Source: Lacipirellulaceae bacterium (GTDB lineage: Bacteria; Planctomycetota; Planctomycetia; Pirellulales; Lacipirellulaceae). Taken from it: a stretch of 64,000 bases of DNA. A model generated the notes under the pieces. That model made no database searches, was not told the DNA's origin, and saw nothing but the letters and a program-made list of their open reading frames with translations. A program made the position numbers and the translations under genes. The DNA is taken from contig JAVJRG010000005.1 in assembly GCA_040218535.1 (NCBI GenBank), positions 868,001-932,000 on the forward strand. The letters are read 5' to 3'. Numbering within the stretch: position 1 is the first letter of the stretch; the number at the start of each line of letters is the position of its first letter. Positions 1 to 64,000 of the stretch are shown here, in pieces.

Positions 1-2
1 AT

Positions 3-767
3 TCTTTACGTGAGGCATGGAGCCGTCTGCCGGCACGTGCTTACAGGTTCGCACTCAGCGAACTCGCGTTTTCGGCAGCTTGCATCGGTTGGCTGATGTT
101 CCTCTTCCCACCAATCTCTGGCGGTATTGAGCTTACTAGGAAGCGGTCAGCACTTGCTTGGATATTGGCGGTTTTGAGTTCATCGAATCTGCTGTATCAC
201 TTTCCTTCTCTGATGTCAGTGCTGGGGAAGCTGACAGCGAATCCGTCTTGGTCGCGACTTGAGCAGCTACCTCGGAAAGAACTCTTATTGTTGATGAAGC
301 AACCTGACATCTTGGCGATCAGCGTTCACTTCGCGATGGCTTCAGTAGCGGTCGCGTTAGTTTACGTCCTGTGGTTGTTTGCAAGTGAGTGGTCACACGA
401 AGACTTGCAGCACTCCGGCAGAATGCTCGCGGGGGTGGCTTTGCTGATTAGCCTGTTGCAGTTTGGCGTGGGTGTCTGGCTGTTGGCAAGTCTGCCGGCT
501 GAGTCGCGTGATCGTCTCCTCGGCGGAGACATGATTGCGGCGATCGCGTTCGGTGGCGGAATCTTCAGCACGCTCCTTCTTTGTGGCAGCCTGGCGAACA
601 TCGCCTTGGGAAAGGTCACGCAAGCTGATTCCCGCAAAGCAGCGATGTGGACCGTTGTGACCGTTTTATTGATGACAGTTGCTCTGAAAGGGATTCGTTC
701 CGCTAAGGCAACGGTGGAACAAAAAGAGCCGCGGCAGAAAACTGCCACGGCTCGTTTGGTCAGTTAG
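3..767 (+). CDS. Multi-pass membrane protein, 5' end outside window
   Basis: The reading frame is open to the left edge of the window, so the first residues of the gene are missing; the first internal ATG is at 96 but the upstream codons also read as plausible protein. About five hydrophobic segments are visible, with short polar links (for example the stretches ending YVLWLF and GVWLLASL) and a basic tail rich in Lys/Gln. I do not recognise a family or any catalytic motif. The last codons overlap the terminator hairpin that serves the convergent gene on the other strand. Confident that it is coding; function unknown. Confidence 0.6.
   Translation, partial: SLREAWSRLPARAYRFALSELAFSAACIGWLMFLFPPISGGIELTRKRSALAWILAVLSSSNLLYHFPSLMSVLGKLTANPSWSRLEQLPRKELLLLMKQPDILAISVHFAMASVAVALVYVLWLFASEWSHEDLQHSGRMLAGVALLISLLQFGVGVWLLASLPAESRDRLLGGDMIAAIAFGGGIFSTLLLCGSLANIALGKVTQADSRKAAMWTVVTVLLMTVALKGIRSAKATVEQKEPRQKTATARLVS
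720..753 (-). terminator. Rho-independent terminator of the 781-1278 gene
   Basis: A 12-bp stem (GAGCCGCGGCAG at 726-737 against CTGCCACGGCTC at 742-753, one mismatch) has an AAAA/TTTT loop. Read on the minus strand it is followed by a run of five T. It lies 28 bases past the stop of the minus-strand gene and inside the 3' end of the convergent plus-strand gene, which may also stop there. Confidence 0.75.
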
Positions 768-780
768 TTATTCGAAGCGA

Positions 781-1278
781 CTATTCCTCTTTCTTGTCGC
801 TGCCCTTCTTGTCGTCCTTGATCGGCTTTTTCTCTTCGGCTTCTCGCGCTTTGATTTCTTCCTCGGTAGGTTCTTTCTGAGAATCTTCGAGTTTTCCGTT
901 CGGGAGTTTGCCCTTGGCGATCAATTCAGCGTAAGTGGGGCTTTTTTCGTCTTTAGGGTTCGACTTCATCTTCCCGACGACATCGAACGCTTGCATGATC
1001 TGCTTGGCAACTTTCTCATCCTTGTACTTCTTATGTTCTTTCTTATCGAGGATTCGTGCCAGCTGAACGCCATAGTCGTTGCGGTTTTTCTTCTTCTTGC
1101 CTTGGTGGCACGTGAAGCACTTTGCTTTTTTCTCGAGAAGCTCTTTGTACTCGGCTTGCTTTTCATCGCTCGCATACTTTTTGATGTAAAGCTTCTGGAA
1201 GCCCGGCAATGCCTGGGCACTTTCCAATGTTGCGAACAGCACCAAAGTAGCGAGAGCGAAACCAACGAAACGAGGCAT
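781..1278 (-). CDS. Secreted lysine-rich protein with one CxxCH haem motif
   Basis: A 165-residue protein starting with a clear Sec signal peptide (about residues 1-23, ending SAQA). A single CFTCH motif near residue 54 would bind one covalent haem c, so it is a probable periplasmic monohaem cytochrome or cytochrome-like protein. The rest is strongly charged (Lys/Glu), and the last 40 residues are low-complexity and probably disordered. The start is supported by AGGAG about 8 bases upstream of the ATG. A terminator follows, and it seems to be transcribed alone. A Met axial ligand is possible among several but cannot be assigned. The electron partner is unknown. Confidence 0.7.
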   Translation of the reverse strand: MPRFVGFALATLVLFATLESAQALPGFQKLYIKKYASDEKQAEYKELLEKKAKCFTCHQGKKKKNRNDYGVQLARILDKKEHKKYKDEKVAKQIMQAFDVVGKMKSNPKDEKSPTYAELIAKGKLPNGKLEDSQKEPTEEEIKAREAEEKKPIKDDKKGSDKKEE

Positions 1279-1488
1279 AGAGAATTCTCCTGAGATAAAC
1301 GTTTTGAGTGACTAGGAGGGCGGAGATATATGAGAGACAACCGCCTTGCGGCGAAGGCAATCTCTCGGCGGGGCGTACTCAGCAGGGGCATTTGCTTGCT
1401 GAGTCCTTACTAATAATAGAACTAGCCTGAAGATGAGTGTCAATCATGACTGACTCATCCAGAAAGTCTCAATTTTCAGCAAATTCTC

Positions 1489-3063
1489 TTATTCAAACGC
1501 GGGCCGCTGGTTGAATTCGATGCCCTCAGCCGATCTGTCGAGGGGATCCATAGAATCAAAATTCGTGATCGGGCTGATTACCTCCTCTTTGTCCGAATCA
1601 TTCTTATCAACGATTGTTATCGTTGCAGGGTCAAACAGTACTTCCTCTACATCTTCGCGGTTATTGAGTTTTGGCTGATCGACTTCAGTATCAGAAAAGC
1701 TGTTTCTGAGAGCAGTATCCGTTGGAACGGCTTCGTTTTCCTTTGCCAAGTTGAGCGTGTTGATTTCCGGTGCTAGTTCTGAGCTTCCTGAATTCTCGGC
1801 AGGTACAGATTCTCTCGGCAGAGCGCTGACCTTTTCTTGGGTCGTTACTCGCAACGGAGCAAAGGGAGTATCTGTCGAGTTAGAATTCGACGGGCCGCTG
1901 AGCAATGGAATCGCAAGCAACAATGCGCCCAGTGGAATCAGCCACGGTAAATGATTTCGCAGCGGTGAGACCGACGGAGGCTTATTCCAACTGACAGGCC
2001 CTAAGGGGTGTGTGACGGTGCTTCCCAGCTCTTGCAGAATCAGGCGAATTTGCTGAGCTAACTGCGCGGGATGTTGCTGGCGTTGGGCGGGAGACTTTGC
2101 CAGCATGGTGCGTACGAGCACGTTGACCGAATCAGGGATGTCGTGACGGAAGCTTCTCAAGTCAGGTGGTGTTTCTGTCTGATGAAGCATCAGCTTCTCA
2201 ACCATCGTGCCGTCAGCGAACGGAGCGCGACCGGCGATCATGTAGAAAAGCGTGCAGCCGAGCGAATAAATGTCGCTGCGCGCGTCGGCGGTCCGCGGGT
2301 CACGGGCCTGTTCGGGGGAGATGTAATCAAAGGTCCCCAGCGTCATCCCAGTCGCAGTTAAATCATTGTCTTCGGTGCCGAGCTGCTTCAACCGTGCTAG
2401 GCCCATGTCGACAAGCTTGGTCTGTCCTTCGGACGTGATGAGGATATTCGATGGCTTAATGTCGCGATGCACAACGTCACGATCAGCAGCGTGGGCCAGT
2501 GCGTGAGCCAATTGGTAGGTGTAGTGCAAGGCATCGTTGACGGAGAGGATACCACGTTGCGAAACCAAGTCGCGCAGGTTCACCCCGTCGATGAACTCAA
2601 AGACGATATAAGACAGTCCGCGCGCTTGATTGACCTCGTACACCCGAGCGATGTTCGGATGGTCGAGCCGGGCGGCTGACTGGGCTTCGACCATGAAGCG
2701 TCGTTCGAGTTCTTCGGTGCTGACTCGCTGCGAGGCCACCACCTTCACGGCGACGGTCCGGTCTAGCCGCGCGTCGTATGCCTTGAAGACCACCCCCATG
2801 CCACCGCCGCCGACAAACTCTTGTAGCAAGAAATGCCCAAGTGTTTCGCCTTTGAGTGCATGGGCGAGCTCTCGCGAGGTGATCCCCGAGGGATACTGCT
2901 CGGGCGAAAGAGAAGATGTCGGCGTGAGGACCGTGACTTCAGAGTCTTGGTTACCGCTCAGGGAACTGGGACTCGCAGGGGTGTGAGTGTCGGTGATCGA
3001 AGATCCCTGAGACGGCTGCACAGTCCGCGATGAATTCGAAGGCGACGGAGTCGGGGATTTCAT
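1489..3063 (-). CDS. Membrane-anchored Ser/Thr protein kinase (PknB type)
   Basis: A 524-residue Hanks-type kinase. Residues 1-70 are a Ser/Thr/Pro-rich leader. The catalytic domain spans about 78-345: glycine loop GGGGMG (85-90), ATP lysine in VAVK (107), HRDIKPSN (199-206). A transmembrane segment lies at about 372-388, followed by a roughly 135-residue acidic, probably extracytoplasmic tail with no recognised sensor domain. The metal-binding DFG motif reads DMG (219-221); Asp is kept, so activity is expected. No linked phosphatase is present. A hairpin repeat lies just upstream of its start. Substrate unknown. Confidence 0.9.
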   Translation of the reverse strand: MKSPTPSPSNSSRTVQPSQGSSITDTHTPASPSSLSGNQDSEVTVLTPTSSLSPEQYPSGITSRELAHALKGETLGHFLLQEFVGGGGMGVVFKAYDARLDRTVAVKVVASQRVSTEELERRFMVEAQSAARLDHPNIARVYEVNQARGLSYIVFEFIDGVNLRDLVSQRGILSVNDALHYTYQLAHALAHAADRDVVHRDIKPSNILITSEGQTKLVDMGLARLKQLGTEDNDLTATGMTLGTFDYISPEQARDPRTADARSDIYSLGCTLFYMIAGRAPFADGTMVEKLMLHQTETPPDLRSFRHDIPDSVNVLVRTMLAKSPAQRQQHPAQLAQQIRLILQELGSTVTHPLGPVSWNKPPSVSPLRNHLPWLIPLGALLLAIPLLSGPSNSNSTDTPFAPLRVTTQEKVSALPRESVPAENSGSSELAPEINTLNLAKENEAVPTDTALRNSFSDTEVDQPKLNNREDVEEVLFDPATITIVDKNDSDKEEVISPITNFDSMDPLDRSAEGIEFNQRPAFE

Positions 3064-3155
3064 GACAATCGTCGCTTGGAAAAGAATGCTGCGGAGGTTG
3101 CTTTCGTACCTTCTATTCTAGTTGATGGTCGATAGGGGTCAATTTTGATCCGCCA

Positions 3156-3231
3156 GAGCCGACAGGCGTCAGCCGTCGGGTTTGAAGCTCGCAACATGCT
3201 ACGAGACCCGACGGCTGACGCCTGTCGGCTC
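3156..3231. repeat. Intergenic hairpin repeat, copy 1 (76 bp)
   Basis: An inverted repeat with arms of about 25 bp beginning GAGCCGACAGGCGTCAGCCG and ending in its complement, with a loop of about 24 bases. It belongs to the same family as 5688-5758, 10330-10400 and 30872-30942. It sits between the icd stop and the kinase start, both on the minus strand. Confidence 0.85.
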
Positions 3232-3267
3232 GGGATGCTACTTCAGTGTCGGCAAGTAGGGGGGGAA

Positions 3268-4512
<1,245 letters not shown>

Positions 4513-4703
4513 GGTGGTGCTTCCTGAATATGTCTGGAGTGGTGAGAGCTTGCGAAGCTGTCTATTGTCGGATTCTGCCCAAAGGTGGTCAATGGGCGAG
4601 AGGTCAACTATAGAACGGCTACGAAATTGCGAGCGGCTCTACTTCACGGTAAGATGATTCCCTCCACTTCAACTCCCTCCCTCTCTGTTCCCAGGGGCAC
4701 TTC

Positions 4704-5642
4704 ATGTTCGACGATCCGCAATTCTCTCGCCGCGGGGTACTCGCCACCGGTGCTGCCGCCCTCGCGGGATTTGCTTTACCTACCCAAGCTCAGGAGTCAG
4801 TAGCCGTGTCGCAGTCCGCCGATGAACCACTTTTCAAGATTTCCCTCGCTGAGTGGTCTCTGCACAATGCCTTTGGCCGAGACGGCAAAGACAACCTGAG
4901 GTTCCCCTGGATCGCAAAGAAGCTCTGCGGCATCGATGCGATTGAGTACGTGACGGCCTTCTTCAAGAATCAGGCTGAAGACAAGAAGTATCTGACTGAA
5001 TTGAAGGTCCGCTGCGACGACCTGGGCGTGAAAAGCCTGTTGATTATGGTCGACGGGGAAGGGCACCTGGGCGACCCCAACGAGGCAAAGCGAGCCAAAG
5101 CGGTCGACAATCACAAAAAATGGGTCGAGGCAGCGAAGTTCCTCGGTTGCCATTCGATTCGCGTGAACGCCCATTCCAGCGGGTCGCGACAGGAACAGAT
5201 GAAATTGGCCGCTGACGGTTTGCGAAGCTTGACCGAATGGGCCGCACCACATGAGATCAACGTCATCGTCGAGAATCACGGTGGCCTCTCCAGCGATGGG
5301 GATTGGCTCTCCGGCGTCATGAAACTCGTCGATCTGCCAGGCTGCGGCACACTGCCCGATTTCGGCAATTTTCGCATCCAGGGCGACCAATGGTACGACC
5401 GCTATAAGGGGGTTACCCAGCTTATGCCGTTCGCCAAGGCTGTGAGCGCCAAATCCCACGAATTCGACGCCGAGGGGAACGAGACAAAGTCAGACTACTA
5501 CAAGCTGATGAAGATCGTCCTCGACGCTGGCTACCGGGGCTACGTTGGCATCGAGTGGGAAGGCGGCAAACCGAGCGAAATCGAAGGCATCATGCTGACC
5601 AAGCACTTGCTTGAGAAGGTCCGCGAAAAACTGTCGGCCTAA
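4704..5642 (+). CDS. Exported sugar phosphate isomerase/epimerase-like protein (TIM barrel)
   Basis: A 312-residue protein with a twin-arginine signal (SRRGVLATG, then a hydrophobic stretch ending near TQAQE), so it is probably folded in the cytoplasm and exported by Tat. The mature part fits the xylose-isomerase-like / AP endonuclease 2 TIM-barrel superfamily: VIVENHGG and [10 protein letters not shown] are typical strand-end metal ligands, and a His is present in the [11 protein letters not shown] segment. Planctomycetes carry many exported members of this family, usually of unknown substrate. A 71-bp hairpin lies 45 bases downstream and could end transcription. Confidence 0.85.
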
Positions 5643-5687
5643 CTCGACAGGCGCTGGCTTCCACTGGACTTCTTTTTTCCATCTCTA

Positions 5688-5758
5688 GAGCCGCCAGGCG
5701 TCAGCCGGTGGGTGGTACTCTCTCACGCTGCCACCCGCCGGCTGACGCCTGGCGGCTC
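5688..5758. repeat. Intergenic hairpin repeat, copy 2 (71 bp)
   Basis: An inverted repeat with arms of about 26 bp starting GAGCCGCCAGGCGTCAGCCG and a loop of about 20 bases. It follows the isomerase-like gene and is followed by CTTTCTCTG. The loop shares ACTCTCT and ACGCT with copy 3, so these two copies are similar beyond the arms. Confidence 0.85.
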
Positions 5759-5789
5759 TTTCTCTGTTTGCATGGAACAGGATCTTTAG

Positions 5790-6040
5790 CTCTTTTTAGG
5801 CCTGGACACTTGGTTTTCTGGGATTTGGCCCCTGCCTAAAAAGTGTGCAGGCCGGCGAAATCCCGGCGAGGCAGCCCGTGCACAAAAATAGGCAGGCGGC
5901 AGGGAATGCCGTAAGTGCTGTCACTGCAAGTACCTAGGTGATGCACTTTGACCGCTATCAATCATTGGGGAAACGCTTCGGGTTGCAGAGCCGTTCTGAC
6001 AGACGCCCGGCTCGAAGTGCCCCTCACCCGCTGATCATGT
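5790..6040 (+). ncRNA. Candidate structured RNA leader with alternative stems
   Basis: The gene-free stretch between the hairpin repeat and the gene at 6056 is full of complementary segments. Arm A CTTTTTAGGC (5792-5801) pairs perfectly with arm B GCCTAAAAAG (5834-5843). Arm B, read as CCTGCCTA (5831-5838), pairs equally well with arm C TAGGCAGG (5889-5896). A:B and B:C exclude each other, the layout of an attenuator or riboswitch. Further stems are AAGTGC/GCACTT near 5912-5950 and CTTCG...CGAAG near 5970-6020. No known riboswitch consensus was recognised. It could be a leader of the next gene or a free-standing small RNA. Confidence 0.35.
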
Positions 6041-6055
6041 AAGGAGACTTCAGCC

Positions 6056-6598
6056 ATGCTCACCCAATCGAAGGAAAAGTATCAGGAAGTTCTGCAAGTC
6101 GCAGAGAAGCTCAGTCGCCAAAGTCCCGATTGGGTTACCTTCTTCCGCGAAGTGCTTGGGGTTGAGGGCATCGTCCGCACGGCCTTCCCTTCTCACGACG
6201 CCCTCACTGAATTCGAGCAGAGCGAAGAATACGACGCCATCCAGCAGATGCTGGTCAAGCTCCGCGAGAAGCGGGCATCCGCAGATGCCGACAACGAGCC
6301 GACCCGCGTGATCACCGTCCGCCTGCCTAAGAGCATGCATGAGTATCTGCGCACCGAGGCCCACGACCTGCGGACCAGCATGAACAAGCTGTGCATCTCG
6401 AAGCTGCTGCAAGTGATCGACGAAGCAAAGATCCCCAACGAGCGAAGCAGCAGCACGCCCGCTCCCCGAGCCACGACCCCCGAGCCCACCACCAACGGTG
6501 CCCCCGTGGCCAAGCCGGCTTCGCAATTGGGCGATTTCACCCAACCGATCCCTCAGCAGTCGCCACCGCCTTATAAGCCGAATCAGACTCGGTTTTAG
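6056..6598 (+). CDS. Ribbon-helix-helix-like (HicB/Arc-type) protein
   Basis: A 180-residue protein preceded by AAGGAG nine bases before the ATG. The middle (about 83-122) reads RVITVRLPKSMHEYLRTEAH followed by a helix-rich stretch, which fits the beta-strand/helix/helix pattern of ribbon-helix-helix DNA-binding domains such as HicB or Arc. The N-terminal 75 residues are a helical domain I do not recognise. The last 50 are Pro/Thr/Gln-rich and probably disordered. No toxin gene lies beside it, so a toxin-antitoxin role is unlikely; a DNA-binding regulator is the better guess. It sits behind an unusual structured leader. Confidence 0.65.
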   Translation: MLTQSKEKYQEVLQVAEKLSRQSPDWVTFFREVLGVEGIVRTAFPSHDALTEFEQSEEYDAIQQMLVKLREKRASADADNEPTRVITVRLPKSMHEYLRTEAHDLRTSMNKLCISKLLQVIDEAKIPNERSSSTPAPRATTPEPTTNGAPVAKPASQLGDFTQPIPQQSPPPYKPNQTRF

Positions 6599-6625
6599 AG
6601 GTTGATTAGCAAAATTAATGAGCTA

Positions 6626-6651
6626 GGCCGGGGTGCTGAAGCACCCCGGCC
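6626..6651. terminator. Hairpin terminator between convergent genes
   Basis: A perfect 11-bp stem, GGCCGGGGTGC (6626-6636) and GCACCCCGGCC (6641-6651), with a TGAA tetraloop. It lies 28 bases after the plus-strand gene and 23 bases after the end of the minus-strand PilZ gene. T-tracts are weak on both sides, so it may act in both directions. Confidence 0.65.
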
Positions 6652-6673
6652 TGTTGTCATTCGGTTCCGCAGC

Positions 6674-7063
6674 TTACTGCCTAGATGAGCGGTTCAAGAC
6701 GAAGATCGTCCCGCACTCATAGCAGTTCTCGCTGAGGCGTCGGCAGCGGATCACCTCCAGCGTATAGCAACGATTGTCTTTGAGTCGAAGCCAAACGTGT
6801 TCTCTTGGGAAAAGCTGGACAGGCGAAATGAGCCCCATGCCGATGCGCGAGCAGTCTCTCATATAGCAAGCATGCGTTTCCAGCTTGCGTTCCATGATTG
6901 CTTGGCAACGCAAGTAGTGTCGTTCGTAGGCCCGCTTGGTGTGCGCTGTTTGGGTCGGGCCTGACTTGCCAAAGAACTCGTCCGGCGTCGTTGGTAAGAT
7001 AGCTTTCGAGGGGAGGCTCTCCCATAAGTCGCTTATCTCTGTTGCATCGCTGAGCTCCAGCAC
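6674..7063 (-). CDS. PilZ domain protein (c-di-GMP receptor candidate)
   Basis: A 129-residue protein with both halves of the PilZ cyclic-di-GMP signature: RHYLR (48-52, RxxxR) and DCSRIGMG (70-77, DxSxxG), followed by beta strands ending at GTIFVLN. Its start lies 31 bases inside the end of the upstream HD-GYP gene, so the two are almost certainly co-transcribed and translationally coupled. The first 40 residues are not part of PilZ. It probably reads out the c-di-GMP level set by its neighbour; the output is unknown. Confidence 0.8.
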   Translation of the reverse strand: MLELSDATEISDLWESLPSKAILPTTPDEFFGKSGPTQTAHTKRAYERHYLRCQAIMERKLETHACYMRDCSRIGMGLISPVQLFPREHVWLRLKDNRCYTLEVIRCRRLSENCYECGTIFVLNRSSRQ

Positions 7064-8010
7064 TTTACGTACTCCTGGTCAAATTGTGCCCCTGCTTTGC
7101 TACTAAGAAAATCAAGTGTTTCGTTACAACTCATCGGGTTGCGGTAAGGTCGGTTGCCGGTCAGTGCATCAAACACATCAACGACGGCCAGCATCTTGGC
7201 CCACGGATGAATTTCATCCCCCATGATTCCCACGGGATAGCCTTGGCCATTGAGATGTTCATGGTGTTGGTAAGTCATCATGAGTTGGCCATCAACTAAA
7301 TCCTCGCGTTGGCACAGCTCTTCGTACCCCCGTTGTGGGTGCTCTTGAATGGTGTCCCATTCATCTGGTGTGAGTGGCTCAGTCTTATTGAGAATCGAGC
7401 GAGGAATATGGCGTTTGCCCAGGTCATGCAAGAGTCCGCCGATAGCCAGCTGCTCTAACTCATTGGGGTCGCTAATCCCTAATTCCTTAGCAAGTAGGGT
7501 AACATAGCCCGCAACATTAGTGACATGAACGAAGGTGTGATGATCATGCCGAACAATGTCGAACAGATCTGCTGGCAACACCTGATTCTCATTCACCAAG
7601 CGTGCAATCTGGCGACCAATTGATTGGGTCTGCGCCACATACGTGTTGCTGTTCATCATGCAGAGCGACTGCTCAATTTCCAGCGACACAGCACATTGCA
7701 ACAACTCGTATCGCTCGGTAGCTGGCAGCCTGTCAAGCTCAAGGCAGTCTTCCAGGGAATTGACAAACGCTTTGCTGAACTCCATGTAGTCGCGGCTGCG
7801 AACGAACAGCGCGTCGTGACATTCGTCGGCGAGGCCATTGGCACGATCTCGGGACAGTGGGTATCCAGCATCTCGATACAGCACGGGCGGTTCCATGACG
7901 TCGTGCTGCAGAAAGAGATCAACACAGATCGTATCGAGCGCCCGCAAGATGCAATTCGGGACGCTGACGAACTCATCCGTCGGAGAAATTGTTGGTGGGG
8001 CTAGGGCCAT
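7033..8010 (-). CDS. HD-GYP domain c-di-GMP phosphodiesterase
   Basis: A 325-residue protein. The C-terminal half (about 150-320) is an HD-GYP domain with HDLGKRHIP (HD at 195-196), HHEHLNGQGYP (249-259) and DALTGNRPYR (281-290), the metal and substrate motifs of enzymes that hydrolyse cyclic di-GMP to GMP. The N-terminal 145 residues have no transmembrane segment and no recognised receiver domain, so it is probably a cytosolic sensor region. It forms an operon with the downstream PilZ gene, which overlaps its stop. Confidence 0.9.
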   Translation of the reverse strand: MALAPPTISPTDEFVSVPNCILRALDTICVDLFLQHDVMEPPVLYRDAGYPLSRDRANGLADECHDALFVRSRDYMEFSKAFVNSLEDCLELDRLPATERYELLQCAVSLEIEQSLCMMNSNTYVAQTQSIGRQIARLVNENQVLPADLFDIVRHDHHTFVHVTNVAGYVTLLAKELGISDPNELEQLAIGGLLHDLGKRHIPRSILNKTEPLTPDEWDTIQEHPQRGYEELCQREDLVDGQLMMTYQHHEHLNGQGYPVGIMGDEIHPWAKMLAVVDVFDALTGNRPYRNPMSCNETLDFLSSKAGAQFDQEYVKCWSSAMQQR

Positions 8011-8236
8011 TATTATCCGTCAAGAGTGTGGCCACGAATGCAATGATTGACTCGTTGCTGAAACTTAGTTTCATCCTTTCAGGGGGCAAGCGTTCGAGTG
8101 CAGAATTCAGCCCTAGAGATGTGGTTCCAGGAAGTCGAATGCAGGAAAGTACGGAAGGTATGGGAAGTAACGGCATTAGGGATTCTGCTTGCCAGAGCCT
8201 CGATTAGGCTCGTTCCGTTTTCTGGTAAAGCAGAAA

Positions 8237-8270
8237 CAAAAAAAGGCCGTCCCGCTAACGCGGCACGGCC
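8237..8270 (-). terminator. Rho-independent terminator of the DUF1571 gene
   Basis: On the minus strand the stem GGCCGTGCCGC...GCGGGACGGCC (8245-8270) is followed by seven T residues. It lies 29 bases beyond the stop of the minus-strand gene at 8299. This is the most canonical terminator in the window. Confidence 0.9.
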
Positions 8271-8298
8271 TAAGAGTCTCAAAGTTTTCTAACCAACC

Positions 8299-9276
8299 CT
8301 ACGGCTTAAAGTAGTCCGGGTTGTCTTTGCTGAAGTCGAGGTCGGTGAAGCCGTTGTTGATCTTCAGGTTCACGTACGTGTAAGCCTCTTCCAGCGGGGG
8401 TTGTTCGCCTGGCTTCTCGGGCCACAGGTACGCGGCGTAGCGGATGGGGATCTTTAGTTCGTTGTCGATGTAGACCTGTGCTTTATGGAAGCGGAAAGTC
8501 TTCGGGCGGGGCACGGGGTGGGTGACTTCGATCAACGTCACAGGGCGTTTGTTGCCCTTGGGGCCAACGGCGGTTTGGGCGGTGCGGACGTCGCACTCGC
8601 CGTACTTAACGTCGTTGCTGGCGACGGTGATCAACTCATTAGTCAGCTCACGGATGCCGAGCTTGGTGATCGGGTACTTCTGGCCGCTCATGGCGAGCTT
8701 GCCATTGGGGTCGAGTGAGAAGACTCCCAAGCGTTTCTTGAAGCCGCAATCGCGAGCGTTTAACTTGCCGATCGAGCCATCGGGGTTCTGGCTGTAAACC
8801 ACCTCGCGGCCTTTGTTCTGCTTGGAAAGGAAGAACATGTAGACGCCGAACGGTTGATGGCGGACCTTCACGAAAGCGACTTCCTGATCTAATAACTCGC
8901 CATCGATGCGTTCCTGCTTGTACATGATCGCCGAGTAGTCTTTGATGTTCTGGTCGATGTCCGCCAGGCTTTGCTGCGCGAGACGCAACGAAGGCATCAA
9001 AGGATGCTGGCCGGGGATTGGGTCAAGATTCAACCCTGCCGACGTGGTTGTCGCCGGGACGATCCGCGAGGCAACTTTCGCTGCAGGCTCTTCGTTGGCG
9101 ACGAGCTGAATGTGCTGATCCTGAATGGCTTGCTCATTGGCAACCCGGTAGATCGGTTCCGTCAGATTAGGAGTCGATTGGGCGTGAACGCTCAAGGCTG
9201 CGGCTGCGAGCAGGGCAGGTGTCGCTAGGAGTGTTGCCAAACGCGAATAATTGACGGTAGGGAAAAGATACTTCAT
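8299..9276 (-). CDS. Secreted DUF1571 family protein
   Basis: A 325-residue exported protein: signal peptide about 1-32 (ending VHA). The region from about 95 on, with SALADIDQ-like start (LADIDQNIKDYSAIMYKQER) and a long beta-rich part ending YVNLKINNGFTDLDF, matches my memory of the DUF1571 family common in planctomycetes. The fold is expected to resemble the LolA/LppX lipoprotein-carrier type, but that is inference. Monocistronic, with its own terminator. No catalytic residues can be named. Confidence 0.75.
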   Translation of the reverse strand: MKYLFPTVNYSRLATLLATPALLAAAALSVHAQSTPNLTEPIYRVANEQAIQDQHIQLVANEEPAAKVASRIVPATTTSAGLNLDPIPGQHPLMPSLRLAQQSLADIDQNIKDYSAIMYKQERIDGELLDQEVAFVKVRHQPFGVYMFFLSKQNKGREVVYSQNPDGSIGKLNARDCGFKKRLGVFSLDPNGKLAMSGQKYPITKLGIRELTNELITVASNDVKYGECDVRTAQTAVGPKGNKRPVTLIEVTHPVPRPKTFRFHKAQVYIDNELKIPIRYAAYLWPEKPGEQPPLEEAYTYVNLKINNGFTDLDFSKDNPDYFKP

Positions 9277-9594
9277 AGGACTCGACTCTCCCAGTTAGGG
9301 ATGCACGTGCGGGATCTCTTAGGAACGCCTACCAGTGGTGGCTATCGTTGGTGTATCGCCTGCTACAGACGAAACAATGAAAATTTTCGCTTCGATGCCG
9401 AGAGGCAACCCAACGCGGGAATTCTCGCCGACTGATAAACTTGGGCCAGTTCGTGTAAACTACCAGCCTAGGCGTTTCACTTACGTTTTGCGAGCATGTT
9501 CAGTTCGGGCGAGTTTTCGCCTGGTCTGAGCCGGTTACTAGCAAAATCGCGGCGAATCGTACTGTTTTGCCCAGGAACTGAAAAGACGGAATTC
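9277..9594. other. Divergent intergenic region, no gene seen
   Basis: These 318 bases separate two divergent genes and should hold both promoters. A frame open from 9496 continues into the MBL gene but reads as non-protein-like sequence, so it is taken as untranslated leader. No strong hairpin or clear -35/-10 pair was recognised. Confidence 0.5.
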
Positions 9595-10320
9595 ATGGCC
9601 GAGAATACTTCGACTCAACAAGAAGCTAGCAACCCAGACTCTAACAACTTAGGGGCTTCAAACGACCAGTCGCCTCTGAAGTTTCTCGTGGTGACTTCAC
9701 AGCTGTTCGAAGAGAACTGCTACATCGTCCACCGCGAAGCTAGCACAGCTTGCGTGGTAGTGGATCCTGGGCTGGAGCCAGACCGCATCATCACAGTCAT
9801 CGAAGAGGCGGGGCTGGAGCCGGAGGCGATTCTGCTCACGCACGGCCACGCAGATCACATCGCTGGTAATGCCGGTTTGCTCGAGCGTTGGCCCGGTCTG
9901 CCGTTGATCGTTGGCAAAGGGGACGCGACGAAGTTGCTCGACCCAGTAACGAATCTTTCGGAAGGATTCGGCCTCGGCTTCACCAGCCCTCCAGCAACGG
10001 GAACGGTCCGCGAAGGTGATACGCTCAGCTATGCAGGCATAGCTTTTGAAGTGCTCGATACACCGGGGCATAGCAGCGGGCACGTCGTGTTCGTTGCGAG
10101 GGATTCCCAGCAAGTGCTGATTCTCGGTGGCGATGTGCTGTTCGCAGGAAGCGTCGGACGGACTGACTTCCCCGACAGCGACCCGGCGGCGCTGTTTTAT
10201 TCGATTCGCGAGAAGCTCTACAAGCTTCCCGACGAAGCGTTAGTTCTTCCAGGCCATGGACCCACAACAACAATTGGTCGCGAGAAGCGAACCAATCCGT
10301 TCGTTGGTGCAGTAGAGTGA
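9595..10320 (+). CDS. MBL-fold metallo-hydrolase (glyoxalase II-like)
   Basis: A 241-residue metallo-beta-lactamase-fold hydrolase. The metal motif THGHADH (82-88) is present, as are the later ligands in DTPGHSSGHVVF, ILGGDVLF and the C-terminal LPGHGPTT. These match the glyoxalase II / persulfide dioxygenase group that cleaves thioesters. Without the full substrate-binding C-terminus of GloB, the exact substrate cannot be set. The ATG at 9595 is chosen over an in-frame start at 9496 because the earlier codons do not look like protein; the first 25 residues are still low-complexity. A hairpin repeat follows 9 bases after the stop. Confidence 0.85.
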   Translation: MAENTSTQQEASNPDSNNLGASNDQSPLKFLVVTSQLFEENCYIVHREASTACVVVDPGLEPDRIITVIEEAGLEPEAILLTHGHADHIAGNAGLLERWPGLPLIVGKGDATKLLDPVTNLSEGFGLGFTSPPATGTVREGDTLSYAGIAFEVLDTPGHSSGHVVFVARDSQQVLILGGDVLFAGSVGRTDFPDSDPAALFYSIREKLYKLPDEALVLPGHGPTTTIGREKRTNPFVGAVE

Positions 10321-10329
10321 AGCTTCTCT

Positions 10330-10400
10330 GAGCCGCCAGGCGTAAGCCGGCGGGTTGCACTCTCTGACGCTTCAACCCGAGAGCTTACGCTTCTCGGCTC
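10330..10400. repeat. Intergenic hairpin repeat, copy 3 (71 bp)
   Basis: An imperfect inverted repeat starting GAGCCGCCAGGCGTAAGCCG, arms about 25 bp with several mismatches in the second arm. It lies between the ends of two convergent genes, where it may serve as terminator for both. Confidence 0.8.
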
Positions 10401-10443
10401 GGAAGTCGTTTCACCTTCTCGCTCATAGCGTTTCGAAAAAAAA

Positions 10444-12234
10444 TCAGTGCACTGAGGACGAGTCGCTGACTAAATCCTCGGGCTCGATCGACTCCGTGAC
10501 GCGTGGGGGCGCGGCTTGTTCGGGTTGAGCGGGATTCGCGGGGAACCTTAGCGTGAACTTGCTGCCCTTACCTTTTTCGCTTTCGACAAGAATGTCGCCG
10601 CCATGTTCGCGGAGGATTTTTTGGCTCACGGGCAGACCGAGACCGGTGCCGCGGCCCCCTTTGTGCGAGACAAAGACGGTGAAGATATTCTCTAACTCCT
10701 CGGGGTCGATCCCACCACCGTTGTCAGTCACGATCAATTCAGCAGTGCTTTCCTCCTCAGAGTAACGTGTCTCTACGCTGACAGTGCCGTACTCGGTTTC
10801 ATCACAGGCGTCGATGGCGTTGGTCACGATATTGAGAGCCGCCCGATGGAGGCCTTCGGGGTCGAACATTAGAGTTGGCATTCCCTTATACGGGTGCCAA
10901 TCGAGCTTCACGTCGAGTTCCTTTGCTCGTGATGTCATCAGTTCCAAAACATCGGCAACAATCTCGTTCAGGCTACTGGGCTGTGGCTCTGGTTTGCGTT
11001 CCTTGCTGAAGGTCAGCATGTCCAGGACTAGAGTCGAAATGCGATCTTGGTTCCGCTCAACGATTGACCAGCCCTTGCGAATCGTGTCGACGGCTTTCTT
11101 CGAGTCTTCGCTACCAGCCTGCGTGTCGCTCGCTTTGTCATGATCTTGCAGACCAAGTTCGATGAGGTAGCTGCCGCCTCGAACACCTTGCAAGATGTTC
11201 TTAATGTGGTGCGAGAGTGAAGCGATTGTTTGACCGACCGCGGCAAGGCGTTCTGCCTGGACAAGCGCTTTGTAGTAGGAGGTGTCTTCAATCGCGAGCG
11301 CCGCTTGATGAGCAATGGCCACCATTAGTCGGAGATGCTCTTCGGTAAATTGTGGTCCCTTACCTTGGTTAAGCAGCATTCGCTGAGGCGATACTGAAGT
11401 GTCAATATAAATAACGCCAACCATGTCGTAGCGGCCTTGCATGGGGACGCAGATCGCTTCGCGAACGCCTTGGCTGACGATGCTTTGGGCCGGATCCCAA
11501 CGTTCGTCATCGCGGGCATTGCTCGTGAGCACGCCCTCGTTGTGATCGACGACGTAATCGAGAATCGTCTTGCTGATCGTGAGCTTATCCGTATCGCGCA
11601 CGCCACGACGTTGGCGGCGAACCTTGGGAGCGAGCTTGCCCGTCTCTAGGTTCTTCAACATGATGCAACCGCGGTCGGCATCGACCCAATCGAAAATCAT
11701 TTCCATGATGCGATTGAGCAACTGGTCGATGTCCATCGTATGGCTAACTGCTAGAGCCGTACGATACATGATTTGCAAATTGTTCCTGGCGTTGGCGAGC
11801 CAGGGATTCGAGGGTTCGCCAGTGCTGGGACGAAGCCAGTCGCTTTCACTGCCGGCTTGACTCAGTGAGGCGACAATCCGTGATCCATCGTCATCCACAC
11901 GCGGAATAATATCGATCTGGTCGGCGAGGTCCGATGGGTTTGCTTCCATCGCGCCAGTGAACAAGAGCAACGAACGACCAAGTTGCAATTGATCGCCACT
12001 GGCTAACTCATGCTCGGTGATCAGCCGCCCGTTCACAAAGGTGCCGTTGGAGCTTCCAAGATCCTTCAGCCGGTAACTGTTTCCACTGATGGAGAGCTCC
12101 GCGTGCTCGCGGGAAACTTCGGTGTCGTGAAGTCGAACGCCGTTGGAGTGCGTACGCCCGATCGTGTAGACCGGGTCCTCAAGCTGGAAACGCGTACCTT
12201 GATCACGCCCTTGAATGACAAACAGCGAAGCCAC
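10444..12234 (-). CDS. FHA-GAF sensor histidine kinase
   Basis: A 596-residue soluble kinase. The FHA domain (1-95) carries GRTHSN, SREHAE and LGSSNGTFVNG, the phosphothreonine-binding motifs. A GAF domain spans about 155-320. The kinase core follows with an H-box SHHIKN (phospho-acceptor His about 342), N-box NIVTNAIDA (468-476), DNGGG (504-508) and GGRGTGLGL (526-534). No transmembrane segment, so it senses cytoplasmic signals. The FHA domain suggests it docks on a Thr-phosphorylated protein, linking Ser/Thr kinase and two-component signalling. No response regulator is adjacent. Confidence 0.92.
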   Translation of the reverse strand: MASLFVIQGRDQGTRFQLEDPVYTIGRTHSNGVRLHDTEVSREHAELSISGNSYRLKDLGSSNGTFVNGRLITEHELASGDQLQLGRSLLLFTGAMEANPSDLADQIDIIPRVDDDGSRIVASLSQAGSESDWLRPSTGEPSNPWLANARNNLQIMYRTALAVSHTMDIDQLLNRIMEMIFDWVDADRGCIMLKNLETGKLAPKVRRQRRGVRDTDKLTISKTILDYVVDHNEGVLTSNARDDERWDPAQSIVSQGVREAICVPMQGRYDMVGVIYIDTSVSPQRMLLNQGKGPQFTEEHLRLMVAIAHQAALAIEDTSYYKALVQAERLAAVGQTIASLSHHIKNILQGVRGGSYLIELGLQDHDKASDTQAGSEDSKKAVDTIRKGWSIVERNQDRISTLVLDMLTFSKERKPEPQPSSLNEIVADVLELMTSRAKELDVKLDWHPYKGMPTLMFDPEGLHRAALNIVTNAIDACDETEYGTVSVETRYSEEESTAELIVTDNGGGIDPEELENIFTVFVSHKGGRGTGLGLPVSQKILREHGGDILVESEKGKGSKFTLRFPANPAQPEQAAPPRVTESIEPEDLVSDSSSVH

Positions 12235-12646
12235 GACCGAACGACTCTCCGAAGATAAGATAGGTGCCCCGGGCGGTCTGGAGAGACCGCCGCCTGAACT
12301 CCAGAAGTTATTTGATTTTACGAGCGGCTAGGCCTTGAGGGTAGGCCTCGCCGAACGCCCTTTCGAGCAGATTTGCTCATCTGACGGGTAAGTGGAGCGA
12401 TTGTGAGGCTCGCACTGCATCGAGTTCTTCAGGAAACCGGGTGTCTGCTGTTGAGAATAAACGAAATCGGCAGGATTTTACGGGAGCGGATAACTGCTAT
12501 TTACGCGCTGCCCAGGACTCGACACAATACGCCGCGAATTGACCCAACGCCCCCGCCCGTGTTTTTCGGGGCGTGTTGTCCGCCTTTTGAGGACGGGTCC
12601 CAATCCCACTGGTCATGGATGGCCTTTTTCAGCAAGGAGTGCTGAC
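12235..12646. other. Divergent intergenic region with small hairpins
   Basis: A 412-base stretch between the divergent histidine kinase and ompH genes. It has short stems GGCGGTCT/AGACCGCC (12272-12291), AGGCCT around 12330-12348 and ACGCCCC/GGGGCGT (about 12547-12575). No convincing gene is present; an in-frame TTG at 12539 is rejected as the ompH start. It should contain promoters for both directions. Confidence 0.5.
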
Positions 12647-13258
12647 GTGAGAACGCTTTTGCTCTCTACCCTCGTATGCGGCCTGGTCGCTTCCCAAGTT
12701 TCCACCGCGGTCGCTCAGAACCCAGCCGGCGCCAAAGCAAAGCAGTTCGGCGTGGCAGTTGTTGACGTGAGCTACGTCTTCAAAGAATATCCTCGCTTCA
12801 CCCAAGCGATGGATGGCATGAAAAAGCAAATGGAAGCGGCTGAGGCTGACCTGAAGGTCGAACGCCAGAAGATTCAGCAGCAGGAAGAACAACGCAACGA
12901 AGCCAAAGTCGGCAGCGAAACTTTCAAGCGGCTTGATGAAGCATTGGCTCGCTCCAAAGCGGACTTCAACATCAAAGCCGGCGGTATCCGTCGCGACTTC
13001 CTCGAACGCGAAGCGAAGGTCTACTACGATACTTACTTGGAAGTAAACAACGCTGTAAAGTCTTACGCCGAGGCGAACAGCATTGGCTTGGTCTTGCGTT
13101 GGAACGGCAACCAAGTTGATCCTACCAAGCGAGACGATGTCTTGCGGGCGATCAGCCAGCCGATTGTGCATCAGAACTACATCGACATCACCCCAGACAT
13201 CTTGGGTGTGCTTCAGCAGAGCAGCGGAGTTGCCTCGCGTCGCGGGACCACTCGCTAG
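12647..13258 (+). CDS. OmpH/Skp family periplasmic chaperone
   Basis: A 203-residue protein starting at GTG with AAGGAG (12634-12639) seven bases upstream. Signal peptide about 1-24 (ending AVAQ). The rest matches the OmpH/Skp family: a short beta stretch AVVDVSYVFKEYP, then long charged helices (Lys/Glu/Gln rich, about 55-150), then a C-terminal beta part. Skp trimers hold unfolded outer-membrane proteins in the periplasm during delivery to BamA. The gene heads the lpxC-lpxA group, a classical association. A hairpin after the stop may partly reduce read-through. Confidence 0.88.
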   Translation: MRTLLLSTLVCGLVASQVSTAVAQNPAGAKAKQFGVAVVDVSYVFKEYPRFTQAMDGMKKQMEAAEADLKVERQKIQQQEEQRNEAKVGSETFKRLDEALARSKADFNIKAGGIRRDFLEREAKVYYDTYLEVNNAVKSYAEANSIGLVLRWNGNQVDPTKRDDVLRAISQPIVHQNYIDITPDILGVLQQSSGVASRRGTTR

Positions 13259-13283
13259 TCGATTTCTTTGGAAACGCCGCACG

Positions 13284-13314
13284 TGCCTCGACGGTCGTTC
13301 AGACCGTCGAGGCA
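13284..13314 (+). terminator. Strong hairpin between ompH and lpxC
   Basis: A perfect 13-bp stem, TGCCTCGACGGTC (13284-13296) and GACCGTCGAGGCA (13302-13314), loop GTTCA. There is no T-tract after it, so it may be an attenuator or mRNA 3'-end stabiliser rather than a full terminator. Confidence 0.55.
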
Positions 13315-13399
13315 TCGTCATGGCGGCTTATCAGATACACTTGGCTCGCGTAACGCAGGTTGGCTCGAGTCGAACGCCGCAGAGGGATGCACTTCTTCG

Positions 13400-14278
13400 A
13401 TGATTGCAGCGCGTTGTCAAAATACGATCGCCCGACCCGTGGTTGTTTCCGGGTTTGGATATTGGAGCGGAGAAGACATTGATGTCGAGTTCCGGCCTGC
13501 TCCTCAGAATTGCGGCCTCAACTTTTTACGGCGCGACATAGGCCCACACGCGCGAATCCCCGTGCGTCCTGACTTGCGGGTTGAAGTGCCGCGGCGGACA
13601 AATCTCGAATGGGGAGAGGTTCGCGTTGAAATGGTTGAGCACGTCTTAGCCGCTCTAGCTGGATTGCAAATCGACAACTGCGAGATTTGGGTCGACGCGG
13701 CAGAAATGCCAGGCTGTGATGGCTCCGCTTTGCCGTTTGTTGAAAGCTTGCAATCGGCAGGAATCGTTGCCCAACCGATGCCGGCACGGCAATTGAATGT
13801 CACGGAATCGGTGCGTGTTACCGATGGCGACAGTTGGATCGAGGCTCACCCTTCGGCAGAAGGGGAGTTCAGCATCGAGTTTCAGCTCGACTATCCGCAT
13901 AACCCACGGATCGGGCGTCAATCAGTTCATAGTGTGGTGACCCCTGAGAGCTTCCAGTACGAATTGGCTCCTTGTCGGACGTTCATTACTGAATCGGATG
14001 CGGCTCAGTTAACTTCGCAAGGCATGGGTACACGTGTTCGCACCAGCGATCTGTTGGTTTTCAACGAACATGGACCGATCGACAATCCGCTGCGTTTCGC
14101 CAATGAGTGTGCCCGCCACAAGGCACTCGACGTACTGGGAGATCTAGCACTGACGGGTTGCGATATCACAGGAAATATCGTTGCCTACCGTAGTGGTCAT
14201 CGTTTAAACGCAGCGTTGGCCAAATTGTTGCTTGAGCGTTTTGCTAGCTCGAAGCCCGAGATCAGGATATCAGCCTAG
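13400..14278 (+). CDS. lpxC: UDP-3-O-acyl-N-acetylglucosamine deacetylase LpxC
   Basis: A 292-residue Zn-dependent deacetylase, the committed step of lipid A synthesis in the cytoplasm. Zinc and catalytic motifs are intact: VEHVLAAL (His 81), ECARHKALD (His 240, Asp 244) and SGH (His 267); the DGSALPFVE stretch is typical. The N-terminal GxGLHSG-like loop is diverged to GFGYWSG. No fabZ is fused or adjacent, unlike the lpxC-fabZ fusions of Bacteroidetes. Start 13400 is preferred over the frame's earlier start at 13268, which would run through the hairpin. Confidence 0.93.
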   Translation: MIAARCQNTIARPVVVSGFGYWSGEDIDVEFRPAPQNCGLNFLRRDIGPHARIPVRPDLRVEVPRRTNLEWGEVRVEMVEHVLAALAGLQIDNCEIWVDAAEMPGCDGSALPFVESLQSAGIVAQPMPARQLNVTESVRVTDGDSWIEAHPSAEGEFSIEFQLDYPHNPRIGRQSVHSVVTPESFQYELAPCRTFITESDAAQLTSQGMGTRVRTSDLLVFNEHGPIDNPLRFANECARHKALDVLGDLALTGCDITGNIVAYRSGHRLNAALAKLLLERFASSKPEIRISA

Positions 14279-14426
14279 TTCTGTTTGAGAGAAATCTGTA
14301 AGTACAAGATTGAGGAGCGGATCCAGAGAAGAAATGGAGCTCACGGAAGAGCCCAAGAGGAAAGACCAAACCGGTGTTGTCTCTTACCACAAGAGCGACC
14401 GAACGTCCCAGAAAAGAAACCCAGTC

Positions 14427-15233
14427 ATGGCAACCAGCATCGCCGCAAACGCGTGGGTCGATCCCCGTGCCGAACTTGACGAGGATGTCGAGATCGGACC
14501 GTTCTGCACCATTGGCGCCGGCGCAAAGATTGGCCGCGGCACGCGGCTCTTGAATAACGTGACGCTCATGGGGGATGTAACCCTTGGTGAGAACAACGTC
14601 CTCTACCCCAATGTCGTCATCGGGGCAGAGCCACAAGACATCAGCTACCAAGGTGGCGAGACGTGCGTCGTTATAGGCGACGGCAATCTCCTACGTGAAG
14701 GAGTGACCGTCAACCGTGGCAGTGAGAAGGAAGACGGAATCACACGGCTTGGGAATCACAACTTTCTGATGGGCAACAGCCACATCGCCCACGATTGCAA
14801 GCTCGGCAGCCACATCATTATCGCCAACGGATCGTTGCTGGCAGGTCACGTGCACGTCGACGATTACGCTTCGATCTCCGGAGCATGTGCCGTGCACCAC
14901 TTCGTAAGCATCGGCAGCTATAGCTTTATCGGCGGACTAAGTCGTGCTTTGCATGATGTTCCGCCCTACATGCTTTGCGAGGGGATTCCTGCCCGTCCGC
15001 GTTGCATTAATATCGTCGCTCTCAAGCGGAATAACTTTTCGAAGAAAGCGATTGATAGCCTGAGTGCTGCACATCGATTGCTTTATCGTTCGAAAGTCGG
15101 GCTACAACATGCGGAAGAAATCCTCCGCGGCAACGCCCAGAACACGCCAGAAGTTGAGAAGCTACTCGCCTTCGTCGCCGGCCAACAGGAAGGCAAGCAC
15201 GGTCGAGGCCGGGAAGTGAGGCGAGCTGCGTGA
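14427..15233 (+). CDS. lpxA: Acyl-ACP-UDP-GlcNAc O-acyltransferase LpxA
   Basis: A 268-residue left-handed beta-helix enzyme (E. coli LpxA has 262) that puts the 3-acyl chain on UDP-GlcNAc, the first step of lipid A synthesis. Hexapeptide repeats fill residues 10-190; the catalytic His lies in MGNSHIAHDC, and ISGACAVHHFVSIGSYSFIGG and the C-terminal helical part follow as in the family. The 39 in-frame residues upstream of this ATG are not like any LpxA, so the start is set at 14427. It overlaps the next gene by four bases (GTGA). Whether it uses UDP-GlcNAc or the 3-amino form depends on the neighbouring oxidoreductase. Confidence 0.93.
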   Translation: MATSIAANAWVDPRAELDEDVEIGPFCTIGAGAKIGRGTRLLNNVTLMGDVTLGENNVLYPNVVIGAEPQDISYQGGETCVVIGDGNLLREGVTVNRGSEKEDGITRLGNHNFLMGNSHIAHDCKLGSHIIIANGSLLAGHVHVDDYASISGACAVHHFVSIGSYSFIGGLSRALHDVPPYMLCEGIPARPRCINIVALKRNNFSKKAIDSLSAAHRLLYRSKVGLQHAEEILRGNAQNTPEVEKLLAFVAGQQEGKHGRGREVRRAA

Positions 15234-16363
15234 CGAACGCGTCGAAACTGCGTCTAGCAGTCGTTGGGGTTGGACACCTGGGCCGCATCCATGCGCGTCT
15301 CGCCGCTGCAATGGATGAGGTTGAACTGGTGGCCGTCGTTGATCCGTTCGAGTCGAATCGCGAAGCTTCCGCAGAAGAGACTGGTGCAAAGCCGCTGGCC
15401 GACTATCGCGATCTAATCGGAGAAGTCGACGCCGCGGTTGTTGCCACGCCGACCTTTACGCATCGCGAAGTCGCCGGTGACTTGCTAAGAGGCGGGATTC
15501 ATACCCTGGTTGAAAAGCCGTTGGCTCTTTCTCTGGAAGAATCCGAAGAGCTGGTCCAGCTCGCCAAGCAGAGTCAACTGACGCTACAAGTCGGGCATGT
15601 CGAGCGGTTTAATCCCGGCTACCAAGCCGTTCAAGAGCGCATCGGGGACCCGAAGTTCATCCAGGCAACACGACAAAGCAGTTACACCTTTCGTTCGACC
15701 GATGTTGGTGTGGTTCTCGACTTGATGATTCACGATATCGATGCGACGCTGGCGCTGGTGCGTTCGCCAGTGACGAGCGTTGAAGCGCTCGGTATTGCCG
15801 TGCTTGGCGAACACGAAGACATGGTCAGCGCCCGGTTGAACTTTGCCAGCGGAGCCGTCGCCAGCCTGAGCGCATCGCGCGTGAGTTACCAGCCGCAGCG
15901 AACGATGCAGGTGTTCTCGTCACGCGGTTTCGGTTCCATCGACTTTGCCACGCGTACCGCAACGGTCGTCGATCCGACCGAAGGCGTTCTGCGACGTGAG
16001 TTCAATGAGAACGACTATACGCCGGAAGAGAAGAAGCAGATTCACGAGAACCTTTTCGACGAACTGCTCGTGAAAGAGTCCCTCGAAGTCGAGGAGTGCA
16101 ACGCCATCGCCGAAGAAATTCGCGACTTCGCCCACTCGATTCAAACGGGCAGCACACCCCGGGTAACCGGTGCCGATGGCCGCGACGCCGTTGCCGTAGC
16201 GGCGATGGTTCTCGACCAAGTCGCCCAGCACCAATGGGACGGCACTGAAGGGGGCCGCATCGGCCCGCTCGCCATGCCTGCGTTGCCACTGCCGATTGCC
16301 GGGTCGTTGGAGCCGGCCTCGACAGATGTTGAGGATACGGTGGTTTATCGTAAAGCTGGCTAG
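15230..16363 (+). CDS. Gfo/Idh/MocA oxidoreductase coupled to lpxA
   Basis: A 377-residue NAD(P)-dependent oxidoreductase. The Rossmann motif GVGHLGRIHAR is at about 13-23, and EKPLAL (the family's EKP motif) at about 97-102. The GTG start overlaps the lpxA stop, so translation is coupled. In Acidithiobacillus and Leptospira a Gfo/Idh enzyme, GnnA, encoded beside lpxA oxidises UDP-GlcNAc at C3 so that GnnB can aminate it, giving lipid A with amide-linked 3-acyl chains. That role is a possible reading here, but no GnnB-like aminotransferase is in the window. A general sugar dehydrogenase is the alternative. Confidence 0.85.
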   Translation: MTNASKLRLAVVGVGHLGRIHARLAAAMDEVELVAVVDPFESNREASAEETGAKPLADYRDLIGEVDAAVVATPTFTHREVAGDLLRGGIHTLVEKPLALSLEESEELVQLAKQSQLTLQVGHVERFNPGYQAVQERIGDPKFIQATRQSSYTFRSTDVGVVLDLMIHDIDATLALVRSPVTSVEALGIAVLGEHEDMVSARLNFASGAVASLSASRVSYQPQRTMQVFSSRGFGSIDFATRTATVVDPTEGVLRREFNENDYTPEEKKQIHENLFDELLVKESLEVEECNAIAEEIRDFAHSIQTGSTPRVTGADGRDAVAVAAMVLDQVAQHQWDGTEGGRIGPLAMPALPLPIAGSLEPASTDVEDTVVYRKAG

Positions 16364-16394
16364 GCTTCGCTCCGCGGCTAAGCCGGCGAGCGAC

Positions 16395-17858
16395 TTATGC
16401 CAAGTCCCGATCTTCAAACAGAATCAGCGCCAGCAGCATCGCCACGGCGCAGTACAGCGCGCTATAGAGCCCCGCGTAGAGCAAATAGCTGCCGGGGATC
16501 GTCACGGAGTCCAAGGCGATCGCTCCTTCCGCTTCAAAGTGATCGAGCACCGGTAGGATCACCGCGAGCAATTGCCCAATGAAGCGGACGTAGACGATAT
16601 CGCCCACGCTGGAGTTTACGATTAGTGCTGCCAAGTGGCCAAGCACGTAGATCGATCCGCAGATCACTAGGTTGGGGATCATCGGCAGGCGAGTGGAGAC
16701 CGCCACGCTGATGGCGGCCATGATGACCGCTTCGAAAAAGGCGAGGGTTAGGCCGGGGAGGATTTGGATCACTTCGCGGTAGCAATCCTGCCAGATCGGT
16801 GTTCCCTTTGACGCCTCACGGGCGTCGTAGACCACTTTGAACGAAACAAGTCCCACGAAAAAGATGCCCAGGATAATGAACATCAACGTGACGGGCCAAA
16901 CGATGCCGAGGAATTTGCCGAGAACAAACTGACGCCGACCGACGGGTTTAGAGAGTACAGTGAGTGCCGTGCGGCCTTCGATTTCGTCGGCGATCGTCAC
17001 ACTGGCGGTCCAGAGGGCCATGATGATCGAGAGGACCTTGATCGTCGTCATGCCAGTGGTTTTGACCATCTTCACGTCCTCGCCAAACGTGTTGTACGGA
17101 ATCCAAACGTAGGCGAACAGCAGCACAGCCCCGCCCATCAGCAGGAGCAGAAAGATCGGCTGGCTGATCGTTTCTTTGCTCGTGGCCGAAGCAATCACCG
17201 AGACCTGCGGTGCAAGCAACTGGATCAAGAAATAGAGCAGCACCAGACCGATCACCGAGATTGCTGAGTCCAGAATCAGACGCACCTGCGGCATCTCGAC
17301 GTCGCGTACGAAGTCGAGAGTGACTTCGCTATCCGATTTTGTTTCGTTCACCAAGTAGAACTTCTCGACATCGCCCTCAAACGCACGAGAGCGAAGGCCG
17401 CCAGTGTTCCATATGTAAGGAGTCTCGCCCTCGACGGTCAGCAACGGTGAAGCGTAGCCTTTATCGGGCTCGGTGTTGAGGACGATCTCTTCTTCGCTGG
17501 TGATCGTGTAACTCTGGAGCTCATCTGCTTCGAAAGCTGCAGCGACTTCCACTTCTTCGCCTGCGGGGACGGTCACGGTCTTGGAAATGGGCGACACGGA
17601 GCCGAGCTTCTGGAGTGACTGCCAAGATTCTTTCAGCGGCATTGAGGTCGTTGCCAAAGCAGCAATCAGCGCAAGTCCACCAATAAAGTAGCTCAGCGGC
17701 AACAGAATCCCCTCGCCCATCGCCCGCGTCACACTCCCAGCTGCTTGCGGCTTGGCCGCGCGAAGCACCAACCAAGCGAGAAACAAAACAAGTGCACCAG
17801 CAGTGATCCCCGTAGCGATCAACCAGAGCGGAGTAAACCAAATCGCGATATTTGACAT
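16395..17858 (-). CDS. ABC-2 type transporter permease
   Basis: A 487-residue membrane protein. Two N-terminal transmembrane segments flank a periplasmic beta-rich domain (about 100-215), followed by six or more segments with the ABC-2 style stretch EIEGRTALTVLSKPVGRRQFVL between them. That stretch (EIE..T...L..P..R..F..GK) is typical of NatB/ABC-2 permeases of gliding or export systems. No ATPase gene is adjacent, so the partner must lie elsewhere. The start at 17858 (MSNIAIWF) is used because the 52 residues before it overlap the acylphosphatase region and do not look like protein. Substrate unknown. Confidence 0.78.
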   Translation of the reverse strand: MSNIAIWFTPLWLIATGITAGALVLFLAWLVLRAAKPQAAGSVTRAMGEGILLPLSYFIGGLALIAALATTSMPLKESWQSLQKLGSVSPISKTVTVPAGEEVEVAAAFEADELQSYTITSEEEIVLNTEPDKGYASPLLTVEGETPYIWNTGGLRSRAFEGDVEKFYLVNETKSDSEVTLDFVRDVEMPQVRLILDSAISVIGLVLLYFLIQLLAPQVSVIASATSKETISQPIFLLLLMGGAVLLFAYVWIPYNTFGEDVKMVKTTGMTTIKVLSIIMALWTASVTIADEIEGRTALTVLSKPVGRRQFVLGKFLGIVWPVTLMFIILGIFFVGLVSFKVVYDAREASKGTPIWQDCYREVIQILPGLTLAFFEAVIMAAISVAVSTRLPMIPNLVICGSIYVLGHLAALIVNSSVGDIVYVRFIGQLLAVILPVLDHFEAEGAIALDSVTIPGSYLLYAGLYSALYCAVAMLLALILFEDRDLA

Positions 17859-17913
17859 GAAAAGCTTCGAGTGTTGTTCGGTAGAAAACTTGTGCCTGGA
17901 CTGTCCCAGAACT

Positions 17914-18267
17914 CTAGCGGCGGATTGAAAACGTGGTGAGTCTCTCGGGCTGGCTTGCCGTACTGGCGGTATGCTGCTGCACGTCGAATATGTTCCTGGC
18001 CATCCGCTCGGCAATTGCTGCTAAAAAGTCCTTTAGTACTCTCGGTTCCCCTTCGGCAAGCAGGTGCACTCTGCCATCAGCAAGGTTCTCAACGTAGCCG
18101 ACAACGGCGAATCGTTTCGCGATCTGGTTGACCGTGTAGCGAAAGCCAACGCCCTGCACGTTGCCGGTATAGAAGACCTCTGTGCATTGGAGATCCGTGC
18201 TCTGGAACTCAGCGCATTGAGGACCTGTCGGTTCCGCTTCACTGCTAGCTGCATCGTCCGAAGACAT
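17914..18267 (-). CDS. acyP: Acylphosphatase
   Basis: A 117-residue protein whose core (about 28-117) is an acylphosphatase: the phosphate-binding loop GNVQGVGFRYT holds the catalytic Arg, and the catalytic Asn is in VGYVENLADGRV. It hydrolyses acyl phosphates such as carbamoyl phosphate or 1,3-bisphosphoglycerate. The first 28 residues are a Ser/Glu/Thr-rich extension that may not be translated, though no good internal ATG exists. It lies 55 bases upstream of the ABC permease on the same strand. Confidence 0.9.
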   Translation of the reverse strand: MSSDDAASSEAEPTGPQCAEFQSTDLQCTEVFYTGNVQGVGFRYTVNQIAKRFAVVGYVENLADGRVHLLAEGEPRVLKDFLAAIAERMARNIFDVQQHTASTASQPERLTTFSIRR

Positions 18268-18363
18268 ATCGCCAGTATATCCAGCGGCAATCGCCCGTTC
18301 TAGGCAGTCGCACAGCCTATTTCGCCTTGTCCACGGGTGGCGAGCCTCGTAGACTCCGCAGCC

Positions 18364-19428
18364 ATGTTTTTCACTATTTTCGCGAATGTACGCCGGCTTC
18401 CCTGGGCGAGTCTTCTTGGCTCCGTCGTGCTGCTGCTAAGCATTAGCTTGGTAGGGCAGAGCGATGAGAAAGAGAGCTTGCCGGTCGAATCGATAAATCC
18501 GACTGACAACGCCGTTTTGCTGCTTCATACCGAGGGAGTGATCGAAGGGACCGTGAAGCGTGCGGGCGATTGGTATCAGGTGCGTCAAGCGAATGGGGCT
18601 GAGCTGGAGATTCCCGCAGATCGTGTTGCTGGCTATTTCCGTACCCTGCGCGAGGCTTACGAGTCAAGCAAACCGCGTGGGCAGCAAGCTACGCCGCGTC
18701 GGCATCTCGCTTTGGCGCATTGGTGCTTGGAGCACGATCTGATTGACGCGGCTAGGGAACAGCTCTCTGCAGCCCAAAGTATGACCGGGCTCGAAACGGA
18801 AAAGGTGCGACTTGAGAAAGAGCTACTCAAGAGAACCGAGGTTGCTAAGGCCTCTACTGCCCCATCGAAAGTTCCTCCACAAGTAGCACCAGTGAATCGT
18901 GTGGCAGAGGAAGCACCCTTAGCAGGATTCTCTCTCAAAGTACGGCAGGACTTCGTTCGTAGTATCCAGCCGATGCTCATTCGCAATTGTTGTCAGTGTC
19001 ACGCGGAGAACTCTGATAGAGCGTTTAAGCTCAGTCGCGCTGCCCTCAACGGCAGCGGTGACGCGAACCTCATCGGCCAGAACTTTCTTGCAGTGGCTAA
19101 CTACATCGATCAAGAATCGACCCTTGATAGCGAACTTCTAGCATTTGCAAAGCAGACGCATGGCCAGGAAGAGAGCAGAGCGTTTCCTAGCGGTTCGAAG
19201 CCCTTACGCCGACACCAAGCGATTCTACTGCGAGATTGGTGTTACGCTGTTTTCGAGGTACCAAAGCCTGGCGAGGTGGCTGACAGCGAAGCAACTGTCG
19301 AAGAGGGTGATCTGCGAATCGATGAAGCTGAGGATTCACCTATCCGGGACGAGTTCGACCCGGCGATCTTTAACCGCCGTTCAAAGCAAGTCGAACAGGA
19401 CGCCGCTCAATCCTCATTGGACGAATAA
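18364..19428 (+). CDS. Secreted protein with one CxxCH, PSCyt1-like region
   Basis: A 354-residue exported protein (hydrophobic signal about 10-28). The middle holds SIQPMLIRNCCQCH (CxxCH), resembling the planctomycete cytochrome C domain in which an N-terminal '..RPILA..C..CH' precedes haem binding. Residues 30-100 form a small beta domain. The C-terminal 60 residues are acidic. ATG 18364 is chosen; a GTG at 18337 in frame is possible. Its last 15 bases overlap the convergent lipoprotein gene. Function unknown. Confidence 0.7.
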   Translation: MFFTIFANVRRLPWASLLGSVVLLLSISLVGQSDEKESLPVESINPTDNAVLLLHTEGVIEGTVKRAGDWYQVRQANGAELEIPADRVAGYFRTLREAYESSKPRGQQATPRRHLALAHWCLEHDLIDAAREQLSAAQSMTGLETEKVRLEKELLKRTEVAKASTAPSKVPPQVAPVNRVAEEAPLAGFSLKVRQDFVRSIQPMLIRNCCQCHAENSDRAFKLSRAALNGSGDANLIGQNFLAVANYIDQESTLDSELLAFAKQTHGQEESRAFPSGSKPLRRHQAILLRDWCYAVFEVPKPGEVADSEATVEEGDLRIDEAEDSPIRDEFDPAIFNRRSKQVEQDAAQSSLDE

Positions 19429-19872
19429 CGGTGGCAGGTTCGTGACGGTGGGCTCGTTTGGGATCTGCGGCATCACGACCTGAACGGTTGGAAGCGGTTT
19501 GTCTGCTGACGTTGGCTTATCGGCCATGGTCAGCTCTGCCTGCGGCTGCTCATCGGTCACTTCAGGGAGGGGAGCGAGGATGACGGCTTCCCCGGCGGGA
19601 ACTTCATAGCTGGCGGGTTCGATCGCCAGCGAGTAATCGATTTCAGCGTGCTCAGCTTGAGGCTGTTCAGTCGCGACTGCTAATTGTTGCTCTGGCTGTT
19701 CCGTTTTGCGAGGAGTTTGCCGTGTGCCGTCGGCAAACACGGACCCAGCACGACCACGACCGGAATAAGGCCCTGGAGCAACGGGCGAGCTGTAGTCGTA
19801 GCAATTGCTGCACGCGCGACAACCTCCGCTGGCGGCGAGAATCAAGAGCAAGCAGGCGAGTCGGCAATTCAC
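19414..19872 (-). CDS. Small Pro/Glu-rich lipoprotein
   Basis: A 152-residue protein with a type II signal: ILAASGGC places the lipidated Cys at about residue 18. The motif CSNCYDYSSPV after it resembles short Cys/Tyr motifs I associate with planctomycete lipoproteins. The remainder is Pro/Glu/Gln-rich and without predicted fold. Its 3' end overlaps the end of the convergent gene by 15 bases. Function unknown. Confidence 0.7.
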   Translation of the reverse strand: MNCRLACLLLILAASGGCRACSNCYDYSSPVAPGPYSGRGRAGSVFADGTRQTPRKTEQPEQQLAVATEQPQAEHAEIDYSLAIEPASYEVPAGEAVILAPLPEVTDEQPQAELTMADKPTSADKPLPTVQVVMPQIPNEPTVTNLPPLFVQ

Positions 19873-19974
19873 GGTGGGAGGGTCCTGTACGATCAGGGAA
19901 CAAGTGGTCCTAATCGATTATTCGGCATCTGCGGATTGTTCGGTTGACGGAAACCCCTCGCGTTTTTGACCGAA

Positions 19975-20646
19975 TCAGCCAACTGCTAGCTGCAACGCTT
20001 GATAGATCCTCGCGTCTCGCAAGGAAGTTGCTTCGAAATTCACGCCCTCGAATGAGTGCGTGTTGCTATGTTCGCTCGGGACCGCCACGGTGAAAGCCCT
20101 GGCAGCAACGCCGGCACGGCAGCCGATTTCGCTATCTTCCAGGACAAGCATCTCCTCTGGGAGAACGTCGTGCTTCTCTGCTGCTAGCAAGTAGACATCA
20201 GGAGCCGGTTTGCCGTGTTCGATATTCTCTGCGGTGAGAATGAATGTAAATCGCTCACGAATGTTCATTAAACTCATGATGTGATCGACAAACGCCTTTC
20301 CGCTGCTTGTCGCGATTCCTTTGGGAACGTTTGCCTGTTCGAGAGCTTCAAGTAGGTCCAATAGCCCGGTCATTGGTTGGAGTCGACCCGGTAGCAACGA
20401 GCCGAAGACCTCCGCGGACTCGACTGCCAGCTCGTCCGTCGAATCTTCAAAGCTGTGGTAGTCGATCATCAGTTGCAATGCGTCCGTTGACTTGCGACCC
20501 ATCATTTGATTTCGCAAGTCTTCGGGGAAAGCCTTCCCGCGACGCTCGCAGATGGTCGTGCCCACTTGCTGGTAGATGTCTTCGGTATTGAACATCAAGC
20601 CATCAAGATCGAATGTGACGGCCTTAATGTTTTGAGTTGATTGCAC
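19975..20646 (-). CDS. HAD hydrolase, beta-phosphoglucomutase-like
   Basis: A 223-residue HAD-superfamily phosphatase/mutase. Motif I FDLDGLMFN, motif II ATSSG, motif III Lys in HGKPAPDVY and motif IV LEDSEIGCRAG are all intact, which groups it with the beta-phosphoglucomutase / DOG phosphatase subfamily. It probably dephosphorylates a small sugar phosphate. The start is set at GTG 20646 with AAGGA about nine bases upstream; the longer frame reads back through a hairpin repeat. The repeat (20690-20767) forms most of its 5' leader. Confidence 0.88.
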   Translation of the reverse strand: MQSTQNIKAVTFDLDGLMFNTEDIYQQVGTTICERRGKAFPEDLRNQMMGRKSTDALQLMIDYHSFEDSTDELAVESAEVFGSLLPGRLQPMTGLLDLLEALEQANVPKGIATSSGKAFVDHIMSLMNIRERFTFILTAENIEHGKPAPDVYLLAAEKHDVLPEEMLVLEDSEIGCRAGVAARAFTVAVPSEHSNTHSFEGVNFEATSLRDARIYQALQLAVG

Positions 20647-20689
20647 GTGGTTTATTTCCTTAGTTTCTTTCCTGAGATGTCGAATGATT

Positions 20690-20767
20690 AGCCGCAGATG
20701 AACGCTGATTAACGCCGATGAATAAGCATTCAAGACTATCAGCGTTTATCTGAGTTCATCTGCGGCT
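20690..20767. repeat. Inverted repeat with AGCCGCAGATGAAC arms
   Basis: AGCCGCAGATGAAC at 20690-20703 is exactly complementary to 20754-20767, with further partial pairing (AACGCTGAT with ATCAGCGTT) inside. The right arm encodes the last residues of the membrane protein gene ending at 20739, and the left arm is leader of the HAD gene. Similar 'CCGCAGATGAACGC' repeats are seen in many bacterial genomes. Confidence 0.75.
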
Positions 20768-22373
20768 GTTGCGTTGTTTCGGCGTCTTGATTGGTGCGAG
20801 CTTTCGGTAACTTATAGACTGCGTAGGTTTCGTTTTCGTGAAGTACCGTGAAAGGTAGCGTCGGCTTTTTTCTGGTAAGCAGATGAGTTGCGTCGTATTC
20901 TGTCGCAGTGTCAATAAGGGTTTGTGACCGCTGCTTGGCTAAGACGGAAACTGTTCGCCCTCGTCGATCGGGAGCGTAGAGTTTTTGGCAGCGATCAAAC
21001 CAGTCAACGATTCCTTTTGCATCTTGCGGGATATCCTTCCAGTTGGCCACATCACCGCGGTGAGCGTACCACTTGAACGATTGCGCGTGGCGATCGACAA
21101 GGAAGATCGCTCGCTCGGGTGTGTTCTCACGAATCCAAGAGCAAGCGTCTCGCCAGTCCTCAGTGCTTTTCATCTTTTTGATTGCGGGCGGTGTCTTTGT
21201 TTTCCAACGGGCAAGCGCGGTTCCGCCTAGATGCGCGCAAGAACCGCAGATGGCGGCGAACACCAACAGGCCGGACAGCCAGCTTCGGCTTCCCTGTGAA
21301 AGTTGAAGCGTCAGCAATCCAACACCTGTCGCAACCGCCAAAGGAACGGCGACATCGGCCTGTCGGAACCAATAGTAACGGAGCACTTGAGCGGCGAACT
21401 CCCGGTTGCCGACAAGCAAACGCTCGAACGCCAAGCCGACGATGCTCGCTCCGACAGAAAAAACAGCGAACATGATTAGCCGTCGTAATCCATCGTGTCG
21501 CTGCTCCTCGCCATCCCAATTTTCGCTTTGTCGTCTGCCGGCGAGCCATACAACGAGCATTGCAGCCATCAGCCAAGAGAAACGCATCGCCTTCTTGGCG
21601 AGCTCACTCGGCTTGAGTTCCAGCGGCGCGAGATGATGGGGCAATCGCTCAAAGACATAGATTTCAGCCGCTTCGGCGCGGACTTCGCTTGAGGTGCCAA
21701 AGTTGAGCGTGAGCGTGAAAAGCAACCCCGGAACGGCAAGCAAACCGCCTACGATTAACCCTAGCGCGGCGCTGCGAGCGTTTGGCCTGTCCGACTTGTC
21801 GATGGTGGCCAGAACGAACCAACTTCCCAGCACGGCCCAGCCGCCAACCAAAGGGTGAAACGCCGAGGCAAGACCGAGCCAGATCCACGTCGCGGGCCAG
21901 CGATTCTCTACCATGGCTGTCATGCCGAGCAAGAAAAAGCCATAGGCAAAGCACTTCGCTTCGACGCCGCCGATCACCCACTCACCGGCGAAGTTTCCCC
22001 AAGCGATCAGCGTCGGAAAGAGAGCGGCACCAAGCACCGCTGTCCAGCGTACGGGAGCTACCGCCAGTGCGAGCCGTTGCCATGCGAAAGCGAGCAACCC
22101 CCACGAGAGCGCGCGACCGATCCATGCTGTAGCCTCCAAGGAAAAGAACTTCGTCAGCCAGCCGACGGTCCAATAAAAAACCAGATGAGCGTCCGCCGTA
22201 TCAAGGAAGGTATCGCTGGGGCAGAAGCTGGCGTCCCAGTAATGTTTCGCCTTGGCGAGGTACTGCGTCTCATTCACGTGCGGGGCAGGCGCTCCGCCAG
22301 CGATGAAAAACACCATAAGAATCAGGACGAACTCGAAAGGTCGGCTCGGTTCTTGTTGTCCAATTCGCTCCAT
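20739..22373 (-). CDS. Large multi-pass membrane protein, function unknown
   Basis: A 544-residue protein with about ten transmembrane segments over residues 15-385 and a C-terminal soluble part of about 150 residues (TEDWRDACSWIRENTPERAIF onward). This layout resembles planctomycete DUF6798-like or oligosaccharyl/mannosyl transferase-like proteins, in which the soluble tail follows the membrane core; I cannot see the acidic catalytic pair of a GT-C enzyme with certainty. The last residues (QPQMNSDKR) are encoded inside a dispersed repeat, so the natural C-terminus may have been extended by it. Confidence 0.7.
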   Translation of the reverse strand: MERIGQQEPSRPFEFVLILMVFFIAGGAPAPHVNETQYLAKAKHYWDASFCPSDTFLDTADAHLVFYWTVGWLTKFFSLEATAWIGRALSWGLLAFAWQRLALAVAPVRWTAVLGAALFPTLIAWGNFAGEWVIGGVEAKCFAYGFFLLGMTAMVENRWPATWIWLGLASAFHPLVGGWAVLGSWFVLATIDKSDRPNARSAALGLIVGGLLAVPGLLFTLTLNFGTSSEVRAEAAEIYVFERLPHHLAPLELKPSELAKKAMRFSWLMAAMLVVWLAGRRQSENWDGEEQRHDGLRRLIMFAVFSVGASIVGLAFERLLVGNREFAAQVLRYYWFRQADVAVPLAVATGVGLLTLQLSQGSRSWLSGLLVFAAICGSCAHLGGTALARWKTKTPPAIKKMKSTEDWRDACSWIRENTPERAIFLVDRHAQSFKWYAHRGDVANWKDIPQDAKGIVDWFDRCQKLYAPDRRGRTVSVLAKQRSQTLIDTATEYDATHLLTRKKPTLPFTVLHENETYAVYKLPKARTNQDAETTQQPQMNSDKR

Positions 22374-22470
22374 CCCCCTACATTAAGCCAACAAGTAGGG
22401 CAAACCTACCCCTGCGGTGACGTCTCCGCGAAGCTCACAACTGTCCTAGCAACCACGGAATCTTCTCAAG

Positions 22471-23292
22471 ATGGAATTCTTGAACTTTGAAGGCGTATTT
22501 ACCATCCAGAGCCTTTTCACGCTCCTCATGCTGATCCTGCTTCAGGCGGTTCTGGGATTTGACAACCTGCTTTACATTTCGATCGAATCGAAGCGAGCTC
22601 CCAAGGAGCATCAAGCGAATGTACGCAAGTGGGGCATTCTGATTGCAGTGGGCCTGCGCTTGGTGCTCTTGTTCGTCATCATGATGGTCCTCAATCTCGT
22701 GAAGAAGTCCCTGTTCGACGTCACCCTGGAGGGAGTTCTTGAATTCAAAGCGACTCTTCAAGCGCTGGTTGAATTTGCGGGTGGCGTATTTTTGCTCTAC
22801 ACCGCCTTACGCGAGATCATGCACATGCTTGCAGTCGAGCACTTGGAGCACGCTGAAGAAGAGCAGCCCAAGTCGGCAGCCGCGGTTGTAACGACCATTG
22901 TTTTAATGAATTTGATTTTCTCTTTCGACTCAATCCTTAGTGCGTTGGCACTGACGCAGGTCTTTCTGGTCATGGCAACAGCCATCGTGATCAGTGGCGT
23001 CATGATGCTTCTGCTTGCGGATTATGTCTCTGATTTTCTGCGCAAGAATCGGATGTATGAAGTGCTTGGGCTGTTCATCCTGTTTATTGTGGGCATCATG
23101 TTGATCTCCGAAGGGGGAGAAAAGGCGGCCCTAAAGTTGTTTGGGTACGAGGTCCACGCAATGACGAAGAGTACTTTCTACTTTGTGATCTTCGTTTTGG
23201 TGATTGTGGACATCGTGCAGGGGCGATACCAGAAGAAACTACTCGCTCAGCGAAAACGAGAGTTGGAGAGCGTCACTGAGACGGCCTTGTGA
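22471..23292 (+). CDS. TerC family integral membrane protein
   Basis: A 273-residue protein with about seven transmembrane segments and two acidic motifs in membrane helices, GFDNLLYISI (about 30-39) and FSFDSILSAL (about 150-159). These repeats are the TerC family hallmark. Members are linked to tellurite resistance and to export of metals such as Mn2+ or Ca2+ at protein secretion sites. The gene stands alone between unrelated genes, so its ion is open. Confidence 0.88.
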   Translation: MEFLNFEGVFTIQSLFTLLMLILLQAVLGFDNLLYISIESKRAPKEHQANVRKWGILIAVGLRLVLLFVIMMVLNLVKKSLFDVTLEGVLEFKATLQALVEFAGGVFLLYTALREIMHMLAVEHLEHAEEEQPKSAAAVVTTIVLMNLIFSFDSILSALALTQVFLVMATAIVISGVMMLLLADYVSDFLRKNRMYEVLGLFILFIVGIMLISEGGEKAALKLFGYEVHAMTKSTFYFVIFVLVIVDIVQGRYQKKLLAQRKRELESVTETAL

Positions 23293-23311
23293 CGTAGAAC
23301 CAGCGTTTGAT

Positions 23312-24826
23312 TCAGTTTGCTACACGCGAGAACCGATCTCTGAGATCCCCATACAGGCTTTGGAACTCGGGGAATAGCTGATCGTATTGCTTGCGTGCCT
23401 TAGTGCTTGGTTTCGTTTTCTCTGCCGTTTCGATGGTCGCTTTGCAGGCTTCTTCAATCGATTTGTATTCCCCCGCGCCAACGGCAGCGAGCAAAGCGAC
23501 CCCATAGGCGGGACCTTCGTCGGCGGTCATCGTGCTGACTGGTTTGCCGAAAACATCGGCCTGCATTTGCCGCCAAAAAGGGTTTTTGCTGCCGCCACCT
23601 GAGCCACGGATTTCCTTCACTGGGACATCTAAATCTTGCATGATTGCCAGGCTGTCTCGTAACGCGAAGGTAACACCTTCAAGAATCGAACGCACGATGT
23701 GGCCTCGTCCGTGAGCGAGTGTCAATCCAACTAGTGCACCACGGGCATTGGCGTCGAGGTGTGGGGTGCGTTCTCCGGCAAGGTAAGGCAAAAACTGTAG
23801 TCCTTCGGCTCCTTCAGGGGTTGCCTTCGCTTCGTCGACGAGTTGATCGAAGGAAACGGCCTTACCATTTTTCCCCAACCCTCTGCAAAGAGCCTCTTGG
23901 AACCAACTGAGCGCACCGCCTGCGGTTAAGGTAACGCCCATCATGTGCCACTTACCACGAACAGCATGACAGAAGGTATGGAGACGGCCAGCCGGGTCGT
24001 ATTGGGGCTCGTCGCTGTGGACAAACATCACACCACTGGTGCCAATCGACGTGCTGAGTAAGCCCTTCTTTACGATACCGTTGCCAACTGCTCCTGCAGC
24101 GCAATCTCCTGCGCCGCCGACGACTTTGCACGCTGTCGTGAGGCCCAACTTCTTGGCGGCGTCTTTGGTGAGTGTGCCGGTCACCTCTTCCGACTCGACG
24201 CATGTTGGCAGGAGGTCCATATCGAGATCGAGCTTGGTCATCAGCGTCTTCGACCAACGCCTTTTCACGACATCCAGCAGTAGAGTGCCGCTGGCGTCGC
24301 TCACTTCGGTGGCGAACTCACCTGTCAGACGGCGGCGGATGTCATCCTTCGGGAGCAGCACTTTGACAGTCTTCGCGAAGTTCTTGGGCTCATTATTGCG
24401 TAGCCAGAGAATCTTCGGAGCTGTGAACCCCGTGAGCGCCGGGTTGGCGACCATTTTGATGAGCTTCTTCCGTCCGCCAGCGCGTTGCTCAATTTCGTCG
24501 CATTCAGCGGCGGTGCGTTGATCGTTCCAGAGCAGGGCAGGGCGGATCACTTGGTGGTTCTTGTCCAAGAACACGGAGCCGTGCATTTGACCCGAGAGCC
24601 CAATCGCCGCCACGTCCGCCGGTTTAAGCTTCGCTTGTTTCACCACGGATTTCACGACCTTTTGCGTGGCCTTCCACCAATGCTCAGGGTCTTGCTCGCT
24701 CCAGAGGGGCTTCGGATGGTCGCACGGATAGGCCGCACTAGCTTCGGCCAGGATCTTGCCGCTGGGGGAAATAGCCAGGGCCTTCGTGCCCGAGGTGCCC
24801 ACGTCGATGCCGATGAGGTTGCTCAT
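23312..24826 (-). CDS. xylB: Xylulokinase
   Basis: A 504-residue FGGY-family sugar kinase that phosphorylates D-xylulose for the pentose phosphate pathway. IGIDVGTSGTKALAI is the phosphate-1 motif, GLSGQMHGSV the substrate region typical of XylB, and GGAGDCAAGAVGNG and RGSGGGSKNPFW the adenosine/phosphate-2 regions. Start 24826 (MSNLIGID) fits the family; the 50 residues before it do not. No SD is visible upstream. No xylose isomerase or transporter is adjacent, so it may work in general pentose use. Confidence 0.93.
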   Translation of the reverse strand: MSNLIGIDVGTSGTKALAISPSGKILAEASAAYPCDHPKPLWSEQDPEHWWKATQKVVKSVVKQAKLKPADVAAIGLSGQMHGSVFLDKNHQVIRPALLWNDQRTAAECDEIEQRAGGRKKLIKMVANPALTGFTAPKILWLRNNEPKNFAKTVKVLLPKDDIRRRLTGEFATEVSDASGTLLLDVVKRRWSKTLMTKLDLDMDLLPTCVESEEVTGTLTKDAAKKLGLTTACKVVGGAGDCAAGAVGNGIVKKGLLSTSIGTSGVMFVHSDEPQYDPAGRLHTFCHAVRGKWHMMGVTLTAGGALSWFQEALCRGLGKNGKAVSFDQLVDEAKATPEGAEGLQFLPYLAGERTPHLDANARGALVGLTLAHGRGHIVRSILEGVTFALRDSLAIMQDLDVPVKEIRGSGGGSKNPFWRQMQADVFGKPVSTMTADEGPAYGVALLAAVGAGEYKSIEEACKATIETAEKTKPSTKARKQYDQLFPEFQSLYGDLRDRFSRVAN

Positions 24827-25100
24827 GAGGAGATGTCCATTTGGTAATACTTTCCGACGAAAGGACTTGCAGATGCGGGTCGCCGTTGCTCGCAAGTGTC
24901 GCATGAGTATAGCCGAAGCTCTTGGCGTTGCCAGGACGCACGGATTGGGCGATTCGCCCGCCTCGCCGGTTGCCAAAAAGGGCCTCGAACACTACTGTAA
25001 AGCGTTCGCCTGAGCTGTTTTTCGCAGTCTATTGCTGTTGGCCCTCGGGCATCCTCAAGACCGTCGCATCCACCATTTGTTTTTTGGCCTTGCCGCCTCC

Positions 25101-26345
25101 ATGATTCGCAGTCTTCAAGACGATCACCGAATTGTCATCACTGGCATCGGCCTGACGAGCCCTAACGGGAATTCTCTGGGCGAGTACCGTGAGGCGTTGC
25201 TGGCGGGTCGCAGCGGCGTCGATAAGTACAACATCCGCTACGTGGGCGATACCCTAGCAGGGCAGTGCGACTACGACGAGCTTCGCTATCAGAAACGCCG
25301 CGAAGTCCGCCGTGGCACGCGGGCCGGAAGCGTTGGCATTTACTGTGCGAACGAAGCGATTGCGGATTCAGGCATCGAGTGGGACAGCATCGACCGCAGC
25401 CGAGTCGGCGTCTATGTCGGTGTGACTGAACACGGCAACGTTGAGACGGAAAACGAGATCAACGAGATCAAAGCCTTCGACTACGACACGAAGGTTTGGT
25501 CGCACCATCACAACCCGCGTACCGTCGCCAACAACCCGGCTGGTGAAATCACTCTGAACATGGGCATCACCGGCCCCCACTATACGATTGGCGCGGCCTG
25601 TGCGGCGGGGAACGCAGGGCTGATCCAGGGTGCCCAGATGTTGCTGCTCGACGAGTGCGACTTCGCGATTGCCGGCGGTGTTTCGGAAAGTATTCGTACG
25701 TTCGGCATTTTTGCAGGCTTTGCCAGCCAAGGCGCTCTGGCAGAGAACGAAGACCCCACGCAAGCTTCACGTCCCTTCGATGTCGATCGCAATGGAATCG
25801 TCGTTTCCGAGGGGGGCTGTCTCTACACGCTTGAGCGTTACAGCGATGCTGCAAAGCGAGGGGCGAAGATCTACGGCGAACTCGTCGGTCACGCAATGAA
25901 CAGCGACGCCAGCGATTTCGTCATGCCGAATCCCAAGCAGCAATCCGAGTGCATCAACCTTGCATTGAAGCGCGCGGGTTTGAACGCGGAAGACATCGAC
26001 ATCGTCAGCACCCACGCCACGGCGACCACCAGTGGTGACATCCAAGAGTGCGCCGCATTGCGACAGGTTTTTGGCACCTCAAAGAACACACGAATTAACA
26101 ATACAAAGAGCTTCATCGGCCACGCGATGGGGGCAGCGGGCTCGCTGGAATTGGCTGGCAACTTGCCCTCGTTCAACGACCGCGTTTGTCATGCAACGAT
26201 CAACGTGGAAAACCTCGACGAGCAGTGCCAGCTTGATGGACTCGTGCTGAATGAGCCACAACAATTAAACGGAGTCGAGTACATCTTGAACAATTCATTT
26301 GGTATGCTGGGCATCAACTCAGTTGCCATCATTAGAAAAATCTGA
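25101..26345 (+). CDS. Beta-ketoacyl-ACP synthase, KAS II/FabF-like
   Basis: A 414-residue condensing enzyme with the complete Cys-His-His triad: GAACAAGNAG (Cys 167), THATATTSGD (His 305) and KSFIGHAMGAAG (His 341). It would extend an acyl-ACP by two carbons using malonyl-ACP. Its sequence around 110-150 departs from housekeeping FabF as I know it. It is followed 62 bases later by a dedicated ACP and then a CrtI-like flavoprotein, so it is probably part of a specialised lipid or polyene pathway and not the general fatty-acid synthase. ATG 25101 gives the usual KAS N-terminus. Confidence 0.88.
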   Translation: MIRSLQDDHRIVITGIGLTSPNGNSLGEYREALLAGRSGVDKYNIRYVGDTLAGQCDYDELRYQKRREVRRGTRAGSVGIYCANEAIADSGIEWDSIDRSRVGVYVGVTEHGNVETENEINEIKAFDYDTKVWSHHHNPRTVANNPAGEITLNMGITGPHYTIGAACAAGNAGLIQGAQMLLLDECDFAIAGGVSESIRTFGIFAGFASQGALAENEDPTQASRPFDVDRNGIVVSEGGCLYTLERYSDAAKRGAKIYGELVGHAMNSDASDFVMPNPKQQSECINLALKRAGLNAEDIDIVSTHATATTSGDIQECAALRQVFGTSKNTRINNTKSFIGHAMGAAGSLELAGNLPSFNDRVCHATINVENLDEQCQLDGLVLNEPQQLNGVEYILNNSFGMLGINSVAIIRKI

Positions 26346-26407
26346 CCGCTTGCGGCTTAGCCGGGTGGCTATGTCGCAAGCGACTATCGATTGGAGAACC
26401 CGCGGAT

Positions 26408-26668
26408 ATGGACCGCAGTGAAATTAGAGAAGAAGTCCTCGACATTCTCGCCGACATTGCCCCGGACGAGGATCTTTCGAGCCTGAAAGACGATGAAAGT
26501 TTCCGCGAGCAGATGGAGCTCGACAGCATGGACTTCCTCGATATCGTGATGGAGCTTCGCAAGCGTCATCGCGTGCAAATCCCCGAGGATGATTACGTCA
26601 ACCTGGCGAGCATGAACTCGACGGTTGAGTACCTTGAGCCACTGATGGCGGATATTCAGAAGGTGTGA
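26408..26668 (+). CDS. Acyl carrier protein
   Basis: An 86-residue acidic, helical carrier protein. Ser 40 in ELDSMDFLD is the phosphopantetheine attachment site (DSM instead of the usual DSL, a common variant). It lies between the ketosynthase and the flavoprotein and so is likely the dedicated carrier for that pathway. Confidence 0.9.
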   Translation: MDRSEIREEVLDILADIAPDEDLSSLKDDESFREQMELDSMDFLDIVMELRKRHRVQIPEDDYVNLASMNSTVEYLEPLMADIQKV

Positions 26669-26676
26669 TTCCAACA

Positions 26677-26750
26677 GGGTGGCATGGGCAACTTGTTGCC
26701 CTTGGTTCCTTCAGACTTACATCACGGGCAGCAAGTTGCCCATGCCACCC
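26677..26750. repeat. 74-bp inverted repeat between acp and the flavoprotein gene
   Basis: Two 25-bp arms beginning GGGTGGCATGGGCAACTT and ending in its complement, one mismatch, loop of about 24 bases. It begins nine bases after the ACP stop and ends 16 bases before the next ATG. It could tune expression of the third gene or stabilise the upstream mRNA. It belongs to a different sequence family from the 71-bp hairpins. Confidence 0.8.
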
Positions 26751-26765
26751 ATCCATGCTCTCGCC

Positions 26766-28154
26766 ATGTACGACACCATCATCATCGGCGCGGGGATGAG
26801 CGGGCTGGCGGCGGGCATTCGGCTGGCCCATTACGACCAACGGGTCTGTATTCTTGAACGCCACTACACCATTGGCGGTCTCAACTCTTTCTACCGTCTG
26901 CGCGGTCGTGACTATGATGTTGGCCTCCATGCGCTAACGAACATCACGCCCAAGGGAACGCGTAAAGGTCCGCTCGCGCGGCTGCTCCGGCAACTGCGAA
27001 TGTCTTGGGACGATCTGGAAATCTCACCGCAGATTGGCTCGGAGGTTGTGTTCCCAGGGAACAGACTAAAGTTCTCGAACGATCTCGATCTGTTACGCAG
27101 TGAAATAGCCCGCGAGTTTCCTCAACGCGTCGATCATTTTGAACGCATGATCGCTGAGATCGTCGACTATGACGACCTTGATGAAACCCACGCGGCGACC
27201 AGCGCACGCGAGCGGCTCAACGAGCTGCTTGATGAACCGCTGCTTATCGAAATGCTCTTCTGTCCGCTCATGTTCTACGGCTCAGCCCGCGAGCATGATA
27301 TGGACTGGGGGCAGTTTTCGATTATGTTTCGCAGCATTTTTATGGAAGGGCTTGGCAGACCGCAGGCAGGGGTGCGGTTGATTCTTAAGCATTTGGTTCG
27401 CAAGTTTCGCGGCTTAGGTGGTGAGTTGAAGTTGCGATCTGGCGTGAAGCAAATGAAGGTTACCGACGGCGAGGTGCAAACGGTCGTCCTGGACAGCGGG
27501 GAGGAAATCACCGGGCGGCGGATTCTTTCGTCTGCCGGTTGGTGCGAGACGATGCGGCTCTGCGATGATGGCATCCCCGTGACAAGCCGTGCCCCCGGGC
27601 GTCTTAGTTTCTGCGAAACGATTGCCGCGATTGATGTTGAGCCGCAGACGCTCGGTCATGATAGAACGATCACGTTCTACAACGACAACGAACAATTCGC
27701 CTGGACTCCACCTGAGGAGCCATGTGACTTGCGCAGCGGGGTCATCTGTTCTCCGAATAACTTTGACTATGGCGAGCCATTGGACGGTCCCGATGGCGGT
27801 GGCACGATGCGGATTACGGCACTCGCCAACTTCGACTATTGGAACGGACTCGACGAACAAGAGTACCAACTCGAAAAGCTCCGCTGGTACGATCGGATTA
27901 CCGACTCGGCCGTACGGTTCATTCCCGACTATCGCAACCGCGTCGTCGACACGGATATGTTTACGCCGACGACCATCGTCCGCTTCACCGGCCACGACAA
28001 CGGTGCCGTTTATGGGGCACCCGACAAGCAGGCGGATGGAACAACGCATCTAAAGAACTTGTTCATCTGCGGCACCGACCAGGGGTTTGTCGGAATCATC
28101 GGCAGCATCGTCAGCGGCATTAGCATGGCCAACATGCATTGCTTGCGGGACTAG
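26766..28154 (+). CDS. FAD-dependent oxidoreductase, phytoene desaturase (CrtI)-like
   Basis: A 462-residue flavoprotein. The N-terminal dinucleotide fold IIIGAGMSGLAAGIRLA (GxGxxG at 8-13) with the second motif ERHYTIGGLNSF, and a C-terminal FAD stretch FICGTDQGFVGIIGSIVSG, match the CrtI / carotenoid isomerase group. It would desaturate, saturate or isomerise a lipid chain. Earlier in-frame starts lie in the hairpin repeat and are not used. With the upstream KAS and ACP it forms a three-gene unit whose product is probably an unusual acyl chain. Confidence 0.85.
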   Translation: MYDTIIIGAGMSGLAAGIRLAHYDQRVCILERHYTIGGLNSFYRLRGRDYDVGLHALTNITPKGTRKGPLARLLRQLRMSWDDLEISPQIGSEVVFPGNRLKFSNDLDLLRSEIAREFPQRVDHFERMIAEIVDYDDLDETHAATSARERLNELLDEPLLIEMLFCPLMFYGSAREHDMDWGQFSIMFRSIFMEGLGRPQAGVRLILKHLVRKFRGLGGELKLRSGVKQMKVTDGEVQTVVLDSGEEITGRRILSSAGWCETMRLCDDGIPVTSRAPGRLSFCETIAAIDVEPQTLGHDRTITFYNDNEQFAWTPPEEPCDLRSGVICSPNNFDYGEPLDGPDGGGTMRITALANFDYWNGLDEQEYQLEKLRWYDRITDSAVRFIPDYRNRVVDTDMFTPTTIVRFTGHDNGAVYGAPDKQADGTTHLKNLFICGTDQGFVGIIGSIVSGISMANMHCLRD

Positions 28155-28160
28155 CACACG

Positions 28161-28278
28161 TTTCATTCCGACGGGAGGCTCACCGACCGAGGAATCCAGC
28201 TTGAAGTTAGGCTCGGTAATTCATGTCGATGAGAGACTGGGCTAGATTTCTCGGTCGCTGTCGCTCGGTCGAAATGAC
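28161..28278. repeat. Imperfect inverted repeat with CGACCGAG motifs
   Basis: The ends (TTTCATTCCGAC...GACCGAGGAATC and GATTTCTCGGTC...CGGTCGAAATGAC) are roughly complementary over about 38 bases. It fills the gap between two convergent genes and resembles the dispersed 'ATTTCGACCGAGC' repeats found in many bacteria. Several mismatches make it a degenerate copy. Confidence 0.55.
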
Positions 28279-28285
28279 AGGATAG

Positions 28286-30808
28286 TTACTCCCCTGCCAA
28301 CTCCTTCGCCCGCTGCACCAACTCCAAGAACTCGGCTCGGTAACCCTGCTTGTCCTTGCCGAGGGCACTCTCGGCGATCTCCAGCACCGCAGCGTAACTC
28401 GTGTCGCCACGATGCTCTGAGTCCCGCAGCAACATCCCAAAGCTTGCCACCGCTGAAGCGAATTTGAAATCGTCGGTTGCTGCCGAAAAAGAGCCGCCAC
28501 CGTCAGCAATCGGAAACTCCAGCTTGGTACTCTTCTCTCCATCGGGCTGTTTGTAGCGAAGCTTCAAGGTCAACAGATCATCACTCTCAACAAGGTTCGC
28601 TGACTTTTGACCTAACTTCTCGGCTTGATTCTTCGGACCATTCTTTTGTTTCTGGTACTTGAGATCGTCAACTTCTGGGGGCGGGGCGTCCATCTCCACC
28701 CCAGCCGGAACAATCTCGTACAACGCCGTCACCGTATGCCCGGCACCGATCTCGCCGGCGTCCTTCTTGTCGTCATTGAAATCCTTCGCTTCCAGCATCC
28801 GGTTTTCGTAGCCGAGCAAACGGTACCCAGCGACCTTCGCGGGGTTGAATTCGACCTGTATTTTCACGTCCTTGGCAATGGTCACCAGCGTGCCGTTCAT
28901 TTCCTCGACGAGCACCTTGCGGGCTTCGCGCTCGTTGTCGACATAGTGATAGTTGCCATTTCCCTTGCCGGAAATTGCTTCCATCATCGCGTCGTTCAGG
29001 TTGCCGCGGCCGAAGCCGAGGACGGTAAGAAACACGCCGGTGTCTTTCGCTTTGCTTTCAGCAAGCCGCTCCAGGTCGGCAGTATTCGTGGTGCCGACGT
29101 TAAAGTCTCCATCAGTGGCGAGGATCACGCGGTTGATGCCGCCCTTGATGAAGTTCTCTTGAGCAACTTGGTAAGCGAGTTGGATCCCCGCACCGCCAGC
29201 GGTCGAACCGCCAGCGCGGAGTTTCTCCAGAGCCGCGAGAATCGTCTTCTGCTGGTCACCTCGCGTGCTAGGAAGAGCCAGCCCTTCGCTGCTTGCGTAG
29301 ACGACAATCGCTACGCGATCATTCTCACCCAGCTGGCGGGTAAGCAGTTTCATTCCCGAGACCAACAGCGGGAGCTTATTGGGCTGGTTCATTGATCCAG
29401 ACACGTCGATCAAGAAGACGAGGTTCGACTGCGGGCGTTTCTCTTGCTCAACCTCGCGCCCCTTGATAGCGATCCGCGCAAGCCGGTGTTTCGGCTCCCA
29501 AGGACACCCGGCGACTTCAACGTGCGCGGCAAACGGTGTGTCATCGGTTGGCGGCGTATAGTCGTAGTTAAAATAGTTGAGCAACTCTTCCAGTCGCACC
29601 GCGTCAGGCGGTGGAAGTCGCCCGCTGTTGAGGAACTGCCGCACGTTGGCGTAGCTGGCGGTGTCGACATCGATTGAGAAGGTGCTGAGAGCGTCTTGGC
29701 CTTTGGCTTTGACGAACGGGTTTTCGTAGATGCGGGTGTAGCGATCGTTTGAATGTTGGGGAGGTAGCTGTTCATAAAGATGGTTCAGGTATCTCCGTTT
29801 CTCCAGTAATTTCTTCTGCACACTCACCAATTCAGGTGCCTGCATATTGCGTCCGATGCCACCTCTCGCACGAAATTGCCCCTCTAATTCAAGAATCTCA
29901 TTTTGTGTTTCTCGTATTACTTCGGCTTGGGTATTCTTCTCGCGGCGACTGGTTAAGTCTTCCCAAAAGTCGGAGTCTGGGTACGCAATAGAGGAGTTGT
30001 CACGTCCCGGAAGCGTGCCCGATTCCACGCTGTACTGTCCGGTTTTTTCTCTACTGGTTGGCGCAATAGCTAGTGTTGCTCGTTCTTGTGGCGTAGCAGC
30101 GTAGGCATCGTTGATTAGGCCCTGGAGGCCCATTTTTGCCTCTGGGACCTGACCGCCAGGGCTCGTTTGGGCGGATGCTTGTAGCTTACTTTCACTCGCT
30201 TCAGCAAGATTAGCAAATTGTCTCACTGGAGCTTCCAAAGCATCAATTCCTCGCAAAGCATTCAACTCGCGTTGCAGTTCCTTTGTTTTCATTACTTGTT
30301 GAACCATTTGCTTCTGAATCGCATCCTTCGGTCTCTCAGTCCAGATTTTTGTCTCCTCAGGTGTCAGACCTTTGGGTGCGGAGCCAATGTCACGTACTCG
30401 AGCCTCTAGAGCCGATTGGATATTCACCAATTCAGCCTCGATCTCCATAATGCGTGCTTGCTTAGCATCCACGGGCGGGCCGCTGGAACTCTTCCCAGAG
30501 GGGCTGGGTTGATGTGGCTGGCTCAATTCATTTGAAGGCAAGGTTTTTGCTGAGCGAGCAGTTTCTGAAGCTGGCTCCATGCTGGGCAAAATGAATCCCA
30601 AGGCAACAAAAACTAAGCTTGCAGCCACGGCATAAGCGAACCAACGACGTTTTCTTGACTCGGACGTAGCTGGGGAAACTTGAACCGAGGAACTTGCCGC
30701 AGTCAATATCCGCTCCGTCAAATCCGGTGGCGTTTCGTCGCCAACGGCCTCACGCAAAGCACGATCAATAAGCTTGTCGTGGTGGTCGGTGTGGGGTTGA
30801 TCGTTCAT
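28286..30808 (-). CDS. VWA domain protein (YfbK-like) with anti-sigma-like N-terminus
   Basis: An 840-residue protein. Residues 1-60 are cytosolic, and one transmembrane segment follows (about 62-82, AYAVAASLVFVALGFIL). A long coiled-coil-prone region (110-300) precedes a VWA domain: DALSTFSIDVDTASY then LVFLIDVSGSMNQPNK (MIDAS DxSxS) and ATDGDFNVG, and the YfbK/DUF3520-type end. The N-terminal part before the membrane (KLIDRALREAVGDETPPDLTERIL) looks like a short anti-sigma domain, and an ECF sigma factor gene lies upstream on the same strand. It may hold the sigma factor and release it on an envelope signal. ATG 30808 is chosen over GTG 30817. Confidence 0.85.
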   Translation of the reverse strand: MNDQPHTDHHDKLIDRALREAVGDETPPDLTERILTAASSSVQVSPATSESRKRRWFAYAVAASLVFVALGFILPSMEPASETARSAKTLPSNELSQPHQPSPSGKSSSGPPVDAKQARIMEIEAELVNIQSALEARVRDIGSAPKGLTPEETKIWTERPKDAIQKQMVQQVMKTKELQRELNALRGIDALEAPVRQFANLAEASESKLQASAQTSPGGQVPEAKMGLQGLINDAYAATPQERATLAIAPTSREKTGQYSVESGTLPGRDNSSIAYPDSDFWEDLTSRREKNTQAEVIRETQNEILELEGQFRARGGIGRNMQAPELVSVQKKLLEKRRYLNHLYEQLPPQHSNDRYTRIYENPFVKAKGQDALSTFSIDVDTASYANVRQFLNSGRLPPPDAVRLEELLNYFNYDYTPPTDDTPFAAHVEVAGCPWEPKHRLARIAIKGREVEQEKRPQSNLVFLIDVSGSMNQPNKLPLLVSGMKLLTRQLGENDRVAIVVYASSEGLALPSTRGDQQKTILAALEKLRAGGSTAGGAGIQLAYQVAQENFIKGGINRVILATDGDFNVGTTNTADLERLAESKAKDTGVFLTVLGFGRGNLNDAMMEAISGKGNGNYHYVDNEREARKVLVEEMNGTLVTIAKDVKIQVEFNPAKVAGYRLLGYENRMLEAKDFNDDKKDAGEIGAGHTVTALYEIVPAGVEMDAPPPEVDDLKYQKQKNGPKNQAEKLGQKSANLVESDDLLTLKLRYKQPDGEKSTKLEFPIADGGGSFSAATDDFKFASAVASFGMLLRDSEHRGDTSYAAVLEIAESALGKDKQGYRAEFLELVQRAKELAGE

Positions 30809-30871
30809 GGTTATCACTCGTGGTTGAGTGGGGCTTCTAGAGTTAATCGCTTCTACTCGAAAAAAACTTCT

Positions 30872-30942
30872 GAGCCGCGAAGCGTAAGCCTGCGGGTTGT
30901 CCCTGTACCCGCTTCCACTCGCGGGCTGACGCCTCGCGGCTC
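30872..30942. repeat. Intergenic hairpin repeat, copy 4 (71 bp)
   Basis: An imperfect inverted repeat starting GAGCCGCGAAGCGTAAGCCTG and ending CTCGCGGCTC. It lies between the ECF sigma gene and the VWA gene, within what is probably one transcript, so it may separate expression of the two rather than end the operon. Confidence 0.8.
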
Positions 30943-30962
30943 GGTTGGGAGTTTCGTGAGTG

Positions 30963-31535
30963 TCATTCTCGCTGCTTGCGTTCGATGCACGCTCGCAATG
31001 CGTCGCGTGTGCGCCGCAACAACGTTTTTACCCCGTTGGACTTCATGCCGAGAGACTCGGCGACCGCTTCGCGGCTTTGCCCTTCCTCGTAAAACTTGTT
31101 GATCGCTTCGCGAGCGCGGCCTTCGACCGATTGCAAACAGTCCTTGAGCAAGGCGAGCAAACCCTCGTAGCCGTTCGGTTCGGTCATCTCCGCCCAGGCT
31201 TGTTCCGCGTTAGCCAGATCGACCGTGTTGATCTTCGTGCCGCTTGCGCGCCGCCACATCAGGAGTTGGTTGCGGGCGACCTTGCGGAGGTAACCGGCAG
31301 TCTCTTGCGGGCTGCGCTCCTCGTAGTCTGCCCGCCGGAATGCTAGGAACGTCTCCTGCACGAGGTCTTCAGCATCGTTGCTATCCGCGCCTAGGTAACG
31401 CAGATAGCGCCAGATGTTTGCCTGATGCTCGCGAACGAAGGCTTCAAAGCGGATCCGTTCCAATTCGACCTCAGTAGGCAGGGTTGCTTCCGACAGCGCC
31501 AGTTTCGCGACCGACTTTTCGAGCAAGGCGTTCAT
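30963..31535 (-). CDS. ECF RNA polymerase sigma factor
   Basis: A 190-residue sigma-70-family factor. Region 2 is at about 25-95 (FVREHQANIWRYLRYLG, DAEDLVQETFLAFRR), and region 4 at about 130-185 with a helix-turn-helix QSREAVAESLGMKSNGVKTLL. Two-domain architecture without region 1 or 3 is typical of ECF factors. Downstream on the same strand is the VWA protein with a membrane-anchored anti-sigma-like N-terminus, its likely partner. The two are separated by a hairpin repeat. Confidence 0.92.
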   Translation of the reverse strand: MNALLEKSVAKLALSEATLPTEVELERIRFEAFVREHQANIWRYLRYLGADSNDAEDLVQETFLAFRRADYEERSPQETAGYLRKVARNQLLMWRRASGTKINTVDLANAEQAWAEMTEPNGYEGLLALLKDCLQSVEGRAREAINKFYEEGQSREAVAESLGMKSNGVKTLLRRTRDALRACIERKQRE

Positions 31536-31678
31536 AACACCTTTAGTGCAAGAACTGAGCGAAAGGGTTCCAGAAAAAGCGCGAATCGACCAAATTTCCG
31601 AAGATTCTACCAGATTGGCGGTCTAACGGCGGCTGCGTAGCCACCTCCATTGGCCCTTGTTAGAATCATGACACGTGA

Positions 31679-31751
31679 GCCCCCGTAGCTCAGGGGATAG
31701 AGCATCGGTTTCCTAAACCGTGTGTCACAGGTTCGAATCCTGTCGGGGGTA
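31679..31751 (+). tRNA. tRNA-Arg (anticodon CCT)
   Basis: A 73-base cloverleaf: acceptor GCCCCCG/CGGGGGT (one G-T pair), D arm GCTC/GAGC, anticodon loop TTCCTAA giving CCT (reads AGG), T arm ACAGG-TTCGAAT-CCTGT, discriminator A. The CCA end is not encoded (CTG follows). The T-loop TTCGAAT is canonical. Confidence 0.95.
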
Positions 31752-31917
31752 CTGATTGAACACCAGTTCCAATCCAGAAGCTGCTAGCCTTCGTTAGCCA
31801 CGGAGGCGAACAGTAGGAAGCAAGTGAAACGTTTTTGGTGCCAGAGCATCCTTCTTTGCTTGCACTGCTTGTTTCGAACGAACTCCCAAGTCCTCGCTTG
31901 CATACCTTCAAGTGGAC

Positions 31918-33852
31918 TCAGCTCAGCCAAGATCGCTGCAGAAACAGCGCGAGAACTTGCGTCGCAATTTCAGCAACTGAAAGGTCTTCCGTGTCGACGA
32001 CAAGATCGGCATCCTGAGGCTGCTCGTAGTCGAAGGTCACGCCTGGGAAACTTGCAATGCGCCCGTCGTCCGCGGCTTGGTACTGTCCCGTGATGTCGCG
32101 CTCACGACAGACTTCAACCGAAGTTGCTAGGTGAACGTGCAGAAAACGATCAGCTCCAACCAGATCACGCGCCTTCTGCCGTACCCAGTCGCTGGGTGCT
32201 ACGAAAGCGGCAATGCAGATCTGCCCGGAATCGTTCGTCAGCTTTGCTATTTCGGCCGCTCGACGAAGGTTCTCAGAACGCTCTTCGGCAGAGAAACCTA
32301 GGTCGCGACTGATGCCGAGCCTTAAGGTCTGGCCGTCGAGGACGAGACAGTGACGACCATCCTCGAACAATCGACGTTCGAGCTCCATGGCCACGCTCGT
32401 CTTGCCTGAACCGCTAAAACCGGTAATCAGCACGGTGAACGGCTTGTGCCCGTACTTCTCTTGTCTTGACTCTGCGGAGACGAGGCCTCGAGCCAGGCGC
32501 GGAGCAATCGTCGAAGACTGCTCGCCCCAGTGGCCGGCAGTCTCAAGCTTGCCAGAGATCTCTTCAATCATGCCCGCGGCGACGGTTTCGTGAGTAACTC
32601 GATCGACGAGGATAAAAGAACCCGTTTCTCGATTTGAACGATACGAGTCGTGAAAGATTGCATGATGTAGTTTGAGTTCGCAGAGACCAATCTCGTTAAG
32701 TGCAAGCGAGCTGGCGGATTTTCGCTGCAGCGTATTGACGTTTATCTCGTAATGAATCGACTGCACTTCGCAGGAATTCCTTTGCGAGGCGTGCTTCAGC
32801 CAGTACGACTTCCCTGGGACCAAGGCTTGGGAGGACATCCACACAAGCTTCGCAGTGATGTGCTGACTCGAGTTCACCGACGCGTCTGGTGGGACTAGCA
32901 TGTCACCGCGGGTGATGTCGATCTCGTCTTCCAAAGTTACGGTGATCGAATCAGAGGCGACAGCCTCGGTTAGATCTCCGTCCATGGTCACGATACTTTT
33001 CACTCGTGATCGTTTTTTTGAGGGAAGCACCATGACCTCGTCACCGACTCGCACTGTCCCTGAGGCGATCGTTCCGCTAAACCCACGAAAGTCTGCGCTG
33101 GGGCGATTCACCCATTGGACTGGGAAACGTAGTTCCGACTTCTCAGCACTGCTATCGATCGTGACCGAATTGAGGTGGCCGAGTAACGTCAGGCCCGAAT
33201 ACCACGGCGTCTGCTCACTGGGCTGGACGACGTTGGAGCCCTTTAACGCGGAGAGAGGGATCGCAACGGTTTCGATCGCTGGCAATTCTTCGGTAAACTG
33301 CTTGAACTCATCGCGAATACGCTCAAAAGTGATCTGATCAAAATCAAGCAGATCCATCTTATTGACGGCCAACACGACCTGCTTGATGCCGAGCAGCGAA
33401 ACGATAAAAGCGTGTCGTTTTGTTTGCGTGGTAATCCCTTTTGTCGCGTCGACGAGAATAACCGCCAGATCAGCCGTCGAGGCTCCGGTTGCCATGTTTC
33501 GCGTAAACTGCTCATGCCCTGGTGTATCGGCGATGATGAACTTGCGGTACTCGGTTGAAAAATAGCGATAGGCGACGTCAATGGTGATGCCTTGTTGTCG
33601 CTCATCTTCAAGGCCATCGAGCAGCAACGCGGTGTCGATCTCTGCGCCGGTTGTGCCGTGCTTCGTCGATTCGCTCTTTAGTGCTTCGATCTGATCGTCG
33701 TAGATTGCACCCGCGTCGAGTAGCAATCGACCGATGAGTGTACTTTTTCCGTCGTCAACATTTCCGCAAGTGATAAATTTCAGTAGATCTTTCGCGTTAT
33801 GGCTGGAGATCAGAGATTCGATGCTACGCGGAGATTCGTTGGTGGCAAGCAT
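31918..33852 (-). CDS. cysNC: Sulfate adenylyltransferase large subunit / APS kinase fusion
   Basis: A 644-residue fusion. The CysN part (about 1-430) is an EF-Tu-like GTPase (GNVDDGKSTL, DTPGHEQFTRNM, NKMDL) that drives ATP sulfurylase. The CysC part (about 460-635) has its P-loop GFSGSGKTSV and the APS kinase stretch RDLGFSAEERSENLRRAAEIA, making PAPS from APS. The usual DGDN(V/L)R reads DGQTLR. Start 33852 (MLATNES) is preferred. It is the last gene of the dabB-dabA-CA-like-cysD-cysNC row, 73 bases after cysD. Confidence 0.93.
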   Translation of the reverse strand: MLATNESPRSIESLISSHNAKDLLKFITCGNVDDGKSTLIGRLLLDAGAIYDDQIEALKSESTKHGTTGAEIDTALLLDGLEDERQQGITIDVAYRYFSTEYRKFIIADTPGHEQFTRNMATGASTADLAVILVDATKGITTQTKRHAFIVSLLGIKQVVLAVNKMDLLDFDQITFERIRDEFKQFTEELPAIETVAIPLSALKGSNVVQPSEQTPWYSGLTLLGHLNSVTIDSSAEKSELRFPVQWVNRPSADFRGFSGTIASGTVRVGDEVMVLPSKKRSRVKSIVTMDGDLTEAVASDSITVTLEDEIDITRGDMLVPPDASVNSSQHITAKLVWMSSQALVPGKSYWLKHASQRNSCEVQSIHYEINVNTLQRKSASSLALNEIGLCELKLHHAIFHDSYRSNRETGSFILVDRVTHETVAAGMIEEISGKLETAGHWGEQSSTIAPRLARGLVSAESRQEKYGHKPFTVLITGFSGSGKTSVAMELERRLFEDGRHCLVLDGQTLRLGISRDLGFSAEERSENLRRAAEIAKLTNDSGQICIAAFVAPSDWVRQKARDLVGADRFLHVHLATSVEVCRERDITGQYQAADDGRIASFPGVTFDYEQPQDADLVVDTEDLSVAEIATQVLALFLQRSWLS

Positions 33853-33925
33853 GGTGTTCAGTGACCAATTCAACTTTTCTTAGGGGGATAAATGATGGAA
33901 AGAACGCGAGATGTTATTTCATGAC

Positions 33926-34870
33926 TCAAAAGTAGCCATCGCGCTTTTTCTTCTCCATCGCTGCCGCTTCTTCTCGGTCGACAGCACGACCCTGTCGCTC
34001 GGAGACGCGTGTCGTAAGCATTTCGCCGACGATGTCTTCGATCGTTTCGGCGTCAGAATCCACAGCGCCTGTGACAGGATAACAGCCTAGCGTTCGAAAT
34101 CTCACTTTCCTCATCTCTGGGGTTTCCCCATCTTCGAGACGCATCCTCTGATCATCAACGACAATGAGATCGTCGCCCCTTTGGACTACCGGCCTTTCTT
34201 TCGCAAGGTAGAGTGGGACGATAGGGATCTCTTCCTGCATGATGTATTGCCAGACATCCAGCTCGGTCCAGTTGGAAAGCGGAAATACACGAAGGCTTTC
34301 CCCCGGATGCTTCCAGGTATTGAAAAGATGCCAAAGCTCCGGCCTTTGATTGCGAGGGTCCCAGCGATGATTGCGGTCTCGAAAAGAAAAGACTCTTTCC
34401 TTGGCACGCGAACGCTCTTCGTCACGGCGTCCGCCGCCTATTGCCGCGTCGAATTGGTACTCGGTCAACGCCTGCTTGAGCGGCTGAGTTCGCATGATGT
34501 CTGTATACGCTTTTCCGTGGTCGAAAGGATTGATCCCTTCCCGCACCCCCTCATCATTCACATAGGCGATGACGTTTAAACCCAGTTGCTGTCGAGCGTA
34601 CTGCTCTCGGAAGTCGATCATTTCTTGGAATTCCCAAGTCGAATCGATGTGCAGCAACGGAAACGGTGGTTTGCTTGGGTAGAACGCCTTACGGGCGAGA
34701 TGCAAGATCACCGAAGAGTCTTTCCCGATGGAATAGAGCAGAACCGGGTTGTCGAATTCTGCGACGACTTCGCGAAGAATGTAGATGCTCTCCGCTTCCA
34801 GTTTCTTCAGATGAGCTGACTTGCTCGCAGAGTTTTTCGGTGCTTCTTCAATGGTGCTTAGGTTAGTCAT
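33926..34870 (-). CDS. cysD: Sulfate adenylyltransferase small subunit
   Basis: A 314-residue PP-loop ATP pyrophosphatase: [15 protein letters not shown] (SxGKDSS) near residue 50, [16 protein letters not shown] and the C-terminal [14 protein letters not shown] are the family motifs. With CysN it makes adenylylsulfate from sulfate and ATP. It lies 70 bases downstream of the carbonic-anhydrase-like gene and 73 bases upstream of cysNC on the same strand. Length agrees with E. coli CysD (302). Confidence 0.95.
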
Positions 34871-34940
34871 AATCGAACAGCAAAGAGGTAGGAACCTAGA
34901 GTGGGTGGGCGGCTACTGGGAGGCTTGACTCTTGTGGGTG

Positions 34941-35522
34941 TCATGCAAGAGGTCGCAAGGTGCTTGAGTCAGAGTCGTAAGCCATGAAAGCCCCGCTTTG
35001 TGCCAGGTAGAAGAAGCCGTAGAGTTCTAACGTTTTCTCTTCCAGTGCTTTGCCGATCTGTTCGTGGCGGTAAAGTCCGTCAATCTGGTTAACGAAGTGC
35101 TGCTTCGATTCCTGCAGCGTCTTCTGAGCGCGTTTTGCCCCTTCGAGTACAGGGCTTCCAGATTCTCTGGACGCATTAATTACTCGAGAAGAGTCGCCTT
35201 GTTCAACCTGCCAAGATTGGACGCGATCCTCGGTATAGCCCTGAGAGTGCCCAACGAGAACGAGGCGCGAGACCCCTTTCTCAAGAACTGCGAATTCGAG
35301 GACACGTCGATAACTATCCGAGTCGAGGCCCCACTCGCTCTGAGGAACCTTAACGACGACAGCGGGAAGGCCTTCAAACACACTCACAATTGCGTTGACG
35401 GCAACTTCATCCGAATGAGCAATGATCAATACTTCTGGGGCACGAACACTTTGCTCGAAAGCATCCCGGACTTGCTCTAGGCTGAAAGTGCTTCCCTTTG
35501 CCACTAAAGCTGCTGCGACCAT
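34941..35522 (-). CDS. Beta-carbonic anhydrase-like protein lacking zinc cysteines
   Basis: A 193-residue protein that I align by eye to beta-carbonic anhydrases. VLIIAHSDEV (31-40) stands where the enzymes have a GCSDSRV motif: Asp 38 is kept, the zinc Cys is His 36 and the Arg is Val. LVLVGHSQGY (87-96) stands for CGHxxCG: His 92 is kept, but the second zinc Cys is Gly 95. The C-terminal LYGFFYLAQSGAFMAYD matches the LHGWxYDIxTGxxxAYD end of the family. It therefore probably binds no zinc in the normal way. It lies 59 bases downstream of dabA and 70 upstream of cysD. It could be a structural or regulatory subunit for the carbon transporter. Confidence 0.6.
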   Translation of the reverse strand: MVAAALVAKGSTFSLEQVRDAFEQSVRAPEVLIIAHSDEVAVNAIVSVFEGLPAVVVKVPQSEWGLDSDSYRRVLEFAVLEKGVSRLVLVGHSQGYTEDRVQSWQVEQGDSSRVINASRESGSPVLEGAKRAQKTLQESKQHFVNQIDGLYRHEQIGKALEEKTLELYGFFYLAQSGAFMAYDSDSSTLRPLA

Positions 35523-35581
35523 TTCACATGTCTCCTAATTTTGATTGGGTGCGATAAATTACCGAATGCGTTCGTAAGTGA

Positions 35582-38164
35582 CTAATTCAAGGCCAACTCT
35601 TCTGAGGTTTGCTTCCCGGCATTCCGAGAGGAGTCTCCTTCAAGCGAGCGCGTCCCCTCCTTGAGCAGCTGCCAATCTCCAGATGGCAGGTACCGGTGGA
35701 TGCCTTCGTCATCAATGGCAATCAGGTGGAGCCACTGATTCTCAAGCAAAGCAGCCAGCGAACTTTGCTTGTTGATGATACGGTCAATCGACTCTAGCGG
35801 AGCAGCAATGACTGCTTGCAATCGCATTGGCTCATGCTGATAGTTCTCGCCAGAATGAAGCGACTGCCATGGCAGTCCCGTCATCAAATCGCCACTGTTG
35901 CCGGAGAGGATTCCGAACTTCCCGACGACGTTGTGGATCGTCTTGGTTCCGCTCCCAAAGTGCTTCTGGTCTACGGTCGATGCGTAGTACTGCATATTGA
36001 TCAGATGTGCAACGATCATCGGAGCCGTCATGATGTTCTCTAAGACTTCACCGTTGGGGTCGTCCTGATGGTCGTAACTGTGAAGGAATGAGCGACCATC
36101 AAGATCAAGGTTTTTTGTATGAGATCGCGGGGCAATGATAAATGCCGCGTTCCCTGCCAAGCCCCACTCCGGTCGCACTTCCGACCAGTCCGTTGCTCGC
36201 TTGGCCAATCCTGCCAGCGACTGGCTGTCCACGATTGGAAGACGTTCAATCCGCGTCGCATGCGTAGCTGCTTCGGAATATCGGACGAGCTCTTCGTAGT
36301 CGATCTGATGCGTTTCGGGGAGTTGATCGAGATCAAAATAGGAAATTGCGTCGGTCGTCGTGTTGTGAAGACCGCCCAAGAACCAAGTATCACTTGGGAT
36401 CTCAACGCCCCGCTTCGCCAACTCCTGACGAATGTACGGCTGGTTGAGCAACAGTGCTGCCATCCGGGCGTTAGGCTCGCCAGAATGACCGCCACAAGCA
36501 CCGCAATCCAAGCCCGCGGCAAGCGGGTTGTTCTCGGTTTGACAGGCGTGACCACAGAAAGCGACGAGCCTAGCGAAGTTTTTCTCCAGTCCAAGATTCT
36601 TCAGCATGCCGTGAGCCAGATCGACTTGCTTACTGGTGGTGATGCCCTGGTGGTTCAAGTCGCGTAAAGTCGGTGCAAGGTGGTATTGCTGGTCGGAGTC
36701 TATGCCGTCGAACTTTGCGTCCGATCGCGATTGCTTCCAACCAAGTGCTCCCTTGAAGAGCTTGCCGGCAAAGAGCAATCCGGCAGTTTCTACAAACGAG
36801 AAACAACTAACGGCCGATGACTGGAACGACTTCCAAAGTTTCCTAAAGGATCGGATCTCCTGACGCTTCGCGATCACCTCGGCCTCGAGCGCCGGGTCAA
36901 CCGAATCGAGCCCCTCTCGAAGTCGGAACTGCGGCTGAAGCAACACGGGCACGTTGGCACTGCCTGATTCGGCTCCGAGCGGGACGAATTCGATAGGCAT
37001 CGCAAAGAAGCCAGCGAAGCCGAACGTTTCGATAGCGGCCGACTGTGCTTCAAGATGACGCCTAATGCGCTCGGACCGAACATCTATGCAGAACACCAAT
37101 TGAGCCAGCTTTCTACTTTGCTTGACACGCTTACTTTCGATTCCCCCATCGAGCAGGCCATCAACAAGCTTGCCTCGGAAGGCCAGCTCGCTGGCCCTCA
37201 GAAGTACGAGTCGCTCGTCAGTGAGCTGTCTTTCGGCTGGTTCGCGGTCGACGTTGGTTTGCCAATCGAATTGAAGCGAGAACGCTTCACCGAGGGCTGC
37301 CTCGAATGCTAAACGAATGGCTAGGACACCGTGCAGGTCGCCTGAAGTTTGATTCGACTGCGACTGATCTTGATACTTCGCCCACGCACACCAGCCGGGA
37401 ATGGAATAGGCCATCCTGAGCAGCACACCTTCCCAAAGATGCTCGGGCACTCGCATCTTCTCTAAGCAGTGCACAATCGCCGCATCAGGGGTATGGGGGA
37501 TTGACTCGACAAACGTGCGGAAATCCTTAAGCCCAAGAACTTCGACGTTGCGGTCATGCTCCGCTGCAGATCGCCATGCCAAAAAGAGCGACATCTCCTT
37601 CCAGGGGCTCTGCCAGGTGGACTGCCCTTGGTCGTAGTGGGCAGAACAGTGTTTGGAAATCTCGTTGGTGATAACCTCGTTCCAGTCCAACTCCGAGCGG
37701 AGTGAGACATATTCCGCTATTGTCGATGGTGCTGTGGTCGATTCGACTTCCTCTGCGGCAACTCCTGCATCGAGCAGCTTGCTGATCAAATCCTCGACCG
37801 TGACTTTGTGATCTGAGCCCGAGTTGTGGAGTTCCTTAATAGCCTCTTCAATGTGAATGGCCTTGATCTTCCCTTGTTGGAAGAGCTTCGAATAGTACGC
37901 TAGCGGCATCAGGGTTTCACACTTCGAGAAGCTCTGTAGGTAGTTTCGAGCTTCTGCGAATTGTCGGTCTGCCAAGCCGCCATAAGGATTAATCGCAACG
38001 TAGTCTTGCAGTGGCCAGACCGGAGCGATAATCTCCTCGACGCGGCTGAGCAATTCCTCTAGCTGAGAGATCATTTCGGTCGTTTCGAAAAACGACACTT
38101 GTCGCGGCGTTGTCTCAGCGACTGAGGAGTTCTTGGCTTGCGGTAGAGATTCGACTGCTGACAT
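35582..38164 (-). CDS. dabA: DabA inorganic carbon transporter subunit (DUF2309)
   Basis: An 860-residue protein of the DUF2309/DabA family, the cytoplasmic beta-carbonic-anhydrase-like half of the DAB energy-coupled CO2/bicarbonate accumulator. The zinc site seems complete: CIDVRSE (Cys and Asp, spaced as in Halothiobacillus C351/D353), and His followed 15 residues later by Cys in GHACQTENNPLAAGLDC (as H524/C539). The GGHSGEPNARMAA stretch is characteristic. Start 38164 (MSAVES) is chosen because GGAGA lies seven bases before it; an ATG six bases earlier is too close to the SD. It works with dabB, 63 bases upstream. Confidence 0.92.
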   Translation of the reverse strand: MSAVESLPQAKNSSVAETTPRQVSFFETTEMISQLEELLSRVEEIIAPVWPLQDYVAINPYGGLADRQFAEARNYLQSFSKCETLMPLAYYSKLFQQGKIKAIHIEEAIKELHNSGSDHKVTVEDLISKLLDAGVAAEEVESTTAPSTIAEYVSLRSELDWNEVITNEISKHCSAHYDQGQSTWQSPWKEMSLFLAWRSAAEHDRNVEVLGLKDFRTFVESIPHTPDAAIVHCLEKMRVPEHLWEGVLLRMAYSIPGWCAWAKYQDQSQSNQTSGDLHGVLAIRLAFEAALGEAFSLQFDWQTNVDREPAERQLTDERLVLLRASELAFRGKLVDGLLDGGIESKRVKQSRKLAQLVFCIDVRSERIRRHLEAQSAAIETFGFAGFFAMPIEFVPLGAESGSANVPVLLQPQFRLREGLDSVDPALEAEVIAKRQEIRSFRKLWKSFQSSAVSCFSFVETAGLLFAGKLFKGALGWKQSRSDAKFDGIDSDQQYHLAPTLRDLNHQGITTSKQVDLAHGMLKNLGLEKNFARLVAFCGHACQTENNPLAAGLDCGACGGHSGEPNARMAALLLNQPYIRQELAKRGVEIPSDTWFLGGLHNTTTDAISYFDLDQLPETHQIDYEELVRYSEAATHATRIERLPIVDSQSLAGLAKRATDWSEVRPEWGLAGNAAFIIAPRSHTKNLDLDGRSFLHSYDHQDDPNGEVLENIMTAPMIVAHLINMQYYASTVDQKHFGSGTKTIHNVVGKFGILSGNSGDLMTGLPWQSLHSGENYQHEPMRLQAVIAAPLESIDRIINKQSSLAALLENQWLHLIAIDDEGIHRYLPSGDWQLLKEGTRSLEGDSSRNAGKQTSEELALN

Positions 38165-38233
38165 TTTCATTCTCCAAGAGAGATTAAGCTGTATTCTTTT
38201 GAGTCTTCTTAATGTTCGACGATTCTGTTGCGG

Positions 38234-39799
38234 CTATTGCGTTGCCAAGCGACGGAGCAAGCTTTCGAGATAGAAGCCGTTCGAAGCGTGCACGTAAAAG
38301 GCTCGCCAACGCTTGGATTGAGCGATACTGGAAACCGACGCTTGCAGGAGAAAGAGCCCGGCGAACCCAGTAAGAATCATTGCTGGCAAGAACCATCCAC
38401 TGGCCAGGAGTGCCGTAGAAGGCAGGCTTTCAGCAACGATCGAGTCGACGACCGAGTAGGATGCGGCATAGGCCAGACAAAGCGAGACGGTAACGCCCAT
38501 GGCGTAGTAGAGCAGACGGCTGTTCTCAGCTCGCATCACTTGACTTAGCCAACTCGTCATCGCGAGGCATAGAACTCCGCCCAGCAGTAGCCCGCCCGGC
38601 TTAGCAATCGGGTCAACCGCGAAAATGGCGAGTGAGATATCTAGAATTAGGAGCGTCGCCAAGCCGATTCCAGCGACTTTGAACCAGGAGGGTTTCTTCG
38701 AATTAACTTTCGCCCCAAGCGTAGCCGCCTGCTGAGAAAGCACGCTGCCGCTGGTTAAAAAGGCGTGAGCCTTGTAGAGCGAGTGTGCGATGATGTGCAG
38801 CATGGCAGCCGAAAAAGCACCTAGTCCGCATTGCAGCATCATGAAACCCATCTGCGCCACAGTTGAGTAAGCTAACGACTTCTTCACACTCGTCTGGGTC
38901 AGCATCACCACTGCTGCATAACATGCGGTGACCGCACCAAAGATTGCTAGAATTACCAACGCGGTGGGAGCAAGCGAAACGATGGGGCTTGTGCGGATGA
39001 TCAAGTAACCTCCTGCATTGACAATCCCGGCATGCATAAGTGCAGAAACTGGTGTGGGAGTTTCCATCGTCTGAGGCAGCCAAGTATGAAATGGTACTTG
39101 TGCTGACTTCGTGATCGCGCCGACGATCAGCAGAAAGCTAGCCCAAGTCGACGCATCGCTTGGTGGTACCGATTGCTGCTGAATCGCGGCGAAAAGTTCA
39201 CTGAAATTCAGGGTGCCAAATTGGCTGTAGAGGATGGTGAAACCGCCTAAGAGCGCGACGTCCCCGAGACGGCTAACCGTGAATTTGCTCCAGGCCGCTC
39301 GCCTTGCCGCTGGTCGCTCGCCATAGTGCATCAAGAGCTGGTGCAACCCGAGGCTCGTCATGACCCAACAAGCAAAGAACAAGAGCAAGTTGCCGGAAAC
39401 AACCATCAGCGAAACGGCACCGATAGTAAAACTCGCCCACCGGAAGTACCGGCCTTGATTCGCTTCTCCATCGAGATAGCGAATCGAGTATTTGCAGATA
39501 ATCCAACCAATGAAAGCGACCAAAGCAAGCATGAGGCTGGCAACGCCATCGTAGTAAACCGACAATGTCGCAAGACCTGTCTCCCCAAGGGATAAAAACT
39601 CAGCACTGATCGTGGAAGTGAAACCCGTCGCTAGCCCAACACAAATCAGACCTGCTGCGACCGCCTGCAAGGCTGCGATCCAAGTCACTAACTGACGGAA
39701 ACGGCCCGAGGAACGGTTGGCCACCGAATTGGGAACTCCTGCGAAGCCAATGAGGCAGAGGGCGGTAAGACTGATCAAAAGGGCGAGAAATTCATGCAT
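38234..39799 (-). CDS. dabB: DabB inorganic carbon transporter subunit (NuoL/MrpA-like)
   Basis: A 521-residue membrane protein with 13-14 transmembrane segments of the proton-pumping NADH dehydrogenase subunit 5 / antiporter family. The core motif PFHTWLPQTMETPTPVSALMHAG and the Lys/His residues in transmembrane helices (KSLAYSTVAQMGFM, HIIAHSLYKAHAFL) are intact. Beside dabA this is DabB, which couples cation flow (H+ or Na+) to CO2 hydration by DabA. GGAGAA precedes the ATG at 39799. It is the first gene of the row and lies opposite a divergent winged-helix regulator. Confidence 0.92.
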   Translation of the reverse strand: MHEFLALLISLTALCLIGFAGVPNSVANRSSGRFRQLVTWIAALQAVAAGLICVGLATGFTSTISAEFLSLGETGLATLSVYYDGVASLMLALVAFIGWIICKYSIRYLDGEANQGRYFRWASFTIGAVSLMVVSGNLLLFFACWVMTSLGLHQLLMHYGERPAARRAAWSKFTVSRLGDVALLGGFTILYSQFGTLNFSELFAAIQQQSVPPSDASTWASFLLIVGAITKSAQVPFHTWLPQTMETPTPVSALMHAGIVNAGGYLIIRTSPIVSLAPTALVILAIFGAVTACYAAVVMLTQTSVKKSLAYSTVAQMGFMMLQCGLGAFSAAMLHIIAHSLYKAHAFLTSGSVLSQQAATLGAKVNSKKPSWFKVAGIGLATLLILDISLAIFAVDPIAKPGGLLLGGVLCLAMTSWLSQVMRAENSRLLYYAMGVTVSLCLAYAASYSVVDSIVAESLPSTALLASGWFLPAMILTGFAGLFLLQASVSSIAQSKRWRAFYVHASNGFYLESLLRRLATQ

Positions 39800-40110
39800 C
39801 GCGGGTTCTCCATGAAAACTGACAATCGTTGCGTGAAATCTAATACGCGACAAGTATGTCGTCAATATAAATTCGTGTTAAATTTGCCGCATCTTTAGAA
39901 GTTGGCGTGAGAATGTCCCTAAAAGCCCTGAAAACGCCAAAAATAGGGCGAAATATTTTTCGCGAATTTCTTTTCTCGTGTTGCGTGTTAGAATTCAGTG
40001 AGTCGGGAACGCCTCGAAGCAGGTCCCTTGCTCGCTGAGATGCTCGCAAGCACCGCTCTGAGTGAATCCAGTCCCGGACCAGACAGTTCCCCTGAATTAA
40101 GGCGGCAGTT
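39800..40110. promoter_or_regulatory. Divergent promoter region of dabB and the wHTH gene
   Basis: This AT-richer 311-base region separates dabB from the regulator. GCGAAATATTTTTCGC (39948-39963) is a near-perfect palindrome (6-bp arms, TATT centre) and a good operator candidate. No clear -10/-35 pair could be fixed. Confidence 0.45.
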
Positions 40111-40479
40111 ATGGGTAAAGCAGCAGCGAAACGCGCTTCGACGGGTGAATCCAAGAAGAAGAGCACCACGGCACCGAAAAAGCCCCCGTCTGTGGCGACG
40201 GAGTCTGGAAAAACTTGGACTTTTCTGACCAATCATGCGCACGTTTTAATTGCACTAAACGCTCAGCCTGATCTCGTGCTGAGAGAAGTTGCCCGCCTCG
40301 TGGGGATTACCGAAAGGGCCGTGCAGAGAATCGTCCAAGACCTGGAAGAGGAAGGATTTCTGCGACGTGAGAAGATCGGCCGCAAAAACCACTATGAGGT
40401 CGTGACGGATGAACCACTGCGTCATCCGATCGAGTCCCACCGACAAATCGGCGATCTCCTGAAGTTGATTACCGGCTGA
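40111..40479 (+). CDS. Winged helix-turn-helix regulator
   Basis: A 122-residue protein. The first 35 residues are Lys/Ala-rich and disordered. The rest (about 38-110) is a winged helix: [16 protein letters not shown], then the [34 protein letters not shown] and a wing GRKNHYEV, closest to the MarR-like group. No ligand-binding domain is seen. It is divergent from the dab-cys row, which makes it a candidate regulator of that operon; this is inference from position only. A 6-bp hairpin (40491-40506) follows. Confidence 0.8.
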
Positions 40480-40490
40480 GTGAACCGAAG

Positions 40491-40506
40491 GTTGCCTTTC
40501 GGCAAC
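40491..40506. terminator. Short hairpin between convergent genes
   Basis: GTTGCC (40491-40496) and GGCAAC (40501-40506) around a TTTC loop, 12 bases after the wHTH stop. The stem is short and the T-tract weak. Confidence 0.35.
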
Positions 40507-40520
40507 AAACTTCCAACCGC

Positions 40521-43500
40521 TTACAGTTCGAGAAGAATGCTGCTTAAGACTTCAGGATTGACGGGCTTCACGAGGTGCTTATCGAAGCCAGCCTGCTTAA
40601 TTGCCACGCGATCTGATTCGCGGCCATAGCCCGTCAGCGCCACGAGGCGGACCGATTGATTCTCGTTCTTTTGCCTTACGGCGCGAGCGATTTCGTACCC
40701 GTCGACTTCGGGTAACCCGATGTCAACAATGGCCACGTTGGGCACCTTCTCGTCAATTATCGCTAGCGCCTCTTTGCCGTCGCTCGCGGTGCGAACGCGA
40801 TACCCTTCCAGTTGGAGAACTTCTTCCAGCATCTGCCTCGCATCTTGGTTGTCTTCCACAAGGAGGATATCGGTCTCTTCCGGCTTACGAAGAGTCTTCG
40901 GACGAGCAGGCGTAGGAGTTTGCTCTAAAGGCTTGTCAGTGATTGGCAACAGTACGGAGAAGGTGCTTCCTTTTCCAAGGCCTTCACTGGCTGCTTTCAC
41001 CGTTCCTCCATGCAGCTCAACGAGTTGCCTGACAAGCGTCAGCCCAACCCCCATTCCACCGCCAGAATCTTCACCAGTCTTGGATTGGACAAACAAGTCG
41101 AAGATACCATCCAACATGTGTGGTTCGATGCCAATGCCGTTGTCGGCAACTTCAACGATCGCTTGATCGTGTTTGCGTCCTAAAGAAAGCGTGATCTGAC
41201 CTCCGTCGGGAGTGTACTTTGCTGCGTTCACGAGTAAGTTCTCGATGACTTGCAGCAAGCGTATTCTATCACCTTCGATCAGCAGGGGTTCCTTCGCGGA
41301 TTCGATCGAAAACGTATGCTTTCGGTTGTTCATTAAAGGAGCAACGACTTCCTTGGCATCGTTAATCAGCGAGCAAAGGTCGAGAACGACAGGACGGGTT
41401 TCAATCTTTCCTCGACTGACGCGAGACACATCAAGCAGATCGTCAAGCAACCTCCCAACGTGCTGTGCTTGACGCTGAATAATCTGGATCGGTCCTTTGG
41501 AGCTTTCCTTCTTGAAGCGACGCTGTAGAACGTGTGTCGCATTAAGAAGCGCACCCATGGGGTTTCGCAGTTCGTGCGATAGCATTGCCAGAAACTCTTC
41601 GCGTCGGGTCGCCTCTTCCACCGCATTTTTTTCAGCGGTGAGGAGACGATCGACCGTATCACGTAGCTTTTGATTGGTTTGCTCAAGCTGTGTTGAGTAG
41701 TTCTGGCGTTCCTCTTCCGCCCGTTTTCGACGGGAAATGTCCTTGGACATCCAGGCAATCGCCACGGGCTCTCCGGATTCATTCGATAGTAGGGTCAGCG
41801 TGAGGCTGATGTCGGTGGACTCTCCCGATTTATGTTTATGCGTCAGCTCGATATCCCTGACGGATCCTGTGTTGCGACACTCCTGGCGCAACTCGGCGAT
41901 CTTCTGATGGTGCTTGCTAGGAATCACCGAGAGCGTTTCTTCGCCGAGCAGTTCATCACGAGACCAGCCAAAAATTCGGGTCATCGCGTTATTCACGTTA
42001 AGGATTCGCCCAGAGAAGTCTTCGACTATCTTGGGGTCGCCTGCATCGAGGAAGACTTTCGACATCATCACGAGCTGAAACTCGCGTTCCTTCTGCATGG
42101 AGATATCAATCAGCGAAAGGACGACGCCATCAACTCCGCTATCAGCCCGGTAGGGCAAGATGCGCATCAAGAACCATCGCCCCTGGTTGTCGCGGACTTC
42201 TCGCTGGATAGAGTCTTCCGAACGAAGCACATACTCGACATCCTCAAACACTTTTTCGTAACGCAGGCTGTGTGTGAAACCATTGATGCGACGTCCGACA
42301 TCCTGCGGGAGGATACTAAAGGTTTCGGTAATCTTCGGAGTGATTTTTCTGATGCAGAGGTTCCGGTCGAGAAACAGCGTGCCAACCTCCGTGCTACGGA
42401 ACAGGTTGTTCATGTCATCAGTCATCACCATCAATTCTTGGATTTTTCGCTGGTGCTCGGCATTGACCGTGTAGAGCTCTTCGTTGACTGAGTGCAATTC
42501 CTCATTCGTGCTTTGAAGTTCTTCATTCGAAGCGACAAGTTCCTCGTTGGTTGCTTGTAGCTCCTCATTGGTGGTCTCCATCTCCTCGGTATTCGCTTGC
42601 AATGTCTCACGCGAGTACAGAAGCTCTTGTTCCAAAGTAGCGATTCTCGTCCTTGTCGGCTCATCCACAACTTGGCTCGGCACACTCGTTCCGTTAGGTG
42701 CAGGGAGGGCCTTCAGTTCGGTGGCCGCCGCACTTCTGGGTGAGATTTGAACTAAGTAATGGCTGACAGGGTCGAGTCCTTCTTGCAAGGGCGTCACCTC
42801 AACGGTGAGCTGAAGTTCGCGACTGTCGATCAGCGCGACGCAATCGTGTTTGACGGCCTCCGAGTTTTTGATGGACTTTTGGACGGCGCTAGTCACGGCT
42901 CCCCTCAAACCGAGTCCCAGGCAATCGCGGAGATTGCTTGAAGGGCGACCGTCCGAAAGTTTGAGAAAACGTCCCGCGCCAGAAAAGACATGCAATAGTT
43001 CGAGTCGCTCGTTGATCAGGAAGCCCGAGGGAACGTATTTTTCCAACAGGATGTCGTAGGCTTTTAACAGCGGTCGGCCCGCCTGGGTCACCGCGTCATC
43101 CTGGATGAGTTTTCTGGCGGGCTGGATCCTGGTTTGCGGAAGACCTGTTGAGGGGACAGGAAGTCGAGCCTCGGGCACCAGGCGCACGTCCCGTTTCTTC
43201 CTGTAGATTCGCCAATGCTGGTCAACGTCAGAGAATTTGTGATTGAGCTCTCCGCAAGTCTCACTGGGTCCGAGAAACAGGAAGCGGCCTTGTTTCAGTG
43301 CGAAGTGAAAGAGCGACAGCGCCTTTTTCTGCGCTGAGGGCTTCAAATAGATGAGGAAGTTGCGGCAGGTGACCAAATCAATCTTTGTAAATGGCGCGTC
43401 TTTGATTGTATTGTGCTTCGCAAACACGATCATTTTTCGCAACTCGGGGCTCACTCGCCACCCGCCGTTCTCCTTCGTGAAGTATCGATCAAGTCGTTCC

Positions 43501-44645
43501 TGCGAGACATGCGACAAGAGTTCCTCAGGGTAAAACCCCTGGCTAGCAAACTCTAAAGAGTCTTGATGCACGTCGGTTGCGAAGATCTTGACTTTATTTT
43601 TGCGGCCATTCTCGCGCACACATTCGTGCAAAAGAATCGCGATTGAGTAAGCTTCCTCACCCGTCGCACATGCGGATATCCAGACTCTGATCTCTTCGAT
43701 GTCGCCTGTCGTCTGCACGATTTCCGGGAGGATACTTCTCTCAAGAAGGTCGAAGGCCTCACTGTCGCGGAAGAATCGCGTCACACCAATCAACAAGTCG
43801 CCGTACAGAGCACTGAGTTCCTGGTGATCACTAGGAAGCTGTTGGACGTAGGCCTCGAGGTTATCGACTCCAAGCAAATCGAGACGACGTTCGATGCGTC
43901 GCAAGACGGTGGCCGCTTTGTAGTGAGAGAAATCAATGTCATATTGCTCATGCAACAACCGAAACACGGTTTTCAATGCGTCTTCCGGAAGGACTTCGGG
44001 GCTAATGCCGTCGTTAGCCCTCGGATCGCGAACATGCCGCAGGAGCTCCATCGGCATGGCCTGCGGAGAAAAGATGCGATGGGCTGAACCGGAATCAATC
44101 GCGGCCAGTGGCATCCCATCAAAACTTGCCGTTTCGGGCTCTTGAACAAGCACAAGGCCACCCTGCTCTTTGATCGCTTGAACTCCGCGTGATCCATCGC
44201 TGCCAGTCCCTGAAAGGATGATGCCAACCGCGTTTTCTCTGCAGTCGATCGCGAGTGAGCGGAAAAACGTATCAATAGGCAACGAAGGTTTCGCGTCTGG
44301 ATTCAGATCGCTGAGCAAGAGTTTGCCGTCCGACAAAACCATCTCTTTCTTTGGGGGAATCAGGTAGACCGTATTGGCTTCGACTCGCATCCCATCTTCG
44401 ACCCGCTGAATATCGAGTGTCGTATGGCGGGACAACAGCTCTCCCATGAGGCTCTTGAAGTCCGGCGAAAGATGCTGCACAACAACATAGGCTAAGCTAT
44501 CGCACGGCAGCACGTTGTCGAAAAAACGCTCAAGCGCATTCAAACCACCAGCCGAAGCCCCCAGGCCGACGATCGTTAAGAGCCTTTCCTGCGAAGGTTC
44601 CTCCAGGATCTTGCCACTGGTCGCATGTTCTTCGTTCTCGATCAT
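40521..44645 (-). CDS. CheB-CheR-PAS hybrid histidine kinase with receiver
   Basis: A 1374-residue signalling protein. Domains in order: CheB methylesterase (about 24-200; VGLGASAGGLNALERF), CheR methyltransferase (about 215-480; VTRFFRDSEAF, ISACATGEEAYSIAILL), a coiled coil of NEELQ/TNEE repeats (about 665-735), two PAS domains (about 740-985), HisKA (MLSHELRNPMGALLN), HATPase (NLLVNAAKYTPDGG, DNGIGI), and a C-terminal receiver (ILLVEDNQD, phospho-Asp in VAIVDIGLPEVDG). No receptor or CheA gene is near, so it is probably a stand-alone sensor rather than a chemotaxis adaptor. Confidence 0.93.
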   Translation of the reverse strand: MIENEEHATSGKILEEPSQERLLTIVGLGASAGGLNALERFFDNVLPCDSLAYVVVQHLSPDFKSLMGELLSRHTTLDIQRVEDGMRVEANTVYLIPPKKEMVLSDGKLLLSDLNPDAKPSLPIDTFFRSLAIDCRENAVGIILSGTGSDGSRGVQAIKEQGGLVLVQEPETASFDGMPLAAIDSGSAHRIFSPQAMPMELLRHVRDPRANDGISPEVLPEDALKTVFRLLHEQYDIDFSHYKAATVLRRIERRLDLLGVDNLEAYVQQLPSDHQELSALYGDLLIGVTRFFRDSEAFDLLERSILPEIVQTTGDIEEIRVWISACATGEEAYSIAILLHECVRENGRKNKVKIFATDVHQDSLEFASQGFYPEELLSHVSQERLDRYFTKENGGWRVSPELRKMIVFAKHNTIKDAPFTKIDLVTCRNFLIYLKPSAQKKALSLFHFALKQGRFLFLGPSETCGELNHKFSDVDQHWRIYRKKRDVRLVPEARLPVPSTGLPQTRIQPARKLIQDDAVTQAGRPLLKAYDILLEKYVPSGFLINERLELLHVFSGAGRFLKLSDGRPSSNLRDCLGLGLRGAVTSAVQKSIKNSEAVKHDCVALIDSRELQLTVEVTPLQEGLDPVSHYLVQISPRSAAATELKALPAPNGTSVPSQVVDEPTRTRIATLEQELLYSRETLQANTEEMETTNEELQATNEELVASNEELQSTNEELHSVNEELYTVNAEHQRKIQELMVMTDDMNNLFRSTEVGTLFLDRNLCIRKITPKITETFSILPQDVGRRINGFTHSLRYEKVFEDVEYVLRSEDSIQREVRDNQGRWFLMRILPYRADSGVDGVVLSLIDISMQKEREFQLVMMSKVFLDAGDPKIVEDFSGRILNVNNAMTRIFGWSRDELLGEETLSVIPSKHHQKIAELRQECRNTGSVRDIELTHKHKSGESTDISLTLTLLSNESGEPVAIAWMSKDISRRKRAEEERQNYSTQLEQTNQKLRDTVDRLLTAEKNAVEEATRREEFLAMLSHELRNPMGALLNATHVLQRRFKKESSKGPIQIIQRQAQHVGRLLDDLLDVSRVSRGKIETRPVVLDLCSLINDAKEVVAPLMNNRKHTFSIESAKEPLLIEGDRIRLLQVIENLLVNAAKYTPDGGQITLSLGRKHDQAIVEVADNGIGIEPHMLDGIFDLFVQSKTGEDSGGGMGVGLTLVRQLVELHGGTVKAASEGLGKGSTFSVLLPITDKPLEQTPTPARPKTLRKPEETDILLVEDNQDARQMLEEVLQLEGYRVRTASDGKEALAIIDEKVPNVAIVDIGLPEVDGYEIARAVRQKNENQSVRLVALTGYGRESDRVAIKQAGFDKHLVKPVNPEVLSSILLEL

Positions 44646-44796
44646 TGGTCCTGCCTCTTAAGTCGCTCGTATCTTCTAGTCTCTTCCTCCCTTTTGGTTG
44701 CCGAGAAAACTTCTTCATGATGCTTGATGCATCTCCAATTCTCTTAGCGACAAGCCCCAATGATCGCCCAGATTCATTGGGGAGAGTCATGCACGT

Positions 44797-44835
44797 CCAA
44801 TCACCCCCGGCATCCGGGGGAACGGGGGTGATTGG
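44797..44835. other. Strong GC-rich hairpin between signalling and hibernation genes
   Basis: CCAATCACCCCCG (44797-44809) is perfectly complementary to 44823-44835, and an inner CCCCCGG/CCGGGGG stem competes with it. It lies about 48 bases past the end of the hibernation-factor gene on the minus strand. No T-tract follows, so it may be a processed 3' end or attenuator rather than a classical terminator. Confidence 0.5.
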
Positions 44836-44882
44836 GAAAGGCATCAAACTGAACGTCAAGTCGATTGGCCAACCAGATTGAC

Positions 44883-45278
44883 TTAGACGGTTGCTGGAAG
44901 CATTGCGTCCGCATCTAGGGCATCCCAAGGTCCAGTCTGAAAGGCTGAATCTTTGGTACGGCTACGGCGTCTTGCGAGTCGATTCCGATCAATGGCTCGC
45001 GAGACACTTCGCCCCGCACGTTCAGACACGCGGGCGATACAGGTCAGCAGGTCGGAATCCTCATCGCTGACGACGATCTCAGATTCTCGTTTGATTTTCA
45101 CTCGCAGCTTGCAATGCTTATCGACACCACCCTTGGGCCCATTGATGTCGGAAACGACTAGCGAGACAAAGTCGAGCTTGTTGTCGAATCGCGATAGTGC
45201 GAACAGCAGACGACGCTTCGCATACTCTCGAGAATTCGAATCCAAGCAGTCATTTCGGTCGGTGATTGATAGCTTCAT
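44883..45278 (-). CDS. Ribosome hibernation promoting factor-like protein (short HPF/RaiA)
   Basis: A 131-residue protein of the sigma-54-modulation / S30AE family. The start MKLSITDRNDCLDS is preceded by AGGAG at good spacing; the longer frame (to 45380) is unlikely. The beta-alpha-beta core continues REYAKRRLLFALSRFD, FVSLVVSDINGPKGG, HCKLRVKIK and a second helix ending with a basic tail (RNRLARRRSR). Such proteins bind the 30S decoding centre in stationary phase. It lacks the C-terminal dimerisation domain of long HPF. Its neighbours suggest no special pathway. Confidence 0.75.
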   Translation of the reverse strand: MKLSITDRNDCLDSNSREYAKRRLLFALSRFDNKLDFVSLVVSDINGPKGGVDKHCKLRVKIKRESEIVVSDEDSDLLTCIARVSERAGRSVSRAIDRNRLARRRSRTKDSAFQTGPWDALDADAMLPATV

Positions 45279-45404
45279 TGCACTTGCTCCTGGAAAGAAG
45301 TAACAGGTTTCTTGGCCTTCTTGAGTATTTATACGGCGAGAACCGACGATAACAAAATAGAATATATCTCTACCAACCATTCATAAAACCAATGGGTCTC
45401 GATC

Positions 45405-45899
45405 ATGGATTGACTGAATTACCACCAACGACTTTTTGCTTTCGGACCGTCGCCAAAGAGGGCAACATGACCTAGGCGGCAAAACAGATCCATCTCGCTC
45501 AGCCGACTCTCAGTAGCCAGTTGCCAAATCGAAAGGCTGGCAACCAAATATGAGAAGCAATTCCCTGAGTCGCTCGACGGTGCGCCGATGCTACTTCCGC
45601 CGCACAGCGTCACACTCCGGAGACAACTTGAACAGTGGTTTGAAGAGCAGGAAATTCTCCCTGATACCGTTCATGAATTCGAAGACAGCGCGGTGATCAA
45701 GATCTTCGGACAAGCGGGCCACGGGCTCTTCATTTCGCCGACTGCGATCGAGAAAGATGTCTGCCGACGTTACTCGGTTGAGATTGTTGGGCGGCTAGAC
45801 GAAGTCAAAGAGCGATTCTATGCCATCTCCGTAGAACGACGCCTGAAGCACCCTGCTCTGATGGCTATCTCAGAGGCCGCGAAGGGGGATTTCTTGTAG
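45405..45899 (+). pseudogene. nhaR: Decayed nhaR (LysR-type regulator)
   Basis: The 3' part (45549-45899) reads like the C-terminus of NhaR: SLDGAPMLLPPHSVTLRR, LEQWFEEQEILPD, EFEDSAVIKIFGQAG, RFYAISVERRLKHPA. The 5' part still spells the family's N-terminus in pieces: M-D-stop-LNYHQRLF, then after a frameshift RTVAKEGNMT-stop-AAKQIHLAQPTLSSQL. So codon 3 (Trp in NhaR) is TGA, a frameshift follows, a second codon is TAG, and about 120 central residues (effector domain) are gone. No intact frame remains over the whole. No nhaA antiporter is adjacent. Clearly a relic. Confidence 0.85.
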
Positions 45900-45984
45900 T
45901 CAAGAAGCCCTGAACGGGCTTTCGTATAACAACGCGATTAAAAAAACGATAGTTCCAACGCGACAGCGAGACGAAAGATGAAGT

Positions 45985-47514
45985 TCACCACTTCGTCACT
46001 GTGGTGACAATCGTCACCCACGCGAGCGTAATCGGAGGAGCGACCAGCCCGATCAACAGTCCAGCTCGTAAGAGGTCGGCACTCCTAAGTCGATTCGTTC
46101 CGTAGACAATGGCGTTGGGGGGAGTTGAAATCGGCAAGCACATGGCGGCTGAAGCGGACAGAGCTACGGGAATCGCCAAGTGTTCTCGGCTCCCAATCAG
46201 CACAAGAAAGATCGGCAAAATCAAATTGGCGGTAGCCGTGTTACTCATCAAATTCGAGAGGACAATCGTCACATAAGCGATCGCCAAAGTCATTACCAGA
46301 GCGCTCATCCCTTCAAAAGGCAACTGAGCGACCAGCCAACTCGCAAGCCCGGTGTCGCTGACGGCAACTCCCAATGATAGGCCGCCTGCAATTAGTAAGA
46401 GGACATCCCACGAAAGACCTCGAATGTCATTGCCTTCCAGAACGCCCGTTGCAGTCAGTAGGCAGATGGGAATCAGCGAAACGACGGTTGTGGGTAAGCC
46501 ATGGAGAGGGCTCGTCATCCAAAGTAGAATCGTGACGGAGAAGGCGAGAATAACGATCGCCTGCTGAAGTCGGGGGACGCTTGAGCTAACGGTGGCCTTA
46601 TCGAGTTGCGCTGAATCACTCGGCGAAAAGCTTCCCTCGGGAAGATGGGCGTAGATAAGATAACCCCACGCAATGGCCAGCATAATAGTAGCAGGTGGAA
46701 TTCCATAGACCATCCATTGAGCGAAATTGACCTCGTGCCCACTGGTCAAAGCTGCGGCCGCGATAGCGTTGGGTGGCGTCCCAATGATCGTGCCCATTCC
46801 TCCAACGTTGGCTGCCATCGCGATACCGAGAAGTAACGCGCGTGGATACGGAGCTTCTCTTTTCGAACTCACGAGCATGGGGCTCAACACGGCAACCATC
46901 ATGGTTGCCGTGGCAGTATTCGAAAGGAACATCGACAGCACGACGGTAACGATCATAAGTCCCAGCAAAACAATCGCGGGACGATCACCCAGCCGACGAA
47001 GCACCTGTGAAGCCATCCAGAGATCTAAGCCGGTCTTCTTTGCCGCAGCGGCTAGCACAAAGCCACCAAAGAAAAGCCAGATGAGAGGGCTTCCCCAAGT
47101 CGCCAAGTATTTCTCCCAGTCGCCATTCTTGCTTGCAGAGTCGCCCAGCAAAGCAACCTCCAATCCGATCGCCAGCAGACTTACGGAAAACGCGGGCATG
47201 GCTTCCGTGACCCAGAGCCCCGCGCACAATAGCAGAATGAACAGTGCCCTTACGCCCTCAGAAGAAAGTCCCTCATAAGTGGGTAGTCCGCTAATCGCGA
47301 AGGCCACACCGAGGCAAACGAATGTGGTCGTCAGAGACTTCCAAGCAGCAGGAGGGAGTTGCCCTAGAATTCGTCTAGCGGCATACCGAGTGGCAGCGCG
47401 ATGCATCGGAAGGGATTCGAATTGGGGGGGGTGGATCGGTGGGACTGGCAGACTGTTGATGCTCTGTTCGAGCATCAATGTCGCAACTGTCGCGAGTCTA
47501 GTCGTTGTCCGCAC
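45985..47514 (-). CDS. SLC13/DASS family Na+:anion symporter
   Basis: A 509-residue transporter with about 11-12 transmembrane segments. The duplicated Ser-Asn-Thr motifs are present: FLSNTATATMMVAVLSP in the first half and LMSNTATANLILP in the second, both typical of divalent anion:Na+ symporters (dicarboxylate, sulfate or phosphate). GTIIGTPPNAIAAA and STPPNAIVYG complete the Na+/substrate signatures. The first 14-35 residues are uncertain, as several in-frame Met occur. With sulfate activation genes 12 kb away, sulfate is possible but not shown. Confidence 0.9.
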   Translation of the reverse strand: MRTTTRLATVATLMLEQSINSLPVPPIHPPQFESLPMHRAATRYAARRILGQLPPAAWKSLTTTFVCLGVAFAISGLPTYEGLSSEGVRALFILLLCAGLWVTEAMPAFSVSLLAIGLEVALLGDSASKNGDWEKYLATWGSPLIWLFFGGFVLAAAAKKTGLDLWMASQVLRRLGDRPAIVLLGLMIVTVVLSMFLSNTATATMMVAVLSPMLVSSKREAPYPRALLLGIAMAANVGGMGTIIGTPPNAIAAAALTSGHEVNFAQWMVYGIPPATIMLAIAWGYLIYAHLPEGSFSPSDSAQLDKATVSSSVPRLQQAIVILAFSVTILLWMTSPLHGLPTTVVSLIPICLLTATGVLEGNDIRGLSWDVLLLIAGGLSLGVAVSDTGLASWLVAQLPFEGMSALVMTLAIAYVTIVLSNLMSNTATANLILPIFLVLIGSREHLAIPVALSASAAMCLPISTPPNAIVYGTNRLRSADLLRAGLLIGLVAPPITLAWVTIVTTVTKW

Positions 47515-47582
47515 GTCATCATAGACACGAAAGTACGAAAGTGGGGATAGACCGCAAATCCGCTTTACTTATGCGATAGCAA

Positions 47583-48032
47583 TCAGAGCTGATAGAGGTC
47601 TTGTTCCTTGGGGAACTCGCATTGATTCGCCTTTTTGCGACGCTTTGCCAGCAGTTCGCCGATCGTGTGTCGGCCGAGGGCTTCCTCGATCTGTGACATC
47701 GCCTGATCGAGTTCTCCATGCAGCGGGCAAAGTTCCATGTGATCAGGCAAACCGAGTGGGCAGCGTTCAATTCGCTGGATGGGATCAACCGCGTTGACAA
47801 TATCCAGAATCGTGAGCTGATCGGGCTCAATCTCGAGGACGACCCCACCTCCTGAGCCTCGCTGAGTGCTCACAATATTCGCGTCGCGCAAACGATCAAA
47901 CACCTTACGCAAGTAGGGCGGATTGACTTGGATGCCCTCGGACATCCCGGGAATCGTGGCGAAGTGATCCGGCTGGGAGGCCAAGTAGGCAACGGCTCTT
48001 AGGGCATATTCAGCAGTTTGTGAAAACAGAAT
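47583..48032 (-). CDS. Rrf2 family transcriptional regulator
   Basis: A regulator of about 149 residues. The reading frame upstream of the TTG at 47984 continues as LFSQTAEYALRAVAYLA, the usual Rrf2 N-terminus, so the true start is probably a non-standard ATT (48032) or CTG (48029); no ATG/GTG exists in frame there. The winged helix is at about 20-60. Cys residues in RCPLGLPDHMELCPLH and a later NQC could hold an Fe-S cluster, as in NsrR or IscR. It is divergent from the Rieske/Nap operon, and an inverted repeat in the gap could be its operator. NO or redox sensing is the likely role. Confidence 0.85.
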   Translation of the reverse strand: MLFSQTAEYALRAVAYLASQPDHFATIPGMSEGIQVNPPYLRKVFDRLRDANIVSTQRGSGGGVVLEIEPDQLTILDIVNAVDPIQRIERCPLGLPDHMELCPLHGELDQAMSQIEEALGRHTIGELLAKRRKKANQCEFPKEQDLYQL

Positions 48033-48050
48033 GACCTCACGGAGGCAAAG

Positions 48051-48085
48051 AGTACCTTGACGTACTGTTTTGGTTGGGTTATCAA
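48051..48085 (+). promoter_or_regulatory. Promoter and putative operator of the Rieske-Nap unit
   Basis: AGTACCTTGACGTACT (48051-48066) is an inverted repeat AGTAC-6-GTACT enclosing the -35 hexamer TTGACG (48057-48062). After 17 bases TATCAA (48080-48085) is a fair -10. The same 15-mer occurs upstream of the cytochrome oxidase unit at 55196. The Rrf2 regulator gene starts about 19 bases on the other side, so self-regulation is possible. Confidence 0.6.
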
Positions 48086-48149
48086 ATAGGGGCGTTCGAG
48101 ACGCTTCGAACGACTACTCCTCAAACACATACTTTCGTCGACTTGGTTT

Positions 48150-48707
48150 ATGGCAGACCAAGAGAAACCAAAAGTCGAGACATCAAGCGAGGCCCCGCTC
48201 GCTGCAAATCCATCTGATTATACATCAAACTCACCTGATCGGCGTTACGTACTTTCCGCAGGTTCGACCGTCTTGATGGCCTGCGGCCTCGCAGGCGGCT
48301 ATGGCACCTTTTTCGCCATGGCTGGAAGGTATTTCTTCCCGAGTGGCGTCAATCGCGCTTGGATGTTCGTGAGCGATGCTGCCGGAATTCAGCCGGGAGA
48401 GTCGGTTCCCTTTGAGTCCCCCGCGGGTGTCAAAGTCACGATTACCCGTCGCGCGGACGTTTCTGAAGAAGAACTTAGTGAGCGGAGCTTCCTTGCTCTC
48501 TCAAGTATTTGCCCGCATCTAGGATGCCGGGTTCATTGGGAATCGCAGAATGATCGATTCTTCTGCCCTTGCCACAACGGAGTCTTCGACCCTTCGGGCA
48601 AAGCAACCGGCGGTCCACCCGCGGCCGATGGCCAGGACCTTCCCAGGTACCCACTGAAGGTCGTCGACGGGTCTTTGTACATCGAAATGCCCTATCGAAG
48701 CGTGTGA
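48150..48707 (+). CDS. Rieske iron-sulfur protein of a cytochrome bc-type complex
   Basis: A 185-residue protein with an N-terminal cytosolic stretch, a Tat-like RRYVLSAG start of a single membrane anchor (about 31-58), and a Rieske domain with CPHLGC (121-126) and CPCHNG (139-144), the ligands of the [2Fe-2S] cluster. It would take the first electron from quinol in the bc/b6f-type complex with the next gene, which begins 43 bases later. Upstream of it lie the promoter and the divergent Rrf2 gene. Confidence 0.93.
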   Translation: MADQEKPKVETSSEAPLAANPSDYTSNSPDRRYVLSAGSTVLMACGLAGGYGTFFAMAGRYFFPSGVNRAWMFVSDAAGIQPGESVPFESPAGVKVTITRRADVSEEELSERSFLALSSICPHLGCRVHWESQNDRFFCPCHNGVFDPSGKATGGPPAADGQDLPRYPLKVVDGSLYIEMPYRSV

Positions 48708-48750
48708 TTGTCGTGCCAATTCTTCCTAACCAAGCGAAAAGGAGCTACTT

Positions 48751-49800
48751 GTGTCGCAACTAGTAGCTTGGCTGAAGGAAAGGGTTCCCGTTGATGCGGA
48801 ACAGTTGCGTGAATTGACCAACGAGCCGGTCCCCAACCACATGAAGAAGTGGTGGTACGCCCTCGGGGGGACGCCTGCCTATCTGTTCGTCGTGCAGATC
48901 GTCACCGGCATTATGCTGGCCATCTACTACCAGCCGGCATCCAACACAGCCTATGAATCGGTCCGCCACATCACCGAAGAAGTCCGCTTCGGTTGGTACT
49001 TCCGTAGCATCCACAAATGGGCCGCCACGCTGATGATTGCCGCCGTAGTGCTGCATCAAATGCGGGTCTATTTCACAGCTGCGTATCGTCGACCTCGTGA
49101 ATTGAACTGGATTATCGGCATGTCTTTGCTGATGGTCACCCTCGGGCTTGGCTTCACAGGCTACAGTTTGGTCTTCGAGCAGCTCAGCTACTGGGGAGCG
49201 ACCGTTGGGGGCAACATCATGGATACCGTTCCATTGGTGGGCGGTCCCCTGAAGGAGATGCTGCTCGCTGGCGACACCTACAACGAACAGACGTTGCCGC
49301 GTTTTTATATTCTCCATGCCGCAATCCTGCCGGTGACTCTCATACTTCTTATCGGGATTCATATCGCTTTCATCCGGCTGCATGGTGTGAAAGAGTTAGA
49401 ACCAGATGTCGACCCCGAAGATCCCAAGAAGCATTTCAATTTCTTTCCTGACCATATGCTCACTGAGCTTTCGCTAGGGCTGGCGTTAATGATTGTCCTC
49501 AGCGCGTTAGCGACGATCTTCCCAGCGATGCTTGGCCCTCGTGCCGACCCGCTGACAACTCCCGAGGTCATCAAGCCGGAGTGGTTTTTCTACGCCACTT
49601 TTCGTTGGTTGAAATTATTTGGACCCACCTTCGCCGTGCTGAGCATGGGGCTGATTGTGTTCTTGATGTTCGTGTGGCCGTGGGTCGACAAACTGCTGAT
49701 CAAGGTGACACGCAATGAGGAGATGAGTACTTACCTAGGGATTGTTGCCGTATTCCTAATCGTCGGCCTCACCGTTTGGGAAGCGGCAGTCGCACACTAA
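48751..49800 (+). CDS. Cytochrome b (bc/b6f-type, quinol oxidising)
   Basis: A 349-residue membrane protein starting at GTG with AAAAGGAG six bases upstream. Two haem b are bound by pairs HKWAATLMIAAVVLH (H-x13-H) and HAAILPVTLILLIGIH (H-x14-H), the second as in cytochrome b6. The quinol site motif reads PEWF (KPEWFFY) where most have PEWY. The b6 haem c Cys position is Ala (WYALGG). It joins a b6-like half with a C-terminal part in one chain, shorter than mitochondrial cytochrome b. With the Rieske protein it forms a quinol dehydrogenase for the cytochromes encoded downstream. Confidence 0.93.
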   Translation: MSQLVAWLKERVPVDAEQLRELTNEPVPNHMKKWWYALGGTPAYLFVVQIVTGIMLAIYYQPASNTAYESVRHITEEVRFGWYFRSIHKWAATLMIAAVVLHQMRVYFTAAYRRPRELNWIIGMSLLMVTLGLGFTGYSLVFEQLSYWGATVGGNIMDTVPLVGGPLKEMLLAGDTYNEQTLPRFYILHAAILPVTLILLIGIHIAFIRLHGVKELEPDVDPEDPKKHFNFFPDHMLTELSLGLALMIVLSALATIFPAMLGPRADPLTTPEVIKPEWFFYATFRWLKLFGPTFAVLSMGLIVFLMFVWPWVDKLLIKVTRNEEMSTYLGIVAVFLIVGLTVWEAAVAH

Positions 49801-49822
49801 ATAAGCTATTTCGGAAGAAACA

Positions 49823-50224
49823 ATGGATATCTCTGAGAGCCTGCAGGAAATCTTCGAGAGCAACGAAACGCTCGGTAAGAAGTTCTACAAAAAGTTCTTT
49901 CGGGCATGTCCTGAGGCAGAGAAGTTTTTCGAAGGGCTCGACATGCATCGTCAAGCCGTTGTCTTGACGATGGCATTCACCCTGGTCGAGCAGTTCTACA
50001 AGTCACCCTACGTGCAGACGGCTGTTTATTTCCATGTCTTGGGAGCCAGTCATCGCGACATGGGCATTCCGAAGTCCATGTTTGAACCTTGGCTACAAAC
50101 CATGCTGCAGACCCTTGCTGAGTTCCACGGCGACCGGTGGGACAAGGAACTTGAAGAACAGTGGCAAGTTGGCTTAAACGCAGCCGCGGAAGAGATGTTC
50201 CAAGGATATGACTTACCAAACTAA
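49823..50224 (+). CDS. Globin-like haem protein
   Basis: A 133-residue helical protein of the single-domain globin type (as in the flavohaemoglobin N-terminus). Proximal His 77 lies in LGASHRDMGIPKSMFEPW, which matches the F-helix pattern LxxxHxxxGV. E-helix residues HRQAVVLTMAFTLVEQF are in place. It probably binds O2 or NO. Lying 22 bases after the cytochrome b gene, inside a nitrate-respiration operon, it is a good candidate for NO removal or for sensing. No reductase domain is fused. Confidence 0.82.
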   Translation: MDISESLQEIFESNETLGKKFYKKFFRACPEAEKFFEGLDMHRQAVVLTMAFTLVEQFYKSPYVQTAVYFHVLGASHRDMGIPKSMFEPWLQTMLQTLAEFHGDRWDKELEEQWQVGLNAAAEEMFQGYDLPN

Positions 50225-50239
50225 GCGGATGAATCAGCA

Positions 50240-51916
50240 ATGAGCATCAAAGCAAAACAGTTTCTGATAGCCTTTTTAGGTTTTGTCTTCCTAGCGTCCT
50301 TGCTTTTCGTCCAGTGGATGGAAGTGGCTCGAAAGAATGAAGAAGCCGGGATCACGCCGCACCATGTTTCGATTCCCGCGAATTCACAAAGCTGCGTTGA
50401 TTGTCACGACAAGCTCTCTCCGGGGATTATTGATCATTGGGAAGGATCCACGCATGCCGTCAAAGGCGTTGGCTGTGTGGAATGTCATCTCGCTAATGAA
50501 AAAGACGCCGACGCGTTTCACCACTATGGCGAAACGATCGCGACGGTGGTGACTCCGATGGATTGTGCCCGTTGCCACCCCAAGGAAACCAAAGAGTTTG
50601 CGCAGAGCCACCATGCCAAGGGCGGAAATATCCTCGCATCGCTCGACAACTTCTTGGCGGAGACGGTCGAAGGCTCGCGGGAACCGTTCAATCCGCATTC
50701 ACCGACTCCCGGCATGGAAGTCGACATGGTTAATGGCATGGCAAGCGTCAACACCGGCTGCAAACAATGCCACGGCAGCAAGGTGGCACTTATGGCGACC
50801 GATGGAAGTGAAATCACCGCTGAAGATCTACAGCCTGACGAAAAGGGGCGGCCTACCAACTTAGATGCCATCGCAAAAATCAAACGCGACAAGAACAATC
50901 AGCCGGTACTGCATACCGCGAGTTGGCCCAACACGGGCATTGGCCGTATCAATCTGGATGGTTCGCTAGGCTCCTGTTCAGCTTGTCACTCGCGGCACGA
51001 TTTCTCACCACGTCGGGCTCGCCAGCCGGAGAACTGTGCGAAATGCCACCTTGGTCCAGACCACCCGCAGAAAGAAATCTTCGAGGAATCGAAACACGGC
51101 GTCGCCTATCGCGATCTCCATGCACACATGAATCTGGACGCGGATAGTTGGGTGCTCGGCAAAGACTACACGCAGGCTCCAACCTGTGCGACGTGCCACA
51201 TGTCAGCGCATTCGCGCGGGCAAGAAGTGACCCATGACCCCGGTGAGCGTATTTCCTGGACGAACCGTCCGCCCGTGAGCCTGTTGATGGACACCGACAT
51301 CAATCACAAAGTCATCAAAGAGACGGACCCCACGGAACGCCAAAAACTGATTCACGATAGCTGGCAAAACAAGCGAGACCGTATGAAAGAGGTCTGCACA
51401 CACTGCCACACCAAGAATTATGTGAATGCCTTCTACCAGCAATACGATGACTTCGTGATCAACTACAACGAGAAGTTCGCTAAGCCCGGCCAAAAAATTA
51501 TGGTCATCCTGAAAGAAACTGAGCTAGTAACTGCGAAGCAGTTCGACGAGGAAATCGAGTGGACCTGGTTTTATCTCTGGCATCACGAGGGGCGTCGCGC
51601 TCGACATGGCGCCTCGATGATGGCACCCGACTACGCTCACTGGCACGGCATGTATGAAGTGGCCGAGCGTTTCTATCAGGAGCTCATTCCACAAGCCCGC
51701 GAGATCGCTGAGCATGCGGCGGAGGAAGGGAATGAAGAGGCCGCTGAGAAGGTTGAGGCAACTATCGAGGAAATCCTCGCTCGACCTGAACACAAGTGGT
51801 TTCAGGAAGAAAAGTCCTTGGAAGAGACAGCAGAGGAGTCGGATGCCGACAGCAACGAGCCTCCTGCGGAAGATACGGCAGCCAAGCTACCCAACAATAC
51901 GAATGCGGGAGGGTGA
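50240..51916 (+). CDS. Octahaem c-type cytochrome, HAO-like
   Basis: A 558-residue protein with an N-terminal membrane anchor/signal (about 5-28) and eight CxxCH motifs at about 52, 79, 109, 174, 246, 266, 316 and 386. Heme spacing and the C-terminal stretch HHEGRRARHGASMMAPDYAHWHG resemble hydroxylamine oxidoreductase-family octahaem cytochromes. Tyr 465 in PDYAHWHG sits where I expect the Tyr that cross-links the catalytic P460 haem in true HAO; this needs alignment. It could be a nitrite- or hydroxylamine-converting enzyme, or an electron carrier to NapAB. The last 60 residues are acidic and disordered. Confidence 0.82.
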   Translation: MSIKAKQFLIAFLGFVFLASLLFVQWMEVARKNEEAGITPHHVSIPANSQSCVDCHDKLSPGIIDHWEGSTHAVKGVGCVECHLANEKDADAFHHYGETIATVVTPMDCARCHPKETKEFAQSHHAKGGNILASLDNFLAETVEGSREPFNPHSPTPGMEVDMVNGMASVNTGCKQCHGSKVALMATDGSEITAEDLQPDEKGRPTNLDAIAKIKRDKNNQPVLHTASWPNTGIGRINLDGSLGSCSACHSRHDFSPRRARQPENCAKCHLGPDHPQKEIFEESKHGVAYRDLHAHMNLDADSWVLGKDYTQAPTCATCHMSAHSRGQEVTHDPGERISWTNRPPVSLLMDTDINHKVIKETDPTERQKLIHDSWQNKRDRMKEVCTHCHTKNYVNAFYQQYDDFVINYNEKFAKPGQKIMVILKETELVTAKQFDEEIEWTWFYLWHHEGRRARHGASMMAPDYAHWHGMYEVAERFYQELIPQAREIAEHAAEEGNEEAAEKVEATIEEILARPEHKWFQEEKSLEETAEESDADSNEPPAEDTAAKLPNNTNAGG

Positions 51917-51919
51917 GTT

Positions 51920-54253
51920 GTGGATCGACGACAGTTTTTAGCGGCTGGTGGCGGGTTGTCTGTTGCGATGCTCGGGTGTGAGCGCAAGACCGCGACAACA
52001 GATAATCTGCCAATCGTCGATCTTGATGTCGACTGGAAGAAAGCACCGTGCCGCTATTGCGGTACCGGATGCGGTGTCGAGGTGGGCGTGTCCGAAGGGA
52101 AGGTCGTAGCCGTACGCGGCGACGAGCTTTCACCAGTTAACCGCGGACTACTTTGCGCGAAGGGCTACCACCTCCCAGGCATGCTCTACGGAGAAGATCG
52201 GCTCACCAAGCCTCTACGGAGACGATCCGATGGGAAAGGATTCGAGTCGATTTCCTGGGACGAGGCCCTCGATCTTGTTGCCGAAAAGTTCTCGGAGACT
52301 CTCATGCAGCACGGCCCGGAAGCGGTCGCGATGTATGGCTCAGGACAGTGGACGGTGTTCGATGGCTATGCGGCGCTGAAATGGGTGAAGGGGGGCATGC
52401 GGAGCAACAACATCGATCCCAACGCGCGACTTTGCATGGCTAGCGCTGTTATGGGATTTGTTACGCAGTTTCAAAGTGACGAGCCGATGGGCTGCTACGA
52501 CGACTTTGAAATCGCAGACGACTTTGTCCTCTGGGGCAACAATATGGCGGAATGCCACCCGGTGCTCTTCAGTCGCATTCTCGAACATAAACGCAAGAAC
52601 CCTCACGTCCGGATCGTCGATATCGCAACGCGACGAACGCCGACTAGCGACTACGCGGACATGTACATTGAGATTGAGCCGCAAGGTGACTTGGCCCTTG
52701 CCAACGGCTTGCTTCATCTTCTAGTGAAGAACGGCAAGGTCAACGAAGCCTTTGTTGAAGAGAACGTCGTCTTTAGGCGTGGCATCGAGGATCTCGAAGC
52801 GATTGGCTATGGCTGCTTCGAAGATCAGGCAGACCGTTACACCTTCAAGGATCAGGCTCAGGAAAGCTCGCTCGAAGATCTGGAAGAGTTTCTTAGCTAT
52901 TACTCTCCAGAGAAAGTGAGTGAGCTTTCAGGAGTACACGTTGGGCAGATTGAAGCGCTGGCCAAAATGTACGGCGATGCGAGTCGCGGTATGGTCAGCC
53001 TCTGGTGCATGGGAGTCAACCAGCATGTCCGCGGCACTTGGATGAATAATCTTATTAACGACCTTCACCTCATTACAGGAAAGATTGGCCGTCCAGGAAA
53101 TAATCCGCTAAGCCTAACAGGTCAGCCCTCAGCTTGTGGAACAGCGCGTGAAGTCGGAACACTCTCGAATCGACTACCAGCGGATCGGGTGGTGATGAAC
53201 CCGGAGCATCGGGCCGAGACCGAAGAAATCTGGGGGCTACAGCCTGGCACCATCAACGAGAAGCCGGGGTATCATGCGGTTGACATGTTTCGCGCGTTAA
53301 CACGTGGTGACGTCAAGGCGATGTGGATTCAAGTGACCAATCCGTGGGTAACGATGCCCAACCTCGAACGGTTTCAGCGAAAGCCCGACGATGGCCGCTT
53401 TATTGTCGTCAGCGACATCTACGCAACACCGACAACCGCAGTCGCTGATCTTATTCTTCCTTCAGCCGCATGGGTCGAGCGGGAAGGAATCTTTGGAAAC
53501 ACCGAGCGACGCACACAGCATTGGGAGAAGATGGTTGACCCGCCTGGTGAAGCCAAAGAGGATGCTTGGCAAATCATACAGGTCGCCAAGCGTATGGGAT
53601 ACGAAAAACTGTTTCCATGGGATGACGACAACTGGCATGAGCAGATGTACGAGGAGTATCGAAAGTTTACCCTTGGAAATGGAAAGGACTTGGCAACCCT
53701 TGATCAGCTCAAGGGGTCTCGCGGGCTACGGTGGCCCGTTGTTGACGGCAAGGAGACGAGATACCGGTACGCGGCCGGACACGATCCGTACGTTGAAAAG
53801 GCCGAGGGCGTTGAATTCTACAAAGCGAAAGGGTTTGGCAAGAAAGCCGCTTTTTGGATGAGGCCCTACCATCCGCCTGCGGAATCACCCGATGAGGAAT
53901 TCCCATTCTGGCTCACAACCGGACGTGTCCTCGAGCATTGGCACACGGGATCGATGACTCGTCGTGTCAAGCAACTTCATCAAGCCGTTCCTAGCGCCTA
54001 TGTGGAGATTAACCCAGCAGATGCGATTGAACTTGGGATCGCCACCGGCGACAAGGTTCGTGTTGCTAGTCGTCGTGGAGCGGTTGAATTCTCGGCAAAG
54101 ATCAACGGTCGTGGCGCCGTCCCCCGGGGTCGTGTCTTCGTCCCTTTCTTTGACGAATCGAAGTTAATCAACCGCCTTACGCTCGATGCCTTAGACAACA
54201 TCAGTAAAGAACCCGACTATAAAAAGTGTGCCGTCAAAATTGAGAAGGTCTAG
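51920..54253 (+). CDS. napA: Periplasmic nitrate reductase catalytic subunit
   Basis: A 777-residue molybdopterin oxidoreductase starting at GTG. A Tat signal RRQFLAAGG ends in a possible lipobox (VAMLGC, Cys 20). The [4Fe-4S] ligands are Cys 44, 47, 51 and 79 (CRYCGTGC). The Mo ligand Cys 172 lies in ARLCMASAVMGF, and DEPMGCYDDFE follows, both typical of NapA. It reduces nitrate to nitrite in the periplasm. NapC, NapD and NapGH are not in the window; the Rieske/cytochrome b pair is the probable quinol source. It starts four bases after the octahaem gene. Confidence 0.93.
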   Translation: MDRRQFLAAGGGLSVAMLGCERKTATTDNLPIVDLDVDWKKAPCRYCGTGCGVEVGVSEGKVVAVRGDELSPVNRGLLCAKGYHLPGMLYGEDRLTKPLRRRSDGKGFESISWDEALDLVAEKFSETLMQHGPEAVAMYGSGQWTVFDGYAALKWVKGGMRSNNIDPNARLCMASAVMGFVTQFQSDEPMGCYDDFEIADDFVLWGNNMAECHPVLFSRILEHKRKNPHVRIVDIATRRTPTSDYADMYIEIEPQGDLALANGLLHLLVKNGKVNEAFVEENVVFRRGIEDLEAIGYGCFEDQADRYTFKDQAQESSLEDLEEFLSYYSPEKVSELSGVHVGQIEALAKMYGDASRGMVSLWCMGVNQHVRGTWMNNLINDLHLITGKIGRPGNNPLSLTGQPSACGTAREVGTLSNRLPADRVVMNPEHRAETEEIWGLQPGTINEKPGYHAVDMFRALTRGDVKAMWIQVTNPWVTMPNLERFQRKPDDGRFIVVSDIYATPTTAVADLILPSAAWVEREGIFGNTERRTQHWEKMVDPPGEAKEDAWQIIQVAKRMGYEKLFPWDDDNWHEQMYEEYRKFTLGNGKDLATLDQLKGSRGLRWPVVDGKETRYRYAAGHDPYVEKAEGVEFYKAKGFGKKAAFWMRPYHPPAESPDEEFPFWLTTGRVLEHWHTGSMTRRVKQLHQAVPSAYVEINPADAIELGIATGDKVRVASRRGAVEFSAKINGRGAVPRGRVFVPFFDESKLINRLTLDALDNISKEPDYKKCAVKIEKV

Positions 54254-54257
54254 CGCT

Positions 54258-54902
54258 GTGAACGGCGAATGCCATCGACATCATGCTGAGAGGATAAAAC
54301 CAGTAACGGGACTTAATCAGTTCCTCGTAGCGTTGGTGTGCATAATGGCATGTTTCCTCGGCTGCCAGCCAGAGGGTACTGGACAGGCCGCAAGCAATGT
54401 TCAACCTACCAGCTTTGAGGTGCGTGCTGCACGGCGGGCATTTGATGGTGCGCCTCCTGTGATTCCTCATGAGCGTCTCGGGGCCGATTGCACGACTTGC
54501 CATACCGAGTCTGGCAAAGAGGTGCCCCCGCAGGGATACGCCCCGGCAAATCCTCATGTCGGAGATCCACAATCAGGGGCGCTGTCCAACTGCACTCAGT
54601 GCCATGTTTTTGCGAGTGCGAAAGGAACCTTTGCCAAGAATCGATTCCAAGGGTTACAACAAGTGCAGCATAAATCGCAGCGTGCTCATCCTTTGGCTCC
54701 GTCATTGATTCCGCATTCCGTTGCCATGAGAGCCAACTGCCAAGCATGCCACGTTGGGCCCTCCGCACGACAAGAAATCGTATGCTCTCACCCAGAGCGA
54801 TTGAATTGCACCCAATGCCACGTGGTATCAAAGGGAGCGAGTGATCTCGCCGTAGCTGCACTCGCTGAGGCGGAGTCCTCACCCACGTTAGAACAGGAGT
54901 GA
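54258..54902 (+). CDS. NapB-like cytochrome c with four haem motifs
   Basis: A 214-residue lipoprotein-like protein (lipobox ACFLGC, Cys about 36), starting at GTG five bases after the napA stop. It has CTTCH (78-82), CTQCH (112-116), CQACH (161-165) and CTQCH (184-188). The motif APPVIPH (65-71) recurs as APSLIPH (147-153), each followed by two haem sites, the second NCTQCHV in both. So the usual dihaem NapB unit is present twice. It would carry electrons to NapA. Standard NapB has two haems and about 150 residues. Confidence 0.85.
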   Translation: MNGECHRHHAERIKPVTGLNQFLVALVCIMACFLGCQPEGTGQAASNVQPTSFEVRAARRAFDGAPPVIPHERLGADCTTCHTESGKEVPPQGYAPANPHVGDPQSGALSNCTQCHVFASAKGTFAKNRFQGLQQVQHKSQRAHPLAPSLIPHSVAMRANCQACHVGPSARQEIVCSHPERLNCTQCHVVSKGASDLAVAALAEAESSPTLEQE

Positions 54903-54911
54903 CTCGTTAGT

Positions 54912-55088
54912 ATGGCATGTACCCACCTGCAGAAACTCTACGAGCTTTGCCAAGAGCACGAACTTCGCTTCAGCAGTTCCGACCTCGTACGGATCGTCTG
55001 CAAGGAGTGTGAGGCCGAAGAGACTTGCCCGTCAATGTACCTTGACGAAGAAAACTTTGATAAGCCAACCGAAGGTTCCGACGAGTAA
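54912..55088 (+). CDS. Small Cys-rich protein at the end of the Nap unit
   Basis: A 58-residue protein beginning MACTHLQKLYELC. It starts ten bases after the NapB-like stop, so it is probably the last gene of that operon. Five Cys (about 3, 13, 34, 37, 43), with VCKECEAEETCPS in the C-terminal half, suggest a small zinc ribbon or Fe-S site. The ends are acidic. I do not recognise a family. Too short for many gene callers, but codon use and position support it. Confidence 0.65.
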   Translation: MACTHLQKLYELCQEHELRFSSSDLVRIVCKECEAEETCPSMYLDEENFDKPTEGSDE

Positions 55089-55195
55089 TTTAGTCAAGGG
55101 ATGGCGACCAAGTGTCATTACAGCGTCCTACTCGATTGTCTAGATCTCAACAGGGCTTTCGGACGTCAGAAGCTCTTTCTCTGAAATCCGAGAAC

Positions 55196-55229
55196 AGTAC
55201 CTTGACGTACCCTTCAAGTTGCCTAGACT
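55196..55229 (+). promoter_or_regulatory. Promoter and putative operator of the cbb3 oxidase unit
   Basis: AGTACCTTGACGTAC (55196-55210) is identical to the 15-mer at 48051. TTGACG (55202-55207) with a 16-base spacer and TAGACT (55224-55229) form a plausible promoter. About 95 bases of leader follow. Confidence 0.55.
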
Positions 55230-55282
55230 AACCGACTGATGCGGATGACTAGTAGTCTCTGGGTTACCGCACTTGTTAGTCC

Positions 55283-55308
55283 CAGCAAACATCCCTAGCT
55301 GTTTGCTG
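55283..55308 (+). promoter_or_regulatory. Leader hairpin next to the ribosome binding site
   Basis: CAGCAAAC (55283-55290) pairs perfectly with GTTTGCTG (55301-55308), ending three bases before the AAGGAG of the dihaem cytochrome gene (55312-55317). It could affect access to the start or mRNA stability. Confidence 0.45.
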
Positions 55309-55324
55309 CAGAAGGAGTTGGCTC

Positions 55325-56548
55325 TTGCGTTGGTTCTCTTTACTAGGCTTGCTGGTAACAACGAGTCTCTTGTTCAGCTCTGGTTGTCGTCGAGTTGAGC
55401 CTCCCCGCTTCTCTCCCGGCCCTGAAGTCGTCGAGCTAACCGAAGAGATTGACGACGAAGAAGAGCTGGCTGAGTACAAGAAACTGCAAGACGATATCGC
55501 GGTCATCCTAGCTCAGCGAACAGGAACTCCCGACAAGCCAATCATGTTGGGAAGTGACCAGACAACAGACGAATTGCAGCATGGCTACGCACTCTATGCC
55601 CGTTACTGCACGCAATGTCATGGCGTGAATGGTGATGGGAACGGCCCGGTGGCTGTCTCACTGAACCCAAAGCCGCGGAATTATCGCCAAGGCATCTTCA
55701 AATTCACCTCGACTCCGTACGGAAGTAAGCCTCGTTTTTCTGACTTGGCTTATACGATCAAGCGGGGGGTGATAGGGACGTCCATGCCCTCGTTTGATCG
55801 TTTTTCCGAAGAACAAGTCAATGCCGTCGTTTCTTATGTCGTGGCTTTGACCCATCGTGGCGAATTAGAGCGAGAACTCGCAATGATCGCCTACGACGAT
55901 GGAGAGTTACCTGATGAGGAAGGCGTTGATGATGTCGTGGCCGAAATCTTAGACCCTTGGCAAGAAGCTTCAACGCAGCTGGTCATGCCCGTCACTCCCA
56001 TGCCACCCATGACCGAAGAATCAATCAAAGCCGGACACGAGATCTTCTTGGGGAAAGCGTGCAACAAGTGCCATGGCAAATACGGACGTGGCGGTTCGAT
56101 GGGCAACGTCGAGGTTGGGACCGATGCGTGGGGATTCAAGGCCGCCGCGGCTGATCTCTCTTCGGGCATGTTCCACGGCGGGGGACGGCCGATCGATCTC
56201 TATCGCCGCATCTATTCAGGCATCAACGGTTCGCCCATGCCTGCTTTTGCAAACACTTTTGAAGAAGATCCTGACCAAATCTGGCAGTTGGTGCATTTCA
56301 TTAAAGCAACCGGTAACCGTCGTCGTGAGGGGCTTCCACCTCTAGGAGAGGCAGACATTCCGGACACTGTTTCAGCGGAACAAAGCAGCGCGGAAGAACA
56401 GCCGGAAGAATTGTCCGATGAAGCCGAGGAAGCGGATGGCGAGGACGAAGAGAGTGAAGATGATGGCGACGATACTCAGACCGAAGCAGCGGAGCCTTCA
56501 GAGGAACCAGAAGACGAGGCAGAACCGTCCACTAAGGAGGCCGCTTAG
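55325..56548 (+). CDS. Dihaem cytochrome c lipoprotein (CcoP-like function)
   Basis: A 407-residue protein starting at TTG with AAGGAG seven bases upstream. The signal ends with the lipobox SSGC (Cys 21). Two cytochrome c domains have CTQCHG (95) and CNKCHG (246), with Met in GTSMPSFDRF and GSPMPAFANTF as likely axial ligands. The last 75 residues are a strongly acidic tail. Haem spacing resembles the two cytochrome domains of CcoP, but here as a lipoprotein without a transmembrane helix. It opens the cbb3 unit, so it probably delivers electrons to CcoO/CcoN. Confidence 0.87.
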   Translation: MRWFSLLGLLVTTSLLFSSGCRRVEPPRFSPGPEVVELTEEIDDEEELAEYKKLQDDIAVILAQRTGTPDKPIMLGSDQTTDELQHGYALYARYCTQCHGVNGDGNGPVAVSLNPKPRNYRQGIFKFTSTPYGSKPRFSDLAYTIKRGVIGTSMPSFDRFSEEQVNAVVSYVVALTHRGELERELAMIAYDDGELPDEEGVDDVVAEILDPWQEASTQLVMPVTPMPPMTEESIKAGHEIFLGKACNKCHGKYGRGGSMGNVEVGTDAWGFKAAAADLSSGMFHGGGRPIDLYRRIYSGINGSPMPAFANTFEEDPDQIWQLVHFIKATGNRRREGLPPLGEADIPDTVSAEQSSAEEQPEELSDEAEEADGEDEESEDDGDDTQTEAAEPSEEPEDEAEPSTKEAA

Positions 56549-56559
56549 CGAGTTCTGTC

Positions 56560-57192
56560 ATGGATACCAAATCAAAAGAGATTGAGCTTGCCGAACTGAA
56601 GCAGCGAGTCGCGGAGCTTGAGTCACAGATTGTGTCCGAAACCTCCCACCCGCCGTTTCGTCCGACAGAATACTACACAGCCTACTACGTGGTGACCGGT
56701 TTCATGCTGGGTGGCCTCGCCGCGATGGCAAGCTTGGTATTCAACATCATCGGTTCGTCACTTGCCGGAAAGCATCCCCTGGAACTGATCCGTTCGTACC
56801 TCACGTTTCCTCTGGGAGATCAGGTCTTCGACCTTCCGCCCGAGCAGAACGGGCTGATGTTGGCCATCGGCTGCTGTCTTTACATCGGTACGGGCATGGT
56901 CATGGGAATTCCTGTCTACCTCGCGTTGACACGTTGGGGGGCGGAGAAGTCACTGCCCGTGAAATTAGTCATCGCTTCGGTCGTTGCGTTGATGATTTGG
57001 GCAATCAACTATTACGGTCTGCTCTCCTGGATGCAGCCGGCAATCGTTGACATGAGCGAAGAGAATCTGATCGTCAATAAAGTTCCTGCCTGGGTGGCCG
57101 CTGCAACCCACTTAGTTTTTGGCTGGGCGATGGCTTTGGTCTACCCCTTGGGCGACTTCCAACCTTACACACGACTCACTAAAAAAGCATGA
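56560..57192 (+). CDS. Four-helix membrane protein of the oxidase cluster
   Basis: A 210-residue protein with a short N-terminal coiled coil (ELAELKQRVAELESQI) and about four transmembrane segments. The start is 11 bases after the dihaem cytochrome stop, and its last four bases overlap the ccoN start. I do not recognise a family and see no His/Cys ligand pairs. Its coupling to ccoN suggests an oxidase assembly factor or accessory subunit. Confidence 0.75.
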   Translation: MDTKSKEIELAELKQRVAELESQIVSETSHPPFRPTEYYTAYYVVTGFMLGGLAAMASLVFNIIGSSLAGKHPLELIRSYLTFPLGDQVFDLPPEQNGLMLAIGCCLYIGTGMVMGIPVYLALTRWGAEKSLPVKLVIASVVALMIWAINYYGLLSWMQPAIVDMSEENLIVNKVPAWVAAATHLVFGWAMALVYPLGDFQPYTRLTKKA

Positions 57193-58607
57193 GTACGGAC
57201 TCAACATCTTCGGGCCTGCCGACTGAAGCGGATGTCGCTGCTCAGCATGGCGATCTGGTCATCGAGCGCTTAGTCTACTGGTACTTCATCGCTGCGATTG
57301 GCTATCTCTTCGTTTCGATGAGTGGCGGTCTGATGATGGCATTGCAGTTGGTGCAATGGAACCCGCTTCACGATAGTGAGTACCTATCCCCGGGACGATG
57401 GCGAATGGTGCATACCAACGCCATAGCTTACGGGTTTATCGCCAATAGCTTTCTCGGTGCCCTGCATTGGGCGATCCCTAGGCTCACGCTGAAGCCGGTC
57501 CTCGATAAGCGGCTCTCCTATTTTATTTTCTTTGCGTGGCAAGTCGTCGTGCTTGCAACGGCGGTCGGTATCGTCATGGGACAGGCCCAGGGGGTCGAGT
57601 GGGGCGAGACACCCGTTTGGATTGACCCGCTGGCCCTGGCAGGCTTGGCTCTAGTGGCCGTGAACTTCATGGCACCGATCATTCAAATGAAGGGGCCACT
57701 CTACGTCACTTTGTGGTACTTCATGGCAGCCTTCGTCTGGACCTTCTTGACCTATGCGATGGGTAACTTTGTTCCTCAGTATTTCGTCTCGGGTACAAGT
57801 GCGGGTGTGATCGCAGGACTTTTCATTCACGATCTTGTCGGGCTGTTTGTGACTCCTCTGGCATGGGGGCTCATGTATTACTTTGTCCCCATCCTCTTGA
57901 AGAAACCAATCTGGAGCCACGGCCTTTCAATCGTCGGCTTCTGGGGCTTGGCCTTCTTCTATCCACTGCAAGGAATCCATCACTTCCTTTACACGGCCAC
58001 GCCCGATTTCCTTGAATACGGGGCCGTGATTTCAACCATTGCTGTTGAGTTCGTGGTCACCACAGTCGTGATCAACTTCTTCGGTACGATTTGGGGCTCA
58101 GGGCGAGCGGTGGTCACGAACCTGCCCATCCGCTGGTTTTATACGGGAATGGTTCTCTACTTCGTCACCTGTGCTCAGTGCGCACTGCAAGTGACGCATA
58201 CCTTCCAGAAGTTGATCCACTACACCGACTGGGTCGTCGGACACGCTCACCTTGTCATGTTTGGTGTGTTCTCGATGTGGTTCTTTGGGATGATGACCTA
58301 TCTTTTCCCTCGCCTTTTGAAGACCTCTTGGTATAGCCGTTCGCTCTGTGAATGGCACTTTTGGTTGTCGGCTGGCGGAATTGTCGTGATGTTTCTCGAC
58401 TTGAGTTTGGGGGGAATGTTCCAAGGCTACTTCTGGGCATCTCTGCAACCGTGGGATGTTTCCATCGAAGGAAGCCAACCCTTCTGGGTGACACGACTTT
58501 TTGCCGGGCTCGCGATCATCTCCGGGCAACTTGCGTTCGTCTACAACCTTTGGAAAACCTGGCGACTTTCGAAGAAAAACGCGAAGACCAGCAACGGCGT
58601 AGCTTAG
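57189..58607 (+). CDS. ccoN: cbb3-type cytochrome c oxidase subunit I
   Basis: A 472-residue haem-copper oxidase subunit with about 12 transmembrane segments. It binds low- and high-spin haem and CuB. Recognisable sites are the haem ligand His in RMVHTNAIAYGF, the CuB ligand in HDLVGLFVTPLAWGLMYYF, the cross-linked Tyr and CuB His pair in LAFFYPLQGIHHFLY, and further His in VGHAHLVMFG. The C-family layout (Tyr in the helix before HH) marks it as cbb3-type, a high-affinity oxidase for low oxygen. It overlaps the previous gene by four bases and is followed by ccoO. Confidence 0.94.
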   Translation: MSTDSTSSGLPTEADVAAQHGDLVIERLVYWYFIAAIGYLFVSMSGGLMMALQLVQWNPLHDSEYLSPGRWRMVHTNAIAYGFIANSFLGALHWAIPRLTLKPVLDKRLSYFIFFAWQVVVLATAVGIVMGQAQGVEWGETPVWIDPLALAGLALVAVNFMAPIIQMKGPLYVTLWYFMAAFVWTFLTYAMGNFVPQYFVSGTSAGVIAGLFIHDLVGLFVTPLAWGLMYYFVPILLKKPIWSHGLSIVGFWGLAFFYPLQGIHHFLYTATPDFLEYGAVISTIAVEFVVTTVVINFFGTIWGSGRAVVTNLPIRWFYTGMVLYFVTCAQCALQVTHTFQKLIHYTDWVVGHAHLVMFGVFSMWFFGMMTYLFPRLLKTSWYSRSLCEWHFWLSAGGIVVMFLDLSLGGMFQGYFWASLQPWDVSIEGSQPFWVTRLFAGLAIISGQLAFVYNLWKTWRLSKKNAKTSNGVA

Positions 58608-58625
58608 GCCGTACAGGGATAAACA

Positions 58626-59288
58626 ATGTTTGAAAGTAAATCAGGAGTTTTGCTCTTAGCCGGATTGGGTTTTTTCCTGTTCGCATTCCTCTCGAATGCG
58701 TTGGTGCCTATTTTGCTCTATCGCAATCTCCCCGAAAAAACCGTTGAGGAATTGGCGGACAACCAAAACCTCATCTATCAATTCGAGGACTTGAGCGTCC
58801 GCTATCCAGAGCAATTCGATAAGTATTACGGTGAGCCCAGCAAGGAGAAACTTGCCGAGGCCCTTGAGCTGGGGCGTGACATTTACGTTGGCGAAGGATG
58901 CTGGCACTGCCATAGCCAGAACATTCGTCCCGTTTCCAACGAAAGTACTCGCTGGGGGAAAGTTTCTTACTCGGAGGAAGTCCAAAACGAACTGAACCGT
59001 CCTGTGATGTGGGGGACGCGGCGTGTCGGACCAGACCTCGCCCGTGAAGGGGGCCGACGCGGCAACGACTGGCATGCGGCCCACTTTTTTGATCCAGCAG
59101 CCCTTTCACCAAGTTCACCAATGCCCCGCTATCCCTGGTTCTACGACGACAAAGATCCCAACAAACCGAACAAACGCGGTATCGCCATCATCACTTATAT
59201 CCAGTGGCTCGGCTCGTGGTTAGAAGAGTATCCGCATTACGAAGATTACGTGCCGTTGGAAGAACAGATGGTTAATCCCCTAGAGTAG
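58626..59288 (+). CDS. ccoO: cbb3 oxidase subunit II, monohaem cytochrome c
   Basis: A 220-residue protein with an N-terminal membrane anchor (about 8-30) and one haem site CWHCH (92-96) in EGCWHCHSQNIRP, as in CcoO/FixO. MPRYPWFYD at the end holds a probable Met ligand. It passes electrons from a soluble or lipid-anchored cytochrome to CcoN. It starts 18 bases after ccoN. Confidence 0.93.
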   Translation: MFESKSGVLLLAGLGFFLFAFLSNALVPILLYRNLPEKTVEELADNQNLIYQFEDLSVRYPEQFDKYYGEPSKEKLAEALELGRDIYVGEGCWHCHSQNIRPVSNESTRWGKVSYSEEVQNELNRPVMWGTRRVGPDLAREGGRRGNDWHAAHFFDPAALSPSSPMPRYPWFYDDKDPNKPNKRGIAIITYIQWLGSWLEEYPHYEDYVPLEEQMVNPLE

Positions 59289-59322
59289 TCGCCCTTCAGA
59301 GTAGTTGCCCAACGGTTATCAC

Positions 59323-59637
59323 ATGAAGAATCGTGTTATCCAAGTCATGGCTGTCGTGATTCTCGGCTTCTGCGCCTGGGGATTCGGCAGCAAGTTTATT
59401 GAGCTCATCCGCCTCGTGAGTTCCGAGGGGCAAGACACAACCGAAGGAATCTATGCCGTTGCGCCGATGGCGAATTACTTGTTGGCCAGTGTGGGCTTTT
59501 TGTGCATGTTGGGCTGGGCCGCCACCCAAGGAATGTTTACTGATATTGAGAAACCGAAGCAGGTCATGCTCAACACCGAAGAGCAATTGGATGCCGGCAC
59601 GACGGATGAAGAGTATGCAAACTCGGTGATGAAATAA
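59323..59637 (+). CDS. Small two-helix membrane protein of the oxidase cluster
   Basis: A 104-residue protein with two transmembrane segments (about 5-25 and 46-66) and a polar C-terminal tail. ATG 59323 is used; a TTG at 59305 in frame is possible. It lies 34 bases after ccoO. It has no haem site. It may be a small oxidase subunit (a CcoQ-like position), but no sequence match to CcoQ is seen. Confidence 0.75.
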   Translation: MKNRVIQVMAVVILGFCAWGFGSKFIELIRLVSSEGQDTTEGIYAVAPMANYLLASVGFLCMLGWAATQGMFTDIEKPKQVMLNTEEQLDAGTTDEEYANSVMK

Positions 59638-59650
59638 GGACAAGCCCCAG

Positions 59651-59857
59651 ATGAGCGACTATCTCGAAACCGCTGCTGAAGACGTACCCGTTGAGCACTC
59701 CGCCCCGCAGACGGAGAATCGCTGGCATACTTACGTAGGCAATCGTATTCCTTGGTACGTTCGCCTGATATGGCTCTTTTTCTGGTCGTTTGCGATCTAC
59801 TATGCGATCGCCTATTTGTTCCCTGCGCTGCAAGTTGAAATCCAATCGCCCCCGTGA
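59651..59857 (+). CDS. Single-helix protein resembling the CcoP N-terminus
   Basis: A 68-residue protein with one transmembrane helix (about 38-60). The stretch NRIPWYVRLIWLFFWSFAI resembles the N-terminal anchor of CcoP/FixP, in which a Pro-Trp-Trp pattern precedes the helix, but no cytochrome domain follows. It may be the membrane half of a split CcoP, with the dihaem lipoprotein at 55325 as the other half. Its stop overlaps the ccoI start by four bases (GTGA). Confidence 0.7.
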   Translation: MSDYLETAAEDVPVEHSAPQTENRWHTYVGNRIPWYVRLIWLFFWSFAIYYAIAYLFPALQVEIQSPP

Positions 59858-62082
59858 ACGCTGCCACTCGTCAGTCGTACTGTGCTTTCTGCGGTTTGCC
59901 TGTTCCCAAGAGTTTTTCTTTCGGCAAGCAGGCAGGCCAAGACTCAATTGGTTATTGCTGCTCAGGCTGTCGCACGGTCGCTACGGTTCAAGAGGCCGAA
60001 CAAGAAGAGGGTGCCGCTGCTCGCCATCTTATGAAGTTGGGTCTTGCCATCTTCTTCACGATGAACGTGATGGTGTTCACGATGGCTCTCTGGAGTCGGG
60101 ATGTCTATCCCGAAGAAGCTTTCTCGGATCGGTTCGCAGAAACGCTACACGATCTGTTTCGCTGGGGCAGCATGGTATTCTCGCTTCCCGTGCTGTGGTT
60201 GCTTGGCGGGCCAATCGTTTCCGGGGTTTGGGATTCCTTGCGAAGAAGAGTGATCACCTCTGATTTGTTGATCGTTCTCGGGGTGTTGGCAGCCTACCTC
60301 TACTCAGCAATTTCCGTGTTGCGAGGAGGCGGGCATATCTACTTTGAGGTGGGCACGATGGTTCTCGTGTTCGTGTCGCTCGGACGTTGGCTGGAAGCGA
60401 AGGGCAAACGGCGCACGGGGGAATCGCTCGACGCTCTTGCAAGCCTGCTCCCTGACAACGTCCGAGTTCAGCAACCGGACGGACAGTTTCGCGAGGCGAG
60501 GCGGGTGCAGGCCGCAACAGGCGATATTATTCGTGTTTTAGCGGGAGAACGCTTTCCCGTCGATGGTCAAATCGTCGCCGGATGTGCAAGTGTCGACGAG
60601 CAGATCGTCACCGGCGAGAGTCGGCATGTGACCAAGAGTCTCGGCGATACGGTTGCCAGTGGAACACTCAATATTGATGGCGATCTGCGAATCGAAGTGA
60701 CGGCAGCCGACGGGCAAGAGACGATCTCACGCTTGATTCAGTTGGTGCGAGAAGCACGCAGCCAGAAGGGACGTTACGAGAAACAGGCAGACCGCATCGC
60801 TGCGTGGTTCGTCCCCCTCGTCCTGTTGATCGCGGTCATCGCTGGTTGGCTGCAAGGAGTTTCCGGCGGCGTTGACCAAGGCATCCTCACGAGCCTTGCC
60901 GTGGTCCTTATCGCATGCCCGTGTGCCCTCGGGCTGGCGACCCCGATGGCGGTTTGGACCGCATTGGGCCGTGCGGCGGAGTGTGGGGTGCTCTTTCGTA
61001 GCGGGATGATGCTCGAAAAACTCGCCAACGTGCAGCACGCTCGCTTCGACAAAACCGGCACGCTCACCAGTGGCGATTCGGTTGCGCGCTCGGTGATCAT
61101 GGATGAAGGTCAGAACCGCGAGCAGTTGCTGACAACTGCTGCGGCGTTGGCCGAAGGTTCTTCCCATCCCGTTTCCCGTGGTGTTTTGGAGTTCATCCAG
61201 TCTGAACCGCTTGAGCGTCATGGGAGCCCGGAAGTGAGCGTCACCACCCTGCCAGGCAAAGGATTGAAGGCGGAAACTTCGCTAGGCACGGTCTTTCTTG
61301 GGAGTGCATTGCTCATGGAAGAGCGAGACTTGAAGATACCACCTCGTCTTCAGGAGAAGTTAGCTAATCAACCTAAGGCGAAGAAAGTCTACCTGGGGTG
61401 GGAAGGACACATTCGAGGCGCCTTTTGTTTCCAAGAAGAACTTCGCCCAGAAGCGCCGACAGCAATTGCGATGTGTCGCAACTTGGAGTTGGATTTGGCA
61501 ATCTTGACGGGAGATACTCTCAATCATGCCGAGTCGGTGGCCTATGAGTTAGACATCCCCGTCCAAGGCAAGCAACTTCCAGAAGACAAAGCGGATGCTC
61601 TGAGGTCATTGGCGACTGGAGAGGGCGTCGCCATGGTTGGTGACGGGATGAACGATGCTCCCGCGCTCGCGACCGCTGATGTCGGCGTCGCTCTGGGTTG
61701 CGGCGCGGATGTCGCGCGCGATGCCGCGGGAGTTTGTTTGCTGGCGGACGACTTGCGACGGTTTCCTTGGGCGGTCAGTTTGGCCCGCGCTACGGTCAGC
61801 GTGGTGAGGCAAAACCTATTCTGGGCCTTCTTCTACAATAGCATAGGCATCGCTTTCGCCGCGACGGGGCATCTGAATCCCATTTTCGCCGCCCTTGCCA
61901 TGGCGGTTAGCAGCTTGTTGGTTGTGGTGAACTCTTTGAGACTTAGTCGCTTCCCCGATTTATCAGAGAACAGGATTGTGTCGCAACAAGAAGATCTTCC
62001 CGTTCGAAAATCCTTGCCGATTGCAGATGCCGTTTCACCGGCGGTTCTTTCGCACAAGACGCTAGCTGCGAGGGCACGATGA
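59854..62082 (+). CDS. ccoI: Copper-transporting P-type ATPase (CcoI/FixI-like)
   Basis: A 742-residue P1B ATPase that supplies copper for cbb3 oxidase assembly. The N-terminal metal site has CAFCG (10-14) and CCSGC (35-39) in a zinc-ribbon-like form, not the usual single CxxC domain. Eight transmembrane segments include CPCALGLATP; the catalytic parts are DKTGTLTSGD, GDGMNDAPAL and TGES. The start at GTG 59854 overlaps the previous gene's stop. CcoS and CcoG are not found in the window. Confidence 0.9.
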   Translation: MNAATRQSYCAFCGLPVPKSFSFGKQAGQDSIGYCCSGCRTVATVQEAEQEEGAAARHLMKLGLAIFFTMNVMVFTMALWSRDVYPEEAFSDRFAETLHDLFRWGSMVFSLPVLWLLGGPIVSGVWDSLRRRVITSDLLIVLGVLAAYLYSAISVLRGGGHIYFEVGTMVLVFVSLGRWLEAKGKRRTGESLDALASLLPDNVRVQQPDGQFREARRVQAATGDIIRVLAGERFPVDGQIVAGCASVDEQIVTGESRHVTKSLGDTVASGTLNIDGDLRIEVTAADGQETISRLIQLVREARSQKGRYEKQADRIAAWFVPLVLLIAVIAGWLQGVSGGVDQGILTSLAVVLIACPCALGLATPMAVWTALGRAAECGVLFRSGMMLEKLANVQHARFDKTGTLTSGDSVARSVIMDEGQNREQLLTTAAALAEGSSHPVSRGVLEFIQSEPLERHGSPEVSVTTLPGKGLKAETSLGTVFLGSALLMEERDLKIPPRLQEKLANQPKAKKVYLGWEGHIRGAFCFQEELRPEAPTAIAMCRNLELDLAILTGDTLNHAESVAYELDIPVQGKQLPEDKADALRSLATGEGVAMVGDGMNDAPALATADVGVALGCGADVARDAAGVCLLADDLRRFPWAVSLARATVSVVRQNLFWAFFYNSIGIAFAATGHLNPIFAALAMAVSSLLVVVNSLRLSRFPDLSENRIVSQQEDLPVRKSLPIADAVSPAVLSHKTLAARAR

Positions 62083-62825
62083 TTGAACTTCCACTTATCT
62101 TCGTCGGCGGCTTGCTGGGTTCGGCCCACTGTCTGGGAATGTGTGGACCGTTGGCGATTTCGCTCAGCGCAGGGACGCCAGAGGGTGAGTCGTTATTGCG
62201 ACGACAGCTTGTGTTTAGCTTGGGCCGAATATTCACCTATAGCTTTATCGGTGCTGCAGCCGGATTTGGGGGACTTTGGATCTCAACGAGTTCACCAGGA
62301 TTTCTCTTATCCCAAGCTTGGCTTGGTGTCGTTGCTGGAGTCGTTTTGATCCTGATGGGGTTGGTGACGGTCGGAATACTGCCTCGCCCGGCAGCAAAGT
62401 TACTCTCCGGGTTACCCTGCGGCGCATCGACTTGGCTGAAGACGTTCCTTACGTCAACCAATTGGAGCGGCCCCTTGTTGGCAGGCCTCTTCACTGGCTT
62501 TATCCCCTGCGGGCTGGTCTATGCATTTCTTTTTAAGGCGGCCAGCTCGAGTAGCGTCTGGCTCGGCTTGGCAACGATGGCGGCATTCGGATTGGGCACC
62601 GTCCCCTTGATGGTGGCAGTCGGGTACAGTGGTAAAGTCTTGAACTTGGCCAACCGGACAAGGCTCTTCCAAGTCGCCGCGTGGTGCATTGTCTTAACCG
62701 GAGCGATCTCCGTCGTTCGTGGCGCCAATCAAATCAGCCAAGCCACCGAAGGGCCCGCCCCTTGCCCACTCTGCGAACAGACCGATGCCCCTCAGGGTGT
62801 TGGCCCTCAGGGTGTCGGTCCCTGA
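62079..62825 (+). CDS. SafE/UreH-like membrane protein (CcoH-position)
   Basis: A 248-residue membrane protein with six transmembrane segments: SAHCLGMCGPLAIS near residue 17 and GFIPCGLVYAFLFK near residue 140 are the DsbD-like/SafE metal- or thiol-handling motifs. Members often sit in cbb3 clusters and may act in copper handling or oxidase assembly. The tail has PCPLCEQ and a short VGPQGVGP repeat. Its start overlaps the ccoI stop by four bases. The 3' end overlaps a convergent gene by 19 bases. Confidence 0.88.
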   Translation: MIELPLIFVGGLLGSAHCLGMCGPLAISLSAGTPEGESLLRRQLVFSLGRIFTYSFIGAAAGFGGLWISTSSPGFLLSQAWLGVVAGVVLILMGLVTVGILPRPAAKLLSGLPCGASTWLKTFLTSTNWSGPLLAGLFTGFIPCGLVYAFLFKAASSSSVWLGLATMAAFGLGTVPLMVAVGYSGKVLNLANRTRLFQVAAWCIVLTGAISVVRGANQISQATEGPAPCPLCEQTDAPQGVGPQGVGP

Positions 62826-63220
62826 ATCGACAAGGCCGCGGCAGCAATTCCAATGCCCAGCACGTTGAGGATGACGATCAGCATCCCGACTCCCCAAATG
62901 GTACGGATGCCAGTGTCTTCTTTCGAGGTCGGCGTCGCGCCGGTTCGCTTGCGATACCAGTTCGTCACGACACCGCAAATCCACGACCAGTGCAGCATCA
63001 GGTGCAAGAGAATTGCACCAAAGAGAACGCACAGCGTGACAAACTGGATGTCAGTCCAAGCCAAGTAGTCTAATCCCCAAAGCGTCCAACCTTCAGTAGT
63101 CGATGGCGAGGGGAACACGTAGCGAACGACGACAGAGACGACACACAACGCCAAAAAGTTAACTAGCATAAACGCATCAAGCCAGAAATTGATATGCGTC
63201 TTATTGATTCGTTTCGCCAT
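62807..63220 (-). CDS. DUF4405-like membrane protein
   Basis: A 137-residue protein with about three to four transmembrane helices; INFWLDAFMLVNFLALC, LLHLMLHWSWICGV and the two spaced His resemble DUF4405 / cytochrome b561-like proteins that might bind haem b. It is convergent with the SafE-like gene. An electron-transfer role beside the respiratory genes is possible but not shown. Confidence 0.8.
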   Translation of the reverse strand: MAKRINKTHINFWLDAFMLVNFLALCVVSVVVRYVFPSPSTTEGWTLWGLDYLAWTDIQFVTLCVLFGAILLHLMLHWSWICGVVTNWYRKRTGATPTSKEDTGIRTIWGVGMLIVILNVLGIGIAAAALSIQGPTP

Positions 63221-63421
63221 GCTGCTCTATCCCCAAACGATTGAAATCACTAGCAAATCTATATTAAGTATTCTTGAAGGCTCAAGAAACGGGCGTGGTC
63301 ATTCTTGCTATTGAGATGAGAGACACGGTTGGAAATCACCCTGGGGGACCTGCCACTCCGATCAGTTATTCTGTCGCCTGTAAATGACATGATCGATCTT
63401 ATGGGCGGGCATCGTCCAGCT

Positions 63422-64000
63422 TTACTTTGAGCTCCGAAACTGATCGTATTCAGGATTCGTATCCGCCGCTTTGAAAATTGTTCGGTCCTTCCATAGATCG
63501 TAGGTCGCCCTAAGCTGTTCTGCGGACTCAGGGTACTGCCCTTGATCATCGGTTTCGGAGATCCACGACTCGAGAATCTCGCGGTGTCGCTGTAGCTCTC
63601 CGGCGTACTCTGGATTCTCAGCGAGGTTGTGCACTTGATGGGGGTCTGCGGCCAAGTCGTAGAGTTCTTCCTTCGGCCGGGTACCGAACCAATGTTGCTG
63701 TTGATACTCGTTTAGCTTCCCTGCTTTGTGTAGCCGCTTCAATTCAGTGACTTCTGGGCGGTTGTCGCGATACTGTGCTTGGAGCATTGGACGATCAAGA
63801 AAGTAGTTGCGAATGTAGCGCAGCTTCTCGGTACGCACGGTGCGGATTCGATCGATTGTGTAATCGCACCGATCACGTGCCGAAATGATGTGATCGTGTG
63901 AACGGAACTTCTCACCGAAGAGATCCTGACCATCGAAGTAGTCGGGTAGAGTCAAGCCCGCAAGAGCAAGCGTTGTTGCTGAGATATCAAGTGCTGAGAC
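63422..64000 (-). CDS. Sulfatase, C-terminal part (5' end outside window)
   Basis: The last 193 codons of a sulfatase-family gene that continues beyond the right edge. The first visible residues (SALDIS...LALAGLTLPDYFDG) match the '..VDIxPTLLxLAGLPxPxxxxG' part of the alkaline phosphatase/sulfatase fold, followed by KLRYIRNYF, ELYDLAADPHQVHNLA (the EELYDLxxDPxExxNLA signature) and an oligo-Glu/Gln tail. The formylglycine site lies upstream, outside the window. Planctomycetes have many such secreted sulfatases for algal polysaccharides. Confidence 0.92.
   Translation of the reverse strand, partial: VSALDISATTLALAGLTLPDYFDGQDLFGEKFRSHDHIISARDRCDYTIDRIRTVRTEKLRYIRNYFLDRPMLQAQYRDNRPEVTELKRLHKAGKLNEYQQQHWFGTRPKEELYDLAADPHQVHNLAENPEYAGELQRHREILESWISETDDQGQYPESAEQLRATYDLWKDRTIFKAADTNPEYDQFRSSK

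Follow-up and report, generated by a model that had tools for sequence, protein, structure and literature searches.

The dab operon and its small carbonic anhydrase-like gene

On the minus strand of the window, by which we mean the whole 64,000-nucleotide stretch of Lacipirellulaceae DNA that was analysed, five genes follow one another in the order dabB, dabA, pCA, cysD, cysNC, with gaps of about 50–75 bp. The gene considered here, pCA, begins 59 bp after the dabA stop codon and ends 70 bp before the cysD start. The features of the locus are as follows.

40111–40479, plus strand: winged-helix-like regulator, divergent, upstream of dabB (open reading frame; DNA-binding identity judged by eye from the sequence)
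38234–39799, minus strand: dabB, NuoL/Mrp-like membrane subunit (Pfam Proton_antipo_M, 178 bits); start set at an internal ATG, the open reading frame being listed from a TTG at 39865
35582–38170, minus strand: dabA, 862 aa (Pfam DabA, PF10070, 844 bits)
34941–35522, minus strand: pCA, zinc-less protein of 193 aa resembling beta-carbonic anhydrase (beta-CA) (open reading frame with ATG start; Pfam, AF2, fold match and ligand table)
33926–34870, minus strand: cysD, sulfate adenylyltransferase small subunit (Pfam PAPS_reduct, 180 bits; gene order)
31918–33873, minus strand: cysNC, sulfate adenylyltransferase large subunit fused to APS kinase (Pfam GTP_EFTU and APS_kinase)

The first-pass annotation of this DNA had reported the 34941–35522 reading frame between DabA and CysD; its coordinates are exact, and both neighbours are as named, DabA upstream and CysD downstream. 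The small winged-helix-like protein is the obvious candidate for a regulator of the dab operon, and its divergent position is kept in most related dab loci. Scanning the operon for promoters gave promoter-like sites at chance level (5, against 4.8 by chance). Terminator-like sites were in moderate excess (15, against 9.7 with a standard deviation of 3.1). We take neither kind of site as evidence.

The same genome also encodes other CAs: L001, a beta-CA of 213 aa that is intact, and L002, in which SulP is fused to a CA. Elsewhere in it, right after CSDSR (L003, C5:512440-515790), two overlapping frames encode a split CA that has a Tat-like signal peptide, the result of a frameshift, real or assembly-derived. 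A search for the RuBisCO large chain gave no match in the window's own genome. Five pCA-bearing genomes of its family (G024, G048, G081, G123 and G162) have large-chain matches of 197–213 bits.

Descent from beta-CA and loss of the zinc site

Judged by profiles and by the model, the window pCA is a genuine relative of the beta-CAs by descent, with a predicted beta-CA fold. Residues 68–178 match Pfam Pro_CA (PF00484) at 31.3 bits, above the gathering cut-off of 25.7, as do 10 of the 11 members of the first pCA alignment. When a profile of eleven relatives was compared with solved structures, the best eight matches were all beta-CAs (best E 1.3e-7). With the single pCA sequence, the PDB returned a designed protein and weak matches only, and NCBIfam returned no family. 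The AF2 model, built from five sequences (the window protein and four homologues), has a pLDDT of 79 and a pTM of 0.75. Foldseek placed beta-CAs first (E 8e-8), the best VIA match was the beta-CA CcaA (5swc; Z 12.8 over 143 residues at 3.8 Å), and nearly all of the structural matches listed were beta-CAs. The AlphaFold comparison that the first-pass annotation had suggested as a check thus gives a beta-CA fold, and its alignment from residue 29 onward fits the structural match, in which model residues 26–192 lie on CcaA.

At the catalytic positions, 12 of 12 ordinary planctomycete CAs have C-D-R-H-C, where the aligned window protein reads H36-D38-V40-H92-G95. Both zinc cysteines have been replaced while Asp38 and His92 are kept, just as the first-pass annotation had read it; the alignment adds that the arginine of the Asp-Arg dyad is also gone (Val40). 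With the catalytic beta-CAs (PF00484; for example CcaA and E. coli Can), pCA shares descent, predicted fold, Asp38 and a C-terminal G-x-[FL]-Y motif. It differs from them not only in the cysteines and the dyad arginine but also in lacking the RNAGN motif, and in the place of their HxxCG helix it has a poorly ordered stretch, residues 97–119, modelled at low confidence (pLDDT <50). Since beta-CA catalysis needs zinc, the window pCA is predicted to be inactive. By contrast, the zinc site of DabA, which had also been called intact, retains C-D-R-H-C in the window and in all 69 sequences compared, bar one gapped row.

The same loss runs through the linked homologues from Planctomycetota, 32 of 36 of which lack both zinc cysteines. 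At the first cysteine position these 36 have His (17), Asp (11), Ser (3), Leu (1), Val (1) or Cys (3). The first cysteine is kept only in G154, G827 and G807, and the second in G154, G827 and G796. For example, G154 and G827, both beside dabA, have a full zinc site, while G807, beside sbtA, has the first cysteine only and G796 the second only. In the tree, the two full-site proteins are closest to the ordinary CAs, and the main group has G807 at its base. The pattern resembles a stepwise decay of the zinc site, in a tree whose deep forks are not all well supported.

Distribution, conservation and gene neighbourhood

The 36 distinct linked homologues were gathered from searches of the order, from profile searches of the phylum and several families, from dabA neighbourhoods and from named genomes; the genomes are a sample and not an exhaustive set. 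With the window protein as query, a search of the order (196 genomes) found eight proteins resembling it (L006–L013), all after dabA and all with zinc ligands lost; ordinary CAs also came up, as did L014 and L017, two more CA-like genes that are linked. A scan of the named genome collection with the single pCA sequence found no relative. A narrower alignment found four loci there, in three Planctomycetales/Pirellulaceae MAGs and in Bythopirellula polymerisocia Pla144 (homologue L149; the same locus as G123). No pCA was found among the viral contigs searched.

In a maximum-likelihood tree, the 36 homologues form one branch apart from the ordinary CAs (support 99/94), and a 19-member core has 99/96 in a smaller tree. 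One genome, G013 (L076 and L083), has a CA with intact ligands beside dabA that falls outside this branch and may represent an independent recruitment. Identity between most members is about 22–38%, so that homology rests on profiles and synteny, and end branches often exceed one change per column. All members have an open reading frame, and in the three core pairs with unsaturated sites dN/dS is 0.20, 0.25 and 0.28 (Nei-Gojobori), showing that core members are under purifying selection. Among 23 core members, F179 is present in all, D38, G91, S93 and F143 in 91%, W64 in 87% and Q61 in 83%. The Q61-x-x-W64 motif is specific to the family, with Q61 and W64 replacing the G and V/I of ordinary CAs in the RNAGN region. 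From this pattern of conservation, we infer that the old active-site cleft was probably rebuilt and not merely eroded.

Thirty of the 36 homologues belong to dabB-dabA operons, which frequently include cysD-cysNC as well: 24 come after dabA (about 1.3 kb away from it in G811) and six after cysN, in the order dabB-dabA-cysD-cysN-CA. These six (L101, L103–L106 and L064) make up a sister group of zinc-less CA-like proteins, in which the first cysteine has become Asp or Ser and the second Phe or Glu. Another five of the 36 are beside sbtA instead of dabA, in clusters of the form mpsC-pCA-(icd)-sbtA. For example, G649 and G818 have pCA with isocitrate dehydrogenase and an intact SbtA (PF05982, 383 bits in G649), G807 has it beside SbtA, and in G914 and G915 the adjoining sbtA is broken. 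G649 also has a dabA, on another contig. The one remaining homologue, in G513, is placed between mpsC and icd on a contig of 3.6 kb. The protein and profile searches presuppose no neighbourhood, unlike the dabA-based sample, and every zinc-less match from them whose neighbourhood was read proved to be linked.

Neighbourhoods were read for about 57–58 short-type dabA genes of the order. No linked CA-like gene was found in 38 of 58 such loci, a few of which are cut by contig ends; for example, L065, L082, L095 and L102 are dabA-cysD-cysN operons devoid of pCA. DAB as such does not depend on pCA. Conversely, neither cysD nor cysN is nearby in eight pCA loci (L060, L078, L079, L085, L142, L186, L188 and L189), and the same is true of those beside sbtA. 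Because five homologues adjoin SbtA and not DabA, the context common to the family is inorganic-carbon uptake by two unrelated transporters. The shared partner of pCA is inorganic-carbon uptake, and neither DabA alone nor sulfate activation.

Several other genes recur at these loci. An MpsC gene (PF10057) lies directly upstream of dabB in L056, L067, L078, L087, L142, L147, L148 and L186, and upstream of pCA in L140, L141, L187, L191, L192 and L195. A published account restricts the collocation of mpsC with mpsAB to staphylococci, and this placement runs against it. In L140, L141, L148 and L187, loci of three families, the gene right after pCA encodes an isocitrate dehydrogenase with the bacterial C-terminal domain (PF18324). 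In two related genomes, sbtA is in fragments (L191, about 6320–6620; L192, about 4120–4590) beside an intact pCA and mpsC.

A role in bicarbonate uptake

We consider it probable, by a modest measure, that pCA is a beta-CA that was recruited to a bicarbonate-uptake operon, lost its zinc and its activity, and now assists or regulates uptake as a soluble protein without catalysis of its own. This role, drawn from sequence, model and neighbourhood, is the likeliest in view of the constant linkage, the selection, the residues conserved although they are not catalytic, and a reason in physiology for losing the zinc. It is known from cyanobacterial carbon concentration that an active cytosolic CA lets accumulated bicarbonate leak as CO2; a CA active beside the pump is expected to do just this, so that losing activity should be an advantage. 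A beta-CA would first have entered the operon, and its zinc site, and CA activity with it, would then have been lost. Its putative binding partner would be the transporter, which in DAB operons means DabA as the cytosolic subunit, or else some partner common to the loci, for which MpsC is a candidate. Through such contact it could tune uptake, and the former active-site cleft may be where it senses bicarbonate. Against this reading stand the many short-type dabA loci without a linked CA-like gene and the lack of a phenotype in S. aureus for MpsC, the other recurrent neighbour (PMC6689103). The low sequence conservation would be just as compatible with a loose role as with regulation.

The first-pass annotation had suggested a dead CA acting as a regulatory or scaffold partner of DabA. 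The dead, regulatory or scaffold CA is supported, in that ligand loss extends through a family that is conserved, under selection and found with a single type of neighbour; DabA as the partner is too narrow, since five homologues adjoin SbtA and not DabA. A bolder proposal, which we regard as doubtful, is that pCA represents a new class of inorganic-carbon sensor, in which the beta-CA fold became a bicarbonate- or CO2-sensing regulator of two unrelated transporters, DAB and SbtA, and of which present-day species would still show the passage from active enzyme to regulator.

Known systems offer partial parallels. DabA itself contains a pair of beta-CA-like domains, of which only domain I has zinc, and DabB resembles NuoL (PMC13144422). 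The H. neapolitanus DAB1 has a third small protein, a transmembrane one (PMC13144422), whereas pCA is proposed to be soluble; it is a frequent genetic neighbour of DAB/MpsAB (DabA, PF10070; DabB, PF00361) but a separate small protein. For an accessory role of a metal-less CA homologue in complex I-type machinery, CAL2 of plant complex I, which has no working metal site, may serve as a precedent (PMC7447434). Plant CAL1/CAL2 and the gamma-CA-like domain of CcmM are likewise CA homologues that have become structural components of machinery handling carbon or protons; these are of the gamma class, with an unrelated fold, whereas pCA is of the beta class. In the sbtA clusters, pCA occupies a place in which one might look for a regulator gene. 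SbtB belongs to the PII-like proteins; pCA does not have the PII fold but a predicted beta-CA fold. The COS hydrolase of Thiobacillus thioparus (3vqj) exemplifies a beta-CA fold with changed function in a sulfur context; it keeps its zinc, and at Z 10.3 it is not closer to the pCA model than ordinary CAs are. In the literature searched, we found no earlier description of pCA, and none joining DabA with carbonic anhydrase and cysD, or DabA with sulfate adenylyltransferase.

The most serious rival, in our view unlikely, is that pCA is a dead subunit that pairs with the active beta-CA of the cell and acts on that enzyme, tethering it to the pump or regulating it there, instead of acting on the transporter. 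The beta-CAs form dimers or tetramers, this genome has both the intact beta-CA and the SulP-CA fusion, CAL2 of plant complex I sits in a trimer whose other members are CA1 and CA2, and the CcmM domain binds active CcaA. Yet pCA and the ordinary CAs sit on well separated branches, the loci read show no regular linkage to an ordinary CA gene, and an active CA held at the pump would oppose the accumulation of bicarbonate.

A new active or metal site, also raised in the first-pass annotation, is a weak prospect that we hold to be quite unlikely. His36, Asp38 and His92 of the window protein occupy the places of Cys, Asp and His in the zinc site and could form a 2-His-1-carboxylate set for another metal or reaction, and H-[D/E]-H is found in 14 of 23 core members (among them G796, H-D-H-C). 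The triad is broken in other core members (D-D-N, L-D-H, V-D-A, H-N-S and others) that have the same neighbours and fold, the stretch following His92 is the low-confidence one, and the family-specific residues Q61, W64 and F179 are no ligand set. Such a site is possible in the window protein, but not in the family as a whole.

A service to CysDN, with pCA as a subunit or regulator of sulfate activation that shares an operon with DabAB by chance, is very improbable. pCA directly precedes cysD in the window and in several relatives, and the sister group directly follows cysN in its six loci. A putative link of the M. tuberculosis CA Rv1284 with cysD found no confirmation in the papers searched. 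Many members, however, have no cysD or cysN nearby, and sulfate activation as the main role was dropped once loci without cysDN and with sbtA had turned up. That pCA is a functionless, decaying remnant, as its missing zinc site and fast divergence might suggest, is hardly credible given the open frames throughout, the low dN/dS, the family-specific conserved residues, the same placement in different genera and families, and a pCA still open in the two genomes where the adjoining sbtA is broken.

The accessory or regulatory reading bears on the control of DAB, whose best studied uptake system is a two-subunit machine. Purified DAB2 shows no CO2 hydration without a membrane potential, gating is so far a hypothesis, and how DAB is switched on and held in one direction has only been hypothesised, in a 2026 cryo-EM paper (PMC13144422). 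Pfam alone would annotate pCA as a carbonic anhydrase, which is probably wrong as to function. As a conserved, apparently non-catalytic protein of CA fold in the dab operon, pCA is a direct candidate for DAB control, and its travelling with SbtA as well points to a common regulatory logic. The homologues with full, half and lost zinc sites are material for studying how an enzyme may become a helper protein.
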